From an uncultured Pelagibacteraceae bacterium (lineage in GTDB: Bacteria; Pseudomonadota; Alphaproteobacteria; Pelagibacterales; Pelagibacteraceae), in NCBI GenBank assembly GCA_902530635.1, contig CACABC010000004.1, positions 1 to 64,000 on the forward strand: a DNA stretch of 64,000 nucleotides, in the 5' to 3' direction. Position 1 is the stretch's first letter. Each line of letters starts with the position of its first letter. A program made the translations under genes and the position numbers. The notes beneath the pieces were generated by a model, which saw nothing but the letters and a program-made list of their open reading frames with translations, did no database searches and was not told the DNA's origin. This document shows, piece after piece, positions 1-64,000 of the stretch.

Positions 1-2642
1 GTTTTGGTGATAAAAAAACAAAAAAAATATTGAATTCTAGAAATATTTTGGGAGGCAAAGGAGCTAACCTTGCTGAAATGGCAAGATTAGGTTTGCCGGT
101 CCCACCAGGGTTCACTATATCTACAAAAATGTGTGAAATTTTTTACAGTAGCAATAAAAAGTTAAGTCAAAAAATATGCAGTGAAATAAAAAAAGAATTA
201 AAAAAAATTGAAATTAAAACAAAAAAGAGATTTGGTGATACTAAAAATCCCCTGTTAATATCAGTTAGATCAGGTTCAAGGGTTTCTATGCCTGGGATGA
301 TGGATACAATTTTGAACCTAGGATTAAATGATAAAACCGTTGAAGCTCTATCTAAAAAAACTTCTAACGAAAGGTTTGCCAAAGATAGTTACAGAAGATT
401 TATACAAATGTACTCAAATGTTGTTTTAGGGATAGAAAGTTATTTATTTGAAGAAATGATTGATAATTATAAACTCACCAAAGGTGTTTTATTAGACACT
501 GAATTAAACTCAGAAGATTGGGATGGCCTAATTAAAAATTTTAAAAGAATAATATTTGAAAAAACCAAAAAGGATTTTCCACAAGATGTTTACGAACAAC
601 TTTTTGGAGCAATTAAATCAGTATTTTTATCTTGGGAAAGTAAAAGAGCAAAAACTTATAGGAAACTTAATCAAATACCAAGCAATTGGGGTACAGCTGT
701 AAACGTTCAATCTATGGTTTTTGGAAACATGGGAAATGATTGTGCTACTGGAGTAGCATTTACAAGAAACCCATCTACAGGAGAAAATAAATTTTTTGGT
801 GAGTATTTAATTAATGCTCAAGGAGAGGATGTTGTAGCAGGCAGCAGGACCCCAAGATATATTACTAAAAAAGCAAAAGAAGATGCCAAAGCTAAAGAAA
901 AGTCAATGGAAGAAGTTATGCCAAAAGTTTTTAAAGAATTAAAAAATATATTTATCAAACTCGAAAAACATTACAAAGATATGCAAGATATTGAGTTTAC
1001 AGTAGAAAATAATAAATTATGGATGTTACAAACTCGAAATGGAAAGCGTACAGCCAAAGCTGCAATTAAAATAGCTGTTGATATGGTAAGTGAAAAATTA
1101 ATTTCGAAAAAAGAAGCAATTTTAAGAATAGATCCAAATACATTGGATACTCTTTTACACCCTACATTAGATGATAAGGTGGAGAAAAAAATAATAGCTA
1201 AAGGTCTACCAGCATCACCTGGAGCAGCAAGTGGCAAGGTAGTTTTTACAGCTGATGAAGCTGAAAGAATGAAAAATCAAAATGAAGATACTATTTTAGT
1301 CAGAGTAGAAACTTCACCCGAAGATATTCATGGTATGCATGCTGCCAAGGGAATATTAACTGCTAGAGGGGGCATGACAAGCCATGCTGCTGTAGTCGCT
1401 AGAGGTATGGGAAGACCGTGTGTTTCAGGTTCTGGAGAAATTAACATAGATTATGAAAGCAAAGAATTTAAGGTTGGAGAACTTTCTATTAAAGAAGGAG
1501 ATAATATAACTATTGATGGAGGAACTGGAAATGTTATGAAAGGAATAGTTCCAACAGTTAAACCAGATATCTCAGGTTATTTTTCAAAGATAATGAAATG
1601 GGCAGACAGTTTTAGAAAATTAAAAGTTAGAACAAATTCTGAAACACCACAAGATACTAAAATGGCTAGAAATTTTGGAGCTGAAGGTATTGGACTGTGT
1701 AGAACTGAACATATGTTTTTTGATGAAGAGAGAATTTTATCTGTAAGACAAATGATAGTTTCAAAAGAATTAGATGACAGAAAAATTGCCTTAGAAAAAT
1801 TACTACCTTATCAAAAGAACGATTTTAAAGAAATTTTTAAAATTATGAGAGGCTTACCAGTAACAGTTAGACTTTTAGACCCCCCTTTACATGAATTTCT
1901 TCCAAAAACCGATAAAGATATGGAAGATTTAGCAAGATCATTAAATTTAGGTGTAAAAGAAATAAAAAATAGGGTGTCAGAGCTACATGAACTAAACCCT
2001 ATGTTGGGCCATAGAGGATGTAGACTGGGTATATCTTTTCCAGAAATTTATGAGATGCAATGCAGGGCAATTTTTACTGCACTTATAGAATGTAAAAAAG
2101 AAAAAATACAGTCAGTTATACCTGAAATAATGATACCGCTTGTATCAACAGAAGATGAGCTGGGAATAATGAGGAAGCTAGTTGATAAAGTGGCCAAAGA
2201 TATTCAAAAAGCCAACAAAGTAAAAATTAATTACTTTATTGGTACTATGATAGAATTACCACGCGCAGCGTTAAGAGCAGCACCAATATCTAAATACGCA
2301 GATTTTTTTAGTTTTGGAACGAATGATTTAACACAAACTACTTTTGGTATAAGCAGAGATGACTCTGGAAAATTTTTAAATGATTACATAGATCATAAAA
2401 TTTTTAATAACGATCCTTTCGTTAGTATTGATAAAGATGGAGTGGGAGAATTAGTAAAAATTGCCTCGCAAAGAGGAAAAAATCAAAATAAAAAACTTAA
2501 ACTAGGCATTTGTGGGGAACACGGTGGTGATCCTAAAAGTATTGAATTTTGCTCAAAAGTTGGATTAAATTATGTATCGTGCTCACCTTTTAGAATTCCA
2601 ATTGCTAGATTAGCAGCCGCTCAAGCCGAGCTTCGAAAGTAA
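1..2642 (+). CDS. ppdK: Pyruvate, phosphate dikinase (5' end cut by window)
   Basis: This enzyme interconverts pyruvate, ATP and phosphate with PEP, AMP and pyrophosphate in the cytoplasm. The frame is open to the left edge: bases 3-29 encode F-G-D-K-K-T-K-K-I, which fits the usual family N-terminus just before the L-G-G-K-G-A-N-L-A-E-M nucleotide-binding segment. The true start is therefore upstream of the window and the TTG at 30 is not a real start. Counting from that TTG, the phosphohistidine lies in G-G-M-T-S-H-A-A-V-V-A-R-G (His about 452, codon at 1383) and the PEP-site cysteine in C-G-E-H-G-G-D-P (about 828). The ATP-grasp, swivelling-His and PEP-binding domains follow in order. A methyltransferase starts 9 bases downstream. 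The identification is secure. Confidence 0.96.
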   Translation, partial: FGDKKTKKILNSRNILGGKGANLAEMARLGLPVPPGFTISTKMCEIFYSSNKKLSQKICSEIKKELKKIEIKTKKRFGDTKNPLLISVRSGSRVSMPGMMDTILNLGLNDKTVEALSKKTSNERFAKDSYRRFIQMYSNVVLGIESYLFEEMIDNYKLTKGVLLDTELNSEDWDGLIKNFKRIIFEKTKKDFPQDVYEQLFGAIKSVFLSWESKRAKTYRKLNQIPSNWGTAVNVQSMVFGNMGNDCATGVAFTRNPSTGENKFFGEYLINAQGEDVVAGSRTPRYITKKAKEDAKAKEKSMEEVMPKVFKELKNIFIKLEKHYKDMQDIEFTVENNKLWMLQTRNGKRTAKAAIKIAVDMVSEKLISKKEAILRIDPNTLDTLLHPTLDDKVEKKIIAKGLPASPGAASGKVVFTADEAERMKNQNEDTILVRVETSPEDIHGMHAAKGILTARGGMTSHAAVVARGMGRPCVSGSGEINIDYESKEFKVGELSIKEGDNITIDGGTGNVMKGIVPTVKPDISGYFSKIMKWADSFRKLKVRTNSETPQDTKMARNFGAEGIGLCRTEHMFFDEERILSVRQMIVSKELDDRKIALEKLLPYQKNDFKEIFKIMRGLPVTVRLLDPPLHEFLPKTDKDMEDLARSLNLGVKEIKNRVSELHELNPMLGHRGCRLGISFPEIYEMQCRAIFTALIECKKEKIQSVIPEIMIPLVSTEDELGIMRKLVDKVAKDIQKANKVKINYFIGTMIELPRAALRAAPISKYADFFSFGTNDLTQTTFGISRDDSGKFLNDYIDHKIFNNDPFVSIDKDGVGELVKIASQRGKNQNKKLKLGICGEHGGDPKSIEFCSKVGLNYVSCSPFRIPIARLAAAQAELRK

Positions 2643-2651
2643 TCTAAAATT

Positions 2652-3374
2652 ATGACTATAGCCGGTAGATCAAAAGAATATTATGCAAAAAATCCAAGCT
2701 ATCATGTTGAAGATGCAGAGTTTAAATGGAATAACTTCAAAAAAGCTATTCTTCTATCTAAAATTGATTTTAGTAAAATTAATAGCATTGGTGAAATAGG
2801 ATGTGGATCAGGGCAAATTCTTTCATTTGCAAAAAAAAGCGGATTATTTAAAGATACCGAATATTTTGGTTATGATACTAATCCAGATGCAATTAATTTA
2901 GCAAAAAGTCTTGATCCATCAATAAAATTTCTTAATGAAGATTTAATAAATAAAAATTTAGAAAAAGAATTTGATATATTGATAGTTTCAGACGTTTTCG
3001 AACACGTTGATGACTACTATGGTTTTTTACGAACGTTAAAGAAAAAAGCCAAATATTTAATATTTAATATTCCCTTACAAATAAACTTTATTTCTCTATT
3101 GAGGAGAAAAAATATTTTTGAAATTTCTTATAATCAGGTTGGACATTTACACTTTTTTTCAAATAAAACAGCTAAACTGGCACTAGAAAAAAGTGGTTAC
3201 CAAATTTTACACACTGCTTATGCTAAAAATAGATTTTTTGAAATAAAAAAACAATTTACAATTAAAAAATTTTTAATTGCTATACCTGAGTTTTTGTTAG
3301 GTTTAATAAATGAAGATTTATCTAGTGATATTTTTGGCGGGTATTCATTAGTAGTAATTACAAAGTCATACTAA
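2652..3374 (+). CDS. Class I SAM-dependent methyltransferase
   Basis: A 240-residue Rossmann-fold methyltransferase. The SAM-binding motif I reads G-E-I-G-C-G-S-G-Q (residues 47-55), followed by an acidic ribose-binding region (Y-D-T-N-P-D) and the motif D-V-F-E-H-V-D typical of the Methyltransf_11/23 group. The C-terminal part is hydrophobic and could form a lid. The substrate cannot be read from the sequence; similar proteins occur in small-molecule and glycan modification. It starts 9 bases after ppdK and is probably co-transcribed with it. Its last 17 bases overlap the 3' end of convergent nadC. Confidence 0.8.
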   Translation: MTIAGRSKEYYAKNPSYHVEDAEFKWNNFKKAILLSKIDFSKINSIGEIGCGSGQILSFAKKSGLFKDTEYFGYDTNPDAINLAKSLDPSIKFLNEDLINKNLEKEFDILIVSDVFEHVDDYYGFLRTLKKKAKYLIFNIPLQINFISLLRRKNIFEISYNQVGHLHFFSNKTAKLALEKSGYQILHTAYAKNRFFEIKKQFTIKKFLIAIPEFLLGLINEDLSSDIFGGYSLVVITKSY

Positions 3375-4188
3375 AATCTATTGCTGAAGTTGAGTGTGTA
3401 ATTTTTCCGATTGAAATTCGCTCAACCCCAGTATTAGCAATCTTTCTCACATTGCTAAGTGTTACTCCACCTGAAGCTTCAGTTTCATAAAATCTTTTTG
3501 ACATTTTAACTGCTTTTTTAAGATTTTTAGGACTCATATTGTCAAATAATACTCTATTAAATTTTAATCCTATAATTTTTTTTAACTGACTTAAATTATC
3601 TACTTCTACAGTTATTTTATTTCCCTTTTTGTTCTTTACAGCTCTTTTAACTAGATTATAAATATTTTTATCAACAGATATATGATTGTCTTTTATTAAA
3701 ATTTCATCGCTTAAATTAAATCTATGGTTAATTCCTCCCCCGAGTCTTACTCCATATTTTTGTATCAATCTTAAATTTGGTAATGTTTTTCTGGTACAAT
3801 ATATTTTACAGGATTTACCTTTTATTTTTTTCACAAATTTATTTGTAGTTGTTGCCACACCTGAAATTAATCCTAGAAAATTAAGAGCAACTCTTTCACT
3901 TTTAAGAATACCTGAAGCTTTACCTTTTAATATAGCTATTACTTTACCTTTATTTACTTTTTTTCCATCCTTTGTTTTAGCCATGAAAGTAATTTTTTTG
4001 TCTGAAATTTTGAAAGCAGTCTTTGCAAAATTCAATCCTCCAACTACACAGTTTTGACCAGCAATTATTTTTGCAGTTACTTTTTTATTTTTAATAACTC
4101 TGGTTGTGATGTCACCGTAAGGCCTAAGATCTTCCCCAAGGGTTTGTTTAACAATTGATTTAATATATTTTTGATTAATTTTTTGCAC
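3358..4188 (-). CDS. nadC: Nicotinate-nucleotide pyrophosphorylase (quinolinate phosphoribosyltransferase)
   Basis: This enzyme converts quinolinate and PRPP to nicotinate mononucleotide, the step after NadA in de novo NAD synthesis. At 276 residues it has normal family length. The signature stretch R-K-T-L-P-N-L-R, then G-G-G-I-N-H-R-F-N-L-S-D, then I-L-I-K-D-N-H carries the basic residues that bind quinolinate, and the C-terminal E-A-S-G-G-V-T phosphate-binding loop is present. The start is GTG, six bases after the nadA stop, so the two form a nadA-nadC operon. No nadB or aspartate dehydrogenase is nearby. The 3' end overlaps the convergent methyltransferase by 17 bases. Confidence 0.95.
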   Translation of the reverse strand: MQKINQKYIKSIVKQTLGEDLRPYGDITTRVIKNKKVTAKIIAGQNCVVGGLNFAKTAFKISDKKITFMAKTKDGKKVNKGKVIAILKGKASGILKSERVALNFLGLISGVATTTNKFVKKIKGKSCKIYCTRKTLPNLRLIQKYGVRLGGGINHRFNLSDEILIKDNHISVDKNIYNLVKRAVKNKKGNKITVEVDNLSQLKKIIGLKFNRVLFDNMSPKNLKKAVKMSKRFYETEASGGVTLSNVRKIANTGVERISIGKITHSTSAIDFSMTL

Positions 4189-4194
4189 TCAAAA

Positions 4195-5169
4195 TTATCT
4201 ACCAATTTCTGCCATTCTCAAAACAGATTTTCTTGCCATTTCAGCAATATTGTGTCCAATTTTAATCTCATTGGTTTCGTTTTGTAAGCAATCGTAGATT
4301 TTATTAAGAGTTATTTTTTTCATATGAGGGCAAAGATTACACGGTCTTATGAATTGAACATTTGGATTTTCAACCTGAACATTATCACTCATTGTACACT
4401 CTGTAACTAACAAAACTTTTTTTGGTTGATTTTCTTTAACATACTTTACCATACTAGAAGTTGAACCTGCGAAGTCAGATGCACTAATTACATCAGGCGG
4501 ACACTCTGGGTGGGCAATTACTTCAATACCAGGGTTTTCTTTTTTAATGTCTTCTACTTCTTTGCCAGTAAATTTTTCATGTACCATACAAGTACCTTGC
4601 CATGAAATAATTTTTACTTTGGTATTTTTTTGAACATAATTTGCCAGGTAGTGATCAGGAAGAAAAATAACTTTTTCAGTTCCTAAAGACTCAACAACTT
4701 TTACAGCATTAGCAGAAGTACAACATATATCTGTTTCTGCTTTTACTTCAGCAGAGGTGTTTACATAAGATACAACTGGAACTCCAGGGTACTTTTCTTT
4801 AAGCATTCTAACATCTGCACCAGTAATAGATTCTGCCAAAGAACAACCAGCTTGCATATCTGGTATTAAAACTTTTTTACTTGGATTCATCAATTTAGCA
4901 GTCTCAGCCATGAAATGAACACCGCACAAAACTATTATCTTAGACTTGGTTTTTGCAGCTTCTAATGCGAGCGCTAAAGAGTCGGCCGATATATCAGCAA
5001 CCCCATGGTATATTTCTGGGGTTTGATAATTATGAGCTAATATTACAGCATCTTTATCTTTTTTTAATTTATTAATTTTTTCAATAATTGGAGCATGAAA
5101 TTTCCACTCTACTTCTGGTACAACTGAAGAAATTTTTTTATAAATTTGCTCTAAATTCTCTGAAGACAT
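4195..5169 (-). CDS. nadA: Quinolinate synthase A
   Basis: This 4Fe-4S enzyme condenses iminoaspartate with dihydroxyacetone phosphate to give quinolinate. It has 324 residues. The three expected cluster cysteines can be placed at Cys82 (L-C-G-V-H-F-M-A-E), Cys194 (W-Q-G-T-C-M-V-H-E) and Cys280 (C-N-L-C-P-H-M-K). The A-H-N-Y-Q-T substrate loop near residue 45 is intact. It is the first gene of a nadA-nadC operon and reads divergently from tRNA-Leu across 62 bases. The oxygen-labile cluster is normal for aerobic members of the family. Confidence 0.96.
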   Translation of the reverse strand: MSSENLEQIYKKISSVVPEVEWKFHAPIIEKINKLKKDKDAVILAHNYQTPEIYHGVADISADSLALALEAAKTKSKIIVLCGVHFMAETAKLMNPSKKVLIPDMQAGCSLAESITGADVRMLKEKYPGVPVVSYVNTSAEVKAETDICCTSANAVKVVESLGTEKVIFLPDHYLANYVQKNTKVKIISWQGTCMVHEKFTGKEVEDIKKENPGIEVIAHPECPPDVISASDFAGSTSSMVKYVKENQPKKVLLVTECTMSDNVQVENPNVQFIRPCNLCPHMKKITLNKIYDCLQNETNEIKIGHNIAEMARKSVLRMAEIGR

Positions 5170-5186
5170 ACAAATAATTTATCAAC

Positions 5187-5215
5187 TTGAACATAAAAAG
5201 TCATTCATTTATTGT
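5187..5215 (+). promoter_or_regulatory. Candidate promoter of tRNA-Leu
   Basis: TTGAAC (5187-5192), a 17-base spacer and TATTGT (5210-5215) resemble a sigma-70 -35/-10 pair. Transcription would start about ten bases before the mature tRNA. The segment also lies in the divergent nadA upstream region. This rests on pattern match only in an AT-rich background. Confidence 0.35.
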
Positions 5216-5231
5216 CGCATATATAGGTAGT

Positions 5232-5315
5232 GCGGTCGTGCTGAAATTGGTAGACAGGCACGCTTGAGGGGCGTGTGGGTTTCCCGTGAGAGTTCGAGTC
5301 TCTCCGACCGCACCA
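5232..5315 (+). tRNA. tRNA-Leu (anticodon GAG)
   Basis: The 84-base class II tRNA can be folded by eye. The acceptor stem GCGGTCG (5232-5238) pairs perfectly with CGACCGC (5305-5311), followed by discriminator A and an encoded CCA (5313-5315). The anticodon stem CACGC/GCGTG encloses the loop TTGAGGG, giving anticodon GAG (5266-5268), which reads CUC and CUU. A long variable arm (GGG-TTT-CCC) and a five-pair T stem (GAGAG/CTCTC) fit tRNA-Leu. The EamA transporter starts nine bases after the CCA. Confidence 0.97.
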
Positions 5316-5323
5316 AAAAATTT

Positions 5324-6184
5324 ATGAGTACAGTTGTATTTTTAGCAGTTTTATTTGCAGCATTCTTACATGCTTTATGGAATAGCATGGTTAAGTCACA
5401 TAAAGACAAACATGTAGCTGTTACAGCAATTGTTTTAGGACATGTACCTGCATCTTTAATAATAATTTTTTTAGTACCAATTCCAGCTGTTGAAAGCATT
5501 CCGTATATAATAGCAAGCGCAATTATCCATCAAGGTTACCAATGGTTCTTACTTACAGCTTACCAATACGGAGACTACACAAGAGTTTATCCTATTGCTC
5601 GTGGATCAGGACCTGTAGTTGTTACAATTGTTTTGCTACTATTTTTTGGAGTGACTTTAAGTGCATATGAATTATTAGGGATCATTGTAATTTCCGTTGG
5701 AATTATAAGTATCAGTACTCAAGATCGGTATTCATTGTTTCCGTGGATTGCTCGTAGAAATGCTAAGGCTATCAGTTATGCTTTGTTAACCGGATTATTT
5801 ATTGGGGGATATTCAATAGTTGATGGATATGGTGCAAGAGCAAGTTTATCTGCACTGAGCTTTATGGGTTGGTCATTTATTGTTAATGCATTAATTTTTC
5901 CAATACTTTTAAAAGTTATGAATAAAGGCGATGTTGTAAAAAAAGTTTTTACCGAAGCTAAATTATTATTTTGGTTTGGAGGCACTATTTCGTATATTGT
6001 TTATGGAATTGTAGTATGGGGTTTTACGGAAGCACCTATACCACTTGTAAGCGCACTAAGAGAAACAAGTGTAATCATAGCTCTTTTAATAGGTACGTTT
6101 TTCCTTAAAGAACGTTTCACAATACTTAAAGCTTTATCTATTTTTATTATTTTCTCTGGAGTTGTTTTGCTTAAATTTTTTTAA
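5324..6184 (+). CDS. EamA/DMT-family membrane transporter
   Basis: A 286-residue integral membrane protein with about ten hydrophobic helices, matching the two five-helix repeats of the drug/metabolite transporter superfamily. The C-terminal repeat ends with the typical R-E-T-S segment and an L-K-E-R-F motif before the last helix. The start is the ATG at 5324; an open frame extends back into the tRNA (to 5264) but cannot be coding there. The substrate cannot be read: family members export amino acids, sugars or metabolites. Its stop shares TTAA with the convergent fhs stop. Confidence 0.85.
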
Positions 6185-7854
6185 AAAAGACCTTCTATAT
6201 CGCCTTCATCATTCAATTTAATAGAATCAGCAGCAGGAATTCTTGGAAGTCCAGGCATGGTCATTATTGAACCACAAACAACAACTAAAAATTCCGCTCC
6301 ACTTGACAATCTAATTTCTCTAATTTGCAATATATGTCCTGACGGAGCTCCTTTTGATTTAGGATCTGTGGAAAAACTATATTGAGTTTTGGCGATACAA
6401 ACCGGGAACTTTCCAAAACCAGCTTTTTCTATTTCTTTAACTTGTTGTTTGATTTTTTCGTCAACCTCAATTCCTTTTGCTCTATAAATTTCTTTTGCTA
6501 TTTTCTCTATCTTTTCCAATACTGGGCTATCATCACTATATAAATATTTAAACTTATTTTTTTCACTTTTTTTACATATTTCAATAACATTATTTGCTAG
6601 ATCTTTTGTTCCTTCTCCACCGTTAGCCCAATGTTTACAAAGGTTTACTTTGACTTCTAGTTTAGAACAAAATTCTTTAATTATCTCGATTTCTTTGTCA
6701 GTATCCACAACAAAATGATTTATTGCCACCACAACTTCTAAACCAAACTTTTTTATATTTTCTATATGCCTTTCTAGATTAGGAAGACCTTTTTTCAGTG
6801 CATTTATGTTTTCTTTTTTAAGATCATCTTTCTCTACACCCCCATGCATTTTCAATGCTCGTATAGTTGCAACAAGAACGACACAATTAGGTTGAATTCC
6901 TGCTTTACGACATTTGATGTCTAAAAATTTTTCAGCTCCAAGATCAGCACCAAAACCAGCCTCGGTAATCACATATTCGGATAATTTTAAAGCAGTTTTT
7001 GTTGCAAGGACCGAGTTACAACCATGCGCAATATTTGCAAAAGGGCCCCCATGAATAATTGCTAGATTATTTTCTAAAGTTTGAACGGCATTAGGTCTTA
7101 TTGCTTCTTTAAGCAATACAGTCATTGGCCCATGAGCCCTTAAGTCTTTTGCATAGATAGGTTTTTTATCTTTTGTATAAGCAACCGTAATGTTTCCTAT
7201 TTTTTTTTCTAAATCTTTTACGTTATTTGACAAGCAAAATATCGCCATTACTTCAGAGGCTACAGTAATATCAAAACTATCATCTCGTGGTACATTGCTT
7301 TTTAATTTTTCCAAATTAATTTTTATTTTCCTTAATCCACGATCATTCAAATCAACTACACGCTTCCAAACTATATTTTCAGGATCTATATTTAATTTAT
7401 TTCCCCAATAAATATGATTATCTATCAAAGCTGATAAAAGATTATGGGCTGAAGTGATTGCATGAAAGTCGCCAGTAAAATGTAAATTAATTTGTTCCAT
7501 AGGTATAACTTGTGCATAACCGCCCCCAGCCGCTCCACCTTTCATACCAAAAGATGGTCCTAAACTAGGCTCTCTTAAACAGACAATAGATTTCTTTCCA
7601 ATCTTATTTAAACCATCACTTAAACCAACCGATGTAGTTGTTTTTCCTTCACCTGCAGGGGTCGGAGTTATAGCTGTTACTAAAATCAAGTTACTTTTTT
7701 TTTCTTTTAATTTTTCAATGTACTCAAAATTAAGTTTTGCTATATGACGACCCATGGGACTGAATGATAAAGGATCATTAGGAACATTAAATTTTTTAAG
7801 CACATCACCAATAGGCTTAATTTTAGCGGATCTTGCAATTTTAATATCAGACAT
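6181..7854 (-). CDS. fhs: Formate--tetrahydrofolate ligase
   Basis: This enzyme makes 10-formyl-THF from formate, THF and ATP; in the reverse direction it releases formate with ATP gain. At 557 residues it has normal length. The P-loop [10 protein letters not shown] lies at residues 65-74, followed by the family stretches [14 protein letters not shown] and F-T-G-D-F-H-A-I-T, and the C-terminal G-L-P-R-I-P-A-A. It fits C1 oxidation of methylated compounds in marine alphaproteobacteria (inference). The FkbM gene ends 62 bases upstream on the same strand; a YgfZ folate protein lies one gene further on. Confidence 0.97.
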
Positions 7855-7916
7855 AAAATTAGTTATCGGCCCTCTATATCTAAAAAAGGCTGATCTGTAT
7901 ATATACTTTTATTAAT

Positions 7917-8591
7917 TTAAGATTTTTTAAATATATGACTAAAGACCCCTGACCAAATCCTTTTATATTCTTTAATCTTCAAAAAATTAAATATATCGCT
8001 ATCTTCATTATTTTCTTCAATTACCTCAATACAAATTAATTTCGGAGAATATTTTTCAAAATCAAGTGACTCCAAAACATCCATATCGGCTCCCTCAACA
8101 TCTATATCCAAAAAGTCAATTTTTTTATTAGCAAACTTGGATTCATCTAAAATTGAAGTTAATGTTTTAGATATGATTTTTCTTATTTTAACTTCTCCCT
8201 GAAAACTTTTTTTAATTTGTTCTTTCTTAATGGTTGAAAGTTGCGATAATTTCTTTTGAAAGTACATTTCGATTTCACCTTCATTTTTTGATACAGCTAA
8301 ATTTAAATTAATATCTCTGGGTCTTAATTGATCAAAAAGTTTTATTGAAAAATCACTTATATCAATATTTATACCCTCCCATCCTTTATTATAAAGCAGC
8401 ATTGTATTATTTCTCTCTATAGGGTGATACGAACCAACATCAACATAAAAACCATTTTTTTTATTATCAAAATATTTGACTATTTCAGTATCTTCGCCAT
8501 CCATCGAGTATGATTTTCTTTTTAAAAAACATCGATTTTTTAAATATAGATTTTGAAGTATATGAACTTTTTCAAAAAAATTAGATAACAT
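7917..8591 (-). CDS. FkbM-family methyltransferase
   Basis: A 224-residue SAM-dependent methyltransferase of the FkbM group. Motif I is F-Y-V-D-V-G-S-Y-H-P followed by N-N-T, a common FkbM pattern. The later segment I-D-F-L-D-I-D-V-E-G-A-D matches the family core (K-I-D-V-E-G), and C-I-E-V-I-E-E-N follows. FkbM proteins often O-methylate sugars in surface glycans, but the substrate here is unknown. It starts 9 bases after the ygfZ stop on the same strand, so ygfZ-fkbM and possibly fhs are co-transcribed. Confidence 0.85.
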   Translation of the reverse strand: MLSNFFEKVHILQNLYLKNRCFLKRKSYSMDGEDTEIVKYFDNKKNGFYVDVGSYHPIERNNTMLLYNKGWEGINIDISDFSIKLFDQLRPRDINLNLAVSKNEGEIEMYFQKKLSQLSTIKKEQIKKSFQGEVKIRKIISKTLTSILDESKFANKKIDFLDIDVEGADMDVLESLDFEKYSPKLICIEVIEENNEDSDIFNFLKIKEYKRIWSGVFSHIFKKS

Positions 8592-8600
8592 ATTTTAATT

Positions 8601-9488
8601 TTAGTTAAGCCAAGTAGGCTTAATTAATTTTATTTTTAATCCGTCGCAGCTAAAGTCTTTATCCATAAAATCTTTACCAATATTATCAAATTTAATTAGA
8701 GCAAACGGATATTGACCTCCAATTAATACTTTTCCAATACTCTCATTTTTGAAACTTATTTCACTTCCAGATTTAATATTTTTTTTCGTTTCAATAGGCA
8801 TTAATCTTTTTCTAATTTTATTCTTCATTTTCATTCTAGCAGTATTCTCCTGACCTACATAACAGCCTTTTTTAAAATCTATACCGTTCAACTCTTCAAA
8901 ATTACATTCTAAACCAAAAAGTTTTTCTTGAAGGTCTTTAGTATTAATTTGAGCTATGCCCAACTTATGACTAAAATCATAATATTTTTCAGAATCTTCT
9001 AATTTTAATCCTAATTTTTTAATAGACATATAAAGTTTTTCTAGATTTATAATTACTCTAGCACCCAAATTTATATTTCTTGGATCTATTAAAAATGGAT
9101 CATCTCTATAATTAATTGTAAAACCCAACTCATTTTTTGCATTGTCCAAGGTGAGAAATTTTTCATTACTTATAGCAGCGACTTGAAATTCATTTGATAA
9201 ATTCAAAATCTCAATTTTTGAATTAAGCTTATACATTTCTAACTTATTTATGAGGTCATCAATTTGATTTATTTCACAATCTAGAAAATAACCGTGTTTG
9301 TGTTTTACAATAATAAAATCAAATAAATACTTTCCTTGAGGAGTTAGTAATGAGGAAAAAGCACTAAGTGTATTGCTTACTTTATTTAAATCATTAGTTA
9401 CAATGTTTTGCAAAAAATCTCTGGAGTCCTCTCCACTTATGTGCACAATTCCTCTATCTTTTAAAATAAATATTTGATCTTTTTTCAT
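8601..9488 (-). CDS. ygfZ: YgfZ/GcvT-like folate-binding Fe-S maintenance protein
   Basis: A 295-residue paralogue of glycine-cleavage T protein. The diagnostic motif K-G-C-Y-V-G-Q-E is complete (residues 207-214), with the functional Cys209. In well-studied relatives YgfZ (IBA57 in mitochondria) uses folate to help build or repair Fe-S clusters. The N-terminal R-G-I-V-H-I-S-G-E-D segment is the usual aminomethyltransferase-like start. It reads divergently from pyrC across only 37 bases. The nearby fhs gene also handles folate, but a functional link is inference. Confidence 0.93.
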   Translation of the reverse strand: MKKDQIFILKDRGIVHISGEDSRDFLQNIVTNDLNKVSNTLSAFSSLLTPQGKYLFDFIIVKHKHGYFLDCEINQIDDLINKLEMYKLNSKIEILNLSNEFQVAAISNEKFLTLDNAKNELGFTINYRDDPFLIDPRNINLGARVIINLEKLYMSIKKLGLKLEDSEKYYDFSHKLGIAQINTKDLQEKLFGLECNFEELNGIDFKKGCYVGQENTARMKMKNKIRKRLMPIETKKNIKSGSEISFKNESIGKVLIGGQYPFALIKFDNIGKDFMDKDFSCDGLKIKLIKPTWLN

Positions 9489-9525
9489 ATTTAAAGTTTA
9501 TATTGTATAATATATTTAACAAAAT

Positions 9526-10839
9526 ATGTCTGATAACTATAGTCTCATCATAAAGAACGGATCTTGTTATATTGATGGAAGATTTCAAAATGTTGATTTA
9601 GCTTTATCGGGAAATAAAATCAAAAAAATCGGAAAAATTGAGCTAAATAGTAATAAAGTTTTTGATGCAACTGAAAAAACTATCTTACCAGGTGTGATTG
9701 ACACTCAGGTTCATTTTAGGGAACCAGGAGCAAATGATGCAGAAAATTTAGAGAGCGGTAGCAGAGCAGCCATAGCTGGAGGTGTTACCTCGGTATTTGA
9801 GATGCCCAATACCAATCCTCCAACATCAACCTTCAAAGAATTTAATAAAAAACTTACAGCAGCAAAAGATAGAATGTTTTGTAACTATGCTTTTTACTTT
9901 GGTGCAACGCCAGATAATATGAAGGAGCTAGCATCAGTTAACACGTTAGAGGGATGTTGCGGGGTAAAACTTTTTGCTGGCTCTTCAACAGGAAATCTAT
10001 TAGTCAGCCAGGAAAAAGATATAGAGAAAGTAATATCTAACAGCAGCAAGATTATCTCTGTCCACTCTGAAGATGAAAATATTCTGTTATCTAGAAAAAA
10101 ATTTATTAAAGAGGGAGATGTTACCTCGCACCCTGTTTGGCGGAATGAGGAATGTGCACTCGAATCTACTAAAAGAGTAGTAAGATTAGCTCAAAAACAT
10201 AAAAAGAAAATTCATATTCTTCATGTATCAACAAAAGAGGAAATTGATTTCTTTTCAGAAAAGAGGGATGGGGTAACTTTTGAAATTACACCGCAACACT
10301 TAACTTTGTATGCCCCTGATTGTTATGAAAATTTAAAAACTTTTAGTCAAATGAACCCACCCTTAAGATCCAAAGACCACTACGATAGGTTATGGGATGC
10401 AGTAGACGAAACTTTAGTGAGTACCATAGGTTCTGATCATGCCCCGCATACAAAAGAGGAAAAAAATAGAAAATATCCTTTGTCTCCATCTGGAATGCCA
10501 GGAGTGCAAACTTTACTTCCAGTAATGCTTGATCATGTAAATAAAGGAAAACTAAAAATAGAAAAATTGATTAAATTAGTTTGTGAAAATCCATGCGATT
10601 TATTTGGAATTAAGAACAAAGGTTACATAAAAGAAAATTATGATGCAGATTTAACTATTGTGGATATGAATAAAGAAGTTGTTATCAAAGATAACTGGAT
10701 TGAAAGTAAATGTGGATGGACACCTTTTAACAATTATAAGGTGAAAGGATTTCCAATAGCTACAATTGTAAATGGGGAAATAGTTATGGAAAATAGTAAA
10801 ATTATTTCGTCTGCCAATGGGAAACCATTAAATTTTTAA
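9526..10839 (+). CDS. pyrC: Dihydroorotase-family amidohydrolase
   Basis: A 437-residue member of the dihydroorotase/allantoinase amidohydrolases. The chain runs through G-V-I-D-T-Q-V-H-F-R-E-P-G (56-68), the candidate carboxylated Lys148 (G-V-K-L-F), His180 (V-H-S-E-D), His233 (I-L-H-V-S) and Asp304 (G-S-D-H-A-P-H). The usual first metal ligand is replaced: the expected His-x-His reads Gln61-Val62-His63, while all the others are present. It could be the pyrimidine-pathway dihydroorotase or a paralogue with altered metal use. No other pyrimidine gene is adjacent. It is convergent with the pseudoazurin gene, 26 bases apart. Confidence 0.85.
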   Translation: MSDNYSLIIKNGSCYIDGRFQNVDLALSGNKIKKIGKIELNSNKVFDATEKTILPGVIDTQVHFREPGANDAENLESGSRAAIAGGVTSVFEMPNTNPPTSTFKEFNKKLTAAKDRMFCNYAFYFGATPDNMKELASVNTLEGCCGVKLFAGSSTGNLLVSQEKDIEKVISNSSKIISVHSEDENILLSRKKFIKEGDVTSHPVWRNEECALESTKRVVRLAQKHKKKIHILHVSTKEEIDFFSEKRDGVTFEITPQHLTLYAPDCYENLKTFSQMNPPLRSKDHYDRLWDAVDETLVSTIGSDHAPHTKEEKNRKYPLSPSGMPGVQTLLPVMLDHVNKGKLKIEKLIKLVCENPCDLFGIKNKGYIKENYDADLTIVDMNKEVVIKDNWIESKCGWTPFNNYKVKGFPIATIVNGEIVMENSKIISSANGKPLNF

Positions 10840-10865
10840 GATTAATATTATTTTCTTTATTTAAA

Positions 10866-11294
10866 TTATAGAGAATTTATTAAAGCCTCTGCAATTTTTG
10901 TAGACTTACCGTAAAATTTCAATTTTTTAATATCTTCTAAATTAGACTTGTCATTACCAACTACTACAAAACCTATCATTCCCATACTTTTGTGTGGTGT
11001 ACACCAATAAGCATATATGCCCGGTGTATTAAAAGTGTAGCTGGTATCTTTATTGTACTTAGATTTAAATTTTTCTACCCCCGCAGGAATTCCGCCTTTT
11101 ATGAATTCGACATTATGACCAGGATTTACTGATTTCCAAAAAACAGTATCACCAACATTCACATTAACAATTTTTTTTGAATAAACATTTATTTCTTTTC
11201 CTAGCCTATTAAGCATATCTATATTTTCATCTGCACTAAAAGCCGGATTACAAAGTATTAATAGAAAAATTATTTTAAAAAGTAAAGTTTTCAC
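10866..11294 (-). CDS. Pseudoazurin-type blue copper protein
   Basis: A 142-residue secreted cupredoxin with a Sec signal peptide (residues 1-20, cleavage after A-F-S). The type-1 copper ligands are His60 (G-H-N-V-E-F), Cys98, His101 and Met106 in C-T-P-H-K-S-M-G-M. The spacings 38, 3 and 5 match those of classical pseudoazurin. Such proteins carry single electrons in the periplasm, for example to oxidases or nitrogen-oxide reductases; the partner is unknown here. The start is GTG. It is divergent from a second, different cupredoxin, 101 bases away. Confidence 0.92.
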   Translation of the reverse strand: MKTLLFKIIFLLILCNPAFSADENIDMLNRLGKEINVYSKKIVNVNVGDTVFWKSVNPGHNVEFIKGGIPAGVEKFKSKYNKDTSYTFNTPGIYAYWCTPHKSMGMIGFVVVGNDKSNLEDIKKLKFYGKSTKIAEALINSL

Positions 11295-11395
11295 ACAAAT
11301 ATAATAATAAAAATCTTAGAAAACTAAATCTTTAAGATTGACACTGCGACATAACGTTTGTTCTGTAAAAATTATTAATAGTTTAATTTGAATAA

Positions 11396-11893
11396 ATGAA
11401 ATTTATAGTAATTTTTATAATTTTAATTCCGAGCTTTGCTTTTGCTGGGTCAATGAAAAATATTGGTGAAAAAGGTAAACCTTCCGAGGTAACAAGGACT
11501 ATCACTATTAAGATGCACGACAATTACTTTGAACCCGCGGAAATAAATGTAAAGAAAGACGAAACAATTAAATTTATAGTTTTAAATGTTGGGGAACTAG
11601 TGCACGAGTTTAATATTGCAACAAAAGAAATGCATATAAAACATCAGCCTGAAATGATGATGTTGGTTGAAAATGAAGTTTTATTATCAGATAAAATTGA
11701 TAAAAAAAAAATGAAACAGATGGCTAAAAAAAATCCATCAATGGGACACCACCATTCAAATAGTGTTTTGCTTTCACCTGGTGAAAAAGGTGAATTAGTA
11801 TGGAAATTTAGTAACAAAACCAAAATAGAAGCAGCTTGTAACGTGCCGGGACATTATGAAGTTGGTATGATTGCTAAAATAAGCGAGATCTAA
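11396..11893 (+). CDS. Secreted cupredoxin with Met/His-rich insertion
   Basis: A 165-residue exported protein: signal peptide 1-17 (cleavage after F-A-F-A), then a cupredoxin fold. Likely copper ligands are His70 (V-H-E-F), Cys148, His153 and Met158 in C-N-V-P-G-H-Y-E-V-G-M. Between the first ligand and the C-terminal ligand loop, residues 78-120 are rich in Met and His (M-H-I-K-H-Q-P-E-M-M-M, M-K-Q-M, S-M-G-H-H-H), which suggests extra copper binding. It could be a copper carrier or resistance protein rather than an electron carrier (inference). A small membrane protein gene follows by 11 bases. Confidence 0.85.
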   Translation: MKFIVIFIILIPSFAFAGSMKNIGEKGKPSEVTRTITIKMHDNYFEPAEINVKKDETIKFIVLNVGELVHEFNIATKEMHIKHQPEMMMLVENEVLLSDKIDKKKMKQMAKKNPSMGHHHSNSVLLSPGEKGELVWKFSNKTKIEAACNVPGHYEVGMIAKISEI

Positions 11894-11904
11894 TTTATTT
11901 ATTA

Positions 11905-12087
11905 ATGAACCCAACAGATATTTTATTAAGTATAGCCATAGTCGGTATATACACGATAATTTATATATACCTGCAATCACAATTTAAAAATGATAAAATT
12001 ATATTTAAACTGTTTGGAAAGGGCTTTGTTTACGCAACAATAATTACCGGAATTCTTTACTACTTAATTAAATTTATAGCCTCTTAG
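11905..12087 (+). CDS. Small two-helix membrane protein of unknown function
   Basis: A 60-residue frame predicted to span the membrane twice: an N-terminal helix around residues 6-23 (rich in I, Y, L) and a second around 42-58. The connecting part is short and basic (F-K-N-D-K). It follows the Met/His-rich cupredoxin by 11 bases and is probably co-transcribed with it. Its stop shares TTAG with the convergent prpE stop, as at other streamlined junctions here. I do not recognise the family. It could be a membrane anchor or partner of the copper protein. Confidence 0.6.
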   Translation: MNPTDILLSIAIVGIYTIIYIYLQSQFKNDKIIFKLFGKGFVYATIITGILYYLIKFIAS

Positions 12088-13982
12088 CTTTTTAAAATAT
12101 TATTATCTTTAAGATCTTTTTTAATCTCATCTAATATTGCTGGATCATCTATTGTTGGTGGCACTTTGTATGTTTCTCCATCTGCAATTTTTCTAACAGT
12201 ACCTCTTAAAACTTTTCCTGATCTAGTTTTGGGCAATCTTTTAACAACAATGGCCAATTTGAAAGCAGCAACAGGCCCAACTTTCTCTCTTACTAATGCC
12301 ACACATTCTTTTGTAATTTCCTTATTGTCTCTATCAACTCCTGCTTTTAAAGCTATTAATCCAATTGGAAGTTGGCCTTTTAATTTATCAGCAATTCCTA
12401 TTACAGCACACTCCGCAACATTTTTATGTTCTGCTAAAACTTCTTCAATCGCTCCAGTAGACAATCTATGGCCTGCTACGTTAATGATATCGTCTGTTCT
12501 AGACATGATCCAAACGTAACCATCCTCATCAATATGGCCAGCGTCGTATGTTTGGTAATATCCATTGTAAGTTGACATATAAACTTTCTTATATCTTTCA
12601 TCCGCATTCCAAAGAGTGGGAAAAGTTCCTGGTGGTAAAGGAAGCTTAACCACAATGTCACCCATTTGACCAGCTTTATTTTCTTTTCCCTCACTATTTA
12701 AAACTTTTAGGTCATATCCAGGTACTGGTTTAAAAGCTGATCCATATTTAATTGGAAACTTTTCTATTCCTGCACAATTCGCACTTATAGCCCAACTTGT
12801 TTCTGTTTGCCACCAGTGATCAATCACAGGAGCGTTTGAAAGTTTTTCAAACCACTTTATTGTATCTGGGTCAGCACGCTCACCAGCTAAAAACAAAGTA
12901 TCAAATTTAGATAAATCATATTTTTTGAAGAATTTCCCTTCAGGATCTTCTTTTTTAATTGCTCTTATGGCTGTAGGAGCTGTAAACAAAGATTTCACTT
13001 TATATTCTGATATTATTCTCCAAAAGACACCAGCGTCAGGAGTACCCACTGGTTTTCCCTCAAACAAAATTGTTGTGCATCCATAAAATAGGGGAGCATA
13101 AACTATGTATGAGTGACCAACTATCCAGCCTATATCACTTGCAGACCACCAAACGTCATCTTGATCTATGTTATAAATATTTTTCATAGTCCATTTTAAA
13201 GCAACTATGTGTCCACCAATATCTCTAACTATTCCTTTTGGAGTCCCTGTTGTTCCGGATGTGTAAAGTATATAAGCGTAATCATTTGCATTCATTTTTT
13301 CACACTCTGCAGGTTTAGCTCCCTTCAAGGCTTCTAACCAATCGATATCTCTTTTAGGATCAAGTTCAGCTTTATCTTGCTCTCGTTGCCAAATTATACA
13401 TTTCTCAGGTTTGTGGTTGGCTATTTCAATAGCTTTATTTAATAAAGGTTTGTAGTGAATAGTTCTACCAGGTTCATATCCACAAGATGCAGAAATAATA
13501 ATTTTTGCTTTAGAGTCGTCAATTCTACTTGCCAATTCGTTAGCGGCAAAGCCTCCAAATACGACTGAATGTATTGCTCCAATTCTTCCGCAAGCAAGCA
13601 TTGCTACAACTGCTTGAGGTATCATTGGCATGTAGATTATAACTCTATCTCCTTTTACAATTCCTTGATTTTTTAATGCTCCTGCAAAGTTTGAAACTTT
13701 TTCTTTAAGTTCTTTATAAGATAATTTGTATTTTGAACCTGTAATGGGACTGTCATAAATAATAGCAGTCTTATCACCACGACCTTTATCTATATGAACA
13801 TCCACAGCATTGTAACAAGTATTTGTTATTCCATCTTCATACCATTTATAAAAAGGCGGATTTGAAGAATTGAGTATTTTAGAAGGTTTTTTGTACCAAA
13901 AAATATCTTCGGATACTTCTTTCCAAAAGTTTTCTCTATTATTTATAGACGAATCATAGATTTTTTTGTATTTTTTAGACAA
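12084..13982 (-). CDS. prpE: Propionyl-CoA synthetase (acyl-CoA synthetase family)
   Basis: A 632-residue AMP-forming acyl-CoA synthetase. The adenylate motif Y-T-S-G-T-T-G-T-P-K-G is at 240-250, the W-W-Q-T-E-T motif is present, and the C-terminal catalytic lysine sits in R-S-G-K-V-L-R-G. The segments F-A-A-N-E-L-A-S-R-I-D-D and Y-K-P-L-L-N-K-A-I are characteristic of PrpE rather than Acs, so propionate (possibly acetate) is the likely substrate. The start is TTG, preceded by AAAGGA at good spacing, with no in-frame ATG upstream. It is divergent from proteorhodopsin. Confidence 0.92.
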   Translation of the reverse strand: MSKKYKKIYDSSINNRENFWKEVSEDIFWYKKPSKILNSSNPPFYKWYEDGITNTCYNAVDVHIDKGRGDKTAIIYDSPITGSKYKLSYKELKEKVSNFAGALKNQGIVKGDRVIIYMPMIPQAVVAMLACGRIGAIHSVVFGGFAANELASRIDDSKAKIIISASCGYEPGRTIHYKPLLNKAIEIANHKPEKCIIWQREQDKAELDPKRDIDWLEALKGAKPAECEKMNANDYAYILYTSGTTGTPKGIVRDIGGHIVALKWTMKNIYNIDQDDVWWSASDIGWIVGHSYIVYAPLFYGCTTILFEGKPVGTPDAGVFWRIISEYKVKSLFTAPTAIRAIKKEDPEGKFFKKYDLSKFDTLFLAGERADPDTIKWFEKLSNAPVIDHWWQTETSWAISANCAGIEKFPIKYGSAFKPVPGYDLKVLNSEGKENKAGQMGDIVVKLPLPPGTFPTLWNADERYKKVYMSTYNGYYQTYDAGHIDEDGYVWIMSRTDDIINVAGHRLSTGAIEEVLAEHKNVAECAVIGIADKLKGQLPIGLIALKAGVDRDNKEITKECVALVREKVGPVAAFKLAIVVKRLPKTRSGKVLRGTVRKIADGETYKVPPTIDDPAILDEIKKDLKDNNILKS

Positions 13983-14016
13983 TTGAGATATTCCTTTTTA
14001 ACCCAATTTAACCACT

Positions 14017-14046
14017 ATTATCCCCAAAAAAAAACTAAAAACTCAA
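14017..14046 (-). promoter_or_regulatory. Candidate prpE promoter
   Basis: On the minus strand TTGAGT (14046-14041), an 18-base spacer and GATAAT (14022-14017) form a fair sigma-70 pair. A transcript would begin about 25-30 bases before the TTG start of prpE, leaving room for the AAAGGA ribosome site. The spacer is a long T run, so chance similarity is possible. Confidence 0.4.
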
Positions 14047-14064
14047 TAAAATCAACACTTTTTA

Positions 14065-14160
14065 TTGAAGAAAAAGCTTCAAATTACTTTTTTTTTTGGG
14101 TACCGTTCCGGGTATTCAAGGTGAGGGAGATAACTTATCTTTGAATGTTTAAATTTAAAC
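14065..14160 (+). promoter_or_regulatory. Folded leader / dyad-rich region before proteorhodopsin
   Basis: Four inverted repeats are stacked here. TTGAAG (14065-14070) and CTTCAA (14077-14082) form a short hairpin followed by a T run (14088-14097). TTGGGTACC (14096-14104) pairs with GGTATTCAA (14111-14119), with two G-U pairs around loop GTTCCG. AGATAA-C-TTATCT (14128-14140) is a near-perfect dyad. GTTTAAATTTAAAC (14147-14160) is a perfect 14-base palindrome. I could not assign a clear -35/-10 pair for the + strand gene. The region could hold RNA structures, protein-binding sites or both. Confidence 0.4.
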
Positions 14161-14177
14161 TAAAGAAAACTAAACGA

Positions 14178-14185
14178 AAGGGAGG
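14178..14185 (+). promoter_or_regulatory. Strong Shine-Dalgarno of proteorhodopsin
   Basis: AAGGGAGG ends five bases before the ATG at 14191. Most genes in this window have weak or no recognisable Shine-Dalgarno sequence, so this points to high translation of proteorhodopsin and fixes its start. Confidence 0.8.
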
Positions 14186-14190
14186 TTTTC

Positions 14191-14961
14191 ATGAAAAAAC
14201 TAAGCATGATTGCACTAGCAGCTCTTGCATTCTTCGGAATCACTAGCTCTGCTAATGCTGCAACTGCCATGTTAGCTACTAACGACTTCGTAGGAATTAC
14301 GTTTTGGTTAGTGTCTATGGGTATGTTAGCAGGTGCTGTATTTTTCTTCTTAGAAAGAAATACAGTTGCTGCATCGTGGAGAACATCTGTAACTGTAGCT
14401 GGATTAATTCAGTTTGTAGCATTTGTTCACTACATATACATGAGAGACATCTGGGTTACGACAGGTGAAACACCAACAGTATACAGATATATTGACTGGT
14501 TAATCACTGTTCCAATGCAGATTGTTGAATTCTATTTAATCTTAGCTGCTGTTAGAAAAGTTCCAACTTCAATGTTCTGGAGATTACTAATAGCTTCAAT
14601 AGTAATGTTAGTCGGTGGATACTTAGGTGAAGCCGGTTACATCCAAGAATTTGTCGGTTTCATAATTGGAATGGCAGGTTGGATATACATTCTATTTGAA
14701 ATCTTTTCTGGTGAAGCTGGAAGAGCTGCTGCGAAGGGTGGTAACAAAGCTGTTGCTACATGTTTCGGCGCTATGAGAATGATAGTTACAATTGGTTGGG
14801 CAATTTACCCACTAGGTTACGTATTTGGTTACCTAGCTGGTGGAATTGACTCTAACACGTTGAACATCATCTATAACTTAGCTGACTTCGTAAACAAATT
14901 AGCATTTGGTCTAGTTATCTGGGCTGCTGCTATGCAGAATACTTCTTTAGCTAAAAGATAG
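14191..14961 (+). CDS. Proteorhodopsin, blue-absorbing type, light-driven proton pump
   Basis: A 256-residue retinal protein with a cleavable signal peptide (about 1-23, S-A-N-A-A) and seven transmembrane helices. Key residues: retinal Schiff-base Lys236 (D-F-V-N-K-L-A-F-G), proton acceptor Asp102 (R-Y-I-D-W-L), Thr106, proton donor Glu113, and His80 (F-V-H-Y) that pairs with the acceptor. The tuning position (105 in the reference green protein) is Gln110, which marks blue absorption. The D-T-E set marks an outward proton pump. The G+C content looks higher than in its neighbours. It has a strong ribosome site and its own terminator, so it is probably one transcript. Confidence 0.98.
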   Translation: MKKLSMIALAALAFFGITSSANAATAMLATNDFVGITFWLVSMGMLAGAVFFFLERNTVAASWRTSVTVAGLIQFVAFVHYIYMRDIWVTTGETPTVYRYIDWLITVPMQIVEFYLILAAVRKVPTSMFWRLLIASIVMLVGGYLGEAGYIQEFVGFIIGMAGWIYILFEIFSGEAGRAAAKGGNKAVATCFGAMRMIVTIGWAIYPLGYVFGYLAGGIDSNTLNIIYNLADFVNKLAFGLVIWAAAMQNTSLAKR

Positions 14962-14982
14962 TAAAAGAGAGTAAATTTTATA

Positions 14983-15020
14983 AAATAGGGCGAGTTTAAC
15001 CACTTGCCCTATTTTTTTTT
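14983..15020 (+). terminator. Intrinsic terminator after proteorhodopsin
   Basis: AAATAGGGC (14983-14991) pairs with GCCCTATTT (15006-15014); the stem continues inward as GAGT/ACTT around loop TTAACC, about 13 pairs in all with one G-U. A T run continues to 15020. It separates the highly expressed opsin from the ferredoxin gene. Confidence 0.92.
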
Positions 15021-15037
15021 GAACCTATATTAATTAA

Positions 15038-15358
15038 ATGCCAAAAATCACATACATAGATTCAACCGGTGAACGGAGAACTATTGATGTTGAGAAAAGT
15101 TTAACCGTTATGGAAGGAGCTGTACAAAACCAAATACCGGGGATTGATGCAGATTGCGGGGGTGGCATGGCATGTGCTACTTGCCATGTTTATGTCAAAG
15201 AAGAATGGTTAAATAAACTTCCAAAAGCAGAGGACGCAGAACAAGACATGATAGATATGGCATTTGAACCAAAAAAAAATAGTAGACTAAGTTGTCAATT
15301 AATTGTTTCGGATGAGTTAGATGGATTAGTTGTTACTACGCCCTCTAAACAAACATAA
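15038..15358 (+). CDS. 2Fe-2S ferredoxin (adrenodoxin type)
   Basis: A 106-residue electron carrier. The cluster cysteines are Cys40, Cys46, Cys49 and Cys86 (C-x5-C-x2-C-x36-C), the vertebrate/adrenodoxin-like arrangement, in [12 protein letters not shown] and L-S-C-Q-L. It begins 18 bases after the opsin terminator and ends two bases before the reductase gene, so the two are surely co-transcribed. Together they would move electrons between NADPH and an unidentified partner. Ferredoxin next to proteorhodopsin is a known SAR11 arrangement. Confidence 0.95.
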
Positions 15359-15360
15359 AA

Positions 15361-16371
15361 ATGATAAAAACAGATGTAATAATAGTTGGTGCTGGTCCTG
15401 TAGGATTATTTGCGGTTCATCAATTAGGAATTAAAGGATTAAAGTCAGAAGTTATAGATAATTTAGATAAAGCTGGCGGACAATGTATTGAACTTTATCC
15501 TGATAAACCCATTTATGATATTGCTGGAATTCCAGAGTGTACAGGGGAGGAATTAACCAAAAATTTACTTAATCAAATAAAACCATTCAAAACAAATTTT
15601 CATTTTAATGAAAGAGTTCAAGAAATAAAAAATGAAGGTGATAACTGGATAGTAAAAACTAGCAAAAATAAAGTTTTTAGTTCACCAAATATTATTATTG
15701 CAGGTGGAGTAGGGTCATTTGAGCCAAGAAAACTTTCCGTCAAAAATGCTGAAAAATATGAGGATAAAAATATTTTTTATTCTATTACCAAGAAAAATAA
15801 ATTTAGTGGTAAGAAAATATCAATTTTTGGTGGTGGTGACTCAGCTTTAGATTGGGCATTAGAATTATCAAAAATTGCTAAAGTCACGCTAATACACAGA
15901 AGAGAAGAATTCAGAGGCGCTCCACACACTTTAAGCGAGCTTAAAAAAGAAGGTAAAGTAGATATAAAAACTAAATATCAACTCTCTTCAATCGAAGGTA
16001 ATGAAAATATTCAGTCAATAAGTTTAAAAAACGATGATGGCAAAGAAATAAAAATACAAACAGATTATATTCTTAGTTTTTTTGGTCTTATTATGAAACT
16101 TGGACCTATAAGCGAATGGGGCTTAAATATGGATAAAAAAACTATCAAAGTTAATACTGAAAATTTTGAGACAAATAAAAAAGGTATTTTTGCGATAGGT
16201 GATATTTGTACTTATCCTGGAAAATTGAAACTTATATTATCAGGGTTTCACGAGGGTGCGCTTGCGTCAGTTGAATGTTTTAAAAGAGCAAGACCTAATG
16301 AAAAATATAAATTCGAATTTACTACTTCTTCAAAAGAAATTCAGGCACGTCTAGGTGTTAAAAATAAGTGA
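15361..16371 (+). CDS. Ferredoxin--NADP+ reductase, thioredoxin-reductase-like
   Basis: A 336-residue flavoprotein with two dinucleotide folds: the FAD site G-A-G-P-V-G (residues 10-15) and the NADPH site F-G-G-G-D-S-A-L-D-W. The C-terminal FAD motif reads A-I-G-D-I-C. The active-site CxxC of true thioredoxin reductases is absent, which places it with the YumC-like ferredoxin-NADP reductases. The ferredoxin two bases upstream is the obvious partner. Homologues have been annotated as thioredoxin-disulfide reductase, which the missing dithiol argues against. Its TGA stop overlaps the GTG start of the next gene. Confidence 0.9.
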   Translation: MIKTDVIIVGAGPVGLFAVHQLGIKGLKSEVIDNLDKAGGQCIELYPDKPIYDIAGIPECTGEELTKNLLNQIKPFKTNFHFNERVQEIKNEGDNWIVKTSKNKVFSSPNIIIAGGVGSFEPRKLSVKNAEKYEDKNIFYSITKKNKFSGKKISIFGGGDSALDWALELSKIAKVTLIHRREEFRGAPHTLSELKKEGKVDIKTKYQLSSIEGNENIQSISLKNDDGKEIKIQTDYILSFFGLIMKLGPISEWGLNMDKKTIKVNTENFETNKKGIFAIGDICTYPGKLKLILSGFHEGALASVECFKRARPNEKYKFEFTTSSKEIQARLGVKNK

Positions 16372-16991
16372 TAGAATTACTCACCGCAAATACACCTAAC
16401 GGAAAAAAAATTACTATAATGTTAGAAGAGATAAAATTTGAATATAAAATTACAAAAATAAATATTCTTAAAGGAGAACAATTTGATCCTAAATTTAGAG
16501 CGATAAGTCCTTTTAGTAAGATACCAGTAATTATTGATCACGACAACAAAACCTCTATTTTTGAGTCAGGTGCAATACTAATGTACTTAGGTGAAAAAAG
16601 TGGAAAATTTTATCCTGAAAAAAATAAAGGTTTGATAATTCAATGGTTAATGGGTCAAATGGCTTATGTAGGACCTTTGCTAGGACAACATCATCAGTTT
16701 CATCACTATAATCCAGGAAAGAGTAATTGGGGAGAACAAAGATATTTTAAAATTGCGAGAACAATCTACAAAGATCTGGACGAAAGATTAGAACAAAATA
16801 AATTTTTGGCCGGAGAGTATTCCATAGCTGATATTGCCACTTTTCCATGGATTGCACGTCACGAATGGCACGATGTAGGTTTAAAAAAATTCAAAAATCT
16901 TACAAGATGGTATGAAGATATTTCAAAAAGAGATGCTGTGATTAAAGGTTATGATCTTTTAAAAAGAGACGAAAAAATTCCAAAAGTTTAG
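16368..16991 (+). CDS. Glutathione S-transferase family protein
   Basis: A 207-residue protein with an N-terminal thioredoxin-like domain (T-P-N-G-K-K, then S-P-F-S-K-I-P-V-I and F-E-S-G-A-I-L-M-Y-L) and a helical C-terminal domain containing the N-capping box S-I-A-D-I-A. The pattern resembles the YfcG/YghU-type GSTs that reduce disulfides. The start is GTG overlapping the reductase stop (GTGA), so it belongs to the ferredoxin operon. A redox role is likely; the substrate is unknown. Its stop shares TTAG with the convergent dksA stop. Confidence 0.9.
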   Translation: MIELLTANTPNGKKITIMLEEIKFEYKITKINILKGEQFDPKFRAISPFSKIPVIIDHDNKTSIFESGAILMYLGEKSGKFYPEKNKGLIIQWLMGQMAYVGPLLGQHHQFHHYNPGKSNWGEQRYFKIARTIYKDLDERLEQNKFLAGEYSIADIATFPWIARHEWHDVGLKKFKNLTRWYEDISKRDAVIKGYDLLKRDEKIPKV

Positions 16992-17410
16992 TTTGCAATA
17001 TATATTTTTTCTTCTTGTTCGTGTCTCTCCTGCGCCTGAATACTTAATGTTGCTATTGGTCTAGCTATTAATCTTTTTAGTCCGATTGGCTCTCCAGTTT
17101 CTTCACAGTATCCATATGTATCATCTTTAATTCTTTTTAGAGCTGAGTCAATTTTGTTTACTAATTTTCTTCTTCTATTGGATGCTCTCATCTCAACTGT
17201 TTTTTCAGTATATGAAGATGCTTGATCTACTATATCTGCAGATGAACTATTGTCATCAAGGTTATTTAGAACAACACTTTCATTGTTTGATTTAACAATT
17301 TCTTTTCTCCAGGCAATAAGTCTTTCAGTAAAAAACTTTTTATGCTTCGCGCACATGTATTTTTCTTTGCTGTTTGGAATATACTTTTTTTTGGCAGTCT
17401 TTTTAACCAT
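16988..17410 (-). CDS. dksA: DksA/TraR-family RNA polymerase-binding regulator
   Basis: A 140-residue coiled-coil protein with a basic N-terminus (K-K-T-A-K-K-K), a long helical centre and the DksA C-terminal region G-Y-C-E-E-T-G-E-P-I-G followed by R-L-I-A-R-P-I-A-T-L-S-I-Q-A-Q-E. The zinc-finger is degenerate: Cys remains in G-Y-C, but the expected later cysteines read Ser and Ala (T-L-S-I-Q-A). Zinc-free DksA variants occur in Alphaproteobacteria. It probably tunes transcription initiation with ppGpp. It is divergent from the GT39 gene. Confidence 0.9.
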   Translation of the reverse strand: MVKKTAKKKYIPNSKEKYMCAKHKKFFTERLIAWRKEIVKSNNESVVLNNLDDNSSSADIVDQASSYTEKTVEMRASNRRRKLVNKIDSALKRIKDDTYGYCEETGEPIGLKRLIARPIATLSIQAQERHEQEEKIYIAN

Positions 17411-17485
17411 ATATTAAACCTGGGGAGTATATTAACGTTTATATTGGTGTCAATATAATTTAAGTTATAAATATAGGTAAATTTT

Positions 17486-18811
17486 ATGACAAAAAATCCA
17501 TCAAATATATTTTTTTTGTTACTTGTTCTTCATTTACTTATATGGACATTCATTCCTTCTTTAACTAATCAAAACCTTCCCCTGGATACTATTGAGGCTT
17601 TAGCTTGGGGAAGTAATTTAGATTGGGGATTTAACAAACATCCTCCGTTTAGTGCTTTTGCAGTTGAAATATTTTATAAAATTTTTGGAAGCCAAGACTG
17701 GGCTTATTATTTGCTTAGTCAAATTTTCGTAGTAATTGCTTTTTTTGCAGTTTATAAATTTTCAGAAGAAATTTTTAACAATAAAAAACTTGCTCTTTTA
17801 TCAGTACTTTTACTTGAAGGTATTTACTTTTATAATTTCACTACTCCTGAATTTAACGTAAATGTTGCTCAATTACCCTTTTGGGCTTTAACCGTTTACT
17901 ATACTTGGAGATGTATTAAATACGATAAAACAACAGATTATGTATTTTTAGGTTTATTTGCCGGTTTAGGAATTTTATCAAAATATCTTTTCATTTATTT
18001 AATCATAGGAATAAAACTTGTTTTTATTTACTTCTTAAGAAAAGGAAAAAAAATTAAATTTTCACACTATTTTATTGCAGGGCCAATAACCCTATTAATT
18101 TTATTACCCCACTTAATCTGGTTAACCGAAAATAATTATATTACGATTACTTATGGTTTACAAAGAACGGGAGGGGCAGGAGATTTTCTAGACCATTTAA
18201 TATATCCTATAACTTTTTTAGGTAAACAAATCGGACTTTTAATTCCTTTTCTTTTGATGTTTTTCTTTATTATAAAAAAAGTTAAATATAAAATTAATTT
18301 AAAAGATGAAAAATTAGTATTTTTACTTTTAGTCACTATAGCACCAATATTTTTGATGTTATTAACCTCTATGATAATGGGAACAAAAATAAGAACAATG
18401 TGGATGACACCTTTTTATTTACTCGCAGGAACCTTTATTATTTATATTTTTAAATCACATATAAATTTAAATAAATTAAAAAGCTTTGCATCAGTTTTTA
18501 TAATTTTATTTATCTCTCCCCCTTTTACTTATGCTTATATTTCTATAACTCAAACAGATAAAAGAACTGATTTTCCTGGTAAACAATATGCTAAACAAAT
18601 TCAGAAAGCATGGGATGAAAAATATAATAGTAATATTAATTATGTATTAGGTGATGAATGGTGGGGTGGTAATTTATCTTATCACTTAAAATCTAGACCA
18701 AAATGGGTACCATTAAGTGATAGAGAAACAGCAGTTCAATTATTAAATTATAAAAAGAATCTTAATGCTGTAGTAATTGGTTATCCTGCTCATCTAATAG
18801 GAGATGAATGA
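17486..18811 (+). CDS. GT39-type (ArnT/PMT-like) membrane glycosyltransferase
   Basis: A 441-residue polytopic protein with about ten transmembrane helices. The first external loop contains P-L-D-T-I-E-A-L-A-W-G and N-K-H-P-P-F, the acidic-plus-His-Pro-Pro signature of the PMT_2/ArnT group that transfers sugars from polyprenyl phosphate. The soluble C-terminal part (from about residue 385) carries D-E-W-W-G-G. It overlaps by four bases (ATGA) with a GT2 gene that could make the lipid-linked donor. The acceptor may be lipid A or another surface polymer (inference). Confidence 0.82.
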   Translation: MTKNPSNIFFLLLVLHLLIWTFIPSLTNQNLPLDTIEALAWGSNLDWGFNKHPPFSAFAVEIFYKIFGSQDWAYYLLSQIFVVIAFFAVYKFSEEIFNNKKLALLSVLLLEGIYFYNFTTPEFNVNVAQLPFWALTVYYTWRCIKYDKTTDYVFLGLFAGLGILSKYLFIYLIIGIKLVFIYFLRKGKKIKFSHYFIAGPITLLILLPHLIWLTENNYITITYGLQRTGGAGDFLDHLIYPITFLGKQIGLLIPFLLMFFFIIKKVKYKINLKDEKLVFLLLVTIAPIFLMLLTSMIMGTKIRTMWMTPFYLLAGTFIIYIFKSHINLNKLKSFASVFIILFISPPFTYAYISITQTDKRTDFPGKQYAKQIQKAWDEKYNSNINYVLGDEWWGGNLSYHLKSRPKWVPLSDRETAVQLLNYKKNLNAVVIGYPAHLIGDE

Positions 18812-19680
18812 AAATTTTTAAAATTTTAATACCTGTTTTTAATGATTGGGAGTCCTTAATTAAACTTCTAGATGAAATCAACAAAGTAATCGCAAATATA
18901 AAAAATGCTGAATTTAATTGTATGGTGGTTAATGATGCATCTACCATAAACCCACCAGATATTAAAATACCTCAAAATATAAAAAGCTTGCAGATATTTA
19001 ATATGAAACAAAACAGAGGACATGCAAGATGTAATGCATTCGGTATTAGATATTTATCAAAACACGATGATTTTGATCACCTAATCGTTATGGATGGGGA
19101 TGGAGAAGACAGACCTGTTGAAATAGAATTTTTAGTTAATAAAGCTTTGGAAGATGAAAAAGTATCTGTAGTGGCAAAAAGAATTAAAAGATCTGAAGGA
19201 CCTTTTTTTCAAACACTTTATGAGATACACAAAATTATAACTCTAATTTTCACTGGAAAAAATATTGATTTTGGAAACTTCAGTTGTTTAACAAAAAATG
19301 ATGTTAAAATTTTATCTAAACAAGAAAGTCTATGGAGTAGTTTTTCTGGAACAGTAAAAAAATCCATTTTTCAACTAAATACAATTAATTCTACAAGAGG
19401 TTCAAGATACTTTGGTCCATCAAAAATGTCTCTTCTTAATCTTGGAATTCATTCTTTTTCTATTATTGCAGTTTTTAAATCTCAAGTTTTTTTAAGAGGT
19501 TTTATTTTAAGCATATTTATCTTTATTTTAAAAAATTTTTTAGGATCAATTTTTTATATTTCTACTACCTTATTAATTATTTTCATGATTTTAATTTACA
19601 TAAATTCATTTAGAGAAAATATTGAGGATTTTCTTAAAGCAGGAGATAATGTTGATGATGTTAAAAATTATACACACTAA
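18808..19680 (+). CDS. GT2 family glycosyltransferase with C-terminal membrane helices
   Basis: A 290-residue protein: a GT-A domain with the opening I-L-I-P-V-F-N-D-W, the N-D-A-S nucleotide-binding region, and an acidic D-G-D-G-E-D-R-P in place of the metal-binding D-x-D. Two or three hydrophobic helices follow (about 215-270). This resembles polyprenyl-phosphate sugar synthases (ArnC/DPM1 type), matching the GT39 enzyme encoded just upstream with an ATGA overlap. The exact sugar is unknown. Confidence 0.82.
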   Translation: MKIFKILIPVFNDWESLIKLLDEINKVIANIKNAEFNCMVVNDASTINPPDIKIPQNIKSLQIFNMKQNRGHARCNAFGIRYLSKHDDFDHLIVMDGDGEDRPVEIEFLVNKALEDEKVSVVAKRIKRSEGPFFQTLYEIHKIITLIFTGKNIDFGNFSCLTKNDVKILSKQESLWSSFSGTVKKSIFQLNTINSTRGSRYFGPSKMSLLNLGIHSFSIIAVFKSQVFLRGFILSIFIFILKNFLGSIFYISTTLLIIFMILIYINSFRENIEDFLKAGDNVDDVKNYTH

Positions 19681-19795
19681 TCAGTTGTATTTAGAGTCTG
19701 TATTAGAATCAAAAGTGAATCAAAAGGTGAACATTCATTAAAAGAGTGTACATTATGTGGATATCTTTTATTTAATCAAACTATAGGAAATTAAA

Positions 19796-20167
19796 ATGAG
19801 TAAGAAAAAATTAACGTGTCACTGCAAGGGTGTAGAAGCTGAGGTAGAAGTTCCAGAAAGTGGCTTTAAAAAAATTATGCGTTGTAATTGTTCTATTTGT
19901 AAAAGAAAGGGCTATATAATAGGTGTAACAGGTCCAGATGATTTTAAGATTATAAAAGGAGAAAATTTATTAAAGCTTTACCAGTTCCATTCAAAAACAG
20001 CTAAACATTATTTTTGTACTGTTTGTGGTATTCACACACACAACAGACCTAGAATTGATCCAAATATATATGGAGTTAATATTGCGTGTATTGAAGGAGT
20101 AAAACCATTTGAACTAAAAAATATTCCTGTTAACGATGGTGAAAACCATCCACATGACAAAAAGTGA
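19796..20167 (+). CDS. GFA (CENP-V/glutathione-dependent formaldehyde-activating) family protein
   Basis: A 123-residue zinc protein. Cysteine pairs appear in T-C-H-C-K-G, R-C-N-C-S-I-C and F-C-T-V-C-G, the pattern of the GFA fold, with I-H-T-H-N closing the domain. Some relatives were linked to the glutathione-formaldehyde reaction, but most are uncharacterised, so a specific reaction should not be assumed. The glycerate kinase gene overlaps its 3' end. Confidence 0.88.
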   Translation: MSKKKLTCHCKGVEAEVEVPESGFKKIMRCNCSICKRKGYIIGVTGPDDFKIIKGENLLKLYQFHSKTAKHYFCTVCGIHTHNRPRIDPNIYGVNIACIEGVKPFELKNIPVNDGENHPHDKK

Positions 20168-21044
20168 TTATTTAAAATATTTAAAAAAACAAGAGATTAC
20201 CGGCAAACCTATTGTCGACAAGTTAGGTAAATTAAATAAATTTTATTTACCTTTGTCAGAGTGGATTTACTCGATTTATAATAAAGATCGTAAAACAAAA
20301 ATAATAGGAATATCGGGTGGTCAAGGAGCGGGCAAAAGTACAATCACTGGAATATTAAAATTAATTTTAAAAAAAAAATACAGATTAAATCTTTGTGTAT
20401 TTTCTATAGACGACTTCTACAAAAAAAAATCAGAAAGATTAAAAATGTCAAAAAAAATACATCCACTATTTATTACTAGAGGTGTACCCGGAACTCATGA
20501 TATTACATTAATAAACAAAACTATCAGGAAACTTAAACAAAAAAAATTCAGAACTGTTTTAATACCTAAATTCAACAAATCTAAAGATGACAGGTTTCAA
20601 AAAAGTAAATGGCAAAAAATAGAGGTTAAACCAGATATAATTATTTTTGAAGGTTGGTGTGTTGGTGCAATACATCAAAATAGCACTGAATTAAAAAGGC
20701 CGCTTAATTTTATTGAAAAAAAATATGATAAAAATTTAAAATGGAGAAAAATAGTTAATAATTTGTTAAAAAACAGGTATAAAAATCTGTTTGGCCAAAT
20801 TGATAAATTAGTTTATTTAAAGGTTCCAAATTTTAATTATATTATTAAATGGAGATGGCTTCAGGAGCAAAAAATGAAATTGACATCAAAAAGCAAAAAG
20901 ACTATGTCAAAAATACAAGTTAAAGAATTTATTATGTTTTATGAAAGACTCACTAAGCATATGATGAAAAATTACTCAAAGATTTCTGATCTAACGATTT
21001 TTTTAGATAAACATCACAGATCAAAAAAAATGATAATTAATTAA
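20136..21044 (+). CDS. D-glycerate 3-kinase (P-loop kinase)
   Basis: A 302-residue kinase with Walker A G-I-S-G-G-Q-G-A-G-K-S-T (58-69), a D-D-F-Y segment and the conserved T-R-G-V-P-G-T-H-D, plus F-E-G-W-C-V-G-A, all typical of plant/cyanobacterial GLYK enzymes that phosphorylate glycerate to 3-phosphoglycerate. It would return photorespiratory-type or imported C2/C3 acids to central metabolism. Two starts are possible: ATG at 20136 (32-base overlap with the GFA gene) or ATG at 20154 (14-base overlap, beginning M-T-K-S-D-Y-L). I cannot decide. Confidence 0.85.
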   Translation: MVKTIHMTKSDYLKYLKKQEITGKPIVDKLGKLNKFYLPLSEWIYSIYNKDRKTKIIGISGGQGAGKSTITGILKLILKKKYRLNLCVFSIDDFYKKKSERLKMSKKIHPLFITRGVPGTHDITLINKTIRKLKQKKFRTVLIPKFNKSKDDRFQKSKWQKIEVKPDIIIFEGWCVGAIHQNSTELKRPLNFIEKKYDKNLKWRKIVNNLLKNRYKNLFGQIDKLVYLKVPNFNYIIKWRWLQEQKMKLTSKSKKTMSKIQVKEFIMFYERLTKHMMKNYSKISDLTIFLDKHHRSKKMIIN

Positions 21045-21048
21045 ATTT

Positions 21049-22335
21049 ATGAAAAAGATATTTTTTATTATAATTTTCTGTTTATTTTACAACAATGTTT
21101 ACTCTCAAGATGTTATTAAAACATTATCCGATGCTTTTAAAAATAATTCAAAATTAAATGCTGAAAGAGCAAGTTTAAATGCAGCCAAACAAGATGTAAA
21201 TATTTCTCGAGGAGAATTCTTACCATCTGTAACAATTTCAGGTAATATATCTAGCCAAGAGGATACTAACAGAACTAATCAATCTGGAGAACCATTAACA
21301 GATTTAAATTCAACACCTGAAACAAGATCTGTTTTAGTTGAACAAAAAATCTTTAGTGGTTTTAGTAATTATAATAATCTAAAAAAATCACAACTAGAGT
21401 TAGAATATGCTAAATATGAGCTAACTAAACTTGAACAGGAGGTTATATTAAGCGCAGCAAAAGCATATTATAATTTAGGATACAATTTTAAAAATTTGGA
21501 ATTCAATCAATTAAACGTCGACCTTTTTGAAAGACAAGTTGAAAGTGATAGATCAAGACTAGATAGAGGAGAAATAAGCTTAACTGATTTTGCACAATCA
21601 GAGTCCTCGCTTGCTGGCGCACAAGCAAAACTAATTACTGCGAGAAATGAACTTATATCTGGCAGAAAAAACTTTCAAAAAATTATAGGATCTAGGTCTC
21701 CCGAGGAAATAAACCTTGCATTTATACCTAATTTAAGCATACCAAAAAGTTTAAGAACTGCCTCGGCTATCTCTGATCAAATTAATCCTAGATTAAATTT
21801 AGCAAAAATAGATTTAGAAATAGCAAAAAAGGAACTTTTTGCAGCAAGAGGTGACTTAAGTCCATCAGCTTCAATATCTTACGAAAAGAAGAAAAACTAT
21901 GATTTAAGTACAACTGTAGATGAAAGAGAGCAAGAGGAAGTCAAAGCAACTGTTAAATGGCCTCTTTTTAAGGGAGGAAAAAACATATCATCAGTAAAAA
22001 AAGCAAAATTTAAAGTAGAGGAAAAAGAACTTCTTTTTGACGATATATCCGACCAGGTTAGTATAGACACTGCTAACGCATGGACTAATTATAATTCATC
22101 TAAAAGTATTTTAGACGCCACTGCGGCTCAATTAAAAGCGGCTGAAATAGCAAACGAGGGTATTACACTTGAATACGATACAGGTAATCAGAGAACCACA
22201 TTAGAAGTAATTCAATCAAGAACACTTCTTTTGGAAGCTAGAACAAGCTTCGTAAATGCACAAAAGAATTTTGCAATAGCGCAGTTCAGTTTACTCGCGT
22301 CTATTGGCGACCTTTTTCTAGAAAATATTAAGTAA
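21049..22335 (+). CDS. tolC: TolC-family outer membrane efflux protein
   Basis: A 428-residue exported protein with a signal peptide ending around N-V-Y-S-Q (residue 20). Two internally similar halves of long alpha-helices rich in A, K, E and N separate short strand regions (L-P-S-V-T-I-S-G, L-S-P-S-A-S-I-S-Y), the repeat plan of TolC. It forms the outer-membrane channel for type I secretion or RND efflux. It starts four bases after the kinase gene. No adaptor or ABC partner is adjacent. Confidence 0.92.
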   Translation: MKKIFFIIIFCLFYNNVYSQDVIKTLSDAFKNNSKLNAERASLNAAKQDVNISRGEFLPSVTISGNISSQEDTNRTNQSGEPLTDLNSTPETRSVLVEQKIFSGFSNYNNLKKSQLELEYAKYELTKLEQEVILSAAKAYYNLGYNFKNLEFNQLNVDLFERQVESDRSRLDRGEISLTDFAQSESSLAGAQAKLITARNELISGRKNFQKIIGSRSPEEINLAFIPNLSIPKSLRTASAISDQINPRLNLAKIDLEIAKKELFAARGDLSPSASISYEKKKNYDLSTTVDEREQEEVKATVKWPLFKGGKNISSVKKAKFKVEEKELLFDDISDQVSIDTANAWTNYNSSKSILDATAAQLKAAEIANEGITLEYDTGNQRTTLEVIQSRTLLLEARTSFVNAQKNFAIAQFSLLASIGDLFLENIK

Positions 22336-22365
22336 ATTATTATATTATTTTAAGATTGATTAAAA

Positions 22366-22380
22366 GAACAAAATGTGTAC
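22366..22380 (+). promoter_or_regulatory. Possible LexA-like half-site pair upstream of recA
   Basis: GAAC (22366-22369), seven bases, then GTAC (22377-22380) lie 41 bases before the recA start. The alphaproteobacterial SOS box is GAAC-N7-GAAC (or GTTC-N7-GTTC), so this is one mismatch off. A 7/8 match in AT-rich DNA is weak evidence. Confidence 0.22.
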
Positions 22381-22420
22381 ATTTAAAACATTGATTCGTT
22401 ATTAAAAAAAAAGGAAAAAA

Positions 22421-23512
22421 ATGACTAAAAATAATTTAAAAGTAGTTAAGTCTGACTCTAAAAAAGAGCAAGAAATTAAGGAAAAAAATAAGGCACTGAA
22501 TGCTGCGATAAGCCAAATAGATGATAATTTTGGTAAAGGCTCTGTAATGCGTTTGGGCCAACAAAAAGCAATGGATGTTGAGTCCATTTCAACTGGATCT
22601 TTAAGTTTAGATTTGGCATTAGGAATAGGGGGATTGCCCAAAGGAAGAGTTATAGAGATTTATGGCCCAGAGTCATCTGGTAAAACAACTTTAGCTTTAC
22701 AGGTTGTTGCTGAAGCCCAAAAAGCTGGTGGAATTTGTGGTTTTGTTGATGCAGAGCATGCTTTAGATCCTGTTTATGCTAAGAAATTAGGAGTCAAAAC
22801 TGATGACTTATTAATTTCACAACCAGATACTGGTGAACAGGCATTGGAGATTGCCGATACGCTAATCAAATCCGGGTCTTTATCTGTTTTAGTAGTCGAC
22901 TCAGTTGCGGCATTAACTCCGAAAGCTGAATTAGAAGGTGAAATGGGTGATCATCACGTTGGTTTACAATCAAGATTGATGAGTCAGGCCTTAAGAAAAT
23001 TAACTGGTTCAATATCAAAATCAAACACAATGGTTATTTTTATTAATCAAATAAGAATGAAAATTGGAGTGATGTTTGGTAATCCAGAAACAACATCAGG
23101 AGGAAATGCACTTAAATTTTATTCATCAGTTCGTATGGATATAAGAAGAATAGGTGCTATTAAAGAAAAAGATCAAATTATTGGAAATAGCACACGGGTT
23201 AAAGTTGTCAAAAACAAAGTAGCTCCACCATTTAAAATGGTTGAATTTGACCTTATGTACGGCAAGGGCATAAGTAAATCAGGTGAACTAATTGATCTTG
23301 GTGCAAAAGCAGATGTAGTAGAAAAATCTGGCGCATGGTACGCATACAAAGGTGAAAAAATAGGTCAAGGAAGAGAAAATGCCAAACTCTATTTAGAAAA
23401 AAATCCGAAAGTAGCGGAAGAGATAGAGACTGTAATTAGAACTAAAGCTGGCCTTATATCAAAAAAAATTGAAGGAAATCCAACTCCTAAAGAAAAAGAA
23501 ACAGAAAAATAA
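22421..23512 (+). CDS. recA: Recombinase RecA
   Basis: A 363-residue recombinase that forms filaments on single-stranded DNA for strand exchange. Walker A is G-P-E-S-S-G-K-T (82-89), Walker B is [10 protein letters not shown], and the L2/DNA-binding region includes F-I-N-Q-I-R and [12 protein letters not shown]. The start is fixed by AAGGA five bases upstream. It has its own upstream region and an intrinsic terminator, so it is probably monocistronic. Confidence 0.99.
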
Positions 23513-23533
23513 GGACATTTTCATTATACTCTC

Positions 23534-23570
23534 CACACGAAAGGTGCCCCTCGCATCTTTCGTGTGTTTT
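23534..23570 (+). terminator. Intrinsic terminator after recA
   Basis: CACACGAAAG (23534-23543) pairs with CTTTCGTGTG (23557-23566); the inner bases GTGC/GCAT extend the stem around loop CCCTC to 14 pairs with one G-U. TTTT follows at 23567-23570. It is one of only two clear terminators in the window. Confidence 0.92.
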
Positions 23571-23613
23571 CTTGATATAGACATCAAATAAAATATCTGT
23601 ATTTAATAGATAT

Positions 23614-26289
23614 ATGAGCAAAATTCTAATGAGTGATATTAGAAAGAAGTTTCTTGGTTATTTTTCCAAGAATGAACATGAAATTGTAGAATCCAGCAAT
23701 ATTGTTCCAAATAATGATCCAACATTAATGTTCACAAATTCTGGAATGGTACAATTTAAAAATGTATTTACAGGTATCGAAAATAAGACATTTAAAACCG
23801 CAACCACTTCACAAAAATGTATTAGAGCAGGAGGAAAACATAATGATCTAGAAAATGTTGGTTATACGCCAAGACACCACACGTTTTTTGAAATGCTTGG
23901 AAATTTTTCATTTGGAGATTATTTCAAAGAAAAAGCTATTTATTATGCGTGGGAATTGCTTACCAAAGATTTTGGTATTTCAAAGGATAGACTATCTGTA
24001 ACAGTGTATTCTGAAGATGAAGAAGCCTTCAAATTATGGAAAAAGGTAGCTGGATTACCGGAAAGTAAAATAGTTAAAATTTCAACATCAGATAATTTTT
24101 GGTCAATGGGTGAAACTGGTCCTTGCGGACCTTGCTCTGAAATATTTTTTGATCATGGTGACAAATTAAAAGGCGGCCCTCCTGGAAGTCCAGATCAAGA
24201 AGGGGATAGATTCATTGAAATATGGAACCTCGTTTTTATGCAATTTGAACAGATTTCTAAGGATAAAAGAATCGATTTACCTAAGCCATCAGTTGATACA
24301 GGAATGGGTTTGGAGAGAATAACGGCTGTTCTACAAGGCACCCACGATAATTATGCAATAGATCATTTTAAAAAACTAATTTTAGAATCATCAGAAATTA
24401 CAAATACAAAAATAGACAATAACACAATCGCAAGCCATAGAGTTATTGCCGATCATTTAAGAGCAAGTAGTTTTCTAATTGCAGAAGGTGTCCTTCCATC
24501 TAACGAGGGAAGAGGCTATGTTCTAAGAAGAATTATGAGAAGAGGCATGAGACACGCTCATACTCTTGGAAGTAAAAAACCAATTTTTTTTAAATTATTT
24601 GACGTTCTATTAAATGAAATGTCAAAAAGTTATCCAGAATTAAGTAATGGAAAAGATTTAATAATAGAAACATTGAAAAATGAGGAAGAAAAATTTTCAT
24701 CTCTTTTGGAAAGAGGAATGAAAATTTTAGATCAGAATTTAGAAAAAGTAAATAATAAAACTTTACCTGGCGAAATAGCTTTTAAGCTTTATGACACATA
24801 TGGATTTCCGTTAGATCTCACTGCTGATATTTTAAAAAATAAAAATATAAAAATTGATATTTCTGCATTTGAAAAAGCAATGCAAAAAAGTAAAGACTTG
24901 GCTAGAGCAAGCTGGAAAGGTTCAGGCGATAAGTCTATAGAGGAAAAATGGTTCAAAATAAGAGAACAATTAAATCCAACAGAATTTTTAGGTTACGAAT
25001 TTGATAAAGCTGAAGGAGTAGTTTTAAAAATATCAAAAGGTAATAAATTTATTGAAAATGCAAAAGAAGGTGATGAAGTTGAAGTTATAACAAATCAAAC
25101 ACCCTTTTATGGTGAGTCGGGAGGTCAAGTTGGTGATCAAGGAATTATCTCAAATTCTAATTGCAAAATTAATATTAAAGATACCCAAAAAAAAATGGGT
25201 GACTTACTTGTTCATTATGGAAATGTTGAAAAAGGTTCATTTAAAGTCGGTGACAGTGTAAATCTTGAAATAGATATTCAAAAAAGAAATAATTCAAGAG
25301 CAAATCACTCTGCAACACATTTACTTCACGAGTCTCTAAGAAGGACACTTGGTAAACACGTAACACAAAAGGGATCATTAGTAAGTCCAGATAGACTTAG
25401 ATTTGACTTTAGTCACAATAAGCCAATAGAAAAAGATGAAATGATCAAAATAAATAAAATTGTTAATGAAATGGTAGAAGGTGCAAGTGATGTACAAACA
25501 AGAATTATGACGCCTAAAGAAGCAGTTGGTTTAGGAGCTTTAGCTTTATTTGGTGAAAAGTACGGTGACGAAGTCAGAGTAGTTTTTATGGGTAAAGAAA
25601 AGAACAGTTTTTTTTCAACTGAACTATGTGGCGGAACACATGTAAAAAACACAAAAGAAGTTGGGGAATTTAAAGTAATTAGCCAGTCATCAATAGCCTC
25701 TGGAATAAGAAGGGTAGAAGCTTTAAGAAATAAACAACTTCAAGATTATGAAAAATCACTTAAAAAAGATAAGTCTTTAAAAGAAAAAAATCTTAAAGAA
25801 CAGGTCGATTTAATTAAAGAAGAGTTATCAAAATTTAAAATTAAACCAGATTTTAAAGATAATGTTGATTTATCGGAGAACTTAAAAAATCTTAACAAAC
25901 AATTAGAAAAAATCAAAATTAAAAGAATAATTGAAGATAAAAATAAAAATATTGTAAAAGATAAAAAAGTTGGTAGTTTTTTATTTAGACAGCAGCTTTT
26001 AAAGGATTTCCCACCTAAGGAATTAAGAAGTGTAATAGATCAAGGAAAAAAAGATATTAAAAAAGGTATCGTGGTCAGTATTTCAACTTTTGAAGGCAAA
26101 GTCGGAGTGGCTGTTGGTTTAACTCAAGATCTAACTAAAAAATTTGACGCTGTTGAACTTGTTAAAATAGCCTCTGAAGTTCTTGGAGGAAAAGGTGGCG
26201 GAGGTAGAAAAGATTTTGCACAAGCTGGAGGATCTCATAAAGAAAAGATTGAAGAAGTCTTTAAAACTTTAAATGATAAAATTAGTTAA
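23614..26289 (+). CDS. alaS: Alanyl-tRNA synthetase
   Basis: An 891-residue class II synthetase. The N-terminal catalytic core has [10 protein letters not shown] and [15 protein letters not shown]. The editing domain carries the zinc ligands H-S-A-T-H-L-L-H and C-G-G-T-H, and the C-terminal C-Ala domain ends with [16 protein letters not shown]. Full length, no gaps. It lies downstream of the recA terminator, as in many Alphaproteobacteria, and its 3' end overlaps convergent icd by eight bases. Confidence 0.98.
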
Positions 26290-27496
26290 GCTTTTTTTTA
26301 AGATTAGAATTTATTGCTTCTAAAAATTGATTTGTTGTAAGATATTTTTGACTTTTACTAATCAAAATAGCTAAATCTTTAGTCATTGATCCATTTTCAA
26401 CCGTCTCAATGCAAACTCTCTCTAGGGTATCTGAAAATTTAATTAATTCATCGTTGCTGTCTAATTGACCTCTATGAGCCAAACCCCTGGTCCATGCAAA
26501 AATAGATGCTATTGGATTTGTTGATGTTTCCTTACCTTGTTGATGCTGCCTATAATGCCTGGTAACTGTTCCATGAGCAGCCTCAGCTTCAGCTATTTTT
26601 CCATCTGGCGTTCTTAATACACTTGTCATTAAACCAAGAGAACCATAGCCTTGAGCTACCGTATCAGATTGAACATCGCCATCATAATTTTTACAAGCCC
26701 AAATATATTTACCACTCCACTTCATAGCACAAGCAACCATATCATCTATCAATCTATGCTCATAAGTAATACCTATTTCTTCGAACTTCTTTTTAAATTC
26801 TTTTTTATAAATTTCTTCAAAAATATCTTTAAATCTTCCATCATAAATTTTTAAAATTGTATTCTTAGAAGAAAAATAAACCGGCCATTTTCTAACCAAT
26901 CCATAATTTAAACATGCTCTTGCAAAATCTCTAATTGAGCTATCTAAATTGTACATGGACAGAGCTATTCCAGACTCGTTAAATTTAAAAACCTCATGTT
27001 CAATTTGTTTCTTACCATCCTCAGACGTCCATTTAATAGTCATTTTTCCTTTTCCAGGAATTTTAAAATCTGTCGCCCTATATTGATCTCCAAAAGCATG
27101 TCTTCCAACTATAACACTTTCAGTCCAGTGCGGAACCAGTCTGGGAACATTTTTACATATTATAGGTTCTCTAAAAATTGTTCCGCCAACAATATTTCTA
27201 ATTGTTCCATTTGGTGATCTCCACATTTTCTTTAAATTGAATTCTTTTACTCGTGCCTCGTCAGGAGTTATTGTTGCACATTTGACACCAGCACCATACT
27301 TCTGAATTGCTTTAGCGCAATCAATAGTCACTTGATCATTTGTTTTATCCCTATTTTCCATCCCAAGATCGTAATATTTGAGATCAATATCAAGATATGG
27401 ATTTATTAATTTTTCCTTAATAAATGACCAAATTATTCGGGTCATTTCATCACCATCTAGCTCAACTACTGGATTTTTTACTTCAATTTTTGCCAT
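26282..27496 (-). CDS. icd: NADP-dependent isocitrate dehydrogenase
   Basis: A 404-residue TCA-cycle enzyme converting isocitrate to 2-oxoglutarate. It belongs to the homodimeric eukaryote-like subfamily: N-terminal [12 protein letters not shown], the substrate loop S-P-N-G-T-I-R-N, and the metal/cofactor region around D-D-M-V-A and [10 protein letters not shown]. It is divergent from psd across 67 bases. Confidence 0.97.
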
Positions 27497-27563
27497 AAAA
27501 AAATTTAATTTGATAATTAACGATTTTTATACATATTACCCTAAGATTATCAATTTATAAGTT

Positions 27564-28217
27564 ATGATGTTTGAAAAAATATTTCCAAAGATACACCAAG
27601 AAGGGTATAAATTTTTAGTTATATCCTCAATAATCACATTGATTCTATTGTTTTCTACAGACCTTTTTGGGTACATTTTCATATTAATAAGTATTTGGGT
27701 TTATTATTTTTTTAGAGACCCCGAGAGAGTTGTAATAGATAATGAGGCTTATTTAGTAAGTCCAGCAGACGGCCGCATATCTGGAATTAAAGAAGTAAAT
27801 GGGCCAGTAGAACTCGGTTTAGATAGTAAAAAATTTACGAGAGTAAGTATTTTTATGAATATTTTTGATTGTCATGTTAATAGATCCCCAGCAAACGGTC
27901 AGATACAAGACATATTTTATAAACCTGGAAAATTTTTAAATGCCTCTCTCGATAAAGCAAGTGAAGAAAATGAAAGAAACTATTTTAATATTGCAGAAAA
28001 TAAAACAAACGAACCAATCGTTGTTGTTCAAATCGCAGGATTAGTTGCTAGGCGGATTGTTACCCAGGTAGAAAAAAAAGAAACACTGAAACAAGGACAA
28101 AGATTAGGGATGATTAGATTTGGTAGTAGAGTTGATGTATACTATACCCAAAGAAAAACAATGGTCAAAGTTGGACAAAATGTTATAGCGGGAGAAAGTA
28201 TAATTGCGAGTTTCTAA
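27564..28217 (+). CDS. psd: Phosphatidylserine decarboxylase proenzyme (short form)
   Basis: A 217-residue membrane-associated proenzyme that self-cleaves to form a pyruvoyl cofactor and makes phosphatidylethanolamine. Hydrophobic helices occupy residues 17-50, followed by F-F-R-D-P-E-R, then M-N-I-F-D-C-H-V-N-R, and the self-cleavage site Gly187-Ser188 in R-F-G-S-R-V-D. The length matches the short alphaproteobacterial/archaeal type. pssA follows with no intervening base, so substrate and product enzymes are in one operon. Confidence 0.96.
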   Translation: MMFEKIFPKIHQEGYKFLVISSIITLILLFSTDLFGYIFILISIWVYYFFRDPERVVIDNEAYLVSPADGRISGIKEVNGPVELGLDSKKFTRVSIFMNIFDCHVNRSPANGQIQDIFYKPGKFLNASLDKASEENERNYFNIAENKTNEPIVVVQIAGLVARRIVTQVEKKETLKQGQRLGMIRFGSRVDVYYTQRKTMVKVGQNVIAGESIIASF

Positions 28218-29009
28218 ATGGAAAAGAAAAATGAATTTAAGGTCGTCTCTGTAAATAAAAGTAGGTACATTCTTCCAAATGTATTAACGCTTATTGGAGT
28301 TTGTTTAGGGATAAGTTCTATTAAATTTGCAATGGATGGTAATTTTTCCTATGCAGTTTTATTTCTAGTAGTTGCTGCAATTCTGGACGCTTTAGACGGA
28401 AGGGTTGCAAGATTAATTAAAGGAACATCAGATTTTGGAAAAGAATTAGACTCATTAACAGATTTTGTTAGTTTTGGGATTGCACCAGCATTTATAATCT
28501 ATTTTTGGGAATTAAATAAATTTGGAAAAATTGGATGGTTAATAGTTCTTTTATTTTCAGTTTGCTGTGTACTTAGACTTGCTCGGTTTAATCTAACTAA
28601 ATTTGAAAAAAAAGATGAATGGAAAAATAATTTTTTTCAGGGAGTCCCTTCACCTGCTGGAGGTTGTTTGATACTTCTCCCTTTAATTTTTCAATTGTCA
28701 AGTTTTTCAAATTTTATTGATTTAACATCTATTACTCCATACTTCATGGTTCTAATATCATTTTTACTTATAAGTAAAATTCCTACTTTTTCATTTAAGA
28801 AAATAGCAATACGTAGGAATATGACAATTTTTTTATTATTAGGTGTAGGTTTATTTTTTGTTTCAATCGTTCAGTTTACTTTTGATACGCTGACAATTTG
28901 TATACTTACCTATTTATTTTTAATTCCAATTGGAATTTATAATTACAAATCAAAATCAAAAACTGCAAATAAAATTGATATAGAAGACGAACAACAAGAC
29001 ATATTGTAG
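28218..29009 (+). CDS. pssA: CDP-diacylglycerol--serine O-phosphatidyltransferase
   Basis: A 263-residue membrane enzyme that makes phosphatidylserine. The CDP-alcohol phosphatidyltransferase signature D-G-x2-A-R-x8-G-x3-D-x3-D is complete (D60-G61 to D82), within several transmembrane helices. It begins directly after the psd stop. The last 20 residues are charged and cytoplasmic. Confidence 0.96.
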   Translation: MEKKNEFKVVSVNKSRYILPNVLTLIGVCLGISSIKFAMDGNFSYAVLFLVVAAILDALDGRVARLIKGTSDFGKELDSLTDFVSFGIAPAFIIYFWELNKFGKIGWLIVLLFSVCCVLRLARFNLTKFEKKDEWKNNFFQGVPSPAGGCLILLPLIFQLSSFSNFIDLTSITPYFMVLISFLLISKIPTFSFKKIAIRRNMTIFLLLGVGLFFVSIVQFTFDTLTICILTYLFLIPIGIYNYKSKSKTANKIDIEDEQQDIL

Positions 29010-29018
29010 TTTTAATAT

Positions 29019-29606
29019 ATGGACAGTAAAAGTTATCAAGATCATTTCTTTAGGAAAGCAAAAAATGAAGGATATAGATCCCGATCGGCTTTTAAGTTAA
29101 TTGAATTAAATAATAAATTTAAATTTTTAAAGAATGGGATAAATATTTTAGATATAGGTTGTTTTCCTGGAGGGTGGTGCCAGGTTATAAAAAAAAAAAT
29201 AAAAGGTGGAAAAATTCTTGGGATTGATAAAAAATCGACAAAAGATATTGATGGAATTAAATTTATAACAGGCGACTTTTTAAACGATGGATCTAAGACT
29301 AATATAGATAAATACTTTAACTCGAGGATAGATGTAATTCTGTCAGATATGGCTTCAAATACTTCTGGTAATAAAAGTATAGACTGTATTAGAACAAATC
29401 AATTATGTATGGATATAATAGAATTTTCAAAAAAAAGACTTAATAATAAGGGAGTTGTTGTTTCAAAAGTTTTTATGGGAGAAGACTTTGAAGAAATAAA
29501 GAATGAGGCAAAAAAAAACTTTAAAAAAATTCATTTTTTTAAGCCTAATTCAAGTAGGCAAGAATCAAGAGAAACATATATACATTGTTATGAATTAAGT
29601 ACATAA
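29019..29606 (+). CDS. rlmE: 23S rRNA (uridine-2'-O)-methyltransferase
   Basis: A 195-residue FtsJ/RrmJ protein. The N-terminal R-S-R-S-A-F-K-L-I-E-L is diagnostic; the SAM site is L-D-I-G-C-F-P-G-G-W, and the K-D-K-E catalytic set can be read from K-L-I-E, L-S-D-M-A, V-V-S-K-V-F and R-E-T-Y. It methylates the U2552-equivalent of the ribosomal A loop. It is nine bases downstream of pssA. Confidence 0.95.
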   Translation: MDSKSYQDHFFRKAKNEGYRSRSAFKLIELNNKFKFLKNGINILDIGCFPGGWCQVIKKKIKGGKILGIDKKSTKDIDGIKFITGDFLNDGSKTNIDKYFNSRIDVILSDMASNTSGNKSIDCIRTNQLCMDIIEFSKKRLNNKGVVVSKVFMGEDFEEIKNEAKKNFKKIHFFKPNSSRQESRETYIHCYELST

Positions 29607-29621
29607 TAGAAATTATTATTT

Positions 29622-30050
29622 ATGACTAAAATTAAATATTTTCAAATAATTTTATTATATTCACTTTTTTTTGTAAACAACGGAATATCCCAAGAAAACT
29701 ATCTCACAGAGGGAAAAAAACTATTTAACAAGCAAAAATATTTAGAATCAAAATTTAAATTTGAACAAGATATTGTTTTTAATCCAAAAAGAGAGGAGTC
29801 ATATTTATTTCTTGCTAAAATATTCAGTAATGAACAAAACGATGAACTTGAAGAACAAAATTTAAATACTGTGATATTATTGAACCCTAAAAACGAAGAG
29901 GCATTATATCTTTTGGCTTTATTAAAAATAAAGAAATCCGATTATAAAGAGTCAGAAAAATTAATCAAAAATTTCAAGAAAATTTGTAGAACTTTATGTG
30001 AAAAAGAACCAGGTTTACAAACTAAATTAAAAAGTCTTCAACCAAAATAG
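29622..30050 (+). CDS. Exported TPR-repeat protein
   Basis: A 142-residue protein with an N-terminal signal peptide (about 1-22, ending N-G-I-S-Q-E). The rest reads as about two to three tetratricopeptide-like helical repeats (G-K-K-L-F-N-K-Q-K-Y; Y-L-F-L-A-K-I-F; A-L-Y-L-L-A-L-L). TPRs bind other proteins; no enzyme function is visible. It lies between rlmE and panB with short gaps and is probably part of the same transcript. Confidence 0.7.
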   Translation: MTKIKYFQIILLYSLFFVNNGISQENYLTEGKKLFNKQKYLESKFKFEQDIVFNPKREESYLFLAKIFSNEQNDELEEQNLNTVILLNPKNEEALYLLALLKIKKSDYKESEKLIKNFKKICRTLCEKEPGLQTKLKSLQPK

Positions 30051-30059
30051 ATAATTATC

Positions 30060-30839
30060 ATGAAATTATCCAAAAAGATAAAAAAAATTATAAAGTTAAA
30101 ATCAAAAAGAAAATTAGTTTGTTTGACAGCTTATTCAAAACCAATCGCAAAAATATTAGACAAATACTGTGATATTATTTTAGTAGGTGATTCAGTTGCG
30201 ACAGCTTTTTATGGCATGAAAAGTACAAAAGAAATAAAATTGGATACAATGATTGCTCATAATAAGAGTGTTAAAAAAGCCATTAGAAAAAGTACTTTAG
30301 TTTTTGATATGCCGTTTAATTCTTATAGAAATATAAAAGAAGCAAAAAAAAATATTAAAAAAATCTTTAAAAAAACTTCTTGCGATGCAGTAAAATTGGA
30401 GAGTAACGGAAAAAATTTTAATATATTAAAAAAATTAGTTCAATCTGGAATACCTGTAATGGGACATATAGGTTACACACCTCAATACAAAGGTAAATTT
30501 AAACCCCAAGGTATTAAAAATAATGAGCAAAAAAAATTAATAAATGAAGCGTTGAAAATTCAAAAGGCTGGGGCTTTCTCAATTGTTTTAGAGTGTATTA
30601 ATTCAGACACAGCAAAAAAAATAACTAATAGAATTAACATTCCAACCATAGGTATAGGTTCCTCAAATTCTTGCGATGGACAAATATTAGTTTTTGATGA
30701 TTTAATTGGTTTAAGTGGATTTTATCCAAAATTTGTAAAAAAATATATAAATTTGCAAAAAATTATTGAAAATGTTTTAAAAAAATTTAGAAGAGACGTA
30801 ATAAGTTCTAGGTTTCCTAGTAAACTACATACATACTAA
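30060..30839 (+). CDS. panB: 3-methyl-2-oxobutanoate hydroxymethyltransferase
   Basis: A 259-residue enzyme of pantothenate synthesis that transfers a hydroxymethyl group from methylene-THF to ketoisovalerate. The N-terminal L-T-A-Y-S-K-P and L-V-G-D-S-V metal-binding motif, the K-L-E-S segment, V-M-G-H-I-G-Y-T-P-Q and the C-terminal G-I-G-S-S-N-S-C-D-G-Q-I match the family. panC is not adjacent. It is followed three bases later by the YfgM-like gene. Confidence 0.95.
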   Translation: MKLSKKIKKIIKLKSKRKLVCLTAYSKPIAKILDKYCDIILVGDSVATAFYGMKSTKEIKLDTMIAHNKSVKKAIRKSTLVFDMPFNSYRNIKEAKKNIKKIFKKTSCDAVKLESNGKNFNILKKLVQSGIPVMGHIGYTPQYKGKFKPQGIKNNEQKKLINEALKIQKAGAFSIVLECINSDTAKKITNRINIPTIGIGSSNSCDGQILVFDDLIGLSGFYPKFVKKYINLQKIIENVLKKFRRDVISSRFPSKLHTY

Positions 30840-30842
30840 TTT

Positions 30843-31457
30843 ATGACAGATGAATTTCCAGAAAAAAAATTTTTAAGCTTTATAAAATCAAATTCAAAAA
30901 TATTTACATACACAATATCAATCTTTTTTATTATTTTGGCTATATCATTATGGCTGTCTTATGATTCTAAAAAGCAAAATAAAATAATTTCTGAGGATTT
31001 TATTAAAGCAAAAATTTTTTTAGATAAAGATAGCAAAGATAAGGCAACTTTGATTTTAAAAAATATTATTAAAAAAAAAGATACAATTTATTCAAGTTTA
31101 TCATTATTTTTACTTATTGATCAGAATTTAGTTGAAGATAAACAATTAATAATGGAATACTTTGATAATATTATTTCTGATGGTGATTATTCTGAAGAGG
31201 ATATAAATCTTTTAAAACTTAAAAAAGCAATTTATATTTCAGATATAGAATACGAACAGGAGATGCTCAAACTCCTTAACCCAATTATAAACTCAGACTC
31301 TGTGTGGAAAAACCAATCTCTTAAATTTTTAGGAGATTTTTATTACTCTATATCACAGTTAGAAAAAGCGAGGCAATATTATTCAACTTTATTAAAAGAG
31401 GAGACCAATAATTCATCAAGGACTGAAATTAATAGAAGGATAAAATCTATAAAATAA
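30843..31457 (+). CDS. YfgM-like membrane-anchored TPR protein
   Basis: A 204-residue protein with one N-terminal transmembrane helix (about 21-40) and a helical periplasmic part with TPR-like repeats ending in L-K-F-L-G-D-F-Y-Y-S and A-R-Q-Y-Y-S-T-L-L. This topology and its place immediately before bamB match YfgM, the SecYEG-associated periplasmic factor of gammaproteobacteria. Sequence similarity is only general, so the call leans on architecture and gene order. Confidence 0.72.
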   Translation: MTDEFPEKKFLSFIKSNSKIFTYTISIFFIILAISLWLSYDSKKQNKIISEDFIKAKIFLDKDSKDKATLILKNIIKKKDTIYSSLSLFLLIDQNLVEDKQLIMEYFDNIISDGDYSEEDINLLKLKKAIYISDIEYEQEMLKLLNPIINSDSVWKNQSLKFLGDFYYSISQLEKARQYYSTLLKEETNNSSRTEINRRIKSIK

Positions 31458-31459
31458 GA

Positions 31460-32809
31460 ATGTATAAAATTTATAGCAATTTTTTATTCTTAATATTATT
31501 AACTTTTTTGATTAATTGCTCTTTTGGCCCAGGTAAAAGAGTCTGGAATGACTTATCAAAAGATTTAGAGACTGTTAAAAATACGGAAAATACTAAATTA
31601 ATTTTTTCAACTTCTCAAAAATTTAATGAAGAAATAACAAGTAATAAAAAATTAGTTATAAGTTCGAAACCAATAAAAAATTTAAATTGGAATCAACAAA
31701 ATTTGTCAAATGGAAATCATATCCCTCATATAAGTTATCAAAATAAAATAAATCTTATTTTTCAAAGTAAAAAAATAGGAAAAAATTCTTTTGATATTAA
31801 AAATATTGATTTCCAACCAATTGTAGAAAATAATATTGCTTACCTTTATGATCCAAATGGAACTTTATTTAGTTATTCAATAGAAAATGAAAGATTAATT
31901 TGGAAATATAACTTTTATAAAAAAAGATATAAAAATTTACCAAAGGAAATAAATCTTTATCTAACATCGTCTAGTCTTATAGCTACTGACAATCTAGGTT
32001 TTGCCTATAGTCTTGACAAAAACACAGGCGCTATCGAATGGGCAAAAAGTTATGGTGTACCATTTAAATCTAATATTAAAGTGGATGAAAGTAATATATT
32101 TTTACTTAATCAAGATAATAAGTTTTATGTTATTAGTGAGAAAGATGGAAAGCAAAGGACAGACCTAGAAACAATTCCTTCTTTTCTTAAATCAAATATT
32201 AAATCAAATATTAGTTTAGACATTAAGCAAAAAAATGTTTTTTTCATTACTTCCGCTGCTGAGATTTACTCTGTCAATTATTTTAACAGAAATATAAATT
32301 GGCTATTAAACTTAACATTGGCAGGTACTGATAAGCAGATTGATTTGTTTTATTCATCCCCAATAGTTTATGCAGATAATCAAATTTTTCTTAGCACATC
32401 TTTCTCTTCATTTTTAATGGATTCAAGAGATGGATCTTTAATTTGGGAGTTTCCATTCTCAACCAAGATCGCACCAATAGTTTTAGAAAAATATATTTTT
32501 TTAGTTTCAAAAGAAGGCCTTTTAATATGTTTAGATCGTGAAAAAGGAAAAGTAATTTGGTCAAAAAATATATTCAAGACCTCAGAAAAGTTAAAATATA
32601 ATAAAACAGGACATTTGACTTCAATGTTTTTAGTTTCGAATAAATTATTTATAACAACTAAAAATGGTTATTTTTTGTTTTTTGATTATCAAAATGGAGA
32701 AATTATTAATTATTCAAAAGTGAGTAAAAGTTTTTTCTCTAAACCCACAATAATAAATGAAACTATTTTTATAATTGATAATAAAATGAGAATTTTAAAA
32801 TTTAATTAA
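31460..32809 (+). CDS. bamB: Outer membrane assembly lipoprotein BamB (PQQ-repeat)
   Basis: A 449-residue lipoprotein: signal with lipobox L-I-N-C (lipidated Cys20), then a beta-propeller of PQQ-like repeats seen as recurring G-x-L-x-W-x patterns (A-I-E-W-A-K-S-Y, S-L-I-W-E-F-P, G-K-V-I-W-S-K). BamB supports the BAM machine that inserts outer-membrane proteins. It follows the YfgM-like gene as in E. coli, but the usual next gene der is replaced by convergent purF one base away. Confidence 0.9.
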   Translation: MYKIYSNFLFLILLTFLINCSFGPGKRVWNDLSKDLETVKNTENTKLIFSTSQKFNEEITSNKKLVISSKPIKNLNWNQQNLSNGNHIPHISYQNKINLIFQSKKIGKNSFDIKNIDFQPIVENNIAYLYDPNGTLFSYSIENERLIWKYNFYKKRYKNLPKEINLYLTSSSLIATDNLGFAYSLDKNTGAIEWAKSYGVPFKSNIKVDESNIFLLNQDNKFYVISEKDGKQRTDLETIPSFLKSNIKSNISLDIKQKNVFFITSAAEIYSVNYFNRNINWLLNLTLAGTDKQIDLFYSSPIVYADNQIFLSTSFSSFLMDSRDGSLIWEFPFSTKIAPIVLEKYIFLVSKEGLLICLDREKGKVIWSKNIFKTSEKLKYNKTGHLTSMFLVSNKLFITTKNGYFLFFDYQNGEIINYSKVSKSFFSKPTIINETIFIIDNKMRILKFN

Positions 32810-32810
32810 T

Positions 32811-34295
32811 CTAACTACTTGATTTACCACTAAGCAAAGACAATTGTGCAACATTGTCATCTTTTTTCTGATCAATTAATTCAACAGGATACTCACCGGT
32901 GAAATAATGATCAGTTAGTTGAGGATATGTTTTATTTCTACTCTCACCACAGATAGCTTTATATAAACCATCTAAACTCAAAAATTTAAGTGAGTCTGCT
33001 TGAATATGTTTGCACATTTCATCTAAATTTTTATTAGCAGCTAACAATTCTTTTTTTGAAGGCATATCTATACCGTAGAAATCAGGAAATTTTATTGGTG
33101 GGGATGCTATCCTTACATGTACTTCTTTAGCACCACCATCATAAAGCATTTTAACTATTTTTGAACATGTTGTGCCTCTAACTATTGAGTCATCAATGAG
33201 TATTACTGATTTGTTCTTTATTGAAGATTTATTTGAGCTCAGTTTTAATTTCACTCCAAAACTTCTTATATTTTGTTGCGGTTCTATAAAAGTCCTTCCA
33301 ACATAGTGATTTCTAATTAAACCAAGTTCAAAACTTTTGTTTTTGAGTTGACTATACCCTATAGCTGCAGGCACGCCTGAGTCTGGTACGGGCACCACAA
33401 TATCTCCTAAATCATCAGATTCTTTTGCAAGCTCATATCCAAAGTTTTTTCTATATTCATAAGCACATTTTCCTTTTAAATAACTATCTGGTCTAGAAAA
33501 ATAAACATATTCAAAAACGCAAGGCCGATCCTTTTTTTTAGTGAAAGGCTTGATACTTTTTAGATTACCCTCTTCAATAACCACAACTTCTCCATTTTCT
33601 ATTTCACGGATAAATTTAGCTCCAATTATATCGAAAGCGCATGTTTCTGAAGCAATTACATATGAGTTTTTTAACTTACCTAAAACTAGTGGTCTGATTC
33701 CTAAAGGATCACGGGCACCGATTAATTTTTTGTTACTCATCATAACTAAAGCATATCCACCCTGAACTTGAAAAAGAGTATCTACAACTTTATCTATCAT
33801 TTTTGTTCTTTTTGATTTTGCAATCAGTTGAACAATAGTTTCGGTATCAGAAGTAGTTCTAAAAATTGCACCCTCTTTAACCAACAATTCTCTTAATTTT
33901 AAAGCATTAGTAAAATTTCCATTATGTGCCACGCTAATTCCTCCACCATAAATATCAGCAAAAAATGGTTGGATATTTCTAAGAGAGGTTTCACCAGTGG
34001 TTGAATAACGATTATGACCAATTGCTGAATTTCCTGGAAGTTTTTTTAAAATTTCTTTATTAGTAAAATTATCCCCAACTAGACCATGTTTTTTTTCTGA
34101 ATGGAAATTTTTTCCGTCAAAAGACACAATTCCACATCCTTCTTGTCCTCTATGCTGTAATGCATGGAGACCTAAAGCAGTTATAGTTGATGCGTCTGTA
34201 AAGCCTGCAATTCCAAAAACTCCACATTCTTCTCTAATTGTATTAGTTTTAAATTTTTTCAATTTCTTCTTTTGTTTTTTGAATGTCATTACCAC
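32811..34295 (-). CDS. purF: Amidophosphoribosyltransferase
   Basis: A 494-residue enzyme starting purine synthesis from PRPP and glutamine. The glutaminase nucleophile is Cys24 in R-E-E-C-G-V-F-G, which implies a removed propeptide. The PRPP loop V-I-L-I-D-D-S-I-V-R-G-T-T is complete. The GTG at 34295 has GAGG nine bases upstream; an ATG at 34289 is the alternative. Either start lies inside cvpA, so 40-47 bases are read in two frames. cvpA-purF order is widely conserved. Confidence 0.97.
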   Translation of the reverse strand: MVMTFKKQKKKLKKFKTNTIREECGVFGIAGFTDASTITALGLHALQHRGQEGCGIVSFDGKNFHSEKKHGLVGDNFTNKEILKKLPGNSAIGHNRYSTTGETSLRNIQPFFADIYGGGISVAHNGNFTNALKLRELLVKEGAIFRTTSDTETIVQLIAKSKRTKMIDKVVDTLFQVQGGYALVMMSNKKLIGARDPLGIRPLVLGKLKNSYVIASETCAFDIIGAKFIREIENGEVVVIEEGNLKSIKPFTKKKDRPCVFEYVYFSRPDSYLKGKCAYEYRKNFGYELAKESDDLGDIVVPVPDSGVPAAIGYSQLKNKSFELGLIRNHYVGRTFIEPQQNIRSFGVKLKLSSNKSSIKNKSVILIDDSIVRGTTCSKIVKMLYDGGAKEVHVRIASPPIKFPDFYGIDMPSKKELLAANKNLDEMCKHIQADSLKFLSLDGLYKAICGESRNKTYPQLTDHYFTGEYPVELIDQKKDDNVAQLSLLSGKSSS

Positions 34296-34797
34296 TTGGA
34301 AATTCCTCGATTAATAACTTACTTCCTTTTTCAACTATTGGAAAAGAAAATGATTTACTTAATGACATATCCCATTTTTCATAAGAATAAAACCAATTTA
34401 CCACAACAAAAATACATACTGCAAAAATATACCCCTTAAAAATACCAAAGAAAAAACCAAAAGTTTTATCCACAGAACCAACCCCAGTGTAGGCAAATAG
34501 TTTACCTAGAGACCTTCCAAGAAGAATCAATAAAAAAAGAGATATTATATAAACAAATATGCCCAATCCAATGCCCACAACATATTGATTATCTATATAG
34601 TTTGAAATATATGGCTCAAATTTTGGTACCAAGATTATTGTTATTATAAGTGCTAAAACCCACTTTAAAAAAGACATTAAGCTTAAAAAAAAACCTTTAG
34701 CGAAGCACTGGATGGCAAAGTAAATAATTAAAATAAAAAAAATGACATCAAATAAAACAATATTTTCTGTAACGAAAGAAATAAAGTTATCCAGCAT
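34249..34797 (-). CDS. cvpA: CvpA-family inner membrane protein
   Basis: A 182-residue protein with four predicted transmembrane helices in the first 125 residues and the family G-S-V-D-K-T-F-G-F-F-F-G turn before the last helix, then a charged C-terminal tail. In E. coli CvpA affects envelope stress survival and lies before purF, as here. It overlaps the RND gene start-to-end by 11 bases and purF by 47. Confidence 0.93.
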   Translation of the reverse strand: MLDNFISFVTENIVLFDVIFFILIIYFAIQCFAKGFFLSLMSFLKWVLALIITIILVPKFEPYISNYIDNQYVVGIGLGIFVYIISLFLLILLGRSLGKLFAYTGVGSVDKTFGFFFGIFKGYIFAVCIFVVVNWFYSYEKWDMSLSKSFSFPIVEKGSKLLIEEFPSGNDIQKTKEEIEKI

Positions 34798-37285
34798 TTT
34801 TAAAAGGTTTAAAGGTCAAAATTAATTTGGGCAATAAAGTAAGAACAGAAATCATAGCTAACAACATCGCTATACCAGTGAAAACTCCAAAATAAATGGT
34901 TGGAATAAAATTTGACAGAACCAATATTGAAAATCCAAATACAATTGTTATTGATGTATTTAGTATTGCGACACCCACTGTATCATGACACTTTTCGAGC
35001 GTTTTATTGTAATCGTTATTTTTTTTAAACTCTTCCTTAAATCTATAAATATAATGAATACTATTATCTACAGCTATACCGATGGTTATTGCCGCAATAG
35101 TAATTGTCATCATATCTAATGGAATTCCAAGTAAACCAATAATACCAAGAATTAAAAAAGCAGCCATAAAATTGGGTACAACCCCTATTAGTGATAATGT
35201 GATATTTCTAAAAAGAATTAAAAACATAAAAGTTATTCCAGCCATCACGACACCTAAAGTTAATATTTGAGACTTAAACAAGCTTTGTAAAAGATTATTA
35301 AATAATATAAGGACACCAGCTAATTTAAATTCATTAGAATTTAAGCCTATTTCATTTTCTAAATCATATTCAATTTTATTAATTAGCTCATTCCGTCTAA
35401 GATCCTCTTTGGAATCTAAAATTCTTAAACTTATCCTTGCTTCATTATTTTTTATTGAAATATAAGGATCGATTACCTCTTTTTTTATTGATTCTGGCAA
35501 CTTTGAATATAGTACGCCCATCTCGAGGCCTTCTAACTTTTTACCACCACTTAAATCTTCAGCAACTCTAACAATTGAAGCAAAAGATATGACTTTTCCC
35601 ACAGAGTCTATATTATTCAAATAATCGTGAACCTCAGTAATTCTGTCTATTTTATCTCTTGTAAACCAGTATTTGGAGTCATCTTCTTCATCTTCGCCCC
35701 AGTCATCATCTGTTTCATCATCAGGAGTCTTTTTTGGAAATTTTAAAATAACATTTAAAGGTGTTGTTCCACCAAGCTTTTTATCTATAAGCTTCATTCC
35801 TTTGTAAATTTCAGTTTCTTTATTAAAATAATTTATAAAACTATTCTCTACTTCAAGTTTTGTTATGCCATAAATACTTATAATTATAACCACAAAAGCA
35901 GATGTAAAAATAATTTTGGTATTTTTTTTTGCTACCTCACTCAAGAAGGATGTAATTCTTGATTTTTTCTGATCTCTATAATTTGTATTTTTTTTTGTTA
36001 AAACATTTAAAAGTGATGGCAACAATGTAAAGGTTACTAACATAGAAACAAGCAAACCAACTGTCATCATCCATCCGAAATCTATAATAGGTTTAATACC
36101 ACTAAATATTAATGACAAGAAAGCACATATAGTCGTGAGCACAGTATAAAGTATTGGCCAAAACATTTTTTTAGAGGTCCAATGAATTGCATCACTATTA
36201 GATATTTCGGGGTTCTCCTTTCTATATTGTAAATATCTGACACTCATATGAATATTCATAGCCATTGTTAAAATCAGCATAAGAGCGATAAAATTTGAGG
36301 AAATTACAGTTACTTTCCAACCAACCAAACCTAAGAAACCAATCATAATTAAAACTGAAAAAAAACAACTCATCAGCGGTATTAAAACCCAGAGTAAATT
36401 TCTAAAAACAAACCAAAGTGTAAAAACAATAAATAAAAATACTCCTCCTCCAAAAACAACTATATCGTTTTTTATAAAAGTCATCATATCATCCGCAATC
36501 ATTGGAATTCCTCCAAGATGGATTATAGGGTAGATATCTGAAGAGATTTTTTTAACTTTTCCAGGAGGCGGATGATCTTTAATAATTTTTCTTATTTCAT
36601 TTATGTTTTGGTGGTTTCTTTTATTGTATGATTTTCTATAATTATCATAATTTTTTAAAAAAGCTTTATAGCTATTTTTTTCATTAGAAGTTAGTTGTCC
36701 CTTCTCTTTTCTGTCTAGGTAACTATTTTTAGTTTTGATTAATTCTGCAAGTTTTTCGTCAGGTTTAATATAAACTAAAACTCCACTTGTTTGACCATCC
36801 TCACTAATTACAAAGTTTTTATATATTGGACTATTAATAATTTCATCAAAACCCCTGTCTAAATTCACGTCAGGACTAGATAGAGTTTTAAAATTTCTAA
36901 TTCTTTCTGATAAAGGGTCATCGTTATTTTTAAGCAAAGGTACATCTAAAACAGTTATTACACTATCAATCCAATCAAGATTTTCTAATGAGTTCTTTAA
37001 TAATCCAAGATTTTTTATAGTGTTTTCGGATTTAAAATTATAATTTTCATTTGGTGCGTGACTGTAAGTTAAGACTAAAAAATCTTTAGTACCATAGTTA
37101 TTATTTACTTCCCTAAGATATTTCAAATCTGGATCATTTTCTAAAAGCAAAGTATCGGAGGAAGCATCTAATTGAAAATTTTTTGCAAAATATCCAAAAA
37201 CAACTAATAAAAGAATAAGAGCAAACAAAGTAACTCTAGGTCTTTCAATTACTGAATTTTTATATAAATTAGAGAGGATCACCAT
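34787..37285 (-). CDS. RND/MMPL superfamily exporter
   Basis: An 832-residue protein with the duplicated RND plan: helix 1 (residues 17-35), a large periplasmic loop, a sterol-sensing-like five-helix block, helix 7 near 455, a second loop and a final five-helix block with D-M-M-T-I-T-I-A-A-I-T-I-G-I-A-V-D-N-S. The G-I-A-V-D-N-S acidic site is typical of MMPL/HpnN-like lipid exporters. An unusually acidic patch (D-D-D-W-G-E-D-E-E-D-D) sits in the second loop near residue 528. The cargo is probably a lipid (inference). It sits between dnaB and cvpA on the same strand. Confidence 0.88.
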   Translation of the reverse strand: MVILSNLYKNSVIERPRVTLFALILLLVVFGYFAKNFQLDASSDTLLLENDPDLKYLREVNNNYGTKDFLVLTYSHAPNENYNFKSENTIKNLGLLKNSLENLDWIDSVITVLDVPLLKNNDDPLSERIRNFKTLSSPDVNLDRGFDEIINSPIYKNFVISEDGQTSGVLVYIKPDEKLAELIKTKNSYLDRKEKGQLTSNEKNSYKAFLKNYDNYRKSYNKRNHQNINEIRKIIKDHPPPGKVKKISSDIYPIIHLGGIPMIADDMMTFIKNDIVVFGGGVFLFIVFTLWFVFRNLLWVLIPLMSCFFSVLIMIGFLGLVGWKVTVISSNFIALMLILTMAMNIHMSVRYLQYRKENPEISNSDAIHWTSKKMFWPILYTVLTTICAFLSLIFSGIKPIIDFGWMMTVGLLVSMLVTFTLLPSLLNVLTKKNTNYRDQKKSRITSFLSEVAKKNTKIIFTSAFVVIIISIYGITKLEVENSFINYFNKETEIYKGMKLIDKKLGGTTPLNVILKFPKKTPDDETDDDWGEDEEDDSKYWFTRDKIDRITEVHDYLNNIDSVGKVISFASIVRVAEDLSGGKKLEGLEMGVLYSKLPESIKKEVIDPYISIKNNEARISLRILDSKEDLRRNELINKIEYDLENEIGLNSNEFKLAGVLILFNNLLQSLFKSQILTLGVVMAGITFMFLILFRNITLSLIGVVPNFMAAFLILGIIGLLGIPLDMMTITIAAITIGIAVDNSIHYIYRFKEEFKKNNDYNKTLEKCHDTVGVAILNTSITIVFGFSILVLSNFIPTIYFGVFTGIAMLLAMISVLTLLPKLILTFKPFKNAG

Positions 37286-37332
37286 TAATAGATATAACTT
37301 AAAAAGACAGAATTTAAAATTATAAATTTTTT

Positions 37333-38766
37333 CTATGTTTTTGGAGTATCTTTGAATTTAGTGTAAATTTTCTCAAATTCCACTTTCACATTTCCAGTTG
37401 GACCATGCCTTTGTTTTCCAATAATTATCTCTGCTAACCCAAGTATCTCATTCATTTTAGATTGCCACTCAGCATGCTCCACTGTTCCTAATCTAGGCTC
37501 TTTTCTTTCTTCGTAATATTCTTCCCGATATACAAACATAACTACATCCGCATCTTGTTCTATAGAGCCTGATTCTCTTAAATCTGATAGTTGAGGTTTT
37601 TTATCATCTCGCTGCTCTGTAGCACGCGATAGCTGTGATAATGCCACAACAGGTACTCCCAGCTCTTTTGCTAATGCTTTTAAGCCTTGAGTTATCTCCG
37701 ATATTTCTTGAACTCTACCGTCATATCTTCTTGCTCCAGCTGACATGAGCTGAATATAATCGACAACAATTAAGTCCAAACCGAACAATCTTTTCATTCT
37801 TCTTGCTCTATTAGACAAAGTGGAAATAGTAATTGCTGGGGTTTCATCAATTAACAATGGCAAATCATGAATATTTCTTGAAGTTTCAATTAATCTATTC
37901 ATTTCTTCCTCTGTAATCTTACCTCTTCTTATGTCATTTGATTTAATTCTAGATTGTTCAGATATAATTCTTGTTGAAAGTTGTTCTGAGGACATTTCCA
38001 ATGAGAAAAAAGCAACAACTGATTTTTTGTTATCATCTGAATTCTTTTTGGCTGCATGGAATGCAATATTGGTGGCTAGTGCAGTCTTACCCATTGATGG
38101 CCTACCTGCAATTATTATTAAATCAGACTTATGAAGACCACCTAATCTTTCGTCTAAATCAACCAGTCCAGTAGGAACACCAACAATACCCTGATCATTT
38201 TTCATCGCGTTAGTTGCCATCTCTAATGTTTGATCCAACGCTTGACTAAATTCTGAAAAGGATTGGTTAAACGTTCCTCTTTCAGCTAAGTCAAATAGAG
38301 ATTTTTCAGTATTTTGAATTATATCATCACCTGTTTTTTCTAAAGCATCATCCATTGACTCTTCAGATAAGTTTTCTGAGATTTTTACAAGTTCTCTTTT
38401 TACAAATTTTTCATGAATAATTTTTGCATAATCAATAGATTGTTTTACCGAGGATGAGAATCTTGTAAGTTTTACTAAATACTCAGTTCCCCCAACTTCA
38501 GACAAACTATCTTCATTTTCAAAAGAATTTTTTAAAGTAATAGGGTTTGCAATCATGCCTTTGTTGTGCAATTTTTCAATTAAACTATAAATTTTTGAGT
38601 GTAGTGGGTCATAGAATTCTTTTTCATTAACTATACTTGCAACCTCATCAATAATATCGTTGTTTACCAAAACAGATCCTATCAAAGCCTGCTCAGCTTC
38701 GATATTTGAAGGTAATTTTTTTTCTCCAGAAAACGTTTTTACTTTAAGATTATCCATTTTGATCAT
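37333..38766 (-). CDS. dnaB: Replicative DNA helicase
   Basis: A 477-residue hexameric helicase: N-terminal primase-interacting domain (P-S-N-I-E-A-E-Q-A-L-I-G-S) and C-terminal RecA-like motor with Walker A G-R-P-S-M-G-K-T (221-228), V-V-D-Y-I-Q-L-M (Walker B) and L-S-Q-L-S-R. No intein or insertion interrupts it. ATG at 38766 or the in-frame ATG three codons later are both possible starts. The neighbouring S6-S18-L9 genes are a common context. Confidence 0.97.
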   Translation of the reverse strand: MIKMDNLKVKTFSGEKKLPSNIEAEQALIGSVLVNNDIIDEVASIVNEKEFYDPLHSKIYSLIEKLHNKGMIANPITLKNSFENEDSLSEVGGTEYLVKLTRFSSSVKQSIDYAKIIHEKFVKRELVKISENLSEESMDDALEKTGDDIIQNTEKSLFDLAERGTFNQSFSEFSQALDQTLEMATNAMKNDQGIVGVPTGLVDLDERLGGLHKSDLIIIAGRPSMGKTALATNIAFHAAKKNSDDNKKSVVAFFSLEMSSEQLSTRIISEQSRIKSNDIRRGKITEEEMNRLIETSRNIHDLPLLIDETPAITISTLSNRARRMKRLFGLDLIVVDYIQLMSAGARRYDGRVQEISEITQGLKALAKELGVPVVALSQLSRATEQRDDKKPQLSDLRESGSIEQDADVVMFVYREEYYEERKEPRLGTVEHAEWQSKMNEILGLAEIIIGKQRHGPTGNVKVEFEKIYTKFKDTPKT

Positions 38767-38841
38767 AGGTTTTATCCTAATTATTTAGTCAATGTAAAAG
38801 CAAAAGTTATTAACTTTTTTTGTATCTGTGGAGAGATTTTG

Positions 38842-39300
38842 TTATTTACCGGTCTTCTTTTTTTCAACCAAAACATGTAATTCTGCTACCAAATCAGAAT
38901 GCAGATTAATTGACAATGGGAATTCACCAATTTTATTTATTTCTTTTTTTAGGTCAATCTGTGAGGGATGAATAATTTGTTTAAAATTATCTAAAAAATA
39001 CTTTGTGATTTCTTTAGGTTTTATACTTCCGTATAATTCTCCATTTTCTTTCGTTTCTTTACTAAAAACTAACTTTTTCTTTTTGATTTTATCATATATT
39101 TCTTTTGCGACTTTTTTCTGCTCAATATTTTTCTTATTAATTTCAGTTCTTTTTCTATTAACATATTCTACATTTTTTTTATCTGCCCTTAGCGCTTTAC
39201 CAAATTTTAAAAGAAAGTTTCTTCCATAACCATCTTTAACATCAACTACTTGGCCAATATCACCTAAATTTCTAATTTTTTCTAAAAGTATAACTTGCAT
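38842..39300 (-). CDS. rplI: 50S ribosomal protein L9
   Basis: A 152-residue protein with the classical N-terminal domain M-Q-V-I-L-L-E-K-I-R-N-L-G and G-Y-G-R-N-F-L (conserved rRNA-contacting loop), a long central helix and a C-terminal domain with G-E-L-Y-G-S-I. It is the last gene of rpsF-rpsR-rplI. No convincing terminator separates it from dnaB 75 bases on; a symmetrical AAAAGTT-ATT-AACTTTT at 38804-38820 is purely AT. Confidence 0.97.
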   Translation of the reverse strand: MQVILLEKIRNLGDIGQVVDVKDGYGRNFLLKFGKALRADKKNVEYVNRKRTEINKKNIEQKKVAKEIYDKIKKKKLVFSKETKENGELYGSIKPKEITKYFLDNFKQIIHPSQIDLKKEINKIGEFPLSINLHSDLVAELHVLVEKKKTGK

Positions 39301-39573
39301 TTAAATTAAACCTAAAACCTTCGCTCTTTTAATAGCGGTTGATAATTGCCTTTGTTTATTCTGACTTACAGCAGTAATACGAGATGGAAGAATTTTTCCA
39401 CTATCTGATGTATACCTTTTTAATAATTTTAAATTTTTATAGTCTACTACTGGTGAATTTTTTTGCGATAAGGGACAGCTTCTTCCAAATTTCATCTCAG
39501 GCTTTTGAAAAAGACTTAGTTTATTTTGACTACCAAATTTTTTTCTTTTACCTTTTTTTTTGTCTCTTCTCAT
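39301..39573 (-). CDS. rpsR: 30S ribosomal protein S18
   Basis: A 90-residue basic protein ending in the conserved [13 protein letters not shown] and [12 protein letters not shown]. The N-terminal 25 residues are very basic. It follows rpsF by five bases and abuts rplI. S18 pairs with S6 in the small-subunit platform. Confidence 0.97.
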
Positions 39574-39578
39574 AAAAT

Positions 39579-39899
39579 TTATTTTTTTGCCCCAAAGTAC
39601 TCATTTTTGAGATCAAGCTCATCATATTTGACTGTTAAATATCTAATAACGCTGACATCAATTGCAAGTTTTCTCTCAATTTCCTTAACAATATCGCTGT
39701 TTGCTTCTAATTTGAAATGCACAAAAATTCCTTTCTTATTTTTTTTAATTTTGTTTGCTAATGATAATAATCCCCATTTTTCCGTTTTTAAAATCTTTCC
39801 AGATTTATTGATGATTTCAGAATATTTGTTAATAAGACCATCTATCTCTTTATCAGAAAGGTCTTGTTTTCCTACAATTGTGTGTTCGTAAAAAGCCAT
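39579..39899 (-). CDS. rpsF: 30S ribosomal protein S6
   Basis: A 106-residue protein with the S6 opening Y-E-H-T-I-V-G, the R-Y-L-T-V-K-Y strand near the C-terminus, and central G-L-L-S-L-A-N-K-I. It is the first gene of the S6-S18-L9 operon and is divergent from fabD. The leader appears too short (about 27 bases) for the S6:S18-binding RNA known in other bacteria. Confidence 0.97.
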
Positions 39900-39932
39900 A
39901 TTTTCAATTAAACTAATACTTTTTTGATCGGA

Positions 39933-39961
39933 CTTATACTATTTAAATTTTAATTGTACAA
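39933..39961 (-). promoter_or_regulatory. Candidate rpsF operon promoter
   Basis: On the minus strand TTGTAC (39961-39956), a 17-base spacer and TATAAG (39938-39933) make the best sigma-70 pair seen in the window. Transcription would begin about 27 bases before the rpsF ATG. Confidence 0.55.
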
Positions 39962-39997
39962 TAGTAATAATAATACAATTTAACACTTTTAAACAAA

Positions 39998-40921
39998 ATG
40001 AAAGCATTAATATTTCCAGGTCAAGGTTCCCAATCCGTTGGTATGGGTTTAGATTTGTATAACAATTTTGATTTGGTAAAAAAAGTTTTTAAAGAAGCAG
40101 ATGATAAACTTAAGTATCCTTTATCCAAAATTATATTGGAGGGTCCTGAAAGCGAACTCAGACTTACTAAAAATACACAGCCTGCAATAATGACTTTAAG
40201 TTATTCAATATTCAAATTAATTAAAGAGGAATTTAATATAGAACTTAAAAATGCAAAATATTTTGCTGGACATTCACTTGGTGAATATAGTGCTTTAGTA
40301 TCAGTTGGATCATTAAACTTTCAAGATGCTCTATATCTATTGCACGAAAGAGGAAAATCAATGCAAGAAGCTGTCCCAGAAGGAAAAGGTTCCATGTTAG
40401 CTGTAATGGGATTAAAAATTGAAGAATTAAAAAAATATATTAGTGAAATTTCTGCAAAAGGCGTATGCGAGATAGCAAATGATAATTCTGATAGTCAAAT
40501 TATTTTAAGTGGTGAGAAAACAACTTTAGAGGAAATTAATAAAAATTTAAAATTGAATAAAAAAAAATCTATATTTCTACCAGTGAGCGCACCTTTTCAC
40601 TGTTCACTTATGAAAGGAGCAGCTGAAAAAATGAAAGATAAAATCATTAATACTGAGTTTTTAAATCCCCCTATTGACATTGTAAGTAATGTAACCGCAG
40701 AGTCTGAAAATAGTATTGAAAATATTAAAAATTTACTTATCAAGCAAATTTATTCAAAAGTGAGGTGGAGAGAAAGTATTCTTTATATGATTAAAAATGG
40801 CGTTAATGAATTTATTGAAATTGGACCAGGAAAGGTATTATCTGGTCTTACAAAAAGAATTAGTGGAAATGTCGACGTTAAAAGTATAAATACAATTGAA
40901 GATATCAAGAGTCTTAAATGA
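39998..40921 (+). CDS. fabD: Malonyl-CoA--ACP transacylase
   Basis: A 307-residue enzyme loading malonyl groups onto ACP. The nucleophile elbow is G-H-S-L-G-E-Y-S (Ser93), preceded by P-G-Q-G-S-Q and followed by the catalytic His in P-F-H-C-S-L-M. It heads fabD-fabG-acpP-gmk; the stop overlaps the fabG start (ATGA). Confidence 0.97.
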   Translation: MKALIFPGQGSQSVGMGLDLYNNFDLVKKVFKEADDKLKYPLSKIILEGPESELRLTKNTQPAIMTLSYSIFKLIKEEFNIELKNAKYFAGHSLGEYSALVSVGSLNFQDALYLLHERGKSMQEAVPEGKGSMLAVMGLKIEELKKYISEISAKGVCEIANDNSDSQIILSGEKTTLEEINKNLKLNKKKSIFLPVSAPFHCSLMKGAAEKMKDKIINTEFLNPPIDIVSNVTAESENSIENIKNLLIKQIYSKVRWRESILYMIKNGVNEFIEIGPGKVLSGLTKRISGNVDVKSINTIEDIKSLK

Positions 40922-41652
40922 TTGATTTTAAAAACAAAAAAATTTTAATTACGGGTGCAACAGGAGGGATAGGTGGTGCACTTGTTAAAAAATTTGTTTC
41001 GTTAGGAGGAACTGTTCTTGGTACGGGAACCAAGACTGAAAAATTGGAATTAATTAAAAAAGATAATCCCGATATAAAGATAAAAAAGTTTAACCTAACT
41101 GAACATTCAAAAATAGAGGAATTTATTAATACATCCACAAATGAATTAGGAGGTCTAGATATTTTAATAAATAATGCCGGTGTGAATGTAGACAATCTTT
41201 CCTTAAGAATGAAAGATGAGGAGTGGAAAAGAGTAATTGACATAAATTTAACATCTACTTTTTTGCTATCTAAATATGCAATTAAAAATATGTTAAAAAA
41301 TAAATTTGGTAGAGTAGTGAACATCACATCTATAGTTGGTCATACCGGAAATCTTGGTCAGGCAAACTATTCAGCATCTAAAGCAGCTATAATTGGAATG
41401 TCAAAAAGTCTAGCAATTGAGTACGCAAAAAAAAATATAACTATTAATTGTGTTTCACCTGGATTTATAGTTTCAGATATGACAACAAACATAGCAGAAA
41501 AAGTTAGGGAATTTTTAATATCGAGAATTCCTATGGGTAAACTTGGTTCCGGGGAAGATGTATCGAATTGTGTAGCTTTTTTATCATCCGAATTAGCATC
41601 ATATGTTACAGGAGAAACAATACATGTTAATGGTGGTATGTATATGTCTTGA
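40918..41652 (+). CDS. fabG: 3-oxoacyl-ACP reductase
   Basis: A 244-residue short-chain dehydrogenase: cofactor motif T-G-A-T-G-G-I-G (12-19), N-N-A-G, and the catalytic Ser138, Tyr151 and Lys155 (Y-S-A-S-K). It reduces 3-oxoacyl-ACP in fatty-acid elongation. The context between fabD and acpP makes FabG secure against other SDRs. Confidence 0.97.
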
Positions 41653-41711
41653 CAAAAAAACAGAAAAAATTTAATAACGAATTAACAAAAAATCTAAAAA
41701 GGAATTATAAA

Positions 41712-41951
41712 ATGGCAAAAGATGTAAGCGCAACAGTTAAGAAGATCGTAGCAGATCATCTTGGCGTAGACGAAGCTAAAGTGACAGACGAGGCAAGCTT
41801 TATAGATGATTTGGGAGCAGATAGTTTAGACACAGTTGAACTAGTTATGGCTTTTGAAGAAGAGTTTGGATCTGAGATTTCTGATAGTGAAGCTGAAAAA
41901 ATTTTAACAGTTGGAGATGCTATAAAATTTATTGAGAGCCATTCCAACTAA
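41712..41951 (+). CDS. acpP: Acyl carrier protein
   Basis: A 79-residue acidic protein with phosphopantetheine attachment at Ser38 (G-A-D-S-L-D-T-V-E). The start is ATG at 41712 (M-A-K-D-V-S), preceded by AAAAAGG; the frame is open back to 41649 but those extra residues are not part of the family. gmk starts 18 bases after the stop, where other Alphaproteobacteria usually have fabF. Confidence 0.98.
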
Positions 41952-41969
41952 GATAATAACTTTCACTAA

Positions 41970-42545
41970 ATGAACAATCCAAAAAAGCCTTTGATGCTTG
42001 TGTTGTCATCACCTTCTGGGGCTGGAAAAACAACTCTTTCAAAAAAAATTCAACAATCAGATAATTCTTTTGAAATTTCTGTTTCTCACACAACCAGAAA
42101 GCCAAGACCAAATGAAGTTGATGGTTTGGATTACCATTTTGTTACAAAGAAAAATTTTGAATTATTACTCAACCAAAATGCTTTTTATGAGCATGCAGAA
42201 ATATTTGGAAATTATTATGGCACATCAAAATCTTCAATTAACCAAATAACACAAAAAAATAATAATGTTTTATTTGATATTGATTGGCAAGGAAGTCAAC
42301 AGCTGAGTAAATTCAAACAATTAAATTTAGTTAAAGTATTTATACTCCCTCCAAATAAGGAAGAGTTAGAGAAAAGATTAATAGCAAGAAATCAAGATGA
42401 TAAAGAAGCAATCAAAAGAAGAATGTTAGCATATTCTAAGGACGTTGTTCATCAAATAGATTATGATTATGTTTTAGTTAATGACAATGTTGATGATTGT
42501 TTTAATAAGTTAAAAAAAATAATATCAAAGCACTTACAAATATAA
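41970..42545 (+). CDS. gmk: Guanylate kinase
   Basis: A 191-residue kinase converting GMP to GDP. P-loop S-S-P-S-G-A-G-K-T (13-21), the GMP-binding S-H-T-T-R-K-P-R-P-N-E and D-Y-H-F-V, and the D-I-D-W-Q-G segment are all intact. It is the last gene of the fabD group and ends seven bases from convergent rsmA. Confidence 0.96.
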   Translation: MNNPKKPLMLVLSSPSGAGKTTLSKKIQQSDNSFEISVSHTTRKPRPNEVDGLDYHFVTKKNFELLLNQNAFYEHAEIFGNYYGTSKSSINQITQKNNNVLFDIDWQGSQQLSKFKQLNLVKVFILPPNKEELEKRLIARNQDDKEAIKRRMLAYSKDVVHQIDYDYVLVNDNVDDCFNKLKKIISKHLQI

Positions 42546-42552
42546 AGTTATT

Positions 42553-43341
42553 TTAGATGTTTTTTTCGTAATATTCCGTAATTCTGTAGAAATCATGACA
42601 CGATAACTCTGCAGGCCTTTTTTTAAGATTTATATCTAATGTGTTCGCTATTTTTTCATAATCTTTAAATATTTTAGAAAAAGCTTTATTTATCATTTTT
42701 CTTTTACCAGAAAATAAAATTTTGGTAATTTTTTCTAAATTTTCTATATTTTTAATATAGTAATTTGTATATGTTTTTGGACTAAAAATAATAATTTTTG
42801 AGTCAACCTCAGGAACTGGTAAAAAACATTTTTTAGATATTTTAAAACTATCAATTATATCAAGTCTGAAATTTGCTAACACAGAAATTCTTCCATATTC
42901 TTTTGTATTTGGTTTTGCTAAAATTCTATCAGCAACCTCTTTTTGAAACATAAATATAATTTTACTAAAGGGAGGTGGCCATTTATTGAATTTAATAAAT
43001 TTTGCCAAAATTTGTGTTGATATATTATATGGAAGATTTCCAAATACTAAATCAGGATTTATATTTTTGTGGAAATTAAATTTTAGAATGTCCTCGTTAT
43101 AAATAATAAAATTTTTTTTTAAATCGAATTTTTTAGATAAAATTTCACAAAATCTCTTATCTTTTTCAACTAATAAAATTTTCTTTGGATTTTTTTTTAA
43201 AATTATTTCTGTTAAATTTCCTGTTCCTGGTCCAACTTCAAAAACTTCTTTTCCATTTATAACACTCAATTCTGCTATTTTATTTAAAATATTTTTATCA
43301 ATTAATAAATTTTGGCCTAATGATTTTTTAAGATTTAACAT
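42553..43341 (-). CDS. rsmA: 16S rRNA dimethyladenosine transferase
   Basis: A 262-residue KsgA protein that dimethylates two adjacent adenines near the 3' end of 16S rRNA. It has the opening K-S-L-G-Q-N-L-L, SAM motif V-G-P-G-T-G-N-L-T and the catalytic N-L-P-Y-N-I-S. Last gene of the lptF-to-rsmA run, overlapping pdxA by 14 bases. Confidence 0.97.
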   Translation of the reverse strand: MLNLKKSLGQNLLIDKNILNKIAELSVINGKEVFEVGPGTGNLTEIILKKNPKKILLVEKDKRFCEILSKKFDLKKNFIIYNEDILKFNFHKNINPDLVFGNLPYNISTQILAKFIKFNKWPPPFSKIIFMFQKEVADRILAKPNTKEYGRISVLANFRLDIIDSFKISKKCFLPVPEVDSKIIIFSPKTYTNYYIKNIENLEKITKILFSGKRKMINKAFSKIFKDYEKIANTLDINLKKRPAELSCHDFYRITEYYEKNI

Positions 43342-44302
43342 TAATTTTTTGAAAAAATTTTACAGACTCAAGCAAACTTTGCGGATTAGCTATATTCTTT
43401 TTTATTATATCTTTTCCAGTTCCATGGTCTGGAGAAATTCTAATATAGGGGAGACCAGCGGTAAGGTTTACAGCATTAAATTTAAATAAAGCTTTAAAGG
43501 GTGACAAAACCTGGTCATGATACATTCCGACAATAATATCAAATTTATATTTTTTAGGATTCATGAATGCCGTATCAGCAGATAATGGTCCTTGAACAGA
43601 TATTCTTTTCTTTTTTAAATATTTTATAATTGGGATAATTATTTTTTTTTCTTCAGACTCTCTTCTATACTCATCATTATGTGGGTTTAGACCCAAAAGA
43701 CCAATTTTAGGTTTAAATTTTAGTTTTTTAAGAAAAAATTGATTAATTGTTATAAGTTTATTAAAGATTAATTTTTTGGATAAAAGTTTTGATATTTTTT
43801 TAACTTTTATATGTGTAGTTATTGGGCATACGGAAAGTTTTCTATTATAAATTATCATGGCTTCTTTGCCTAAAACCCCTTCTCTTTTTGCTAAAAATTC
43901 TGTGACACCAGTAAAATTATTTCCAAATGTCTCTTTTTTATTAATCGCACAGTTTATAAAACCTGAAATTTTTTTCTTTTTTATAAGCCTTATAGCTATG
44001 TTAAAGCAATTTTTTATGTATATAGATTTAGAAATTGTGTCAACATTAAATGGATTTTTGAACTTTAAAGGCACATCAAGAATTAAAAGTTTATTTTTAA
44101 TATTTATATTTTCTAAACTTGATATTTTTTTTAGAGTTAAACTAATTCCAATAATTTTTAATTGATGTTTAATTAATAAATAATTCCCTATTACAACTAT
44201 ATTCATTTTTTTTAAATTTTTCCTTTTTTTCCAAACTTTAGCAATTAGTTCTGAGTTAACGCTATTAGGTTCTCCAGCTATAATACAAATTAAATTATTC
44301 AT
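43328..44302 (-). CDS. pdxA: 4-hydroxythreonine-4-phosphate dehydrogenase
   Basis: A 324-residue enzyme of pyridoxal-phosphate synthesis. The opening I-A-G-E-P-N-S, the L-G-L-N-P-H-N-D-E segment, the P-L-S-A-D-T-A-F and metal-binding Y-H-D-Q-V-L-S-P are family features. The N-terminal third is more divergent and lysine-rich than usual. It overlaps surA by four bases and rsmA by 14, keeping the surA-pdxA-rsmA order known from E. coli. Confidence 0.93.
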   Translation of the reverse strand: MNNLICIIAGEPNSVNSELIAKVWKKRKNLKKMNIVVIGNYLLIKHQLKIIGISLTLKKISSLENINIKNKLLILDVPLKFKNPFNVDTISKSIYIKNCFNIAIRLIKKKKISGFINCAINKKETFGNNFTGVTEFLAKREGVLGKEAMIIYNRKLSVCPITTHIKVKKISKLLSKKLIFNKLITINQFFLKKLKFKPKIGLLGLNPHNDEYRRESEEKKIIIPIIKYLKKKRISVQGPLSADTAFMNPKKYKFDIIVGMYHDQVLSPFKALFKFNAVNLTAGLPYIRISPDHGTGKDIIKKNIANPQSLLESVKFFQKINVKS

Positions 44303-44946
44303 AAAAATTTAATTTGTACGGATCTTTCAAGATTAGAATAATGCAAATTTGAAAACATAATTAATTTTTTTTCCTTTTCCTCATTGACTATTTTATCCTT
44401 TATAGATTTTATATCGTCTTGCTTATTTACATTTTTTGAACTTGCTATAAATGCATTCATTTTATTCTCAATTTCAATTGTATTTAGAGAAATTTTATTT
44501 TTATACATTTGAAAAATCATATAATTCCATTTTAAGTCAACCTTAAATCTATTAATTAAACCGTCGTAGCTTAAATTATGACTTGCAAGAAGATTCTTTA
44601 AACCTGTTTTATCAAGACCCAATTTTTTACTAGCACTATTTAACATAACGTCGAGCTGTCTATTATTATATTTCTCTATATTTTTTTTTTTTATTTCACC
44701 TTTTTTAATATTTCTTTTAATTAATGATTTTATTGCCAGGCTTTTAATTTGTTCTTTATTGCTTTGATTTATTTCGGTATTCGATAGTATTGCAATTAAT
44801 TTTATTTCATTAAGTAAATCCAACTTTGTAATTGGAATATTTCCCACTGTTATTATTATAGAATTATCTGTTTGTGTAAAACTTTTTCCTGTAAAAGATA
44901 AAAAAAAAATTATTACAAGAAAAAATATTTTAAAATTACTCTTCAT
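44299..44946 (-). CDS. surA: SurA-like periplasmic chaperone lacking PPIase domains
   Basis: A 215-residue exported protein with a signal peptide (1-25). The mature part begins I-I-I-T-V-G-N-I-P-I-T-K-L-D, the SurA N-terminal core, and continues with its helices; the C-terminal segment N-L-H-Y-S-N-L-E-R-S matches the end of SurA. The one or two parvulin domains that normally separate these are missing (E. coli SurA is about 430 residues). It probably acts as a pure chaperone for outer-membrane proteins such as LptD, which is encoded just upstream. Confidence 0.82.
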   Translation of the reverse strand: MKSNFKIFFLVIIFFLSFTGKSFTQTDNSIIITVGNIPITKLDLLNEIKLIAILSNTEINQSNKEQIKSLAIKSLIKRNIKKGEIKKKNIEKYNNRQLDVMLNSASKKLGLDKTGLKNLLASHNLSYDGLINRFKVDLKWNYMIFQMYKNKISLNTIEIENKMNAFIASSKNVNKQDDIKSIKDKIVNEEKEKKLIMFSNLHYSNLERSVQIKFL

Positions 44947-47300
44947 CTGTCAATTAACGGGGACTTTGCTTCACCAAATGGGAATAATGTAATCCTAAAA
45001 ATTAGTGAATCTGAAGCCTCAACATCTTTATCCGAATAAAATTCTCTTCTAAACAATAATCCAGCTTTTAAACAATCATTTACGTAGTCGTAGGCTAGGT
45101 CATAAAACTCAGTGGAATCTGTCTCTAAATTTTTCTTAATATCGAAAGTTAGCTCACCGGAATTATTAAAGTCAATCTTAACTCCTGATTTTATATAGTT
45201 GCTCGTGCCCACATGATTACTTTCTTCTAAATAATTAAGATTAAAACTTGTATTACCTAATATTAAATTTGCTTCTAAATCATTATAATTAATATCATTA
45301 AAATTGTGATCTACTGAAAAGTTATTGCTCAAGGTAAAATTATCACTTAGTTTTAAATATGCTTCACCAACCAGATCTGATGCTTTTTGGTCAAGAGAGC
45401 TTCTTGATGGTAACGAACTATTTTCCTGGAAGTTGTAAACTTGACCTATTGATAAAGAATAATTTTTTTCTCCTGTTTTATTATCCTCAAGATTACTATT
45501 TGAAATTTCTAATCCCATGACTGCACTTGTGCCTTCTTCAATTACATCAGGTTGTGAATTTTTATTTAGCATGAACAAATTCGAATAACTGAGTTTCAAA
45601 TTGTCATTTTGTAAATTTCTCATATGACCAGGTGCGTGCCTTAGAGAAAACTGTGGAGTTAAAAAATTTATAGTCCCCATTTTATCGTTTTGCTTCGAAA
45701 GAGGTAGTTTTGCATCATATGATAATGCAGCGGAAACTTCACTATTAAGACCATCTGTTTTGAATTTTTCAGCATTATCAGCCTCATAATTAACTACTTT
45801 AAACAAACCCTTAAACTTATTTTGAACACCTCTTAAACTAGTAAATGGATTTGATTGCCAATTTATATCATTTACCCAAAACTTAGTTGTTTGATTTACT
45901 TTGTAATTTTTAACAAATGCATTACTACGTATATCAAAAACACCAGTTTTATCTCCTGTAAACAAATTTCTTTCAAATAGTATGTTTGGTAGAGAATATT
46001 CAAATCGAGTTTTATCAGAGTCCTCACTTGTTAAATTCTCAAACATAGCAGCACTAACACTCAAATAATTCTTATCATCTTGAAACTCATAGTTAAGATC
46101 TTTTTTGATTATATTATTATCTTTCTCTACTAATTCAGTATCAATATCATGTACTTTAAAATAAGTATCATTAGATACATGTTGTAGATTAACTTCTAAG
46201 TTACTCGAATATTCTTCTTTTGACCAATCATAAGTAAATCTTGAAAAAAAGTGAGATCTAGATCCGTCACTTTTTTTAATTTTATCAGTTTTTTTGTAGC
46301 CTTTAGTATAACTTGAGTCTACGACGAGATATGAATTGTCAAAAGCATGACGATACTCATGCAATACTAATAAATTTTCTTTAGTATATATTTTCGGAGT
46401 TAAAGTCATATCTCGATTTTCAGCTAAAGCCCAAAAATAAGGAACTGATGCACTAAAACCTACTGATGAATTATCGACTAAAGTAGGAAATAGAAAACCA
46501 GACCGTCTTTTTACAGTTGGTCCAGGATGAAAAAATTTTGGAAAATAAAAAATAGGAAAATCATAAATCTTTAAGATAGCCTTGTCATAGTAAACCGTTT
46601 TCTTTGCCTGACTATGTTTGATTTTTTCAGCCTGTATTGACCATGGAGGACATTTTTTTCCCTCTCTATTTTGGCAAGTGGTAAAAATTCCTTTATTAAA
46701 TGTAGCTCCTTCATCGTTAATAAAACCAGAGTTTGCAAAAAATCTTGGTTCATTTTTTTCATTAGTCTTAAATGTTGGGTCATTAAAAAATGATTTTACA
46801 TCACTACCTACGATTTTTCTTTTCTTCTCATCTATATAAATTTCTGAAAATAAGTATTCATTACCCCTTTTATCTACTACTTTCACATCTCCTTGAGAAA
46901 AGAACATTTTTTTTTCAGTTAGATAATTAAACATATCTGTATAAATTTTATTCCCATTAATATCAGTAATTTCACTTTTCTTATTTGAATAGATTACTTG
47001 TTTTATATTATCATAAAATATATCTTCTCCCTGAATTCTATACTTTTCAGAGGTCACAATATCGGTTTCCCCGAAAGATCTTACCACCCCATTTATTTTA
47101 TCATATTCTGCTTTTTCAGTAAAAATAATATTTTTTTTATCATCTGTTATTTGTACATTTCCATTGGCGTATACAATTTTACTTTCTTTATTTAGCTGAA
47201 CTTCATATGCACTCACGTCTAGTTCATCTGCAAATCCATTAATATTTGGAATGAATAAAAAAGATAATATGATTATAAATTTTTTAATATTATTTTTCAT
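44943..47300 (-). CDS. lptD: LPS-assembly protein LptD
   Basis: A 785-residue outer-membrane protein with a signal peptide (about 1-25), a periplasmic OstA-like domain (I-V-Y-A-N-G-N-V-Q-I-T repeats, residues 35-150) and a large beta-barrel (from about 220) including P-I-F-Y-F-P-K and R-R-S-G-F-L-F-P. It places LPS in the outer leaflet with LptE. The last segment F-R-I-T-L-F-P-F is followed by a short tail. It lies between lptG and surA, its chaperone. Confidence 0.95.
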   Translation of the reverse strand: MKNNIKKFIIILSFLFIPNINGFADELDVSAYEVQLNKESKIVYANGNVQITDDKKNIIFTEKAEYDKINGVVRSFGETDIVTSEKYRIQGEDIFYDNIKQVIYSNKKSEITDINGNKIYTDMFNYLTEKKMFFSQGDVKVVDKRGNEYLFSEIYIDEKKRKIVGSDVKSFFNDPTFKTNEKNEPRFFANSGFINDEGATFNKGIFTTCQNREGKKCPPWSIQAEKIKHSQAKKTVYYDKAILKIYDFPIFYFPKFFHPGPTVKRRSGFLFPTLVDNSSVGFSASVPYFWALAENRDMTLTPKIYTKENLLVLHEYRHAFDNSYLVVDSSYTKGYKKTDKIKKSDGSRSHFFSRFTYDWSKEEYSSNLEVNLQHVSNDTYFKVHDIDTELVEKDNNIIKKDLNYEFQDDKNYLSVSAAMFENLTSEDSDKTRFEYSLPNILFERNLFTGDKTGVFDIRSNAFVKNYKVNQTTKFWVNDINWQSNPFTSLRGVQNKFKGLFKVVNYEADNAEKFKTDGLNSEVSAALSYDAKLPLSKQNDKMGTINFLTPQFSLRHAPGHMRNLQNDNLKLSYSNLFMLNKNSQPDVIEEGTSAVMGLEISNSNLEDNKTGEKNYSLSIGQVYNFQENSSLPSRSSLDQKASDLVGEAYLKLSDNFTLSNNFSVDHNFNDINYNDLEANLILGNTSFNLNYLEESNHVGTSNYIKSGVKIDFNNSGELTFDIKKNLETDSTEFYDLAYDYVNDCLKAGLLFRREFYSDKDVEASDSLIFRITLFPFGEAKSPLIDR

Positions 47301-48378
47301 TAATTTGAATAATTCCTACTGAACAAAATAAAGTCAAAACAATTATTGGTGACCACACGGAAACTACCATCGGAATTCTTTCAGTGGCACCGAGAGCCAT
47401 AGAAAAGTTTTTTAAATAAAAGATAATTACGCAAGTGATTATTGAAAGCAATATATAATAGATATTTTGTCTTGTATCATTGGAGCTAAGAGAAAATATT
47501 GATGCCAAACAAACCATCAAAATTAAAAAAAACGGCAATGATAGATAGTAGTGTTTCTTTTCTTCTAAAAGTTTAGCATTATAGCCTCTTTTTACCAGCT
47601 CATCTATCTCAGTCATAATTTTATAAAATGACAAAGTATCTAAGTTGGAATAAATGGAATTTAATTTTTCTTTATTAAAAGTTGATTTAAAAGTTAATTC
47701 TTCAAACATTTCATTTGATCCATTTTCACCAAAAGATGTTTTAAAACCATCTTTGACGATCCATTTTGTATTCAATATATCTGCACTTTTTGCTTCAATT
47801 CTCTCAATTAAAACATTATTTTCATCAAGTTTATAGATACTGACATCCAACAATAGGTCACCCTCAATTTTTTCTGATTTAATAAAATTTATTTTACTTC
47901 CAATTTTTTCTTTCACCCATACACCATTATTAGTAATTGATGCTAAATGGGACTTATCAAGATCATACCCGCCTTTTACATCTTCGTAGTATTTCACCAT
48001 CAGTGAAGTAAAAGGGCTTAATGCTAAGAGAATTATAATACCTAAAAAAAATGCTGTAGTACTAAATAGGTAAACAAATTTTCCACTATTAAAACCAAAA
48101 GTTTTTAAAGATAAAATTTCATTTTTTTGTTTTAGTTTTATCAAGACCCACATTGATGAAAGAAATATAATAAAAGGAAAAATATTTATTAAAATACTTG
48201 GTACAATCATAAAAGAAAGTGCTAAAGGAAGTATTATTCCGACATCATAATCTGAAAAATAAGTGATTTCTTCACGCAGGTTCATTATTAAACCTCCTGC
48301 TAAAAAAATTAAAAATACGTTCATTGTACTCAACATAAATTCTTTTATTAAATAAGTATTAATTACTGAATTTCTCAT
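47290..48378 (-). CDS. lptG: LPS export permease LptG
   Basis: A 362-residue YjgP/YjgQ-family permease with three N-terminal helices, a periplasmic beta-jellyroll domain (about 130-255) and three C-terminal helices. With LptF it extracts LPS from the inner membrane, driven by LptB2. Assignment as LptG rests on second position after lptF; the two paralogues are similar. It overlaps lptF by four bases and lptD by eleven. Confidence 0.92.
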   Translation of the reverse strand: MRNSVINTYLIKEFMLSTMNVFLIFLAGGLIMNLREEITYFSDYDVGIILPLALSFMIVPSILINIFPFIIFLSSMWVLIKLKQKNEILSLKTFGFNSGKFVYLFSTTAFFLGIIILLALSPFTSLMVKYYEDVKGGYDLDKSHLASITNNGVWVKEKIGSKINFIKSEKIEGDLLLDVSIYKLDENNVLIERIEAKSADILNTKWIVKDGFKTSFGENGSNEMFEELTFKSTFNKEKLNSIYSNLDTLSFYKIMTEIDELVKRGYNAKLLEEKKHYYLSLPFFLILMVCLASIFSLSSNDTRQNIYYILLSIITCVIIFYLKNFSMALGATERIPMVVSVWSPIIVLTLFCSVGIIQINEK

Positions 48379-49544
48379 CCTTTTTTCCTTAAATTTTCAT
48401 ACAAAAAATTTCTTATAATTTCAAAGTATATCAGTGGCAACATTATTAATGGAGACAAGTAATATATTAAAGTATTAGTAAAAGATTTTCCTGAGTACTT
48501 GACCAATATCTCTGCCAAAACCAATATTAAAAAAGCAAAAATAGGATAAAAATATCTATAAAAAGTTTTAAATTTACTTTCCTCTCTTGGATTTAAAAGA
48601 AAACAAAGAATCAATGTTATTATGGGTATGTAAAGAGGCATACCAAATCTTCTATTTATTTCAGATAATACATCGTTTTTTTTATGGTCCCTTGGACAGT
48701 TCAAAATGATTTTGTTATCTCTATCGAAAAAACACTTTATAAGAAGATAGGATGAGGTTTCTTGTATCTTAGTTTGTGTTATAGATCTTGTTTGCACATT
48801 TTCTAATTTGAGAATTGTTTTTTCAAATTTTATAGTTTGAATCTTATTTTTGTTGTTAGCACCCTCGGAAATTTTTTCGGATTGAATTATTCCGTTACGC
48901 AATATTAAAACTGGATTATTTGAATCTGCAACCCGACCTTTTTTTGCAATTATTGTAACATTGTCTGTACTACTAACATTTTCAATACTTTTAAGAACTG
49001 AACTTTCATCTCTAATAAAAATATTTTCCATATCACCATTTTCATTTTTTTTCTCGACGTAAATTGTTAAGCCAGGAACAGAGTCGTTAAATTGATTGGT
49101 TTTAACCATACTTGATATAAAATCAAAATTAGATGATTTAATTAAAGTTCTTGAATGATTTAATATATTTGGATTTATAATCGTTGCAAAAATTAGCTGA
49201 AATAAAGTTACAATTAAAGAAACTTTAACAAAAAAATTAACAAGATTTAATTTGTTTAAACCAGAGGTCCATAGAATTATTAATTCATTTTCATTCTCAA
49301 ACTTAATTATTGATAGAACTAATGCTATCAAAAATGATAGAGGTATAAATTTGGTTAATATTTTGGGAACGTTGAGAAGGGAATAACCAAGGTAAATTGA
49401 CAAGGCATGACCATCATCTACCACCAAATCGAGGAAGTTTACGGCCTGGACAGTCCAAACTATCGCAGTAAAAGTGAATAAAGTTATTAAAAAATACTTG
49501 CTTAATTCTAGAAAAAAGTGCTTATAAATTTTATTACTCAACAT
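48375..49544 (-). CDS. lptF: LPS export permease LptF
   Basis: A 389-residue YjgP/YjgQ permease: helices near 17-35, 55-75 and 100-120, periplasmic domain (about 130-290) with V-E-K-K-N-E-N-G and C-terminal helices starting P-L-Y-I-P-I-I-T. It leads a 7-kb run of six overlapping genes. It is divergent from pepA across 61 bases, as in E. coli. Confidence 0.92.
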   Translation of the reverse strand: MLSNKIYKHFFLELSKYFLITLFTFTAIVWTVQAVNFLDLVVDDGHALSIYLGYSLLNVPKILTKFIPLSFLIALVLSIIKFENENELIILWTSGLNKLNLVNFFVKVSLIVTLFQLIFATIINPNILNHSRTLIKSSNFDFISSMVKTNQFNDSVPGLTIYVEKKNENGDMENIFIRDESSVLKSIENVSSTDNVTIIAKKGRVADSNNPVLILRNGIIQSEKISEGANNKNKIQTIKFEKTILKLENVQTRSITQTKIQETSSYLLIKCFFDRDNKIILNCPRDHKKNDVLSEINRRFGMPLYIPIITLILCFLLNPREESKFKTFYRYFYPIFAFLILVLAEILVKYSGKSFTNTLIYYLSPLIMLPLIYFEIIRNFLYENLRKKG

Positions 49545-49605
49545 TGTTATTGTTTTTGTATATAATTAAAGCAACTAATAAGAAAATTCAATCTAAGGTT
49601 TTAAT

Positions 49606-51051
49606 ATGATAAATTTTAACAGTAAATTTAACTCAAAAGCTTCAAATATAGGTTTTTTTATATCAAATGATCTAAAATTTAAGCCAAGTACGTCTATACC
49701 TCAGTCTACTATATCTAAGATAAATTCTTTTCTAAAAAAGAAATCAAAAGATAATAAAAAACAAATTTTTTCTTTTGACTTATCTGAAAGTCAAAAGTGC
49801 TTTTTAATTTTAATCAAAAAAAATCTAAATATTTATGAGATAAATAATCTTGGCGCTAATTTAAAAAATTATATAAAAACTGATAAAACTATTAAAAATA
49901 TTTGTATACATGGAAATTCATTTTCTGAAGAAATTATTTCTGAGTTTGCATATGGATTTGAACTTAAAAGCTATACTTTTAATAAGTACAAGTCAAAAAA
50001 AGATGACTTTGTTCAATCAATCGATTTTAGTGTTAAAAATCCAACCTCCTTTAAACTAAAATATAAAAACTTCTCTTCAATAAAAGAAGGTGTTTTTTTA
50101 GCGAGAGACCTTGTTTCCGAGCCACCAAATGTTTTAAATCCAAAAAAGTATACTGAAGAAATTAAAAAATTAAAAAAACTTGGTTTAAAAATTGAAGTTT
50201 TAAATGAAAAACAAATGAAAAAACTTGGCATGCATTCTTTACTTGGAGTTGGTCAAGGAAGTGAGAATGAATCATTTATGGTTGTTATAAAATGGAATGG
50301 TGCAAAACAAAACTTTGGTAAACCCTTAGCCTTTGTTGGAAAGGGAGTCTGTTTTGATACTGGAGGAATATCTTTAAAGCCAGCAAGATTTATGGAAGAG
50401 ATGAAATATGATATGGGTGGCTCCGCAGTTGTAGTTGGTTTAATGAAATGTTTAGCAAAAAGAAAAGCAAAAGTTAATGCTATTGGTGTAGTAGGTTTAG
50501 TTGAAAATATGCCGGATGGTAATGCACAAAGACCAGGAGATATAGTTAAGTCTTATTCGGGTAAAACAATCGAAGTGTTAAATACAGATGCTGAAGGAAG
50601 ATTAGTATTAGCAGATGCTTTAACTTATACAGAGAAAAAATTTAATCCAAAATTTATTATTGATCTAGCGACTTTAACCGGAGCTATTATTATGGCTCTA
50701 GGAGAAGAGTATGCAGGATTGTTTTCGAATAATGATAAGATATCGAATGAACTATATGAAATTGGGAATCAAATTAATGAAAAAGTTTGGAGATTGCCAC
50801 TTCATAAAAACTACGACAAACTAATGAACTCTGCTTACGCTGATGTACAAAATATAAACTATGCAGGTGGTGCAGGCTCTATTACAGCTGCTCAATTTTT
50901 ACAAAGATTTATTATCAAGAATACACCTTGGGCACATTTAGATATAGCTGGAATGGCTTTTTCCAAAAAAGCTGCCAGCTTAAATTCAGGTGGTGCAACA
51001 GGATTCGGTGTAAGATTGTTGAATGATTTAGTAATGAAAAATTACGAATAA
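49606..51051 (+). CDS. pepA: Leucyl aminopeptidase (M17)
   Basis: A 481-residue cytosolic peptidase. The M17 signature N-T-D-A-E-G-R-L lies at residues 326-333, with metal ligands also in G-K-G-V-C-F-D-T-G-G and M-K-Y-D-M-G-G-S-A. It removes N-terminal residues; some homologues also bind DNA. The N-terminal 150 residues are lysine-rich and less conserved, as usual. ndk starts five bases later. Confidence 0.96.
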   Translation: MINFNSKFNSKASNIGFFISNDLKFKPSTSIPQSTISKINSFLKKKSKDNKKQIFSFDLSESQKCFLILIKKNLNIYEINNLGANLKNYIKTDKTIKNICIHGNSFSEEIISEFAYGFELKSYTFNKYKSKKDDFVQSIDFSVKNPTSFKLKYKNFSSIKEGVFLARDLVSEPPNVLNPKKYTEEIKKLKKLGLKIEVLNEKQMKKLGMHSLLGVGQGSENESFMVVIKWNGAKQNFGKPLAFVGKGVCFDTGGISLKPARFMEEMKYDMGGSAVVVGLMKCLAKRKAKVNAIGVVGLVENMPDGNAQRPGDIVKSYSGKTIEVLNTDAEGRLVLADALTYTEKKFNPKFIIDLATLTGAIIMALGEEYAGLFSNNDKISNELYEIGNQINEKVWRLPLHKNYDKLMNSAYADVQNINYAGGAGSITAAQFLQRFIIKNTPWAHLDIAGMAFSKKAASLNSGGATGFGVRLLNDLVMKNYE

Positions 51052-51056
51052 AGTTT

Positions 51057-51455
51057 ATGAAACAACAAACTTTATCTATTATTAAGCCCGATGCAGTAGA
51101 AAGAAATTTAACTGATAATATCAAAGAAATATTAATAAAAAATAATTTAAAAATTTTAAAAGAAAAAAAAATACAAATAACTAAAGAAGAAGCGGCAGAG
51201 TTTTATAAGGTTCATCAGACAAAACCTTTTTATGACAGACTATGTGAGTATTTATCATCAGGAATAATAGTTGTGATGATATTAGAAGGAGAAAATAGTA
51301 TTAAAGTATACAGGGAAACAATGGGTAGCACTGATCCTAAAAGCGCACAAAAAGGAACAATTAGAGAAAAATACGGAATATCTATTGATAAAAATTCAGT
51401 CCATGGTTCAGACTCACCAGAGAACGCAACAAAAGAAATAAATTTTTTTTTTTAA
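51057..51455 (+). CDS. ndk: Nucleoside diphosphate kinase
   Basis: A 132-residue enzyme that balances nucleoside triphosphates. The phosphohistidine is His116 in N-S-V-H-G-S-D-S, with the opening T-L-S-I-I-K-P-D-A-V. Slightly shorter than the 140-residue norm, mainly at the C-terminus (ending I-N-F-F-F). It lies three bases from convergent purN. The usual alphaproteobacterial neighbour holC, which often sits between pepA and ndk, is absent. Confidence 0.96.
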   Translation: MKQQTLSIIKPDAVERNLTDNIKEILIKNNLKILKEKKIQITKEEAAEFYKVHQTKPFYDRLCEYLSSGIIVVMILEGENSIKVYRETMGSTDPKSAQKGTIREKYGISIDKNSVHGSDSPENATKEINFFF

Positions 51456-51458
51456 AAA

Positions 51459-52022
51459 TTAATTTTTCGAATATATTTTACGAATTGCAATAGAATAGGC
51501 TTTATATTCTTCTATTTGCACCTTTTTTTTTAATTTTTCAGGACTATCATCTTTGTTAATTGAAACCCTTTTTTTAACAATTATTTTTCCACTATCTAAT
51601 TTTTCCTCTACAAAGTGAACAGTGCATCCAGTATTTTTTTCACCATCACTCAATACTCTATTGAAAGTATTTAGTCCTTTGTATTTAGGTAATAATGAAG
51701 GGTGTATATTAATTATATTACCTTTAAAATTTCTTATAAATTTCTTTGAAAGAACTTTCATAAAACCTGCTAAGCATAGTAAATTGATTTTTTTTTCAAG
51801 TAATAATTTAGTAGCGATTTTTTCAAATTTTGTTCTATTATAATTTAAAATAATATGAGGAATTGAAAATTTTTTGGCAAAATTAATCCCATCTGCGTGC
51901 TTCTGATTTGATATTACAAGTTTAATATTTACAGGAAAATTATATTCTCTAGAATTTTTTATAATTGATCTTAAATTTGTACCTGAACCAGATATAAAAA
52001 CACAAGCTCTCTTTTTTACCAT
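51459..52022 (-). CDS. purN: Phosphoribosylglycinamide formyltransferase 1
   Basis: A 187-residue folate-dependent transformylase of purine synthesis. The catalytic residues Asn105, His107 (N-I-H-P-S-L-L-P) and Asp143 (K-L-D-S-G-K) are present, as is the opening S-G-S-G-T-N-L. Its 10-formyl-THF cosubstrate could come from Fhs encoded elsewhere in the window. It overlaps purM by seven bases. Confidence 0.96.
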   Translation of the reverse strand: MVKKRACVFISGSGTNLRSIIKNSREYNFPVNIKLVISNQKHADGINFAKKFSIPHIILNYNRTKFEKIATKLLLEKKINLLCLAGFMKVLSKKFIRNFKGNIINIHPSLLPKYKGLNTFNRVLSDGEKNTGCTVHFVEEKLDSGKIIVKKRVSINKDDSPEKLKKKVQIEEYKAYSIAIRKIYSKN

Positions 52023-53044
52023 TTAATATTTTTTAATAAATTTATTCTTTTTGAAGATTTAGAAATAAAACCAATTTTGTAAGGTTGAAATTTTTTGTTA
52101 AAGTATTTTTTTAATTTTGGTACCTTATTTTTATCCGTTATCAAACAAAAACCAACACCGCAATTAAAAGTTCTTAACATTTCTGTATCTGAAATATTTT
52201 TATTTTTTAACCACTTAAAAATTCTGTGAACTTTAATTTTTGAGAGATCTATATTTACTGTTAAATTATTAGGTACTGATCTAGTTATATTCTCTATAAG
52301 GCCACCTCCAGTTATATGGGCCGATGAATTAATCAAACCCTTATTAACTAGACTTAAAATTTCTTTTGTATAAATTTTTGTTGGTATTAACAATTCTTTT
52401 TTTAAAAACTTATCAATTTTAGTATTTTTTAATATTTTTCTAACTAATGAGTAACCGTTTGAATGTAAACCACTTGACGGTACTGCAAGTACAATATTTT
52501 TATTTTTTACTTTATCTTTTGTTATAATTTTTTTCCGATCAACAACGCCAACGGTAAAGCCCGCCAAATCAAATTTATTTTTTGTATATGTGCCTGGCAT
52601 TTCTGCTGTTTCGCCTCCTACCAACAAACAGTCTGCAATTTTACATCCATTAATTATTCCTCTAATAATTTTCTTCATCTTAGGAAGTTGTATTTTTTTT
52701 GTAGCTATATAATCTAAAAAAAATAATGGTTTAGCACCTTGTACAATTAGATCATTTACACACATAGCGACAAGATCAATTCCAATAGTGTCAAATTTAT
52801 TTAATCTATTTGCAATTTCAACTTTGGTTCCAACTCCATCAGTGCTAGCTACTAAAAGAGGATTTTTAATATTGATTTGCTTAATATCAAACACAGACGC
52901 GAAGCTACCTATATTACTTTTATTAAATTTGTTAATTTTTTTTTTAAAGGCCTGTTTAGAGTATTTTCCAATATATTTTGTAAATTTCTCAGCAGTATCA
53001 ATATTTACACCACTTTTTTTGTAACTATTTTTTGTTTTTTTCAT
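52016..53044 (-). CDS. purM: Phosphoribosylformylglycinamidine cyclo-ligase
   Basis: A 342-residue AIR synthetase. Family motifs: Y-K-K-S-G-V-N-I-D, A-S-T-D-G-V-G-T-K, G-G-E-T-A-E-M-P-G and G-L-H-S-N-G-Y-S-L-V. It precedes purN, the usual alphaproteobacterial order. Its ATG is only 25 bases from the start of the divergent DUF2066 gene, so its promoter must reach into that gene or into the spacer shared with it. Confidence 0.97.
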   Translation of the reverse strand: MKKTKNSYKKSGVNIDTAEKFTKYIGKYSKQAFKKKINKFNKSNIGSFASVFDIKQINIKNPLLVASTDGVGTKVEIANRLNKFDTIGIDLVAMCVNDLIVQGAKPLFFLDYIATKKIQLPKMKKIIRGIINGCKIADCLLVGGETAEMPGTYTKNKFDLAGFTVGVVDRKKIITKDKVKNKNIVLAVPSSGLHSNGYSLVRKILKNTKIDKFLKKELLIPTKIYTKEILSLVNKGLINSSAHITGGGLIENITRSVPNNLTVNIDLSKIKVHRIFKWLKNKNISDTEMLRTFNCGVGFCLITDKNKVPKLKKYFNKKFQPYKIGFISKSSKRINLLKNIKW

Positions 53045-53069
53045 TAATAAGATGATAATTAGATAATTT

Positions 53070-54119
53070 ATGAAAAACTTTATTTTCTTATCTTTAATAA
53101 TATTATTTTTAGGTAAAACACAAAATATTTATGCAAATCAGAATACTTTTATTGTTGATAATATAATTGTTAAAGGTCAGGTTCGTGACAATAATTATAG
53201 AGAAAAATATACAAATATTGCTTTTAGAAAGGGGTTTCAAAAATTAGTAAAAAATATATTGCAGATTAAAGATCAAAAAAAAGTATTAAGTACAGATTTA
53301 TCCACTATCAAATCACTAGTGGAAACTTACAAAATAACTGAGGAGAGTATTTTTGAAAATGATTATGAGGCTAAAGTAAACATAACTTTTAAAAGAAATT
53401 TAGTTAGTAATTTTCTCTATAAAAGAGGCATACCATACTCTGAAGCGGAGAGATTGCAGACTATAATTTATCCGATATTGATATTAAATTCAGAGTTGCA
53501 GGTTTTTTCAAAGAACAAGTTTTTTGCGGAATGGAATGTAGAAGAGGATTTTGATAATATAGATTTTGTTTTACCTGTGGAAAATTTAGACGATATTGCC
53601 TTCATCAAAAATAATTTGTCGGTTTTAGAAGAGACAAATCTAAGTCAACTTGTTGATAATTATGAAATTAAAAATAGCGCTATTTTAATTCTTAGATATG
53701 ATGAAAATATTTTAAATGTTTTTTTAAAGACAAATTTTAATAATTTAAGAAAATTAAAAAAAATTGAACTTAAAGTGAAAAATTTACAAGATAAAAAGGT
53801 AAGAGAAAGTGTTATTAATAGTTTAAAATATTCTATCCACGATATGTGGAAGAAACAAAATTTGATTGATATATCAATTCCATCATATTTAACGGTAAAT
53901 GCACCAATCAAAGAAGCGAATTCTTTAGGTGAAATAATAAAAAAAATTGAAAAAATTAGTTTAGTTACTGATTATTATATAGAAAAACTTGATAAAAATT
54001 CAGCAAAGATAAAAATAAAATATTTAGGAAAAATAAAAAATTTACAAAATAGTTTTATAGATAATGGTTTCACTTTTCAAATTATTGATAACGAATGGAA
54101 AATAACTTTAGCAGGATAA
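53070..54119 (+). CDS. DUF2066 domain exported protein
   Basis: A 349-residue protein with a signal peptide (1-22, N-I-Y-A-N). The DUF2066 domain follows: A-F-R-K-G-F-Q-K-L-V near residue 50 and R-G-I-P-Y-S-E near 130. Function is unknown in the family. It is commonly found between purM and the Hda-like gene in Alphaproteobacteria, as here, and ends one base before hdaA. Rich in K, N and I. Confidence 0.8.
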   Translation: MKNFIFLSLIILFLGKTQNIYANQNTFIVDNIIVKGQVRDNNYREKYTNIAFRKGFQKLVKNILQIKDQKKVLSTDLSTIKSLVETYKITEESIFENDYEAKVNITFKRNLVSNFLYKRGIPYSEAERLQTIIYPILILNSELQVFSKNKFFAEWNVEEDFDNIDFVLPVENLDDIAFIKNNLSVLEETNLSQLVDNYEIKNSAILILRYDENILNVFLKTNFNNLRKLKKIELKVKNLQDKKVRESVINSLKYSIHDMWKKQNLIDISIPSYLTVNAPIKEANSLGEIIKKIEKISLVTDYYIEKLDKNSAKIKIKYLGKIKNLQNSFIDNGFTFQIIDNEWKITLAG

Positions 54120-54120
54120 A

Positions 54121-54789
54121 ATGTCTGAGCAATTAACTTTTAAATTCCCTTTTAAAAAAAATTATTTGAGCCAAGATTTTTATGTTTCAGAAAATAATTT
54201 TAGTGCTTTTCAACTAATCGAAAACTGGCCAAATTGGCCTAGCAGGCTTGTAAATATTTTTGGTCCAACTGGGTGTGGTAAAACACATCTTATAAATATT
54301 TTAAAAAGTAAAATTCAATCTAAAATTATATTAGCTAAAGATGTTAATACAGAAACTTTATTACAGTTCAAAATAGTAGAATGTTTAATAATTGATGATT
54401 TTAATAATAATATTGATGAAAAAACATTATATTCTATAATAAACTTATCACTTCAAGATAATAAATATTTAATAATTAATTCTCAAGCTTCTTTGAAAAG
54501 ATCTAAAACCGAATTAGAGGATTTAAAGTCAAGACTTAAAAGTTTTGTAGATATTGGTATTAATCTTCCAACAGATGATATGATAAGAGTAATTTTAACA
54601 AAAAATTTTTCAGACAAACAAATTCAAATAAGTGAAAAAAATATTGAATACGTACTTAAGAATATTGAAAGGTCTTATGAAAAAATTAATTTATTTTCAC
54701 ATTCTATAGATGGCTTGTCTTTAACAAAAGCGCAGCCTATTAATCTTCAATTAATAAAGAAAGTTTTAAACGAATTAAGTTTCCAATAA
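54121..54789 (+). CDS. hdaA: HdaA-like DnaA regulatory inactivator
   Basis: A 222-residue AAA+ protein related to DnaA domain III but without the DNA-binding domain IV. Walker A is G-P-T-G-C-G-K-T (48-55) and Walker B is L-I-I-D-D-F. The N-terminal Q-L-T-F-K-F-P-F resembles a sliding-clamp binding motif, as expected of Hda, which with the clamp switches DnaA off after initiation. Between DUF2066 and aspS. Confidence 0.9.
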   Translation: MSEQLTFKFPFKKNYLSQDFYVSENNFSAFQLIENWPNWPSRLVNIFGPTGCGKTHLINILKSKIQSKIILAKDVNTETLLQFKIVECLIIDDFNNNIDEKTLYSIINLSLQDNKYLIINSQASLKRSKTELEDLKSRLKSFVDIGINLPTDDMIRVILTKNFSDKQIQISEKNIEYVLKNIERSYEKINLFSHSIDGLSLTKAQPINLQLIKKVLNELSFQ

Positions 54790-54795
54790 AAATTT

Positions 54796-56592
54796 ATGAA
54801 TAAATTCAGAACTCATAACTGTTCAGAACTATCAGAGAAAGATATTAAGAAAAATATTAAACTTTCTGGATGGATACACAGAAAGAGAGATCATGGAAAT
54901 TTACTTTTTATTGATATTCGTGATCACTTTGGCATTACTCAATGTGTAATAGAAAATAAAGATAAAAATTTTAAAATTTTAGAAAAATTAAAACCAGAGT
55001 CTGTAATTTTAGTTGATGGAGAGGTTATAAAGAGGTCAAAGGAAACAGAAAACAAAGAATTAAAAACAGGTATGATCGAAGTTAAAATTAAAAACCTTCA
55101 AGTTCTCTCTGAAGCTAAAGAATTACCCATGCCCGTTTTTGGTGAACAGGATTATCCAGAAGAGATAAGATTAAAATATAGATTTATTGATTTAAGAAGA
55201 AATGAAATGCATGAGAATATTAAACTTAGATCTAATGTTTTGTCTTTTATAAGATCTAAAATGATAAAGAATAAGTTTTTAGAATTTCAAACACCTATTC
55301 TTACGGCTTCAAGTCCGGAAGGTGCTCGAGATTTTTTGGTTCCAAGTAGAGTTCATCCAGGAAAATTCTATGCTTTGCCACAGGCACCACAACAATTCAA
55401 ACAGATGATAATGATATCAGGTTTTGATAGATATTTTCAAATTGCACCTTGTTTTAGAGATGAAGATGGTAGAGCTGATCGTAGCCCTGGAGAACACTAT
55501 CAATTAGATATGGAAATGTCATTTGTAGAACAAGAAGATTTATTCAAGGTTGTTGAGCCTATTTTTTATGAATTATTCAGTGAATTTGGAAAAGGAAAAA
55601 AAATAAACAAAACACCTTTTCCTCGAATAAAATATAAAGACTCCCTAGAAAAATATGGAACAGATAAACCAGATTTAAGAAATCCGATAGAACTTACTGA
55701 TGTTACCAATATATTTAACTCAAAAAATGTTAAACTTAAAATTTTTAAGGACATCATAGCAAAAGGTGGAATTGTAAAAGCTATACCGGTACCAAACACT
55801 TTTTCAAAACCTAGAAGTTTTTTTGATACTTTAAACAATTGGGCTATTAGCGAAGGCGCTAGCGGTTTAGCCTATATCACTTTTGAGAAAGATAAAAATA
55901 AGATAGTAGGCAAGGGACCTATTGCCAAATTTTTCTCTGAAAGTGCTGTTTTAGACCTAATGAAAAACTGTAAAATTACTGAAAAGGACTCAGTGTTTTT
56001 TGTATGTAATAAGGAGAAAGAAGCAAATAAATTTGCTGGTATAGCCAGACAAAAAATTGGAGAGGAGTTAAAATTAATTGATCAAAATAGTTTTAATTTT
56101 TGTTGGATTACTGATTACCCGATGTATGAATATGATGAAAAAGAGAAAAAAATAGATTTTAGTCACAATCCTTTTTCAATGCCGCAAGCAGAAATAAATG
56201 ATTTTGATAAGATTGATCCATTAAAAGTTTTAGCATACCAATATGATTTAGTATGTAACGGTTACGAATTGTCCTCAGGTGCTATAAGAAACCATATACC
56301 AGAGTATTTATTTAAAGTTTTTGCAAAAGTTGGTTATTCGAGAAATATGGTTGAGAAAAATTTTTCTGGCATGATCAAAGCACTTTCTTATGGAGCACCA
56401 CCTCATGGTGGCATGGCCCCAGGAATTGATAGGATAGTAATGCTTTTAGCTGGACAAAAGAATATAAGAGAAGTAACTTTATTCCCTTTGACCCAAAACG
56501 CTGAGGACTTATTAATGGAAGCACCATCAGAAATTAGTGATGAACAATTGAAAGAGCTAAGTATTAAAACTGTTCTAAAAAAAAAGAACTAA
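54796..56592 (+). CDS. aspS: Aspartyl-tRNA synthetase
   Basis: A 598-residue bacterial-type synthetase: OB-fold anticodon domain ([10 protein letters not shown]), catalytic motif 2 [10 protein letters not shown] and motif 3 G-M-A-P-G-I-D-R, with the bacterial insertion domain between. Full length. It may also charge tRNA-Asn if the cell uses the GatCAB route, which cannot be judged here. Its stop shares CTAA with the next, convergent gene. Confidence 0.98.
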
Positions 56593-57419
56593 CTCTTACT
56601 TTTTAAATTTATCCTAACATCACTTAAGTCGACCAATTTTTCTTCGTAATTACTCCTAACAAAACCCTTGCTTGTAATATTTTTAACAATCTTTAAGAAC
56701 TGATCATCTTTTGCATCATCTTTTTTCACTTCAGCGTTAGATATGTTGGGAGTATGAGCCAATTGCTCTTTTCCTAAATAGGATATTGCAAGTTCTCTAA
56801 ATATATAATCAAGTATTGAAGTAGCACTCAAAATTCTATCATTTCCATAAACTTTACCTGATGGTTCAAATTTTGTATCTAAAAATGCATCTACAAACTC
56901 TTCTAGAGGCACTCCATATTGTAGACCTAGAGAAATAGCTATAGCAAAATTATTCGTCAAAGCTTTTACTAGTTCGCCTTCCTTATTTGTATCAATGAAT
57001 ATTTCTCCAATTTTTCCATCATCGTATTCTCCAGTATGTAAATATATTTTATGATCACCAATTGTTGCCTTTTGAATATATCCTTTTCTTCTATCTGGCA
57101 TTTGAAATCTTTTTCCTAGGTCTTTGGTTTTATTAATCGTTGACTTTTTTGAACTAACTTCAGAAATTTTGTCAATAATCTTATTTTCATTATTTTTGGA
57201 GTGATTTATTTTAACATTGTTAGGTAGATTAATTTTTTTAGATGCTTTTTCATCAGAAGCTTTTTTTGTTTTTCTATTATTAACTGTTACATTTACTATT
57301 TCTACTCTACCGTCTTTTCTATTATCGATATCTGCAAGAGCTTTTTCGTTTAACTCCTCAAGTTCGTGTACTATCTTAAAAGTGCATGTATAATGGGTTT
57401 CGACCAAAAATTTTGACAT
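56589..57419 (-). CDS. Orphan protein with NrdJ-type C-terminal (TSCPD-like) domain
   Basis: A 276-residue protein. Residues 1-52 are a conserved-looking head with C-T-F-K-I-V-H-E-L; 53-100 form a lysine-rich linker; 105-225 closely match the C-terminal part of B12-dependent ribonucleotide reductases ([36 protein letters not shown]). The reductase catalytic barrel is missing and the redox-active cysteines found at the NrdJ tail are absent (only Cys12). Free-standing relatives occur in Alphaproteobacteria. Function unknown; a regulatory or nucleotide-sensing role is a guess. Confidence 0.75.
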
Positions 57420-57537
57420 AATTATTCCTTAATGTTTGTTGAAAGTTACAAGGGTTAAGATATATACGATATTAATAATGTGTCTATGCTATTATATTAC
57501 AATTTAAAATTGTGTGGATTTTTAAAAAACTAAAATA

Positions 57538-57894
57538 ATGATTAAACAAATTTTTACATGGTGGAATTCTCAAACAGTAGGAACCTTTATTTATACAATT
57601 TTATTTGGAAAATTTGTCGGAAAAGATGATTCTGACAACAAATACTACCAAAATAAAAAGGGTAAAAGATGGGTCATTTATAAGGGAGAAATCAATGCTT
57701 CAAAGATTGAATCAGACTGGTTTTCCTGGATTCATTATCTAACAGATAAAATACCATCAGAAAACCCGGAAAAAAAACATATTTGGCAAAAACCCCACAA
57801 AGAAAATAAAACAGGTACAAGCGAAGCTTATAAACCAAATAAAATAACTAACAAAAATAATGATTTTAAAAAATATGAGAGTTGGAAACCTTAA
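57538..57894 (+). CDS. NDUFA12-family complex I accessory subunit
   Basis: A 118-residue protein like the mitochondrial complex I subunit B17.2/NDUFA12. Typical features are the start W-W-N-S-Q-T-V-G-T, G-K-F-V-G-K-D and R-W-V-I-Y-K-G-E, then W-F-S-W-I-H-Y. It would sit on the hydrophilic arm of NADH:quinone oxidoreductase. As in other Alphaproteobacteria it lies away from the main nuo genes and beside a DUF2155 gene, which it overlaps. Confidence 0.92.
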   Translation: MIKQIFTWWNSQTVGTFIYTILFGKFVGKDDSDNKYYQNKKGKRWVIYKGEINASKIESDWFSWIHYLTDKIPSENPEKKHIWQKPHKENKTGTSEAYKPNKITNKNNDFKKYESWKP

Positions 57895-58375
57895 TATATT
57901 TTATTTTATACTCATGGTTGTCTTTTTTTTCTCCAACACTTTTTCACAAGAAAAAGTGATTTTAGAAAATATTGAGCCAACTTTTGAAGAGGAATCATCT
58001 GAGTCGCCAACTAGTTTAGAGTCTGAAGAAACATCAAAAATAAGATCAATGAATAAATCAAAGATTCAAACCAAGGAAACCATTGTGCGTTTGAGAGCAT
58101 TAGATAAAATTACAGCAAAAACTTCAGATATTGATATTATTGTAGGAGAAAAAAAAAAATTTGGATATTTAGAGATTTTTCCAAAAAAATGTGCAAAGTC
58201 ACAAGATCTTAACGACAAAGGTGTAGTAGCGTACATTCAAGTTAAAGACCTTTCTAAAAAAAAAGACGATAAGGTTTTCATCTTTAATGGCTGGACATTT
58301 TCATCTAGTCCCACACTTAGGATTTTTGATCACCCAGTTTATGATTTATGGGTAACGGGTTGTGAAAATATATAA
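57860..58375 (+). CDS. DUF2155 domain exported protein
   Basis: A 171-residue protein with a hydrophobic N-terminal signal (F-Y-F-I-L-M-V-V-F-F-F) and the DUF2155 core beginning R-L-R-A-L-D-K-I-T and including F-G-Y-L-E-I and F-N-G-W-T-F-S-S-S-P. The starts at 57860 and 57875 are both possible; the second (M-R-V-G-N) gives a more normal signal peptide and a 20-base overlap with NDUFA12. Function unknown, but the pair is conserved. Confidence 0.8.
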   Translation: MILKNMRVGNLNIFYFILMVVFFFSNTFSQEKVILENIEPTFEEESSESPTSLESEETSKIRSMNKSKIQTKETIVRLRALDKITAKTSDIDIIVGEKKKFGYLEIFPKKCAKSQDLNDKGVVAYIQVKDLSKKKDDKVFIFNGWTFSSSPTLRIFDHPVYDLWVTGCENI

Positions 58376-59551
58376 ATGAAATATTCAGATATCACAAAAT
58401 TGAAAATTTTCGCACAAGATAAAATTTCAAGATCCGCTAATCCTGCAGTAGTAAGAAACTCAACAGTTTTTTTTAAAAATATGCAGGAACTTTTAAAACA
58501 AGAGAATCTAGTTAAAAAAGGTTCAAAAGTTGATTTTTATGAATATGGAAGAGCAGGTAATCAAACAACAATTGCTCTTCAAAATTTTATAACCGAATTA
58601 GAAAGAGCCCACAGAACATTTCTTACACCAACAGGATTTGGTGGGGTAGCTTTAGCCATTATGAGTATTTGTCGGCCAGGCGATGAAATTGTTGTAACAG
58701 ATGCTGTATATGCCCCAACAAGAGCTATTACATCAAAGTTATTAAAAGAGTTTAAAATAAAAACTCACTTTTATAATCCTGAAAGTATTAAAAATCTTCA
58801 AAGTAAAATTAACAAAAAAACAAAAATGATTTTTGTGGAAAATCCTGGGAGTAATACTTTTGAATTCCAAGATCTTTCTAAAATAATTAAAATTGCAAAA
58901 AAAAGAAAAATTATTACTGCAATAGATAATACATGGGGTACGCCATTTTTAATTAAGCCATTGAATATAGGCTTTGATATGTCAATTTCCTCTGGAACAA
59001 AATATCTTTCTGGGCATTCAGATGTCATGCTTGGTAGTTTAGCTGTTAACAAAAAAGTTTATGAAAGAGTCAGATTCTGTAACAAGCTTTTAGGATATAG
59101 AGCATCACCAGATGATTCTTATTTAGTACTTAGAGGTTTGAGAACACTAGATATTAGATTAAAAAAACACGAGGAAAATACAAAAAAAATTGTAAACTTT
59201 TTGAAAAAGGAAAAAAAAATTAAAGAAATTCTTTATCCACACAAAAAAGGAAGTGAAAATTATGAGAATTGGAAAAAATATTATTCTGGTTCAACCGGTT
59301 TATTTTCAGTAGTTATCAATAGCAAGAACAGAAATTCAATATATAAATTTGTTAATTCATTAAAGTTATTTGGTATAGGACAAAGTTGGGGTGGTTTTGA
59401 AAGCTTAGTTTTGTATCAAAGCCATGTAATACAAAGAGTATACAAAAAATATGTTAGGCCAAATCTTCATATAGTAAGGTTCCATATAGGTTTAGAGGAT
59501 CCAAAAGATTTGATTGAAGATTTAAGAAAAGCAATTAAAAAGATTAAATGA
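58376..59551 (+). CDS. metC: Cystathionine beta-lyase / Cys-Met metabolism PLP enzyme
   Basis: A 391-residue fold-type I PLP enzyme. The cofactor lysine is Lys209 in S-S-G-T-K-Y-L-S-G-H-S-D; Y-E-Y-G-R and D-N-T-W-G-T-P are family hallmarks. The W-G-T-P and S-W-G-G-F-E-S-L sequences favour MetC over MetB, giving homocysteine from cystathionine. No SAM riboswitch is seen upstream since it abuts the DUF2155 gene. The next gene overlaps by four bases. Confidence 0.88.
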   Translation: MKYSDITKLKIFAQDKISRSANPAVVRNSTVFFKNMQELLKQENLVKKGSKVDFYEYGRAGNQTTIALQNFITELERAHRTFLTPTGFGGVALAIMSICRPGDEIVVTDAVYAPTRAITSKLLKEFKIKTHFYNPESIKNLQSKINKKTKMIFVENPGSNTFEFQDLSKIIKIAKKRKIITAIDNTWGTPFLIKPLNIGFDMSISSGTKYLSGHSDVMLGSLAVNKKVYERVRFCNKLLGYRASPDDSYLVLRGLRTLDIRLKKHEENTKKIVNFLKKEKKIKEILYPHKKGSENYENWKKYYSGSTGLFSVVINSKNRNSIYKFVNSLKLFGIGQSWGGFESLVLYQSHVIQRVYKKYVRPNLHIVRFHIGLEDPKDLIEDLRKAIKKIK

Positions 59552-60780
59552 AATCAAAATTTTTTCCAAATAAAACAGCACTAATTACTTTAGTTGCTGC
59601 TTGTTTTGTTGTTAATGTAACAATGGGTGTTAGACAAACCTTTGGATTATTTTCAGGTGATTTTGAAATTGATTGTGGAATTTCTAATACGGAATTTGGT
59701 CTTGCGATAGCATTGCACGCATTAATATGGGGAATCGTTACACCTATCTTTGGCAGATTTGCTGATAAACATGGTGGGAGTAAAATGGTTATTTTTACGC
59801 TGATCATTTATGGCGTTGGTGTTTTAGCTTTAGGTAATAATTTTAATACTGGAACATGGTTTCAAATTAATCTTGGTCTTTTAGTTGGTATAGGTCTCGG
59901 TGGGGCCGCAGGAACAATTTTAGCACCTGTTGTAACCAAACACTTTCCAAATCAAAGTAGAGGAAAAGCTGCTGGTTATGTAACAGCTTTTGGTGGATTA
60001 GGAATGTTTATTTTTCCCGTGCTGACAAAATATCTGATGGTTGAAGTAGGTTGGCAAGGTACCTTTACAGTTTTTGCAATAATTTTATTTTTAATGTGCA
60101 TACCAGGATTTTTTTTAAAAAAACCAGAGGGCGAAGAACAAGATTTTATTGTTGATAAAGAGAAAGTTAAAAGTGATAGTGTAATAAAAGTTTTAAAAGA
60201 GTCTTTTGCACACAAAGGCTTTAGATTGTTGGTTTTAGGTTTTTTTGTCTGCGGATTTCAAATTACTCTAGTCGCAACTCACGTACCAAGATATGTTCAG
60301 GATAGAGGACTTGATGATTGGACTGGTTTTGCAATTTTATCACTAATAGGTCTTTTTAATATTATTGGCGTTTTAATAATGGGATATCTAAGTGATAAAT
60401 ACAGTAAAAAAATGCTTTTAAGCGGCTTGTATTTTTTTAGGGCAATATCGATAATGTTGTTTATATTTTTACCTCCATCAAATATTTCTGCAATAGCTTT
60501 CGGAGTAACTTTCGGACTTTTATGGTTGGCTACAGTTCCAGCAACAAACGGAATTGTAGCTCAGGTATTTGGTGCTAAGAATTTATCTATGTTATTCGGA
60601 ATAGTTTTTTTAAATCACCAAATAGGATCTTTTTTAGGAGCGTATTTGGGAGGAGTTTTTTACGACATGTTTGGGAACTATGATTATGCATGGTATTTAG
60701 CAATTTTATTATCGTTTGTTGCAACTCTGCTACATCTCCCAATAGATGAAAAACCAATAAGAAGAGAAGCAACAATCTAA
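59548..60780 (+). CDS. MFS-family transporter
   Basis: A 410-residue carrier with twelve predicted transmembrane helices in two halves. The loop between helices 2 and 3 reads G-R-F-A-D-K-H-G-G, the MFS signature, with a related G-Y-L-S-D-K-Y in the second half. It resembles oxalate/formate- or monocarboxylate-type MFS proteins (opening V-T-M-G-V-R-Q-T-F-G). The substrate is unknown. It overlaps metC, suggesting co-expression. Confidence 0.87.
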   Translation: MKSKFFPNKTALITLVAACFVVNVTMGVRQTFGLFSGDFEIDCGISNTEFGLAIALHALIWGIVTPIFGRFADKHGGSKMVIFTLIIYGVGVLALGNNFNTGTWFQINLGLLVGIGLGGAAGTILAPVVTKHFPNQSRGKAAGYVTAFGGLGMFIFPVLTKYLMVEVGWQGTFTVFAIILFLMCIPGFFLKKPEGEEQDFIVDKEKVKSDSVIKVLKESFAHKGFRLLVLGFFVCGFQITLVATHVPRYVQDRGLDDWTGFAILSLIGLFNIIGVLIMGYLSDKYSKKMLLSGLYFFRAISIMLFIFLPPSNISAIAFGVTFGLLWLATVPATNGIVAQVFGAKNLSMLFGIVFLNHQIGSFLGAYLGGVFYDMFGNYDYAWYLAILLSFVATLLHLPIDEKPIRREATI

Positions 60781-60837
60781 AGTTGTGGACAATTTTTTTA
60801 ATTGTTTAATTTAAAATTTAAATTAAAGTATTAATAA

Positions 60838-60844
60838 CGGAGGA
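60838..60844 (+). promoter_or_regulatory. Strong Shine-Dalgarno of the CADD-like gene
   Basis: CGGAGGA ends six bases before the ATG at 60851. With proteorhodopsin this is one of the few clear ribosome-binding sites in the window and supports the chosen start. Confidence 0.75.
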
Positions 60845-60850
60845 AAAAAA

Positions 60851-61516
60851 ATGTTTTCAAAACAATTAAATACAAAATTAGATAAATACCACTTGCTAAA
60901 ACATCCATTCTATAAAGCATGGAATGAAGGTAAATTAAATAGAGAAATAATTAAGGATTACGCCGAGCAGTATTATCAACATGTTAAAGCGTTCCCAAGA
61001 TACATTAGCGCTACACATTCGCTATGTGAGGATATTAGCAAAAGAAAAATCCTATTAGAAAATTTACAGGACGAGGAAAATCAAAATGCAGATCATCCCA
61101 AACTTTGGAAAAACTTTGCTTTAGCAATGGGCGCCGACCCTAAAAAAATTGAAAATGTAAAACAGGACTGGTTTACAAAAGAAATGATTGAAAATTTTTT
61201 TAATCAAGCAAGATTATCCTATGCTGAAGGATTAGCGTCTCTTTACACTTATGAAAGACAAATTCCTGAAATTGCAGAAACTAAAATTAGAGGACTTAAA
61301 CAATTTTATGGAGTAAGCTCAAAAGAAGGTTTGGAGTTTTTCGAAGCACATAAAGCTGCAGACGTTATTCACAGAAAAGAATGTGAAAAACTATTAGACG
61401 GATTGTCAGATAAGGAACAAGAAAAAGCAGAACAAGCTTCAATGTATACTGCAAGATATCTATGGAACTTTTTAAGCGGAATGGTTTCAAAACATAAATT
61501 GCAAGTTGCTGCTTAG
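60851..61516 (+). CDS. CADD/PqqC-like heme-oxygenase-fold enzyme, candidate para-aminobenzoate synthase
   Basis: A 221-residue all-helical protein of the PqqC/TenA group. It matches recalled Chlamydia CADD more closely than PqqC: the patterns H-P-F-Y-K-A-W, Y-Y-Q-H-V-K-A-F-P-R-Y, N-L-Q-D-E-E-N and I-R-G-L-K-Q-F-Y-G. The metal ligands fit E75, H82, E135, H167, D171 and H174. Tyr21 and Lys145 align with CADD Tyr27 and Lys152, residues consumed to make para-aminobenzoate. If this holds, it supplies folate synthesis without pabABC. It is downstream of an MFS gene with its own ribosome site. Confidence 0.82.
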   Translation: MFSKQLNTKLDKYHLLKHPFYKAWNEGKLNREIIKDYAEQYYQHVKAFPRYISATHSLCEDISKRKILLENLQDEENQNADHPKLWKNFALAMGADPKKIENVKQDWFTKEMIENFFNQARLSYAEGLASLYTYERQIPEIAETKIRGLKQFYGVSSKEGLEFFEAHKAADVIHRKECEKLLDGLSDKEQEKAEQASMYTARYLWNFLSGMVSKHKLQVAA

Positions 61517-61517
61517 T

Positions 61518-62315
61518 TTATTTAATATTTAAAACCGTCATTGGATCTAAACGGGTACCAAACCAATTCAGTCTTACATCAAGGTGAGCACCCGTTGATC
61601 TACCGGTTGAACCAACCGTGCCAATCACTTCACCTTGTTTTACTTTTTGGCCTTTTTTTACATAGATTTTTTGCATATGCATATACAAAGTAGATATTCC
61701 ATGTCCATGATCAAAAATTAATGTACCTCCAGTATAAAATAAATCATCCTCAACCATGGTTGCTGTACCATCAAGCATTGCTTTTATTTCGGTTCCTTCT
61801 TTAGCAGCAAAATCAATTCCGTAATGTGGCCATTTTGGCTTCCCATTTAAAATTCTTTGACTACCATACACACCAGTAATAATTGCTTTTTCTAAGGGTG
61901 GTTTAAATTTATTTTTAAAGAAAGTCAGATTACTATTCACAGATCTAGCATCTGATATTATTTTATTTTCATTCTTAATTCTTTCATAAACCTCTTTTGG
62001 AGGAGTAACCTTCTTTTCTGGTAGGCCATCAATTCTTTGAATTTTATACTCACGTTTTTTTATTTTTTTGACAATTTTCTGTTTTTTACCATCTTTTTTT
62101 GTTGTGATGATAATGTCGTACTTTCTATCTCTACCTATCCCAAAGGCAAAGTATCCATCCTTAGTTACTTTAACCTTTTTCTTATCAATCCAAATTTCAG
62201 TTTGAGGTTGTGTCTTTCCGATTATGAAGTGGCCTTGTACAAATTTGCCATCAAAACTTAAAGCATTAAGTGTAGATGGAGCAAGAAGTGCAAATAAAAA
62301 AATAATTCTTAACAT
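61518..62315 (-). CDS. M23-family peptidase-like periplasmic protein
   Basis: A 265-residue protein with a signal peptide (1-18), an N-terminal beta domain rich in K and I, and a C-terminal LytM domain: H164-x3-D168 (H-Y-G-I-D-F), His213 (Y-M-H-M) and H244-L-D246. The last ligand is Asp where LytM enzymes have His (usual H-x-H). It may be a peptidoglycan DD-endopeptidase with altered metal site or an inactive amidase activator of the EnvC/NlpD kind. It is convergent with the CADD-like gene, one base apart. Confidence 0.87.
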   Translation of the reverse strand: MLRIIFLFALLAPSTLNALSFDGKFVQGHFIIGKTQPQTEIWIDKKKVKVTKDGYFAFGIGRDRKYDIIITTKKDGKKQKIVKKIKKREYKIQRIDGLPEKKVTPPKEVYERIKNENKIISDARSVNSNLTFFKNKFKPPLEKAIITGVYGSQRILNGKPKWPHYGIDFAAKEGTEIKAMLDGTATMVEDDLFYTGGTLIFDHGHGISTLYMHMQKIYVKKGQKVKQGEVIGTVGSTGRSTGAHLDVRLNWFGTRLDPMTVLNIK

Positions 62316-62372
62316 TGTTTTAATTTTAAACTTATTGTACTTTATAAGTATTAAATTTTAAAAGAAGAAAAT

Positions 62373-62696
62373 ATGGCTAAATTTTATACAATGGGTTGTT
62401 ATACCGATAAAGGATTGGCAGGCTTTATAAATAATCCTTCGACAAATAGAAAAGCAGCTACTCAAGCTTTAGTAGAGGCAGGTGGAGCAAAGATGATTGA
62501 CTATTCTCTTTTAAGAGGTGCGTTCGATTTTATTGCTGTTTTAGAAGGTACATTTGAACAAATGGCTGCAGCGAAAATGGTTGCAGTTTCAAGTGGAACT
62601 GTTAAAAATTTTACTATTCTTGAGCAAGCGGATTTAAATAAAATTGCTGATACAGCTAAAAAAATGGCATCAACTTATAAAGCTCCAGGAAAATAG
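62373..62696 (+). CDS. GYD domain protein
   Basis: A 107-residue protein of the GYD family: K-F-Y-T-M-G-C-Y-T-D-K-G, then R-G-A-F-D-F-I-A-V-L-E in place of the G-x-Y-D-x-v motif, and a C-terminal helix. It probably forms a ferredoxin-like dimer. GYD function is unknown. The aminotransferase gene follows six bases after the stop, so they are likely an operon. Confidence 0.82.
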   Translation: MAKFYTMGCYTDKGLAGFINNPSTNRKAATQALVEAGGAKMIDYSLLRGAFDFIAVLEGTFEQMAAAKMVAVSSGTVKNFTILEQADLNKIADTAKKMASTYKAPGK

Positions 62697-62702
62697 ATAA
62701 CT

Positions 62703-64000
62703 ATGGCTAGTGAAAACAGAACTGGTATTCCAAATTCTCTCCAAGAACATTGGATGCCTTTTACTTCAAATAAAAGTTTTAAAAAAGACCCAAGACTTAT
62801 TACTGAAGCCAAAGGTGTTTATATTAAGGATCATAAAGGTAGAACACAAATAGATGCAAGTTCGGGATTATTTTGTAACCCATTAGGACATGGAAGAAAA
62901 GAAATTATAAATGCAATAACTAAGCAGCTTGAAACTTTAGATTTTGTTACACCTTTTCAGCAAGGTTTTGGAGGATCTTTTGAGTTAGCAACTAAAATTG
63001 CAAAACACACTCCGGGAAATTTAAATCAAATTTTTTATACAATATGTGGCTCTACGGCAGTTGAAACAGCTTTAAAAATTTCAATTGCTTATCATAAAGC
63101 GAGAGGTCACGGTCAAAGGTTTCGTTTTGTAGGAAGAGAAAGAGCTTACCACGGCATGAATATTGGAGCGACTTCAGTAGGAGGTATGATTAATAATGTA
63201 AAAACTTTTGCAAGTATACTTATGCCTGGTGTTGTTCACATGAGACATACACATCTTCCTGAACACAAATTTGTAAAAGGACAACCAGAAACTGGAGCTG
63301 AAATGGCTAATGATTTAGAAAGAATAGCAACGAATTTTGGAGCAGAAAATATAGCAGCATGCATAGTTGAGCCTATATCTGGTTCGACCGGTACATTAGT
63401 TCCTCCGAAAGGTTATCTAAATAAATTGAGAGAAATTTGTGATAATCACGGCATACTTTTAATCTTTGACGAAGTTATTACAGGCTGGGGAAGAACAGGC
63501 TCTGCATTTGCCGCACAAGAATATGGTGTAACCCCAGACATTATGACAATGGCAAAAGCAACAACCAACGGTATTGTTCCAATGGGTGTCGTTGCTGTTA
63601 AAGAAGAAATTTACGATACAGTAGTTAATTCAGCACCTGAAGGTGCAATTGAAATGTTTCATGGTTACACCTACTCAGGAATACCTGTAGCTGTTGCAGC
63701 TGCTCTAGCAGTTCAGGATATTTTTGAAAAAGAAGATATTTTTAATAAAGCTAAAAATTTATCTTCTTATTTCCTTGATGGATTATTTTCATTAAAAGAT
63801 ATTGAATGTATAGAAAATATTAGAGGATATGGAATGATGGGTGGAATTGATATTAAAATGTCTGAGAAACCAGGAAAGGCAGGTTTTTTAACTTACAAAC
63901 ATTGTTATGAGGTAGGTGTAAATTTTAAAGCCACAGGTGATTGTTTAATTATCGCACCTCCATTTATTTGTGAAAAAAAACAAATCGATGAAATAATCGA
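62703..64000 (+). CDS. Class III omega-amino acid aminotransferase (3' end cut by window)
   Basis: An open frame from ATG at 62703 (M-A-S-E-N-R) to the right edge, 432 codons, with no stop. It is a class III PLP transaminase: W-M-P-F-T opening, G-S-T-A-V-E-T-A-L-K, F-R-F-V-G-R, I-F-D-E-V-I-T-G-W-G-R (Asp256) and the PLP lysine 285 in M-A-K-A-T-T-N-G. It most resembles omega-amino acid:pyruvate aminotransferases (beta-alanine, taurine or similar donors). The substrate cannot be fixed from sequence alone. Probably 10-30 residues are missing. Confidence 0.92.
   Translation, partial: MASENRTGIPNSLQEHWMPFTSNKSFKKDPRLITEAKGVYIKDHKGRTQIDASSGLFCNPLGHGRKEIINAITKQLETLDFVTPFQQGFGGSFELATKIAKHTPGNLNQIFYTICGSTAVETALKISIAYHKARGHGQRFRFVGRERAYHGMNIGATSVGGMINNVKTFASILMPGVVHMRHTHLPEHKFVKGQPETGAEMANDLERIATNFGAENIAACIVEPISGSTGTLVPPKGYLNKLREICDNHGILLIFDEVITGWGRTGSAFAAQEYGVTPDIMTMAKATTNGIVPMGVVAVKEEIYDTVVNSAPEGAIEMFHGYTYSGIPVAVAAALAVQDIFEKEDIFNKAKNLSSYFLDGLFSLKDIECIENIRGYGMMGGIDIKMSEKPGKAGFLTYKHCYEVGVNFKATGDCLIIAPPFICEKKQIDEII

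Follow-up and report, generated by a model that had tools for sequence, protein, structure and literature searches.

A predicted self-sacrificing pABA synthase of the CADD family in SAR11 genomes without PabB

The CADD gene family is already known. CT610 (CADD) of Chlamydia trachomatis was tied to folate genes in 2007 (PMC1971073), NE1434 (NePabS) of Nitrosomonas europaea complements a pabABC mutant, and both enzymes are self-sacrificing (PMC11965152). Two positions involved in metal selection were described in the same study: CADD carries Tyr at both, whereas NePabS, with Phe148 and Phe177, prefers Fe/Fe. The NePabS variant F148Y works about equally with Fe/Fe and Mn/Fe, and F177Y is shifted to Mn/Fe (PMC11965152). 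The hosts named there are Wolbachia, Rickettsia, Chloroflexi, Sphingomonas and Nitrosomonas, SAR11 not being among them (PMC11965152). A search of freely accessible papers returned no link between SAR11 and CADD, which is weak evidence of absence.

The window, i.e. the whole stretch of 64,000 nucleotides analysed here, comes from an uncultured Pelagibacteraceae bacterium and carries a gene whose product joins this existing family. We consider it, at a probability of about 0.9, to be a self-sacrificing para-aminobenzoate (pABA) synthase of the CADD/NePabS type, feeding FolP in SAR11 lineages that lack PabB. The features of the locus are as follows.

58376..59551, forward strand: cystathionine beta-lyase-like PLP enzyme, second left-flank gene (NCBIfam; syntenic in genera g1, g6 and g3)
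59548..60780, forward strand: MFS transporter, left flank of the CADD/pabBAC slot (53–56% identical to the MFS protein preceding pabBAC in g3)
60839..60843, forward strand: GGAGG Shine-Dalgarno site of the CADD gene, 7 bases before the ATG (read from the sequence)
60851..61516, forward strand: predicted CADD-family self-sacrificing pABA synthase gene (221 aa, ATG start; coordinates include the stop codon)
60911..60913, forward strand: Tyr21 codon TAT, equivalent to the sacrificed Tyr27 of CADD (alignment; conserved in 99/99)
61250..61252, forward strand: Tyr134 codon, equivalent to CADD Tyr141 and NePabS Phe148, metal selection (alignment; Tyr in 99/99; role from PMC11965152)
61283..61285, forward strand: Lys145 codon AAA, equivalent to the amine-donating Lys152 of CADD (alignment; conserved in 99/99)
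61337..61339, forward strand: Phe163 codon, equivalent to CADD Tyr170 and NePabS Phe177, metal selection (alignment; Phe in 99/99; role from PMC11965152)

The window protein scored 307 bits against TIGR04305, the CADD family model of NCBIfam (cut-off 200); since this model is already available, SAR11 copies can be annotated automatically. Its best match among solved structures, determined with phmmer, was CT610/CADD (1rcw, E 3.5e-50), residues 2–211 being aligned to CT610 residues 8–218 with a single one-residue gap, followed by the 4-aminobenzoate synthase 9pj4 (E 2e-44), whose residues agree with NePabS of Nitrosomonas. An AlphaFold2 model built from a 26-row alignment (mean pLDDT 93) had CADD as its nearest solved structures (TM 0.92–0.95, Z 31, rmsd 1.3–1.4; for 1rcw, Z 31.1 and rmsd 1.3 over 212 residues) and PqqC as the next family (Z 25.8). 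As modelled, the protein has the CADD fold. Family score, CT610 alignment and fold thus bear out an earlier note, made from the sequence alone, in which the forward-strand reading frame at 60851–61516 was taken for a CADD homologue. The offsets relative to CADD given in the note were recovered as well (6 residues before the alignment gap, 7 after it), and the alignment with CT610 put Tyr21, Lys145 and six metal ligands where the note had placed them.

Conservation was followed in 99 SAR11 copies, comprising the window and loci L002–L099, of which L089 is the window's own gene again. All 99 copies hold the six dimetal ligands (Glu75, His82, Glu135, His167, Asp171 and His174; three His and three carboxylates), the Tyr21/Lys145 pair and Tyr37, the equivalent of the essential second Tyr (CADD Tyr43, NePabS Tyr41). 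The pair was also kept in four non-SAR11 members above the family cut-off (L198–L201). Four relatives below the cut-off (L202–L205) retained the six ligands but lacked the sacrificed Tyr and Lys, and PqqC-like proteins were without the pair and most of the ligands, so the pair is family-specific rather than a by-product of the fold. Judged by its dN/dS of about 0.03, SAR11 CADD is under strong purifying selection.

The protein is about 40% identical to CADD over the full length and has in common with it the six ligands, the Tyr27/Lys152 pair and the seven-helix fold. It differs from CADD in carrying Phe at the position of Tyr170, in being encoded next to an MFS transporter outside any folate cluster, and in belonging to a free-living host. 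With NePabS it shares the Tyr25/Lys159 pair, the equivalents of Tyr41, Tyr45 and Trp99, and Phe at position 177, whereas it has Tyr at position 148 (Phe in NePabS) and is without the loop insertion of about nine residues found in NePabS. A scan of viral contigs with the window protein gave no relative that would point to carriage by phage.

We strongly infer that the SAR11 protein builds pABA out of side chains of its own. As in the enzymes studied so far, the dimetal site would activate O2, and the oxidising equivalent would pass via aromatic residues, probably among Tyr134, Tyr41, Trp86 and Tyr37, to Tyr21. Cleavage between CA and CB would then release the side chain of Tyr21, which would be oxidised to give the carboxylate, with Lys145 acting as the amine donor. 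The spent protein would be left with Gly at position 21 and aminoadipate at position 145. Turnover would be single in SAR11 as well, with at most one pABA per protein molecule, so that CADD would be made in stoichiometric amounts.

Supply of pABA was surveyed across the order, in 147 genomes. The genome to which the window belongs (985 kb, 86% complete) encodes TrpE, in a trpE-trpG-trpD run, as its sole chorismate-binding enzyme, together with a single class-IV aminotransferase and FolP (dihydropteroate synthase). A complete pabABC set, which according to the earlier note would have spoken against a CADD-type synthase, was not found in this 86% complete genome, and its relatives, among them closed genomes from sister genera, likewise lacked PabB. 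CADD exceeded the cut-off in 18 of the 147 genomes, all of them in family f1 outside genus g3. Each of the 18 had FolP and exactly one chorismate binder with a TrpE-like score; because this only binder is of the TrpE type, these CADD-bearing SAR11 genomes are without PabB. Two weaker TIGR04305 matches were rejected as CADD, one in the f2 genome G050 (74 bits against 200; Tyr and Lys absent) and one in G062 (25 bits against the cut-off of 200).

Genus g3, probably Pelagibacter in the narrow sense, had CADD in 0/75 genomes and a PabB-type chorismate binder in 65/75, as counted from match numbers and scores, with a direct check of the second copy in seven genomes; in an eighth (G088), the only chorismate-binder copy was examined directly. 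Ten g3 genomes had a TrpE-type binder alone; they were not accepted as pABA auxotrophs because assembly gaps explain them as well. In three of them (G105, G134 and G124), the contig appears to end just past the MFS gene, according to match coordinates and a truncated frame, and in the remaining ones the MFS gene was absent or weakly matched. Among single-contig genomes, the CADD-only set (n = 3; G001, G007 and G009) and the PabB-bearing set (n = 7; G003, G005, G011, G013, G015, G020 and G026) did not overlap. Mutual exclusion of CADD and PabB within f1 gave a Fisher p of 4e-12, uncorrected for kinship, and the independent events behind it inside SAR11 are few. Outside SAR11, a sample spanning the phylum held only four genomes above the CADD cut-off, with 0, 0, 1 and 1 matches to the PabB query.

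The two routes also meet at one chromosomal position. In g3, a pabB-pabA-pabC run that begins with the second chorismate-binding gene follows immediately on the MFS transporter, in the order PLP enzyme, MFS, pabB, pabA, pabC, HIT protein, QmoC-like, aprB, aprA; in the g6 genome G034, the order is PLP enzyme, MFS, CADD, a small nucleotidyltransferase-like gene, QmoC-like, aprB, aprA. Gene names were mostly taken from NCBIfam; aprB and aprA were recognised from the sequence itself. The full order from the PLP gene to aprA recurred in 37 of 80 further Pelagibacteraceae loci, and in one more from CADD rightwards. Nearly all other loci of the 80 had PLP, MFS and CADD followed by different genes on the right, as in the window, so that the MFS gene adjoins CADD in nearly all of them. 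Judged by this gene order, CADD and pabBAC occupy the same slot in many genomes. The pabBAC products share with SAR11 CADD the slot and the presumed product, pABA, but constitute a catalytic, chorismate-dependent route of three genes whose proteins are unrelated to CADD. In g2, g4 and g5, CADD lies between hup and serC. The window gene is not beside other folate genes. A folate role of the neighbouring MFS transporter was considered and found unsupported, as the protein stayed under every curated cut-off among the matches listed and is not adjacent to CADD in g2, g4 and g5. A small GYD-domain protein (PF08734) is encoded near CADD at 62373–62696 (forward strand of the window), and is also present in genome G090.

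One genome possesses neither route. G054 (g4, 96% complete) lacked any CADD match and had a single chorismate binder as well as FolP; its hup-serC junction is contiguous with the CADD gene absent (contig C17, approximately 116419–117570; L262 is the reverse complement of L261). By gene content, G054 is a candidate pABA auxotroph or user of another source. At least one SAR11 lineage may therefore live on imported pABA, and absence of PabB alone does not prove replacement by CADD. This bears on the explanation that survives best beside pABA synthesis, namely a related dimetal oxidase of the heme-oxygenase-like type that acts on another small molecule, in cells that import pABA. Import is conceivable in view of G054, and many different reactions are carried out by this fold (PqqC, UndA, BesC, FlcD); the relatives L202–L205, however, have lost the very Tyr and Lys that all 99 SAR11 copies keep, and in the sister genus g3 pabBAC fills the same slot, which makes this explanation unlikely. 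A still smaller chance is given to the proposal that TrpE/TrpG and an IlvE-like aminotransferase make enough pABA, with CADD being accessory or moonlighting: trpE and trpG are present and adjoining, and PabB is homologous to TrpE, but the sister genus has, in addition to TrpE, retained a distinct pabBAC operon, and strong purifying selection acts on CADD. Identity as PqqC or TenA, a frequent automatic annotation that agrees with the Pfam family TENA/THI-4/PQQC (found alongside Haem_oxygenas_2, both families being broad) and with a shared fold, was discarded as scarcely credible, since the curated cut-offs were missed by far (PqqC, TIGR02111, 47 bits against 240; TenA thiaminase II, TIGR04306, 17 against 130), the Tyr/Lys pair is lacking in these and other heme-oxygenase-like oxidases, and PqqC proteins are without the dimetal ligand set, five of the six ligand columns holding different residues.

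For the pABA synthase favoured here, metal use can be predicted by analogy. Tyr134 and Phe163, found together in 99/99 SAR11 copies, reproduce the pattern of the NePabS F148Y variant, and SAR11 CADD is therefore predicted to be naturally cambialistic, accepting Fe/Fe or Mn/Fe. If the prediction holds, such an enzyme would suit the iron-poor ocean.

The history of the locus was examined with gene trees. With family f2 as the root, the RpoB tree gave ((g4,(g2,g5)),((g1,g6),g3)) with full support; assembly breaks divide rpoB between two contigs in the draft genomes G004 (contigs C12 and C3) and G032 (C5 and C2). In the CADD tree, g2, g4 and g5 stood apart from g1 and g6, broadly as for RpoB, with g1 and g6 not separated from each other; on account of this agreement, CADD looks inherited from the f1 ancestor and lost in g3. 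The g3 PabB fell on the PabB side of its tree, away from SAR11 TrpE and on a very long stem, and its sisterhood with f2 PabB was not supported (AU test, p 0.018, with long branches present). Both g3 PabB (score 229, cut-off 328) and PabC (score 40, cut-off 177) are very divergent (L133, L137–L143), so automatic annotation may miss them. Somewhat better than evens, in our estimate, are the odds that the f1 ancestor used the single-use enzyme and that g3 reverted by acquiring a distantly related pabB-pabA-pabC operon at the slot that CADD occupies in the sister genera. A return of g3 to catalytic synthesis at this slot is the most economical interpretation; CADD and pabBAC may also have followed each other there in the reverse order.

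Protein quantity was approached through Shine-Dalgarno sites. A match of at least 5 nt preceded 93/98 SAR11 CADD genes and 12/586 neighbouring ORFs, with the first ATG taken as ORF start and the orthologues not being independent. The strong ribosome site described in the earlier note proved real: only 3 of the 63 genes in the window have a match of at least 5 nt, namely those for CADD, a rhodopsin (PF01036, 174 bits; 14191–14958, forward strand) and a 290-aa protein at 18808 (forward strand; site AGGAG), whose start reads like a glycosyltransferase. No site was detected at those g3 pabBAC starts that could be read. As rplJ and rpoB in SAR11 are mostly without a match of at least 5 nt, the Shine-Dalgarno site is no general mark of high expression in this group. 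The strong, conserved site of CADD would fit a need for one protein per product.

A self-destroying enzyme may seem extravagant, yet it would be the source of pABA in several genera of SAR11, a group that ranks with the most numerous and most nutrient-starved of all bacteria on Earth. New with respect to the known family are the clade-wide replacement of the PabB route by CADD in SAR11, the exchange of CADD and pabBAC within one slot, the Tyr134/Phe163 pair predicting Fe/Fe or Mn/Fe use, and a genome (G054) with neither route. A CADD gene of 666 bp stands in for about 2.3 kb of pabBAC. By a rough estimate, just hundreds of pABA molecules per generation suffice for a very small cell whose folate is micromolar, so the protein cost of CADD may be bearable. 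If the reversion in g3 is true, SAR11 would offer a natural experiment in what a single-use enzyme costs relative to a catalytic one in the most streamlined free-living cells, and G054 would represent a further lineage, in which both routes were dropped.
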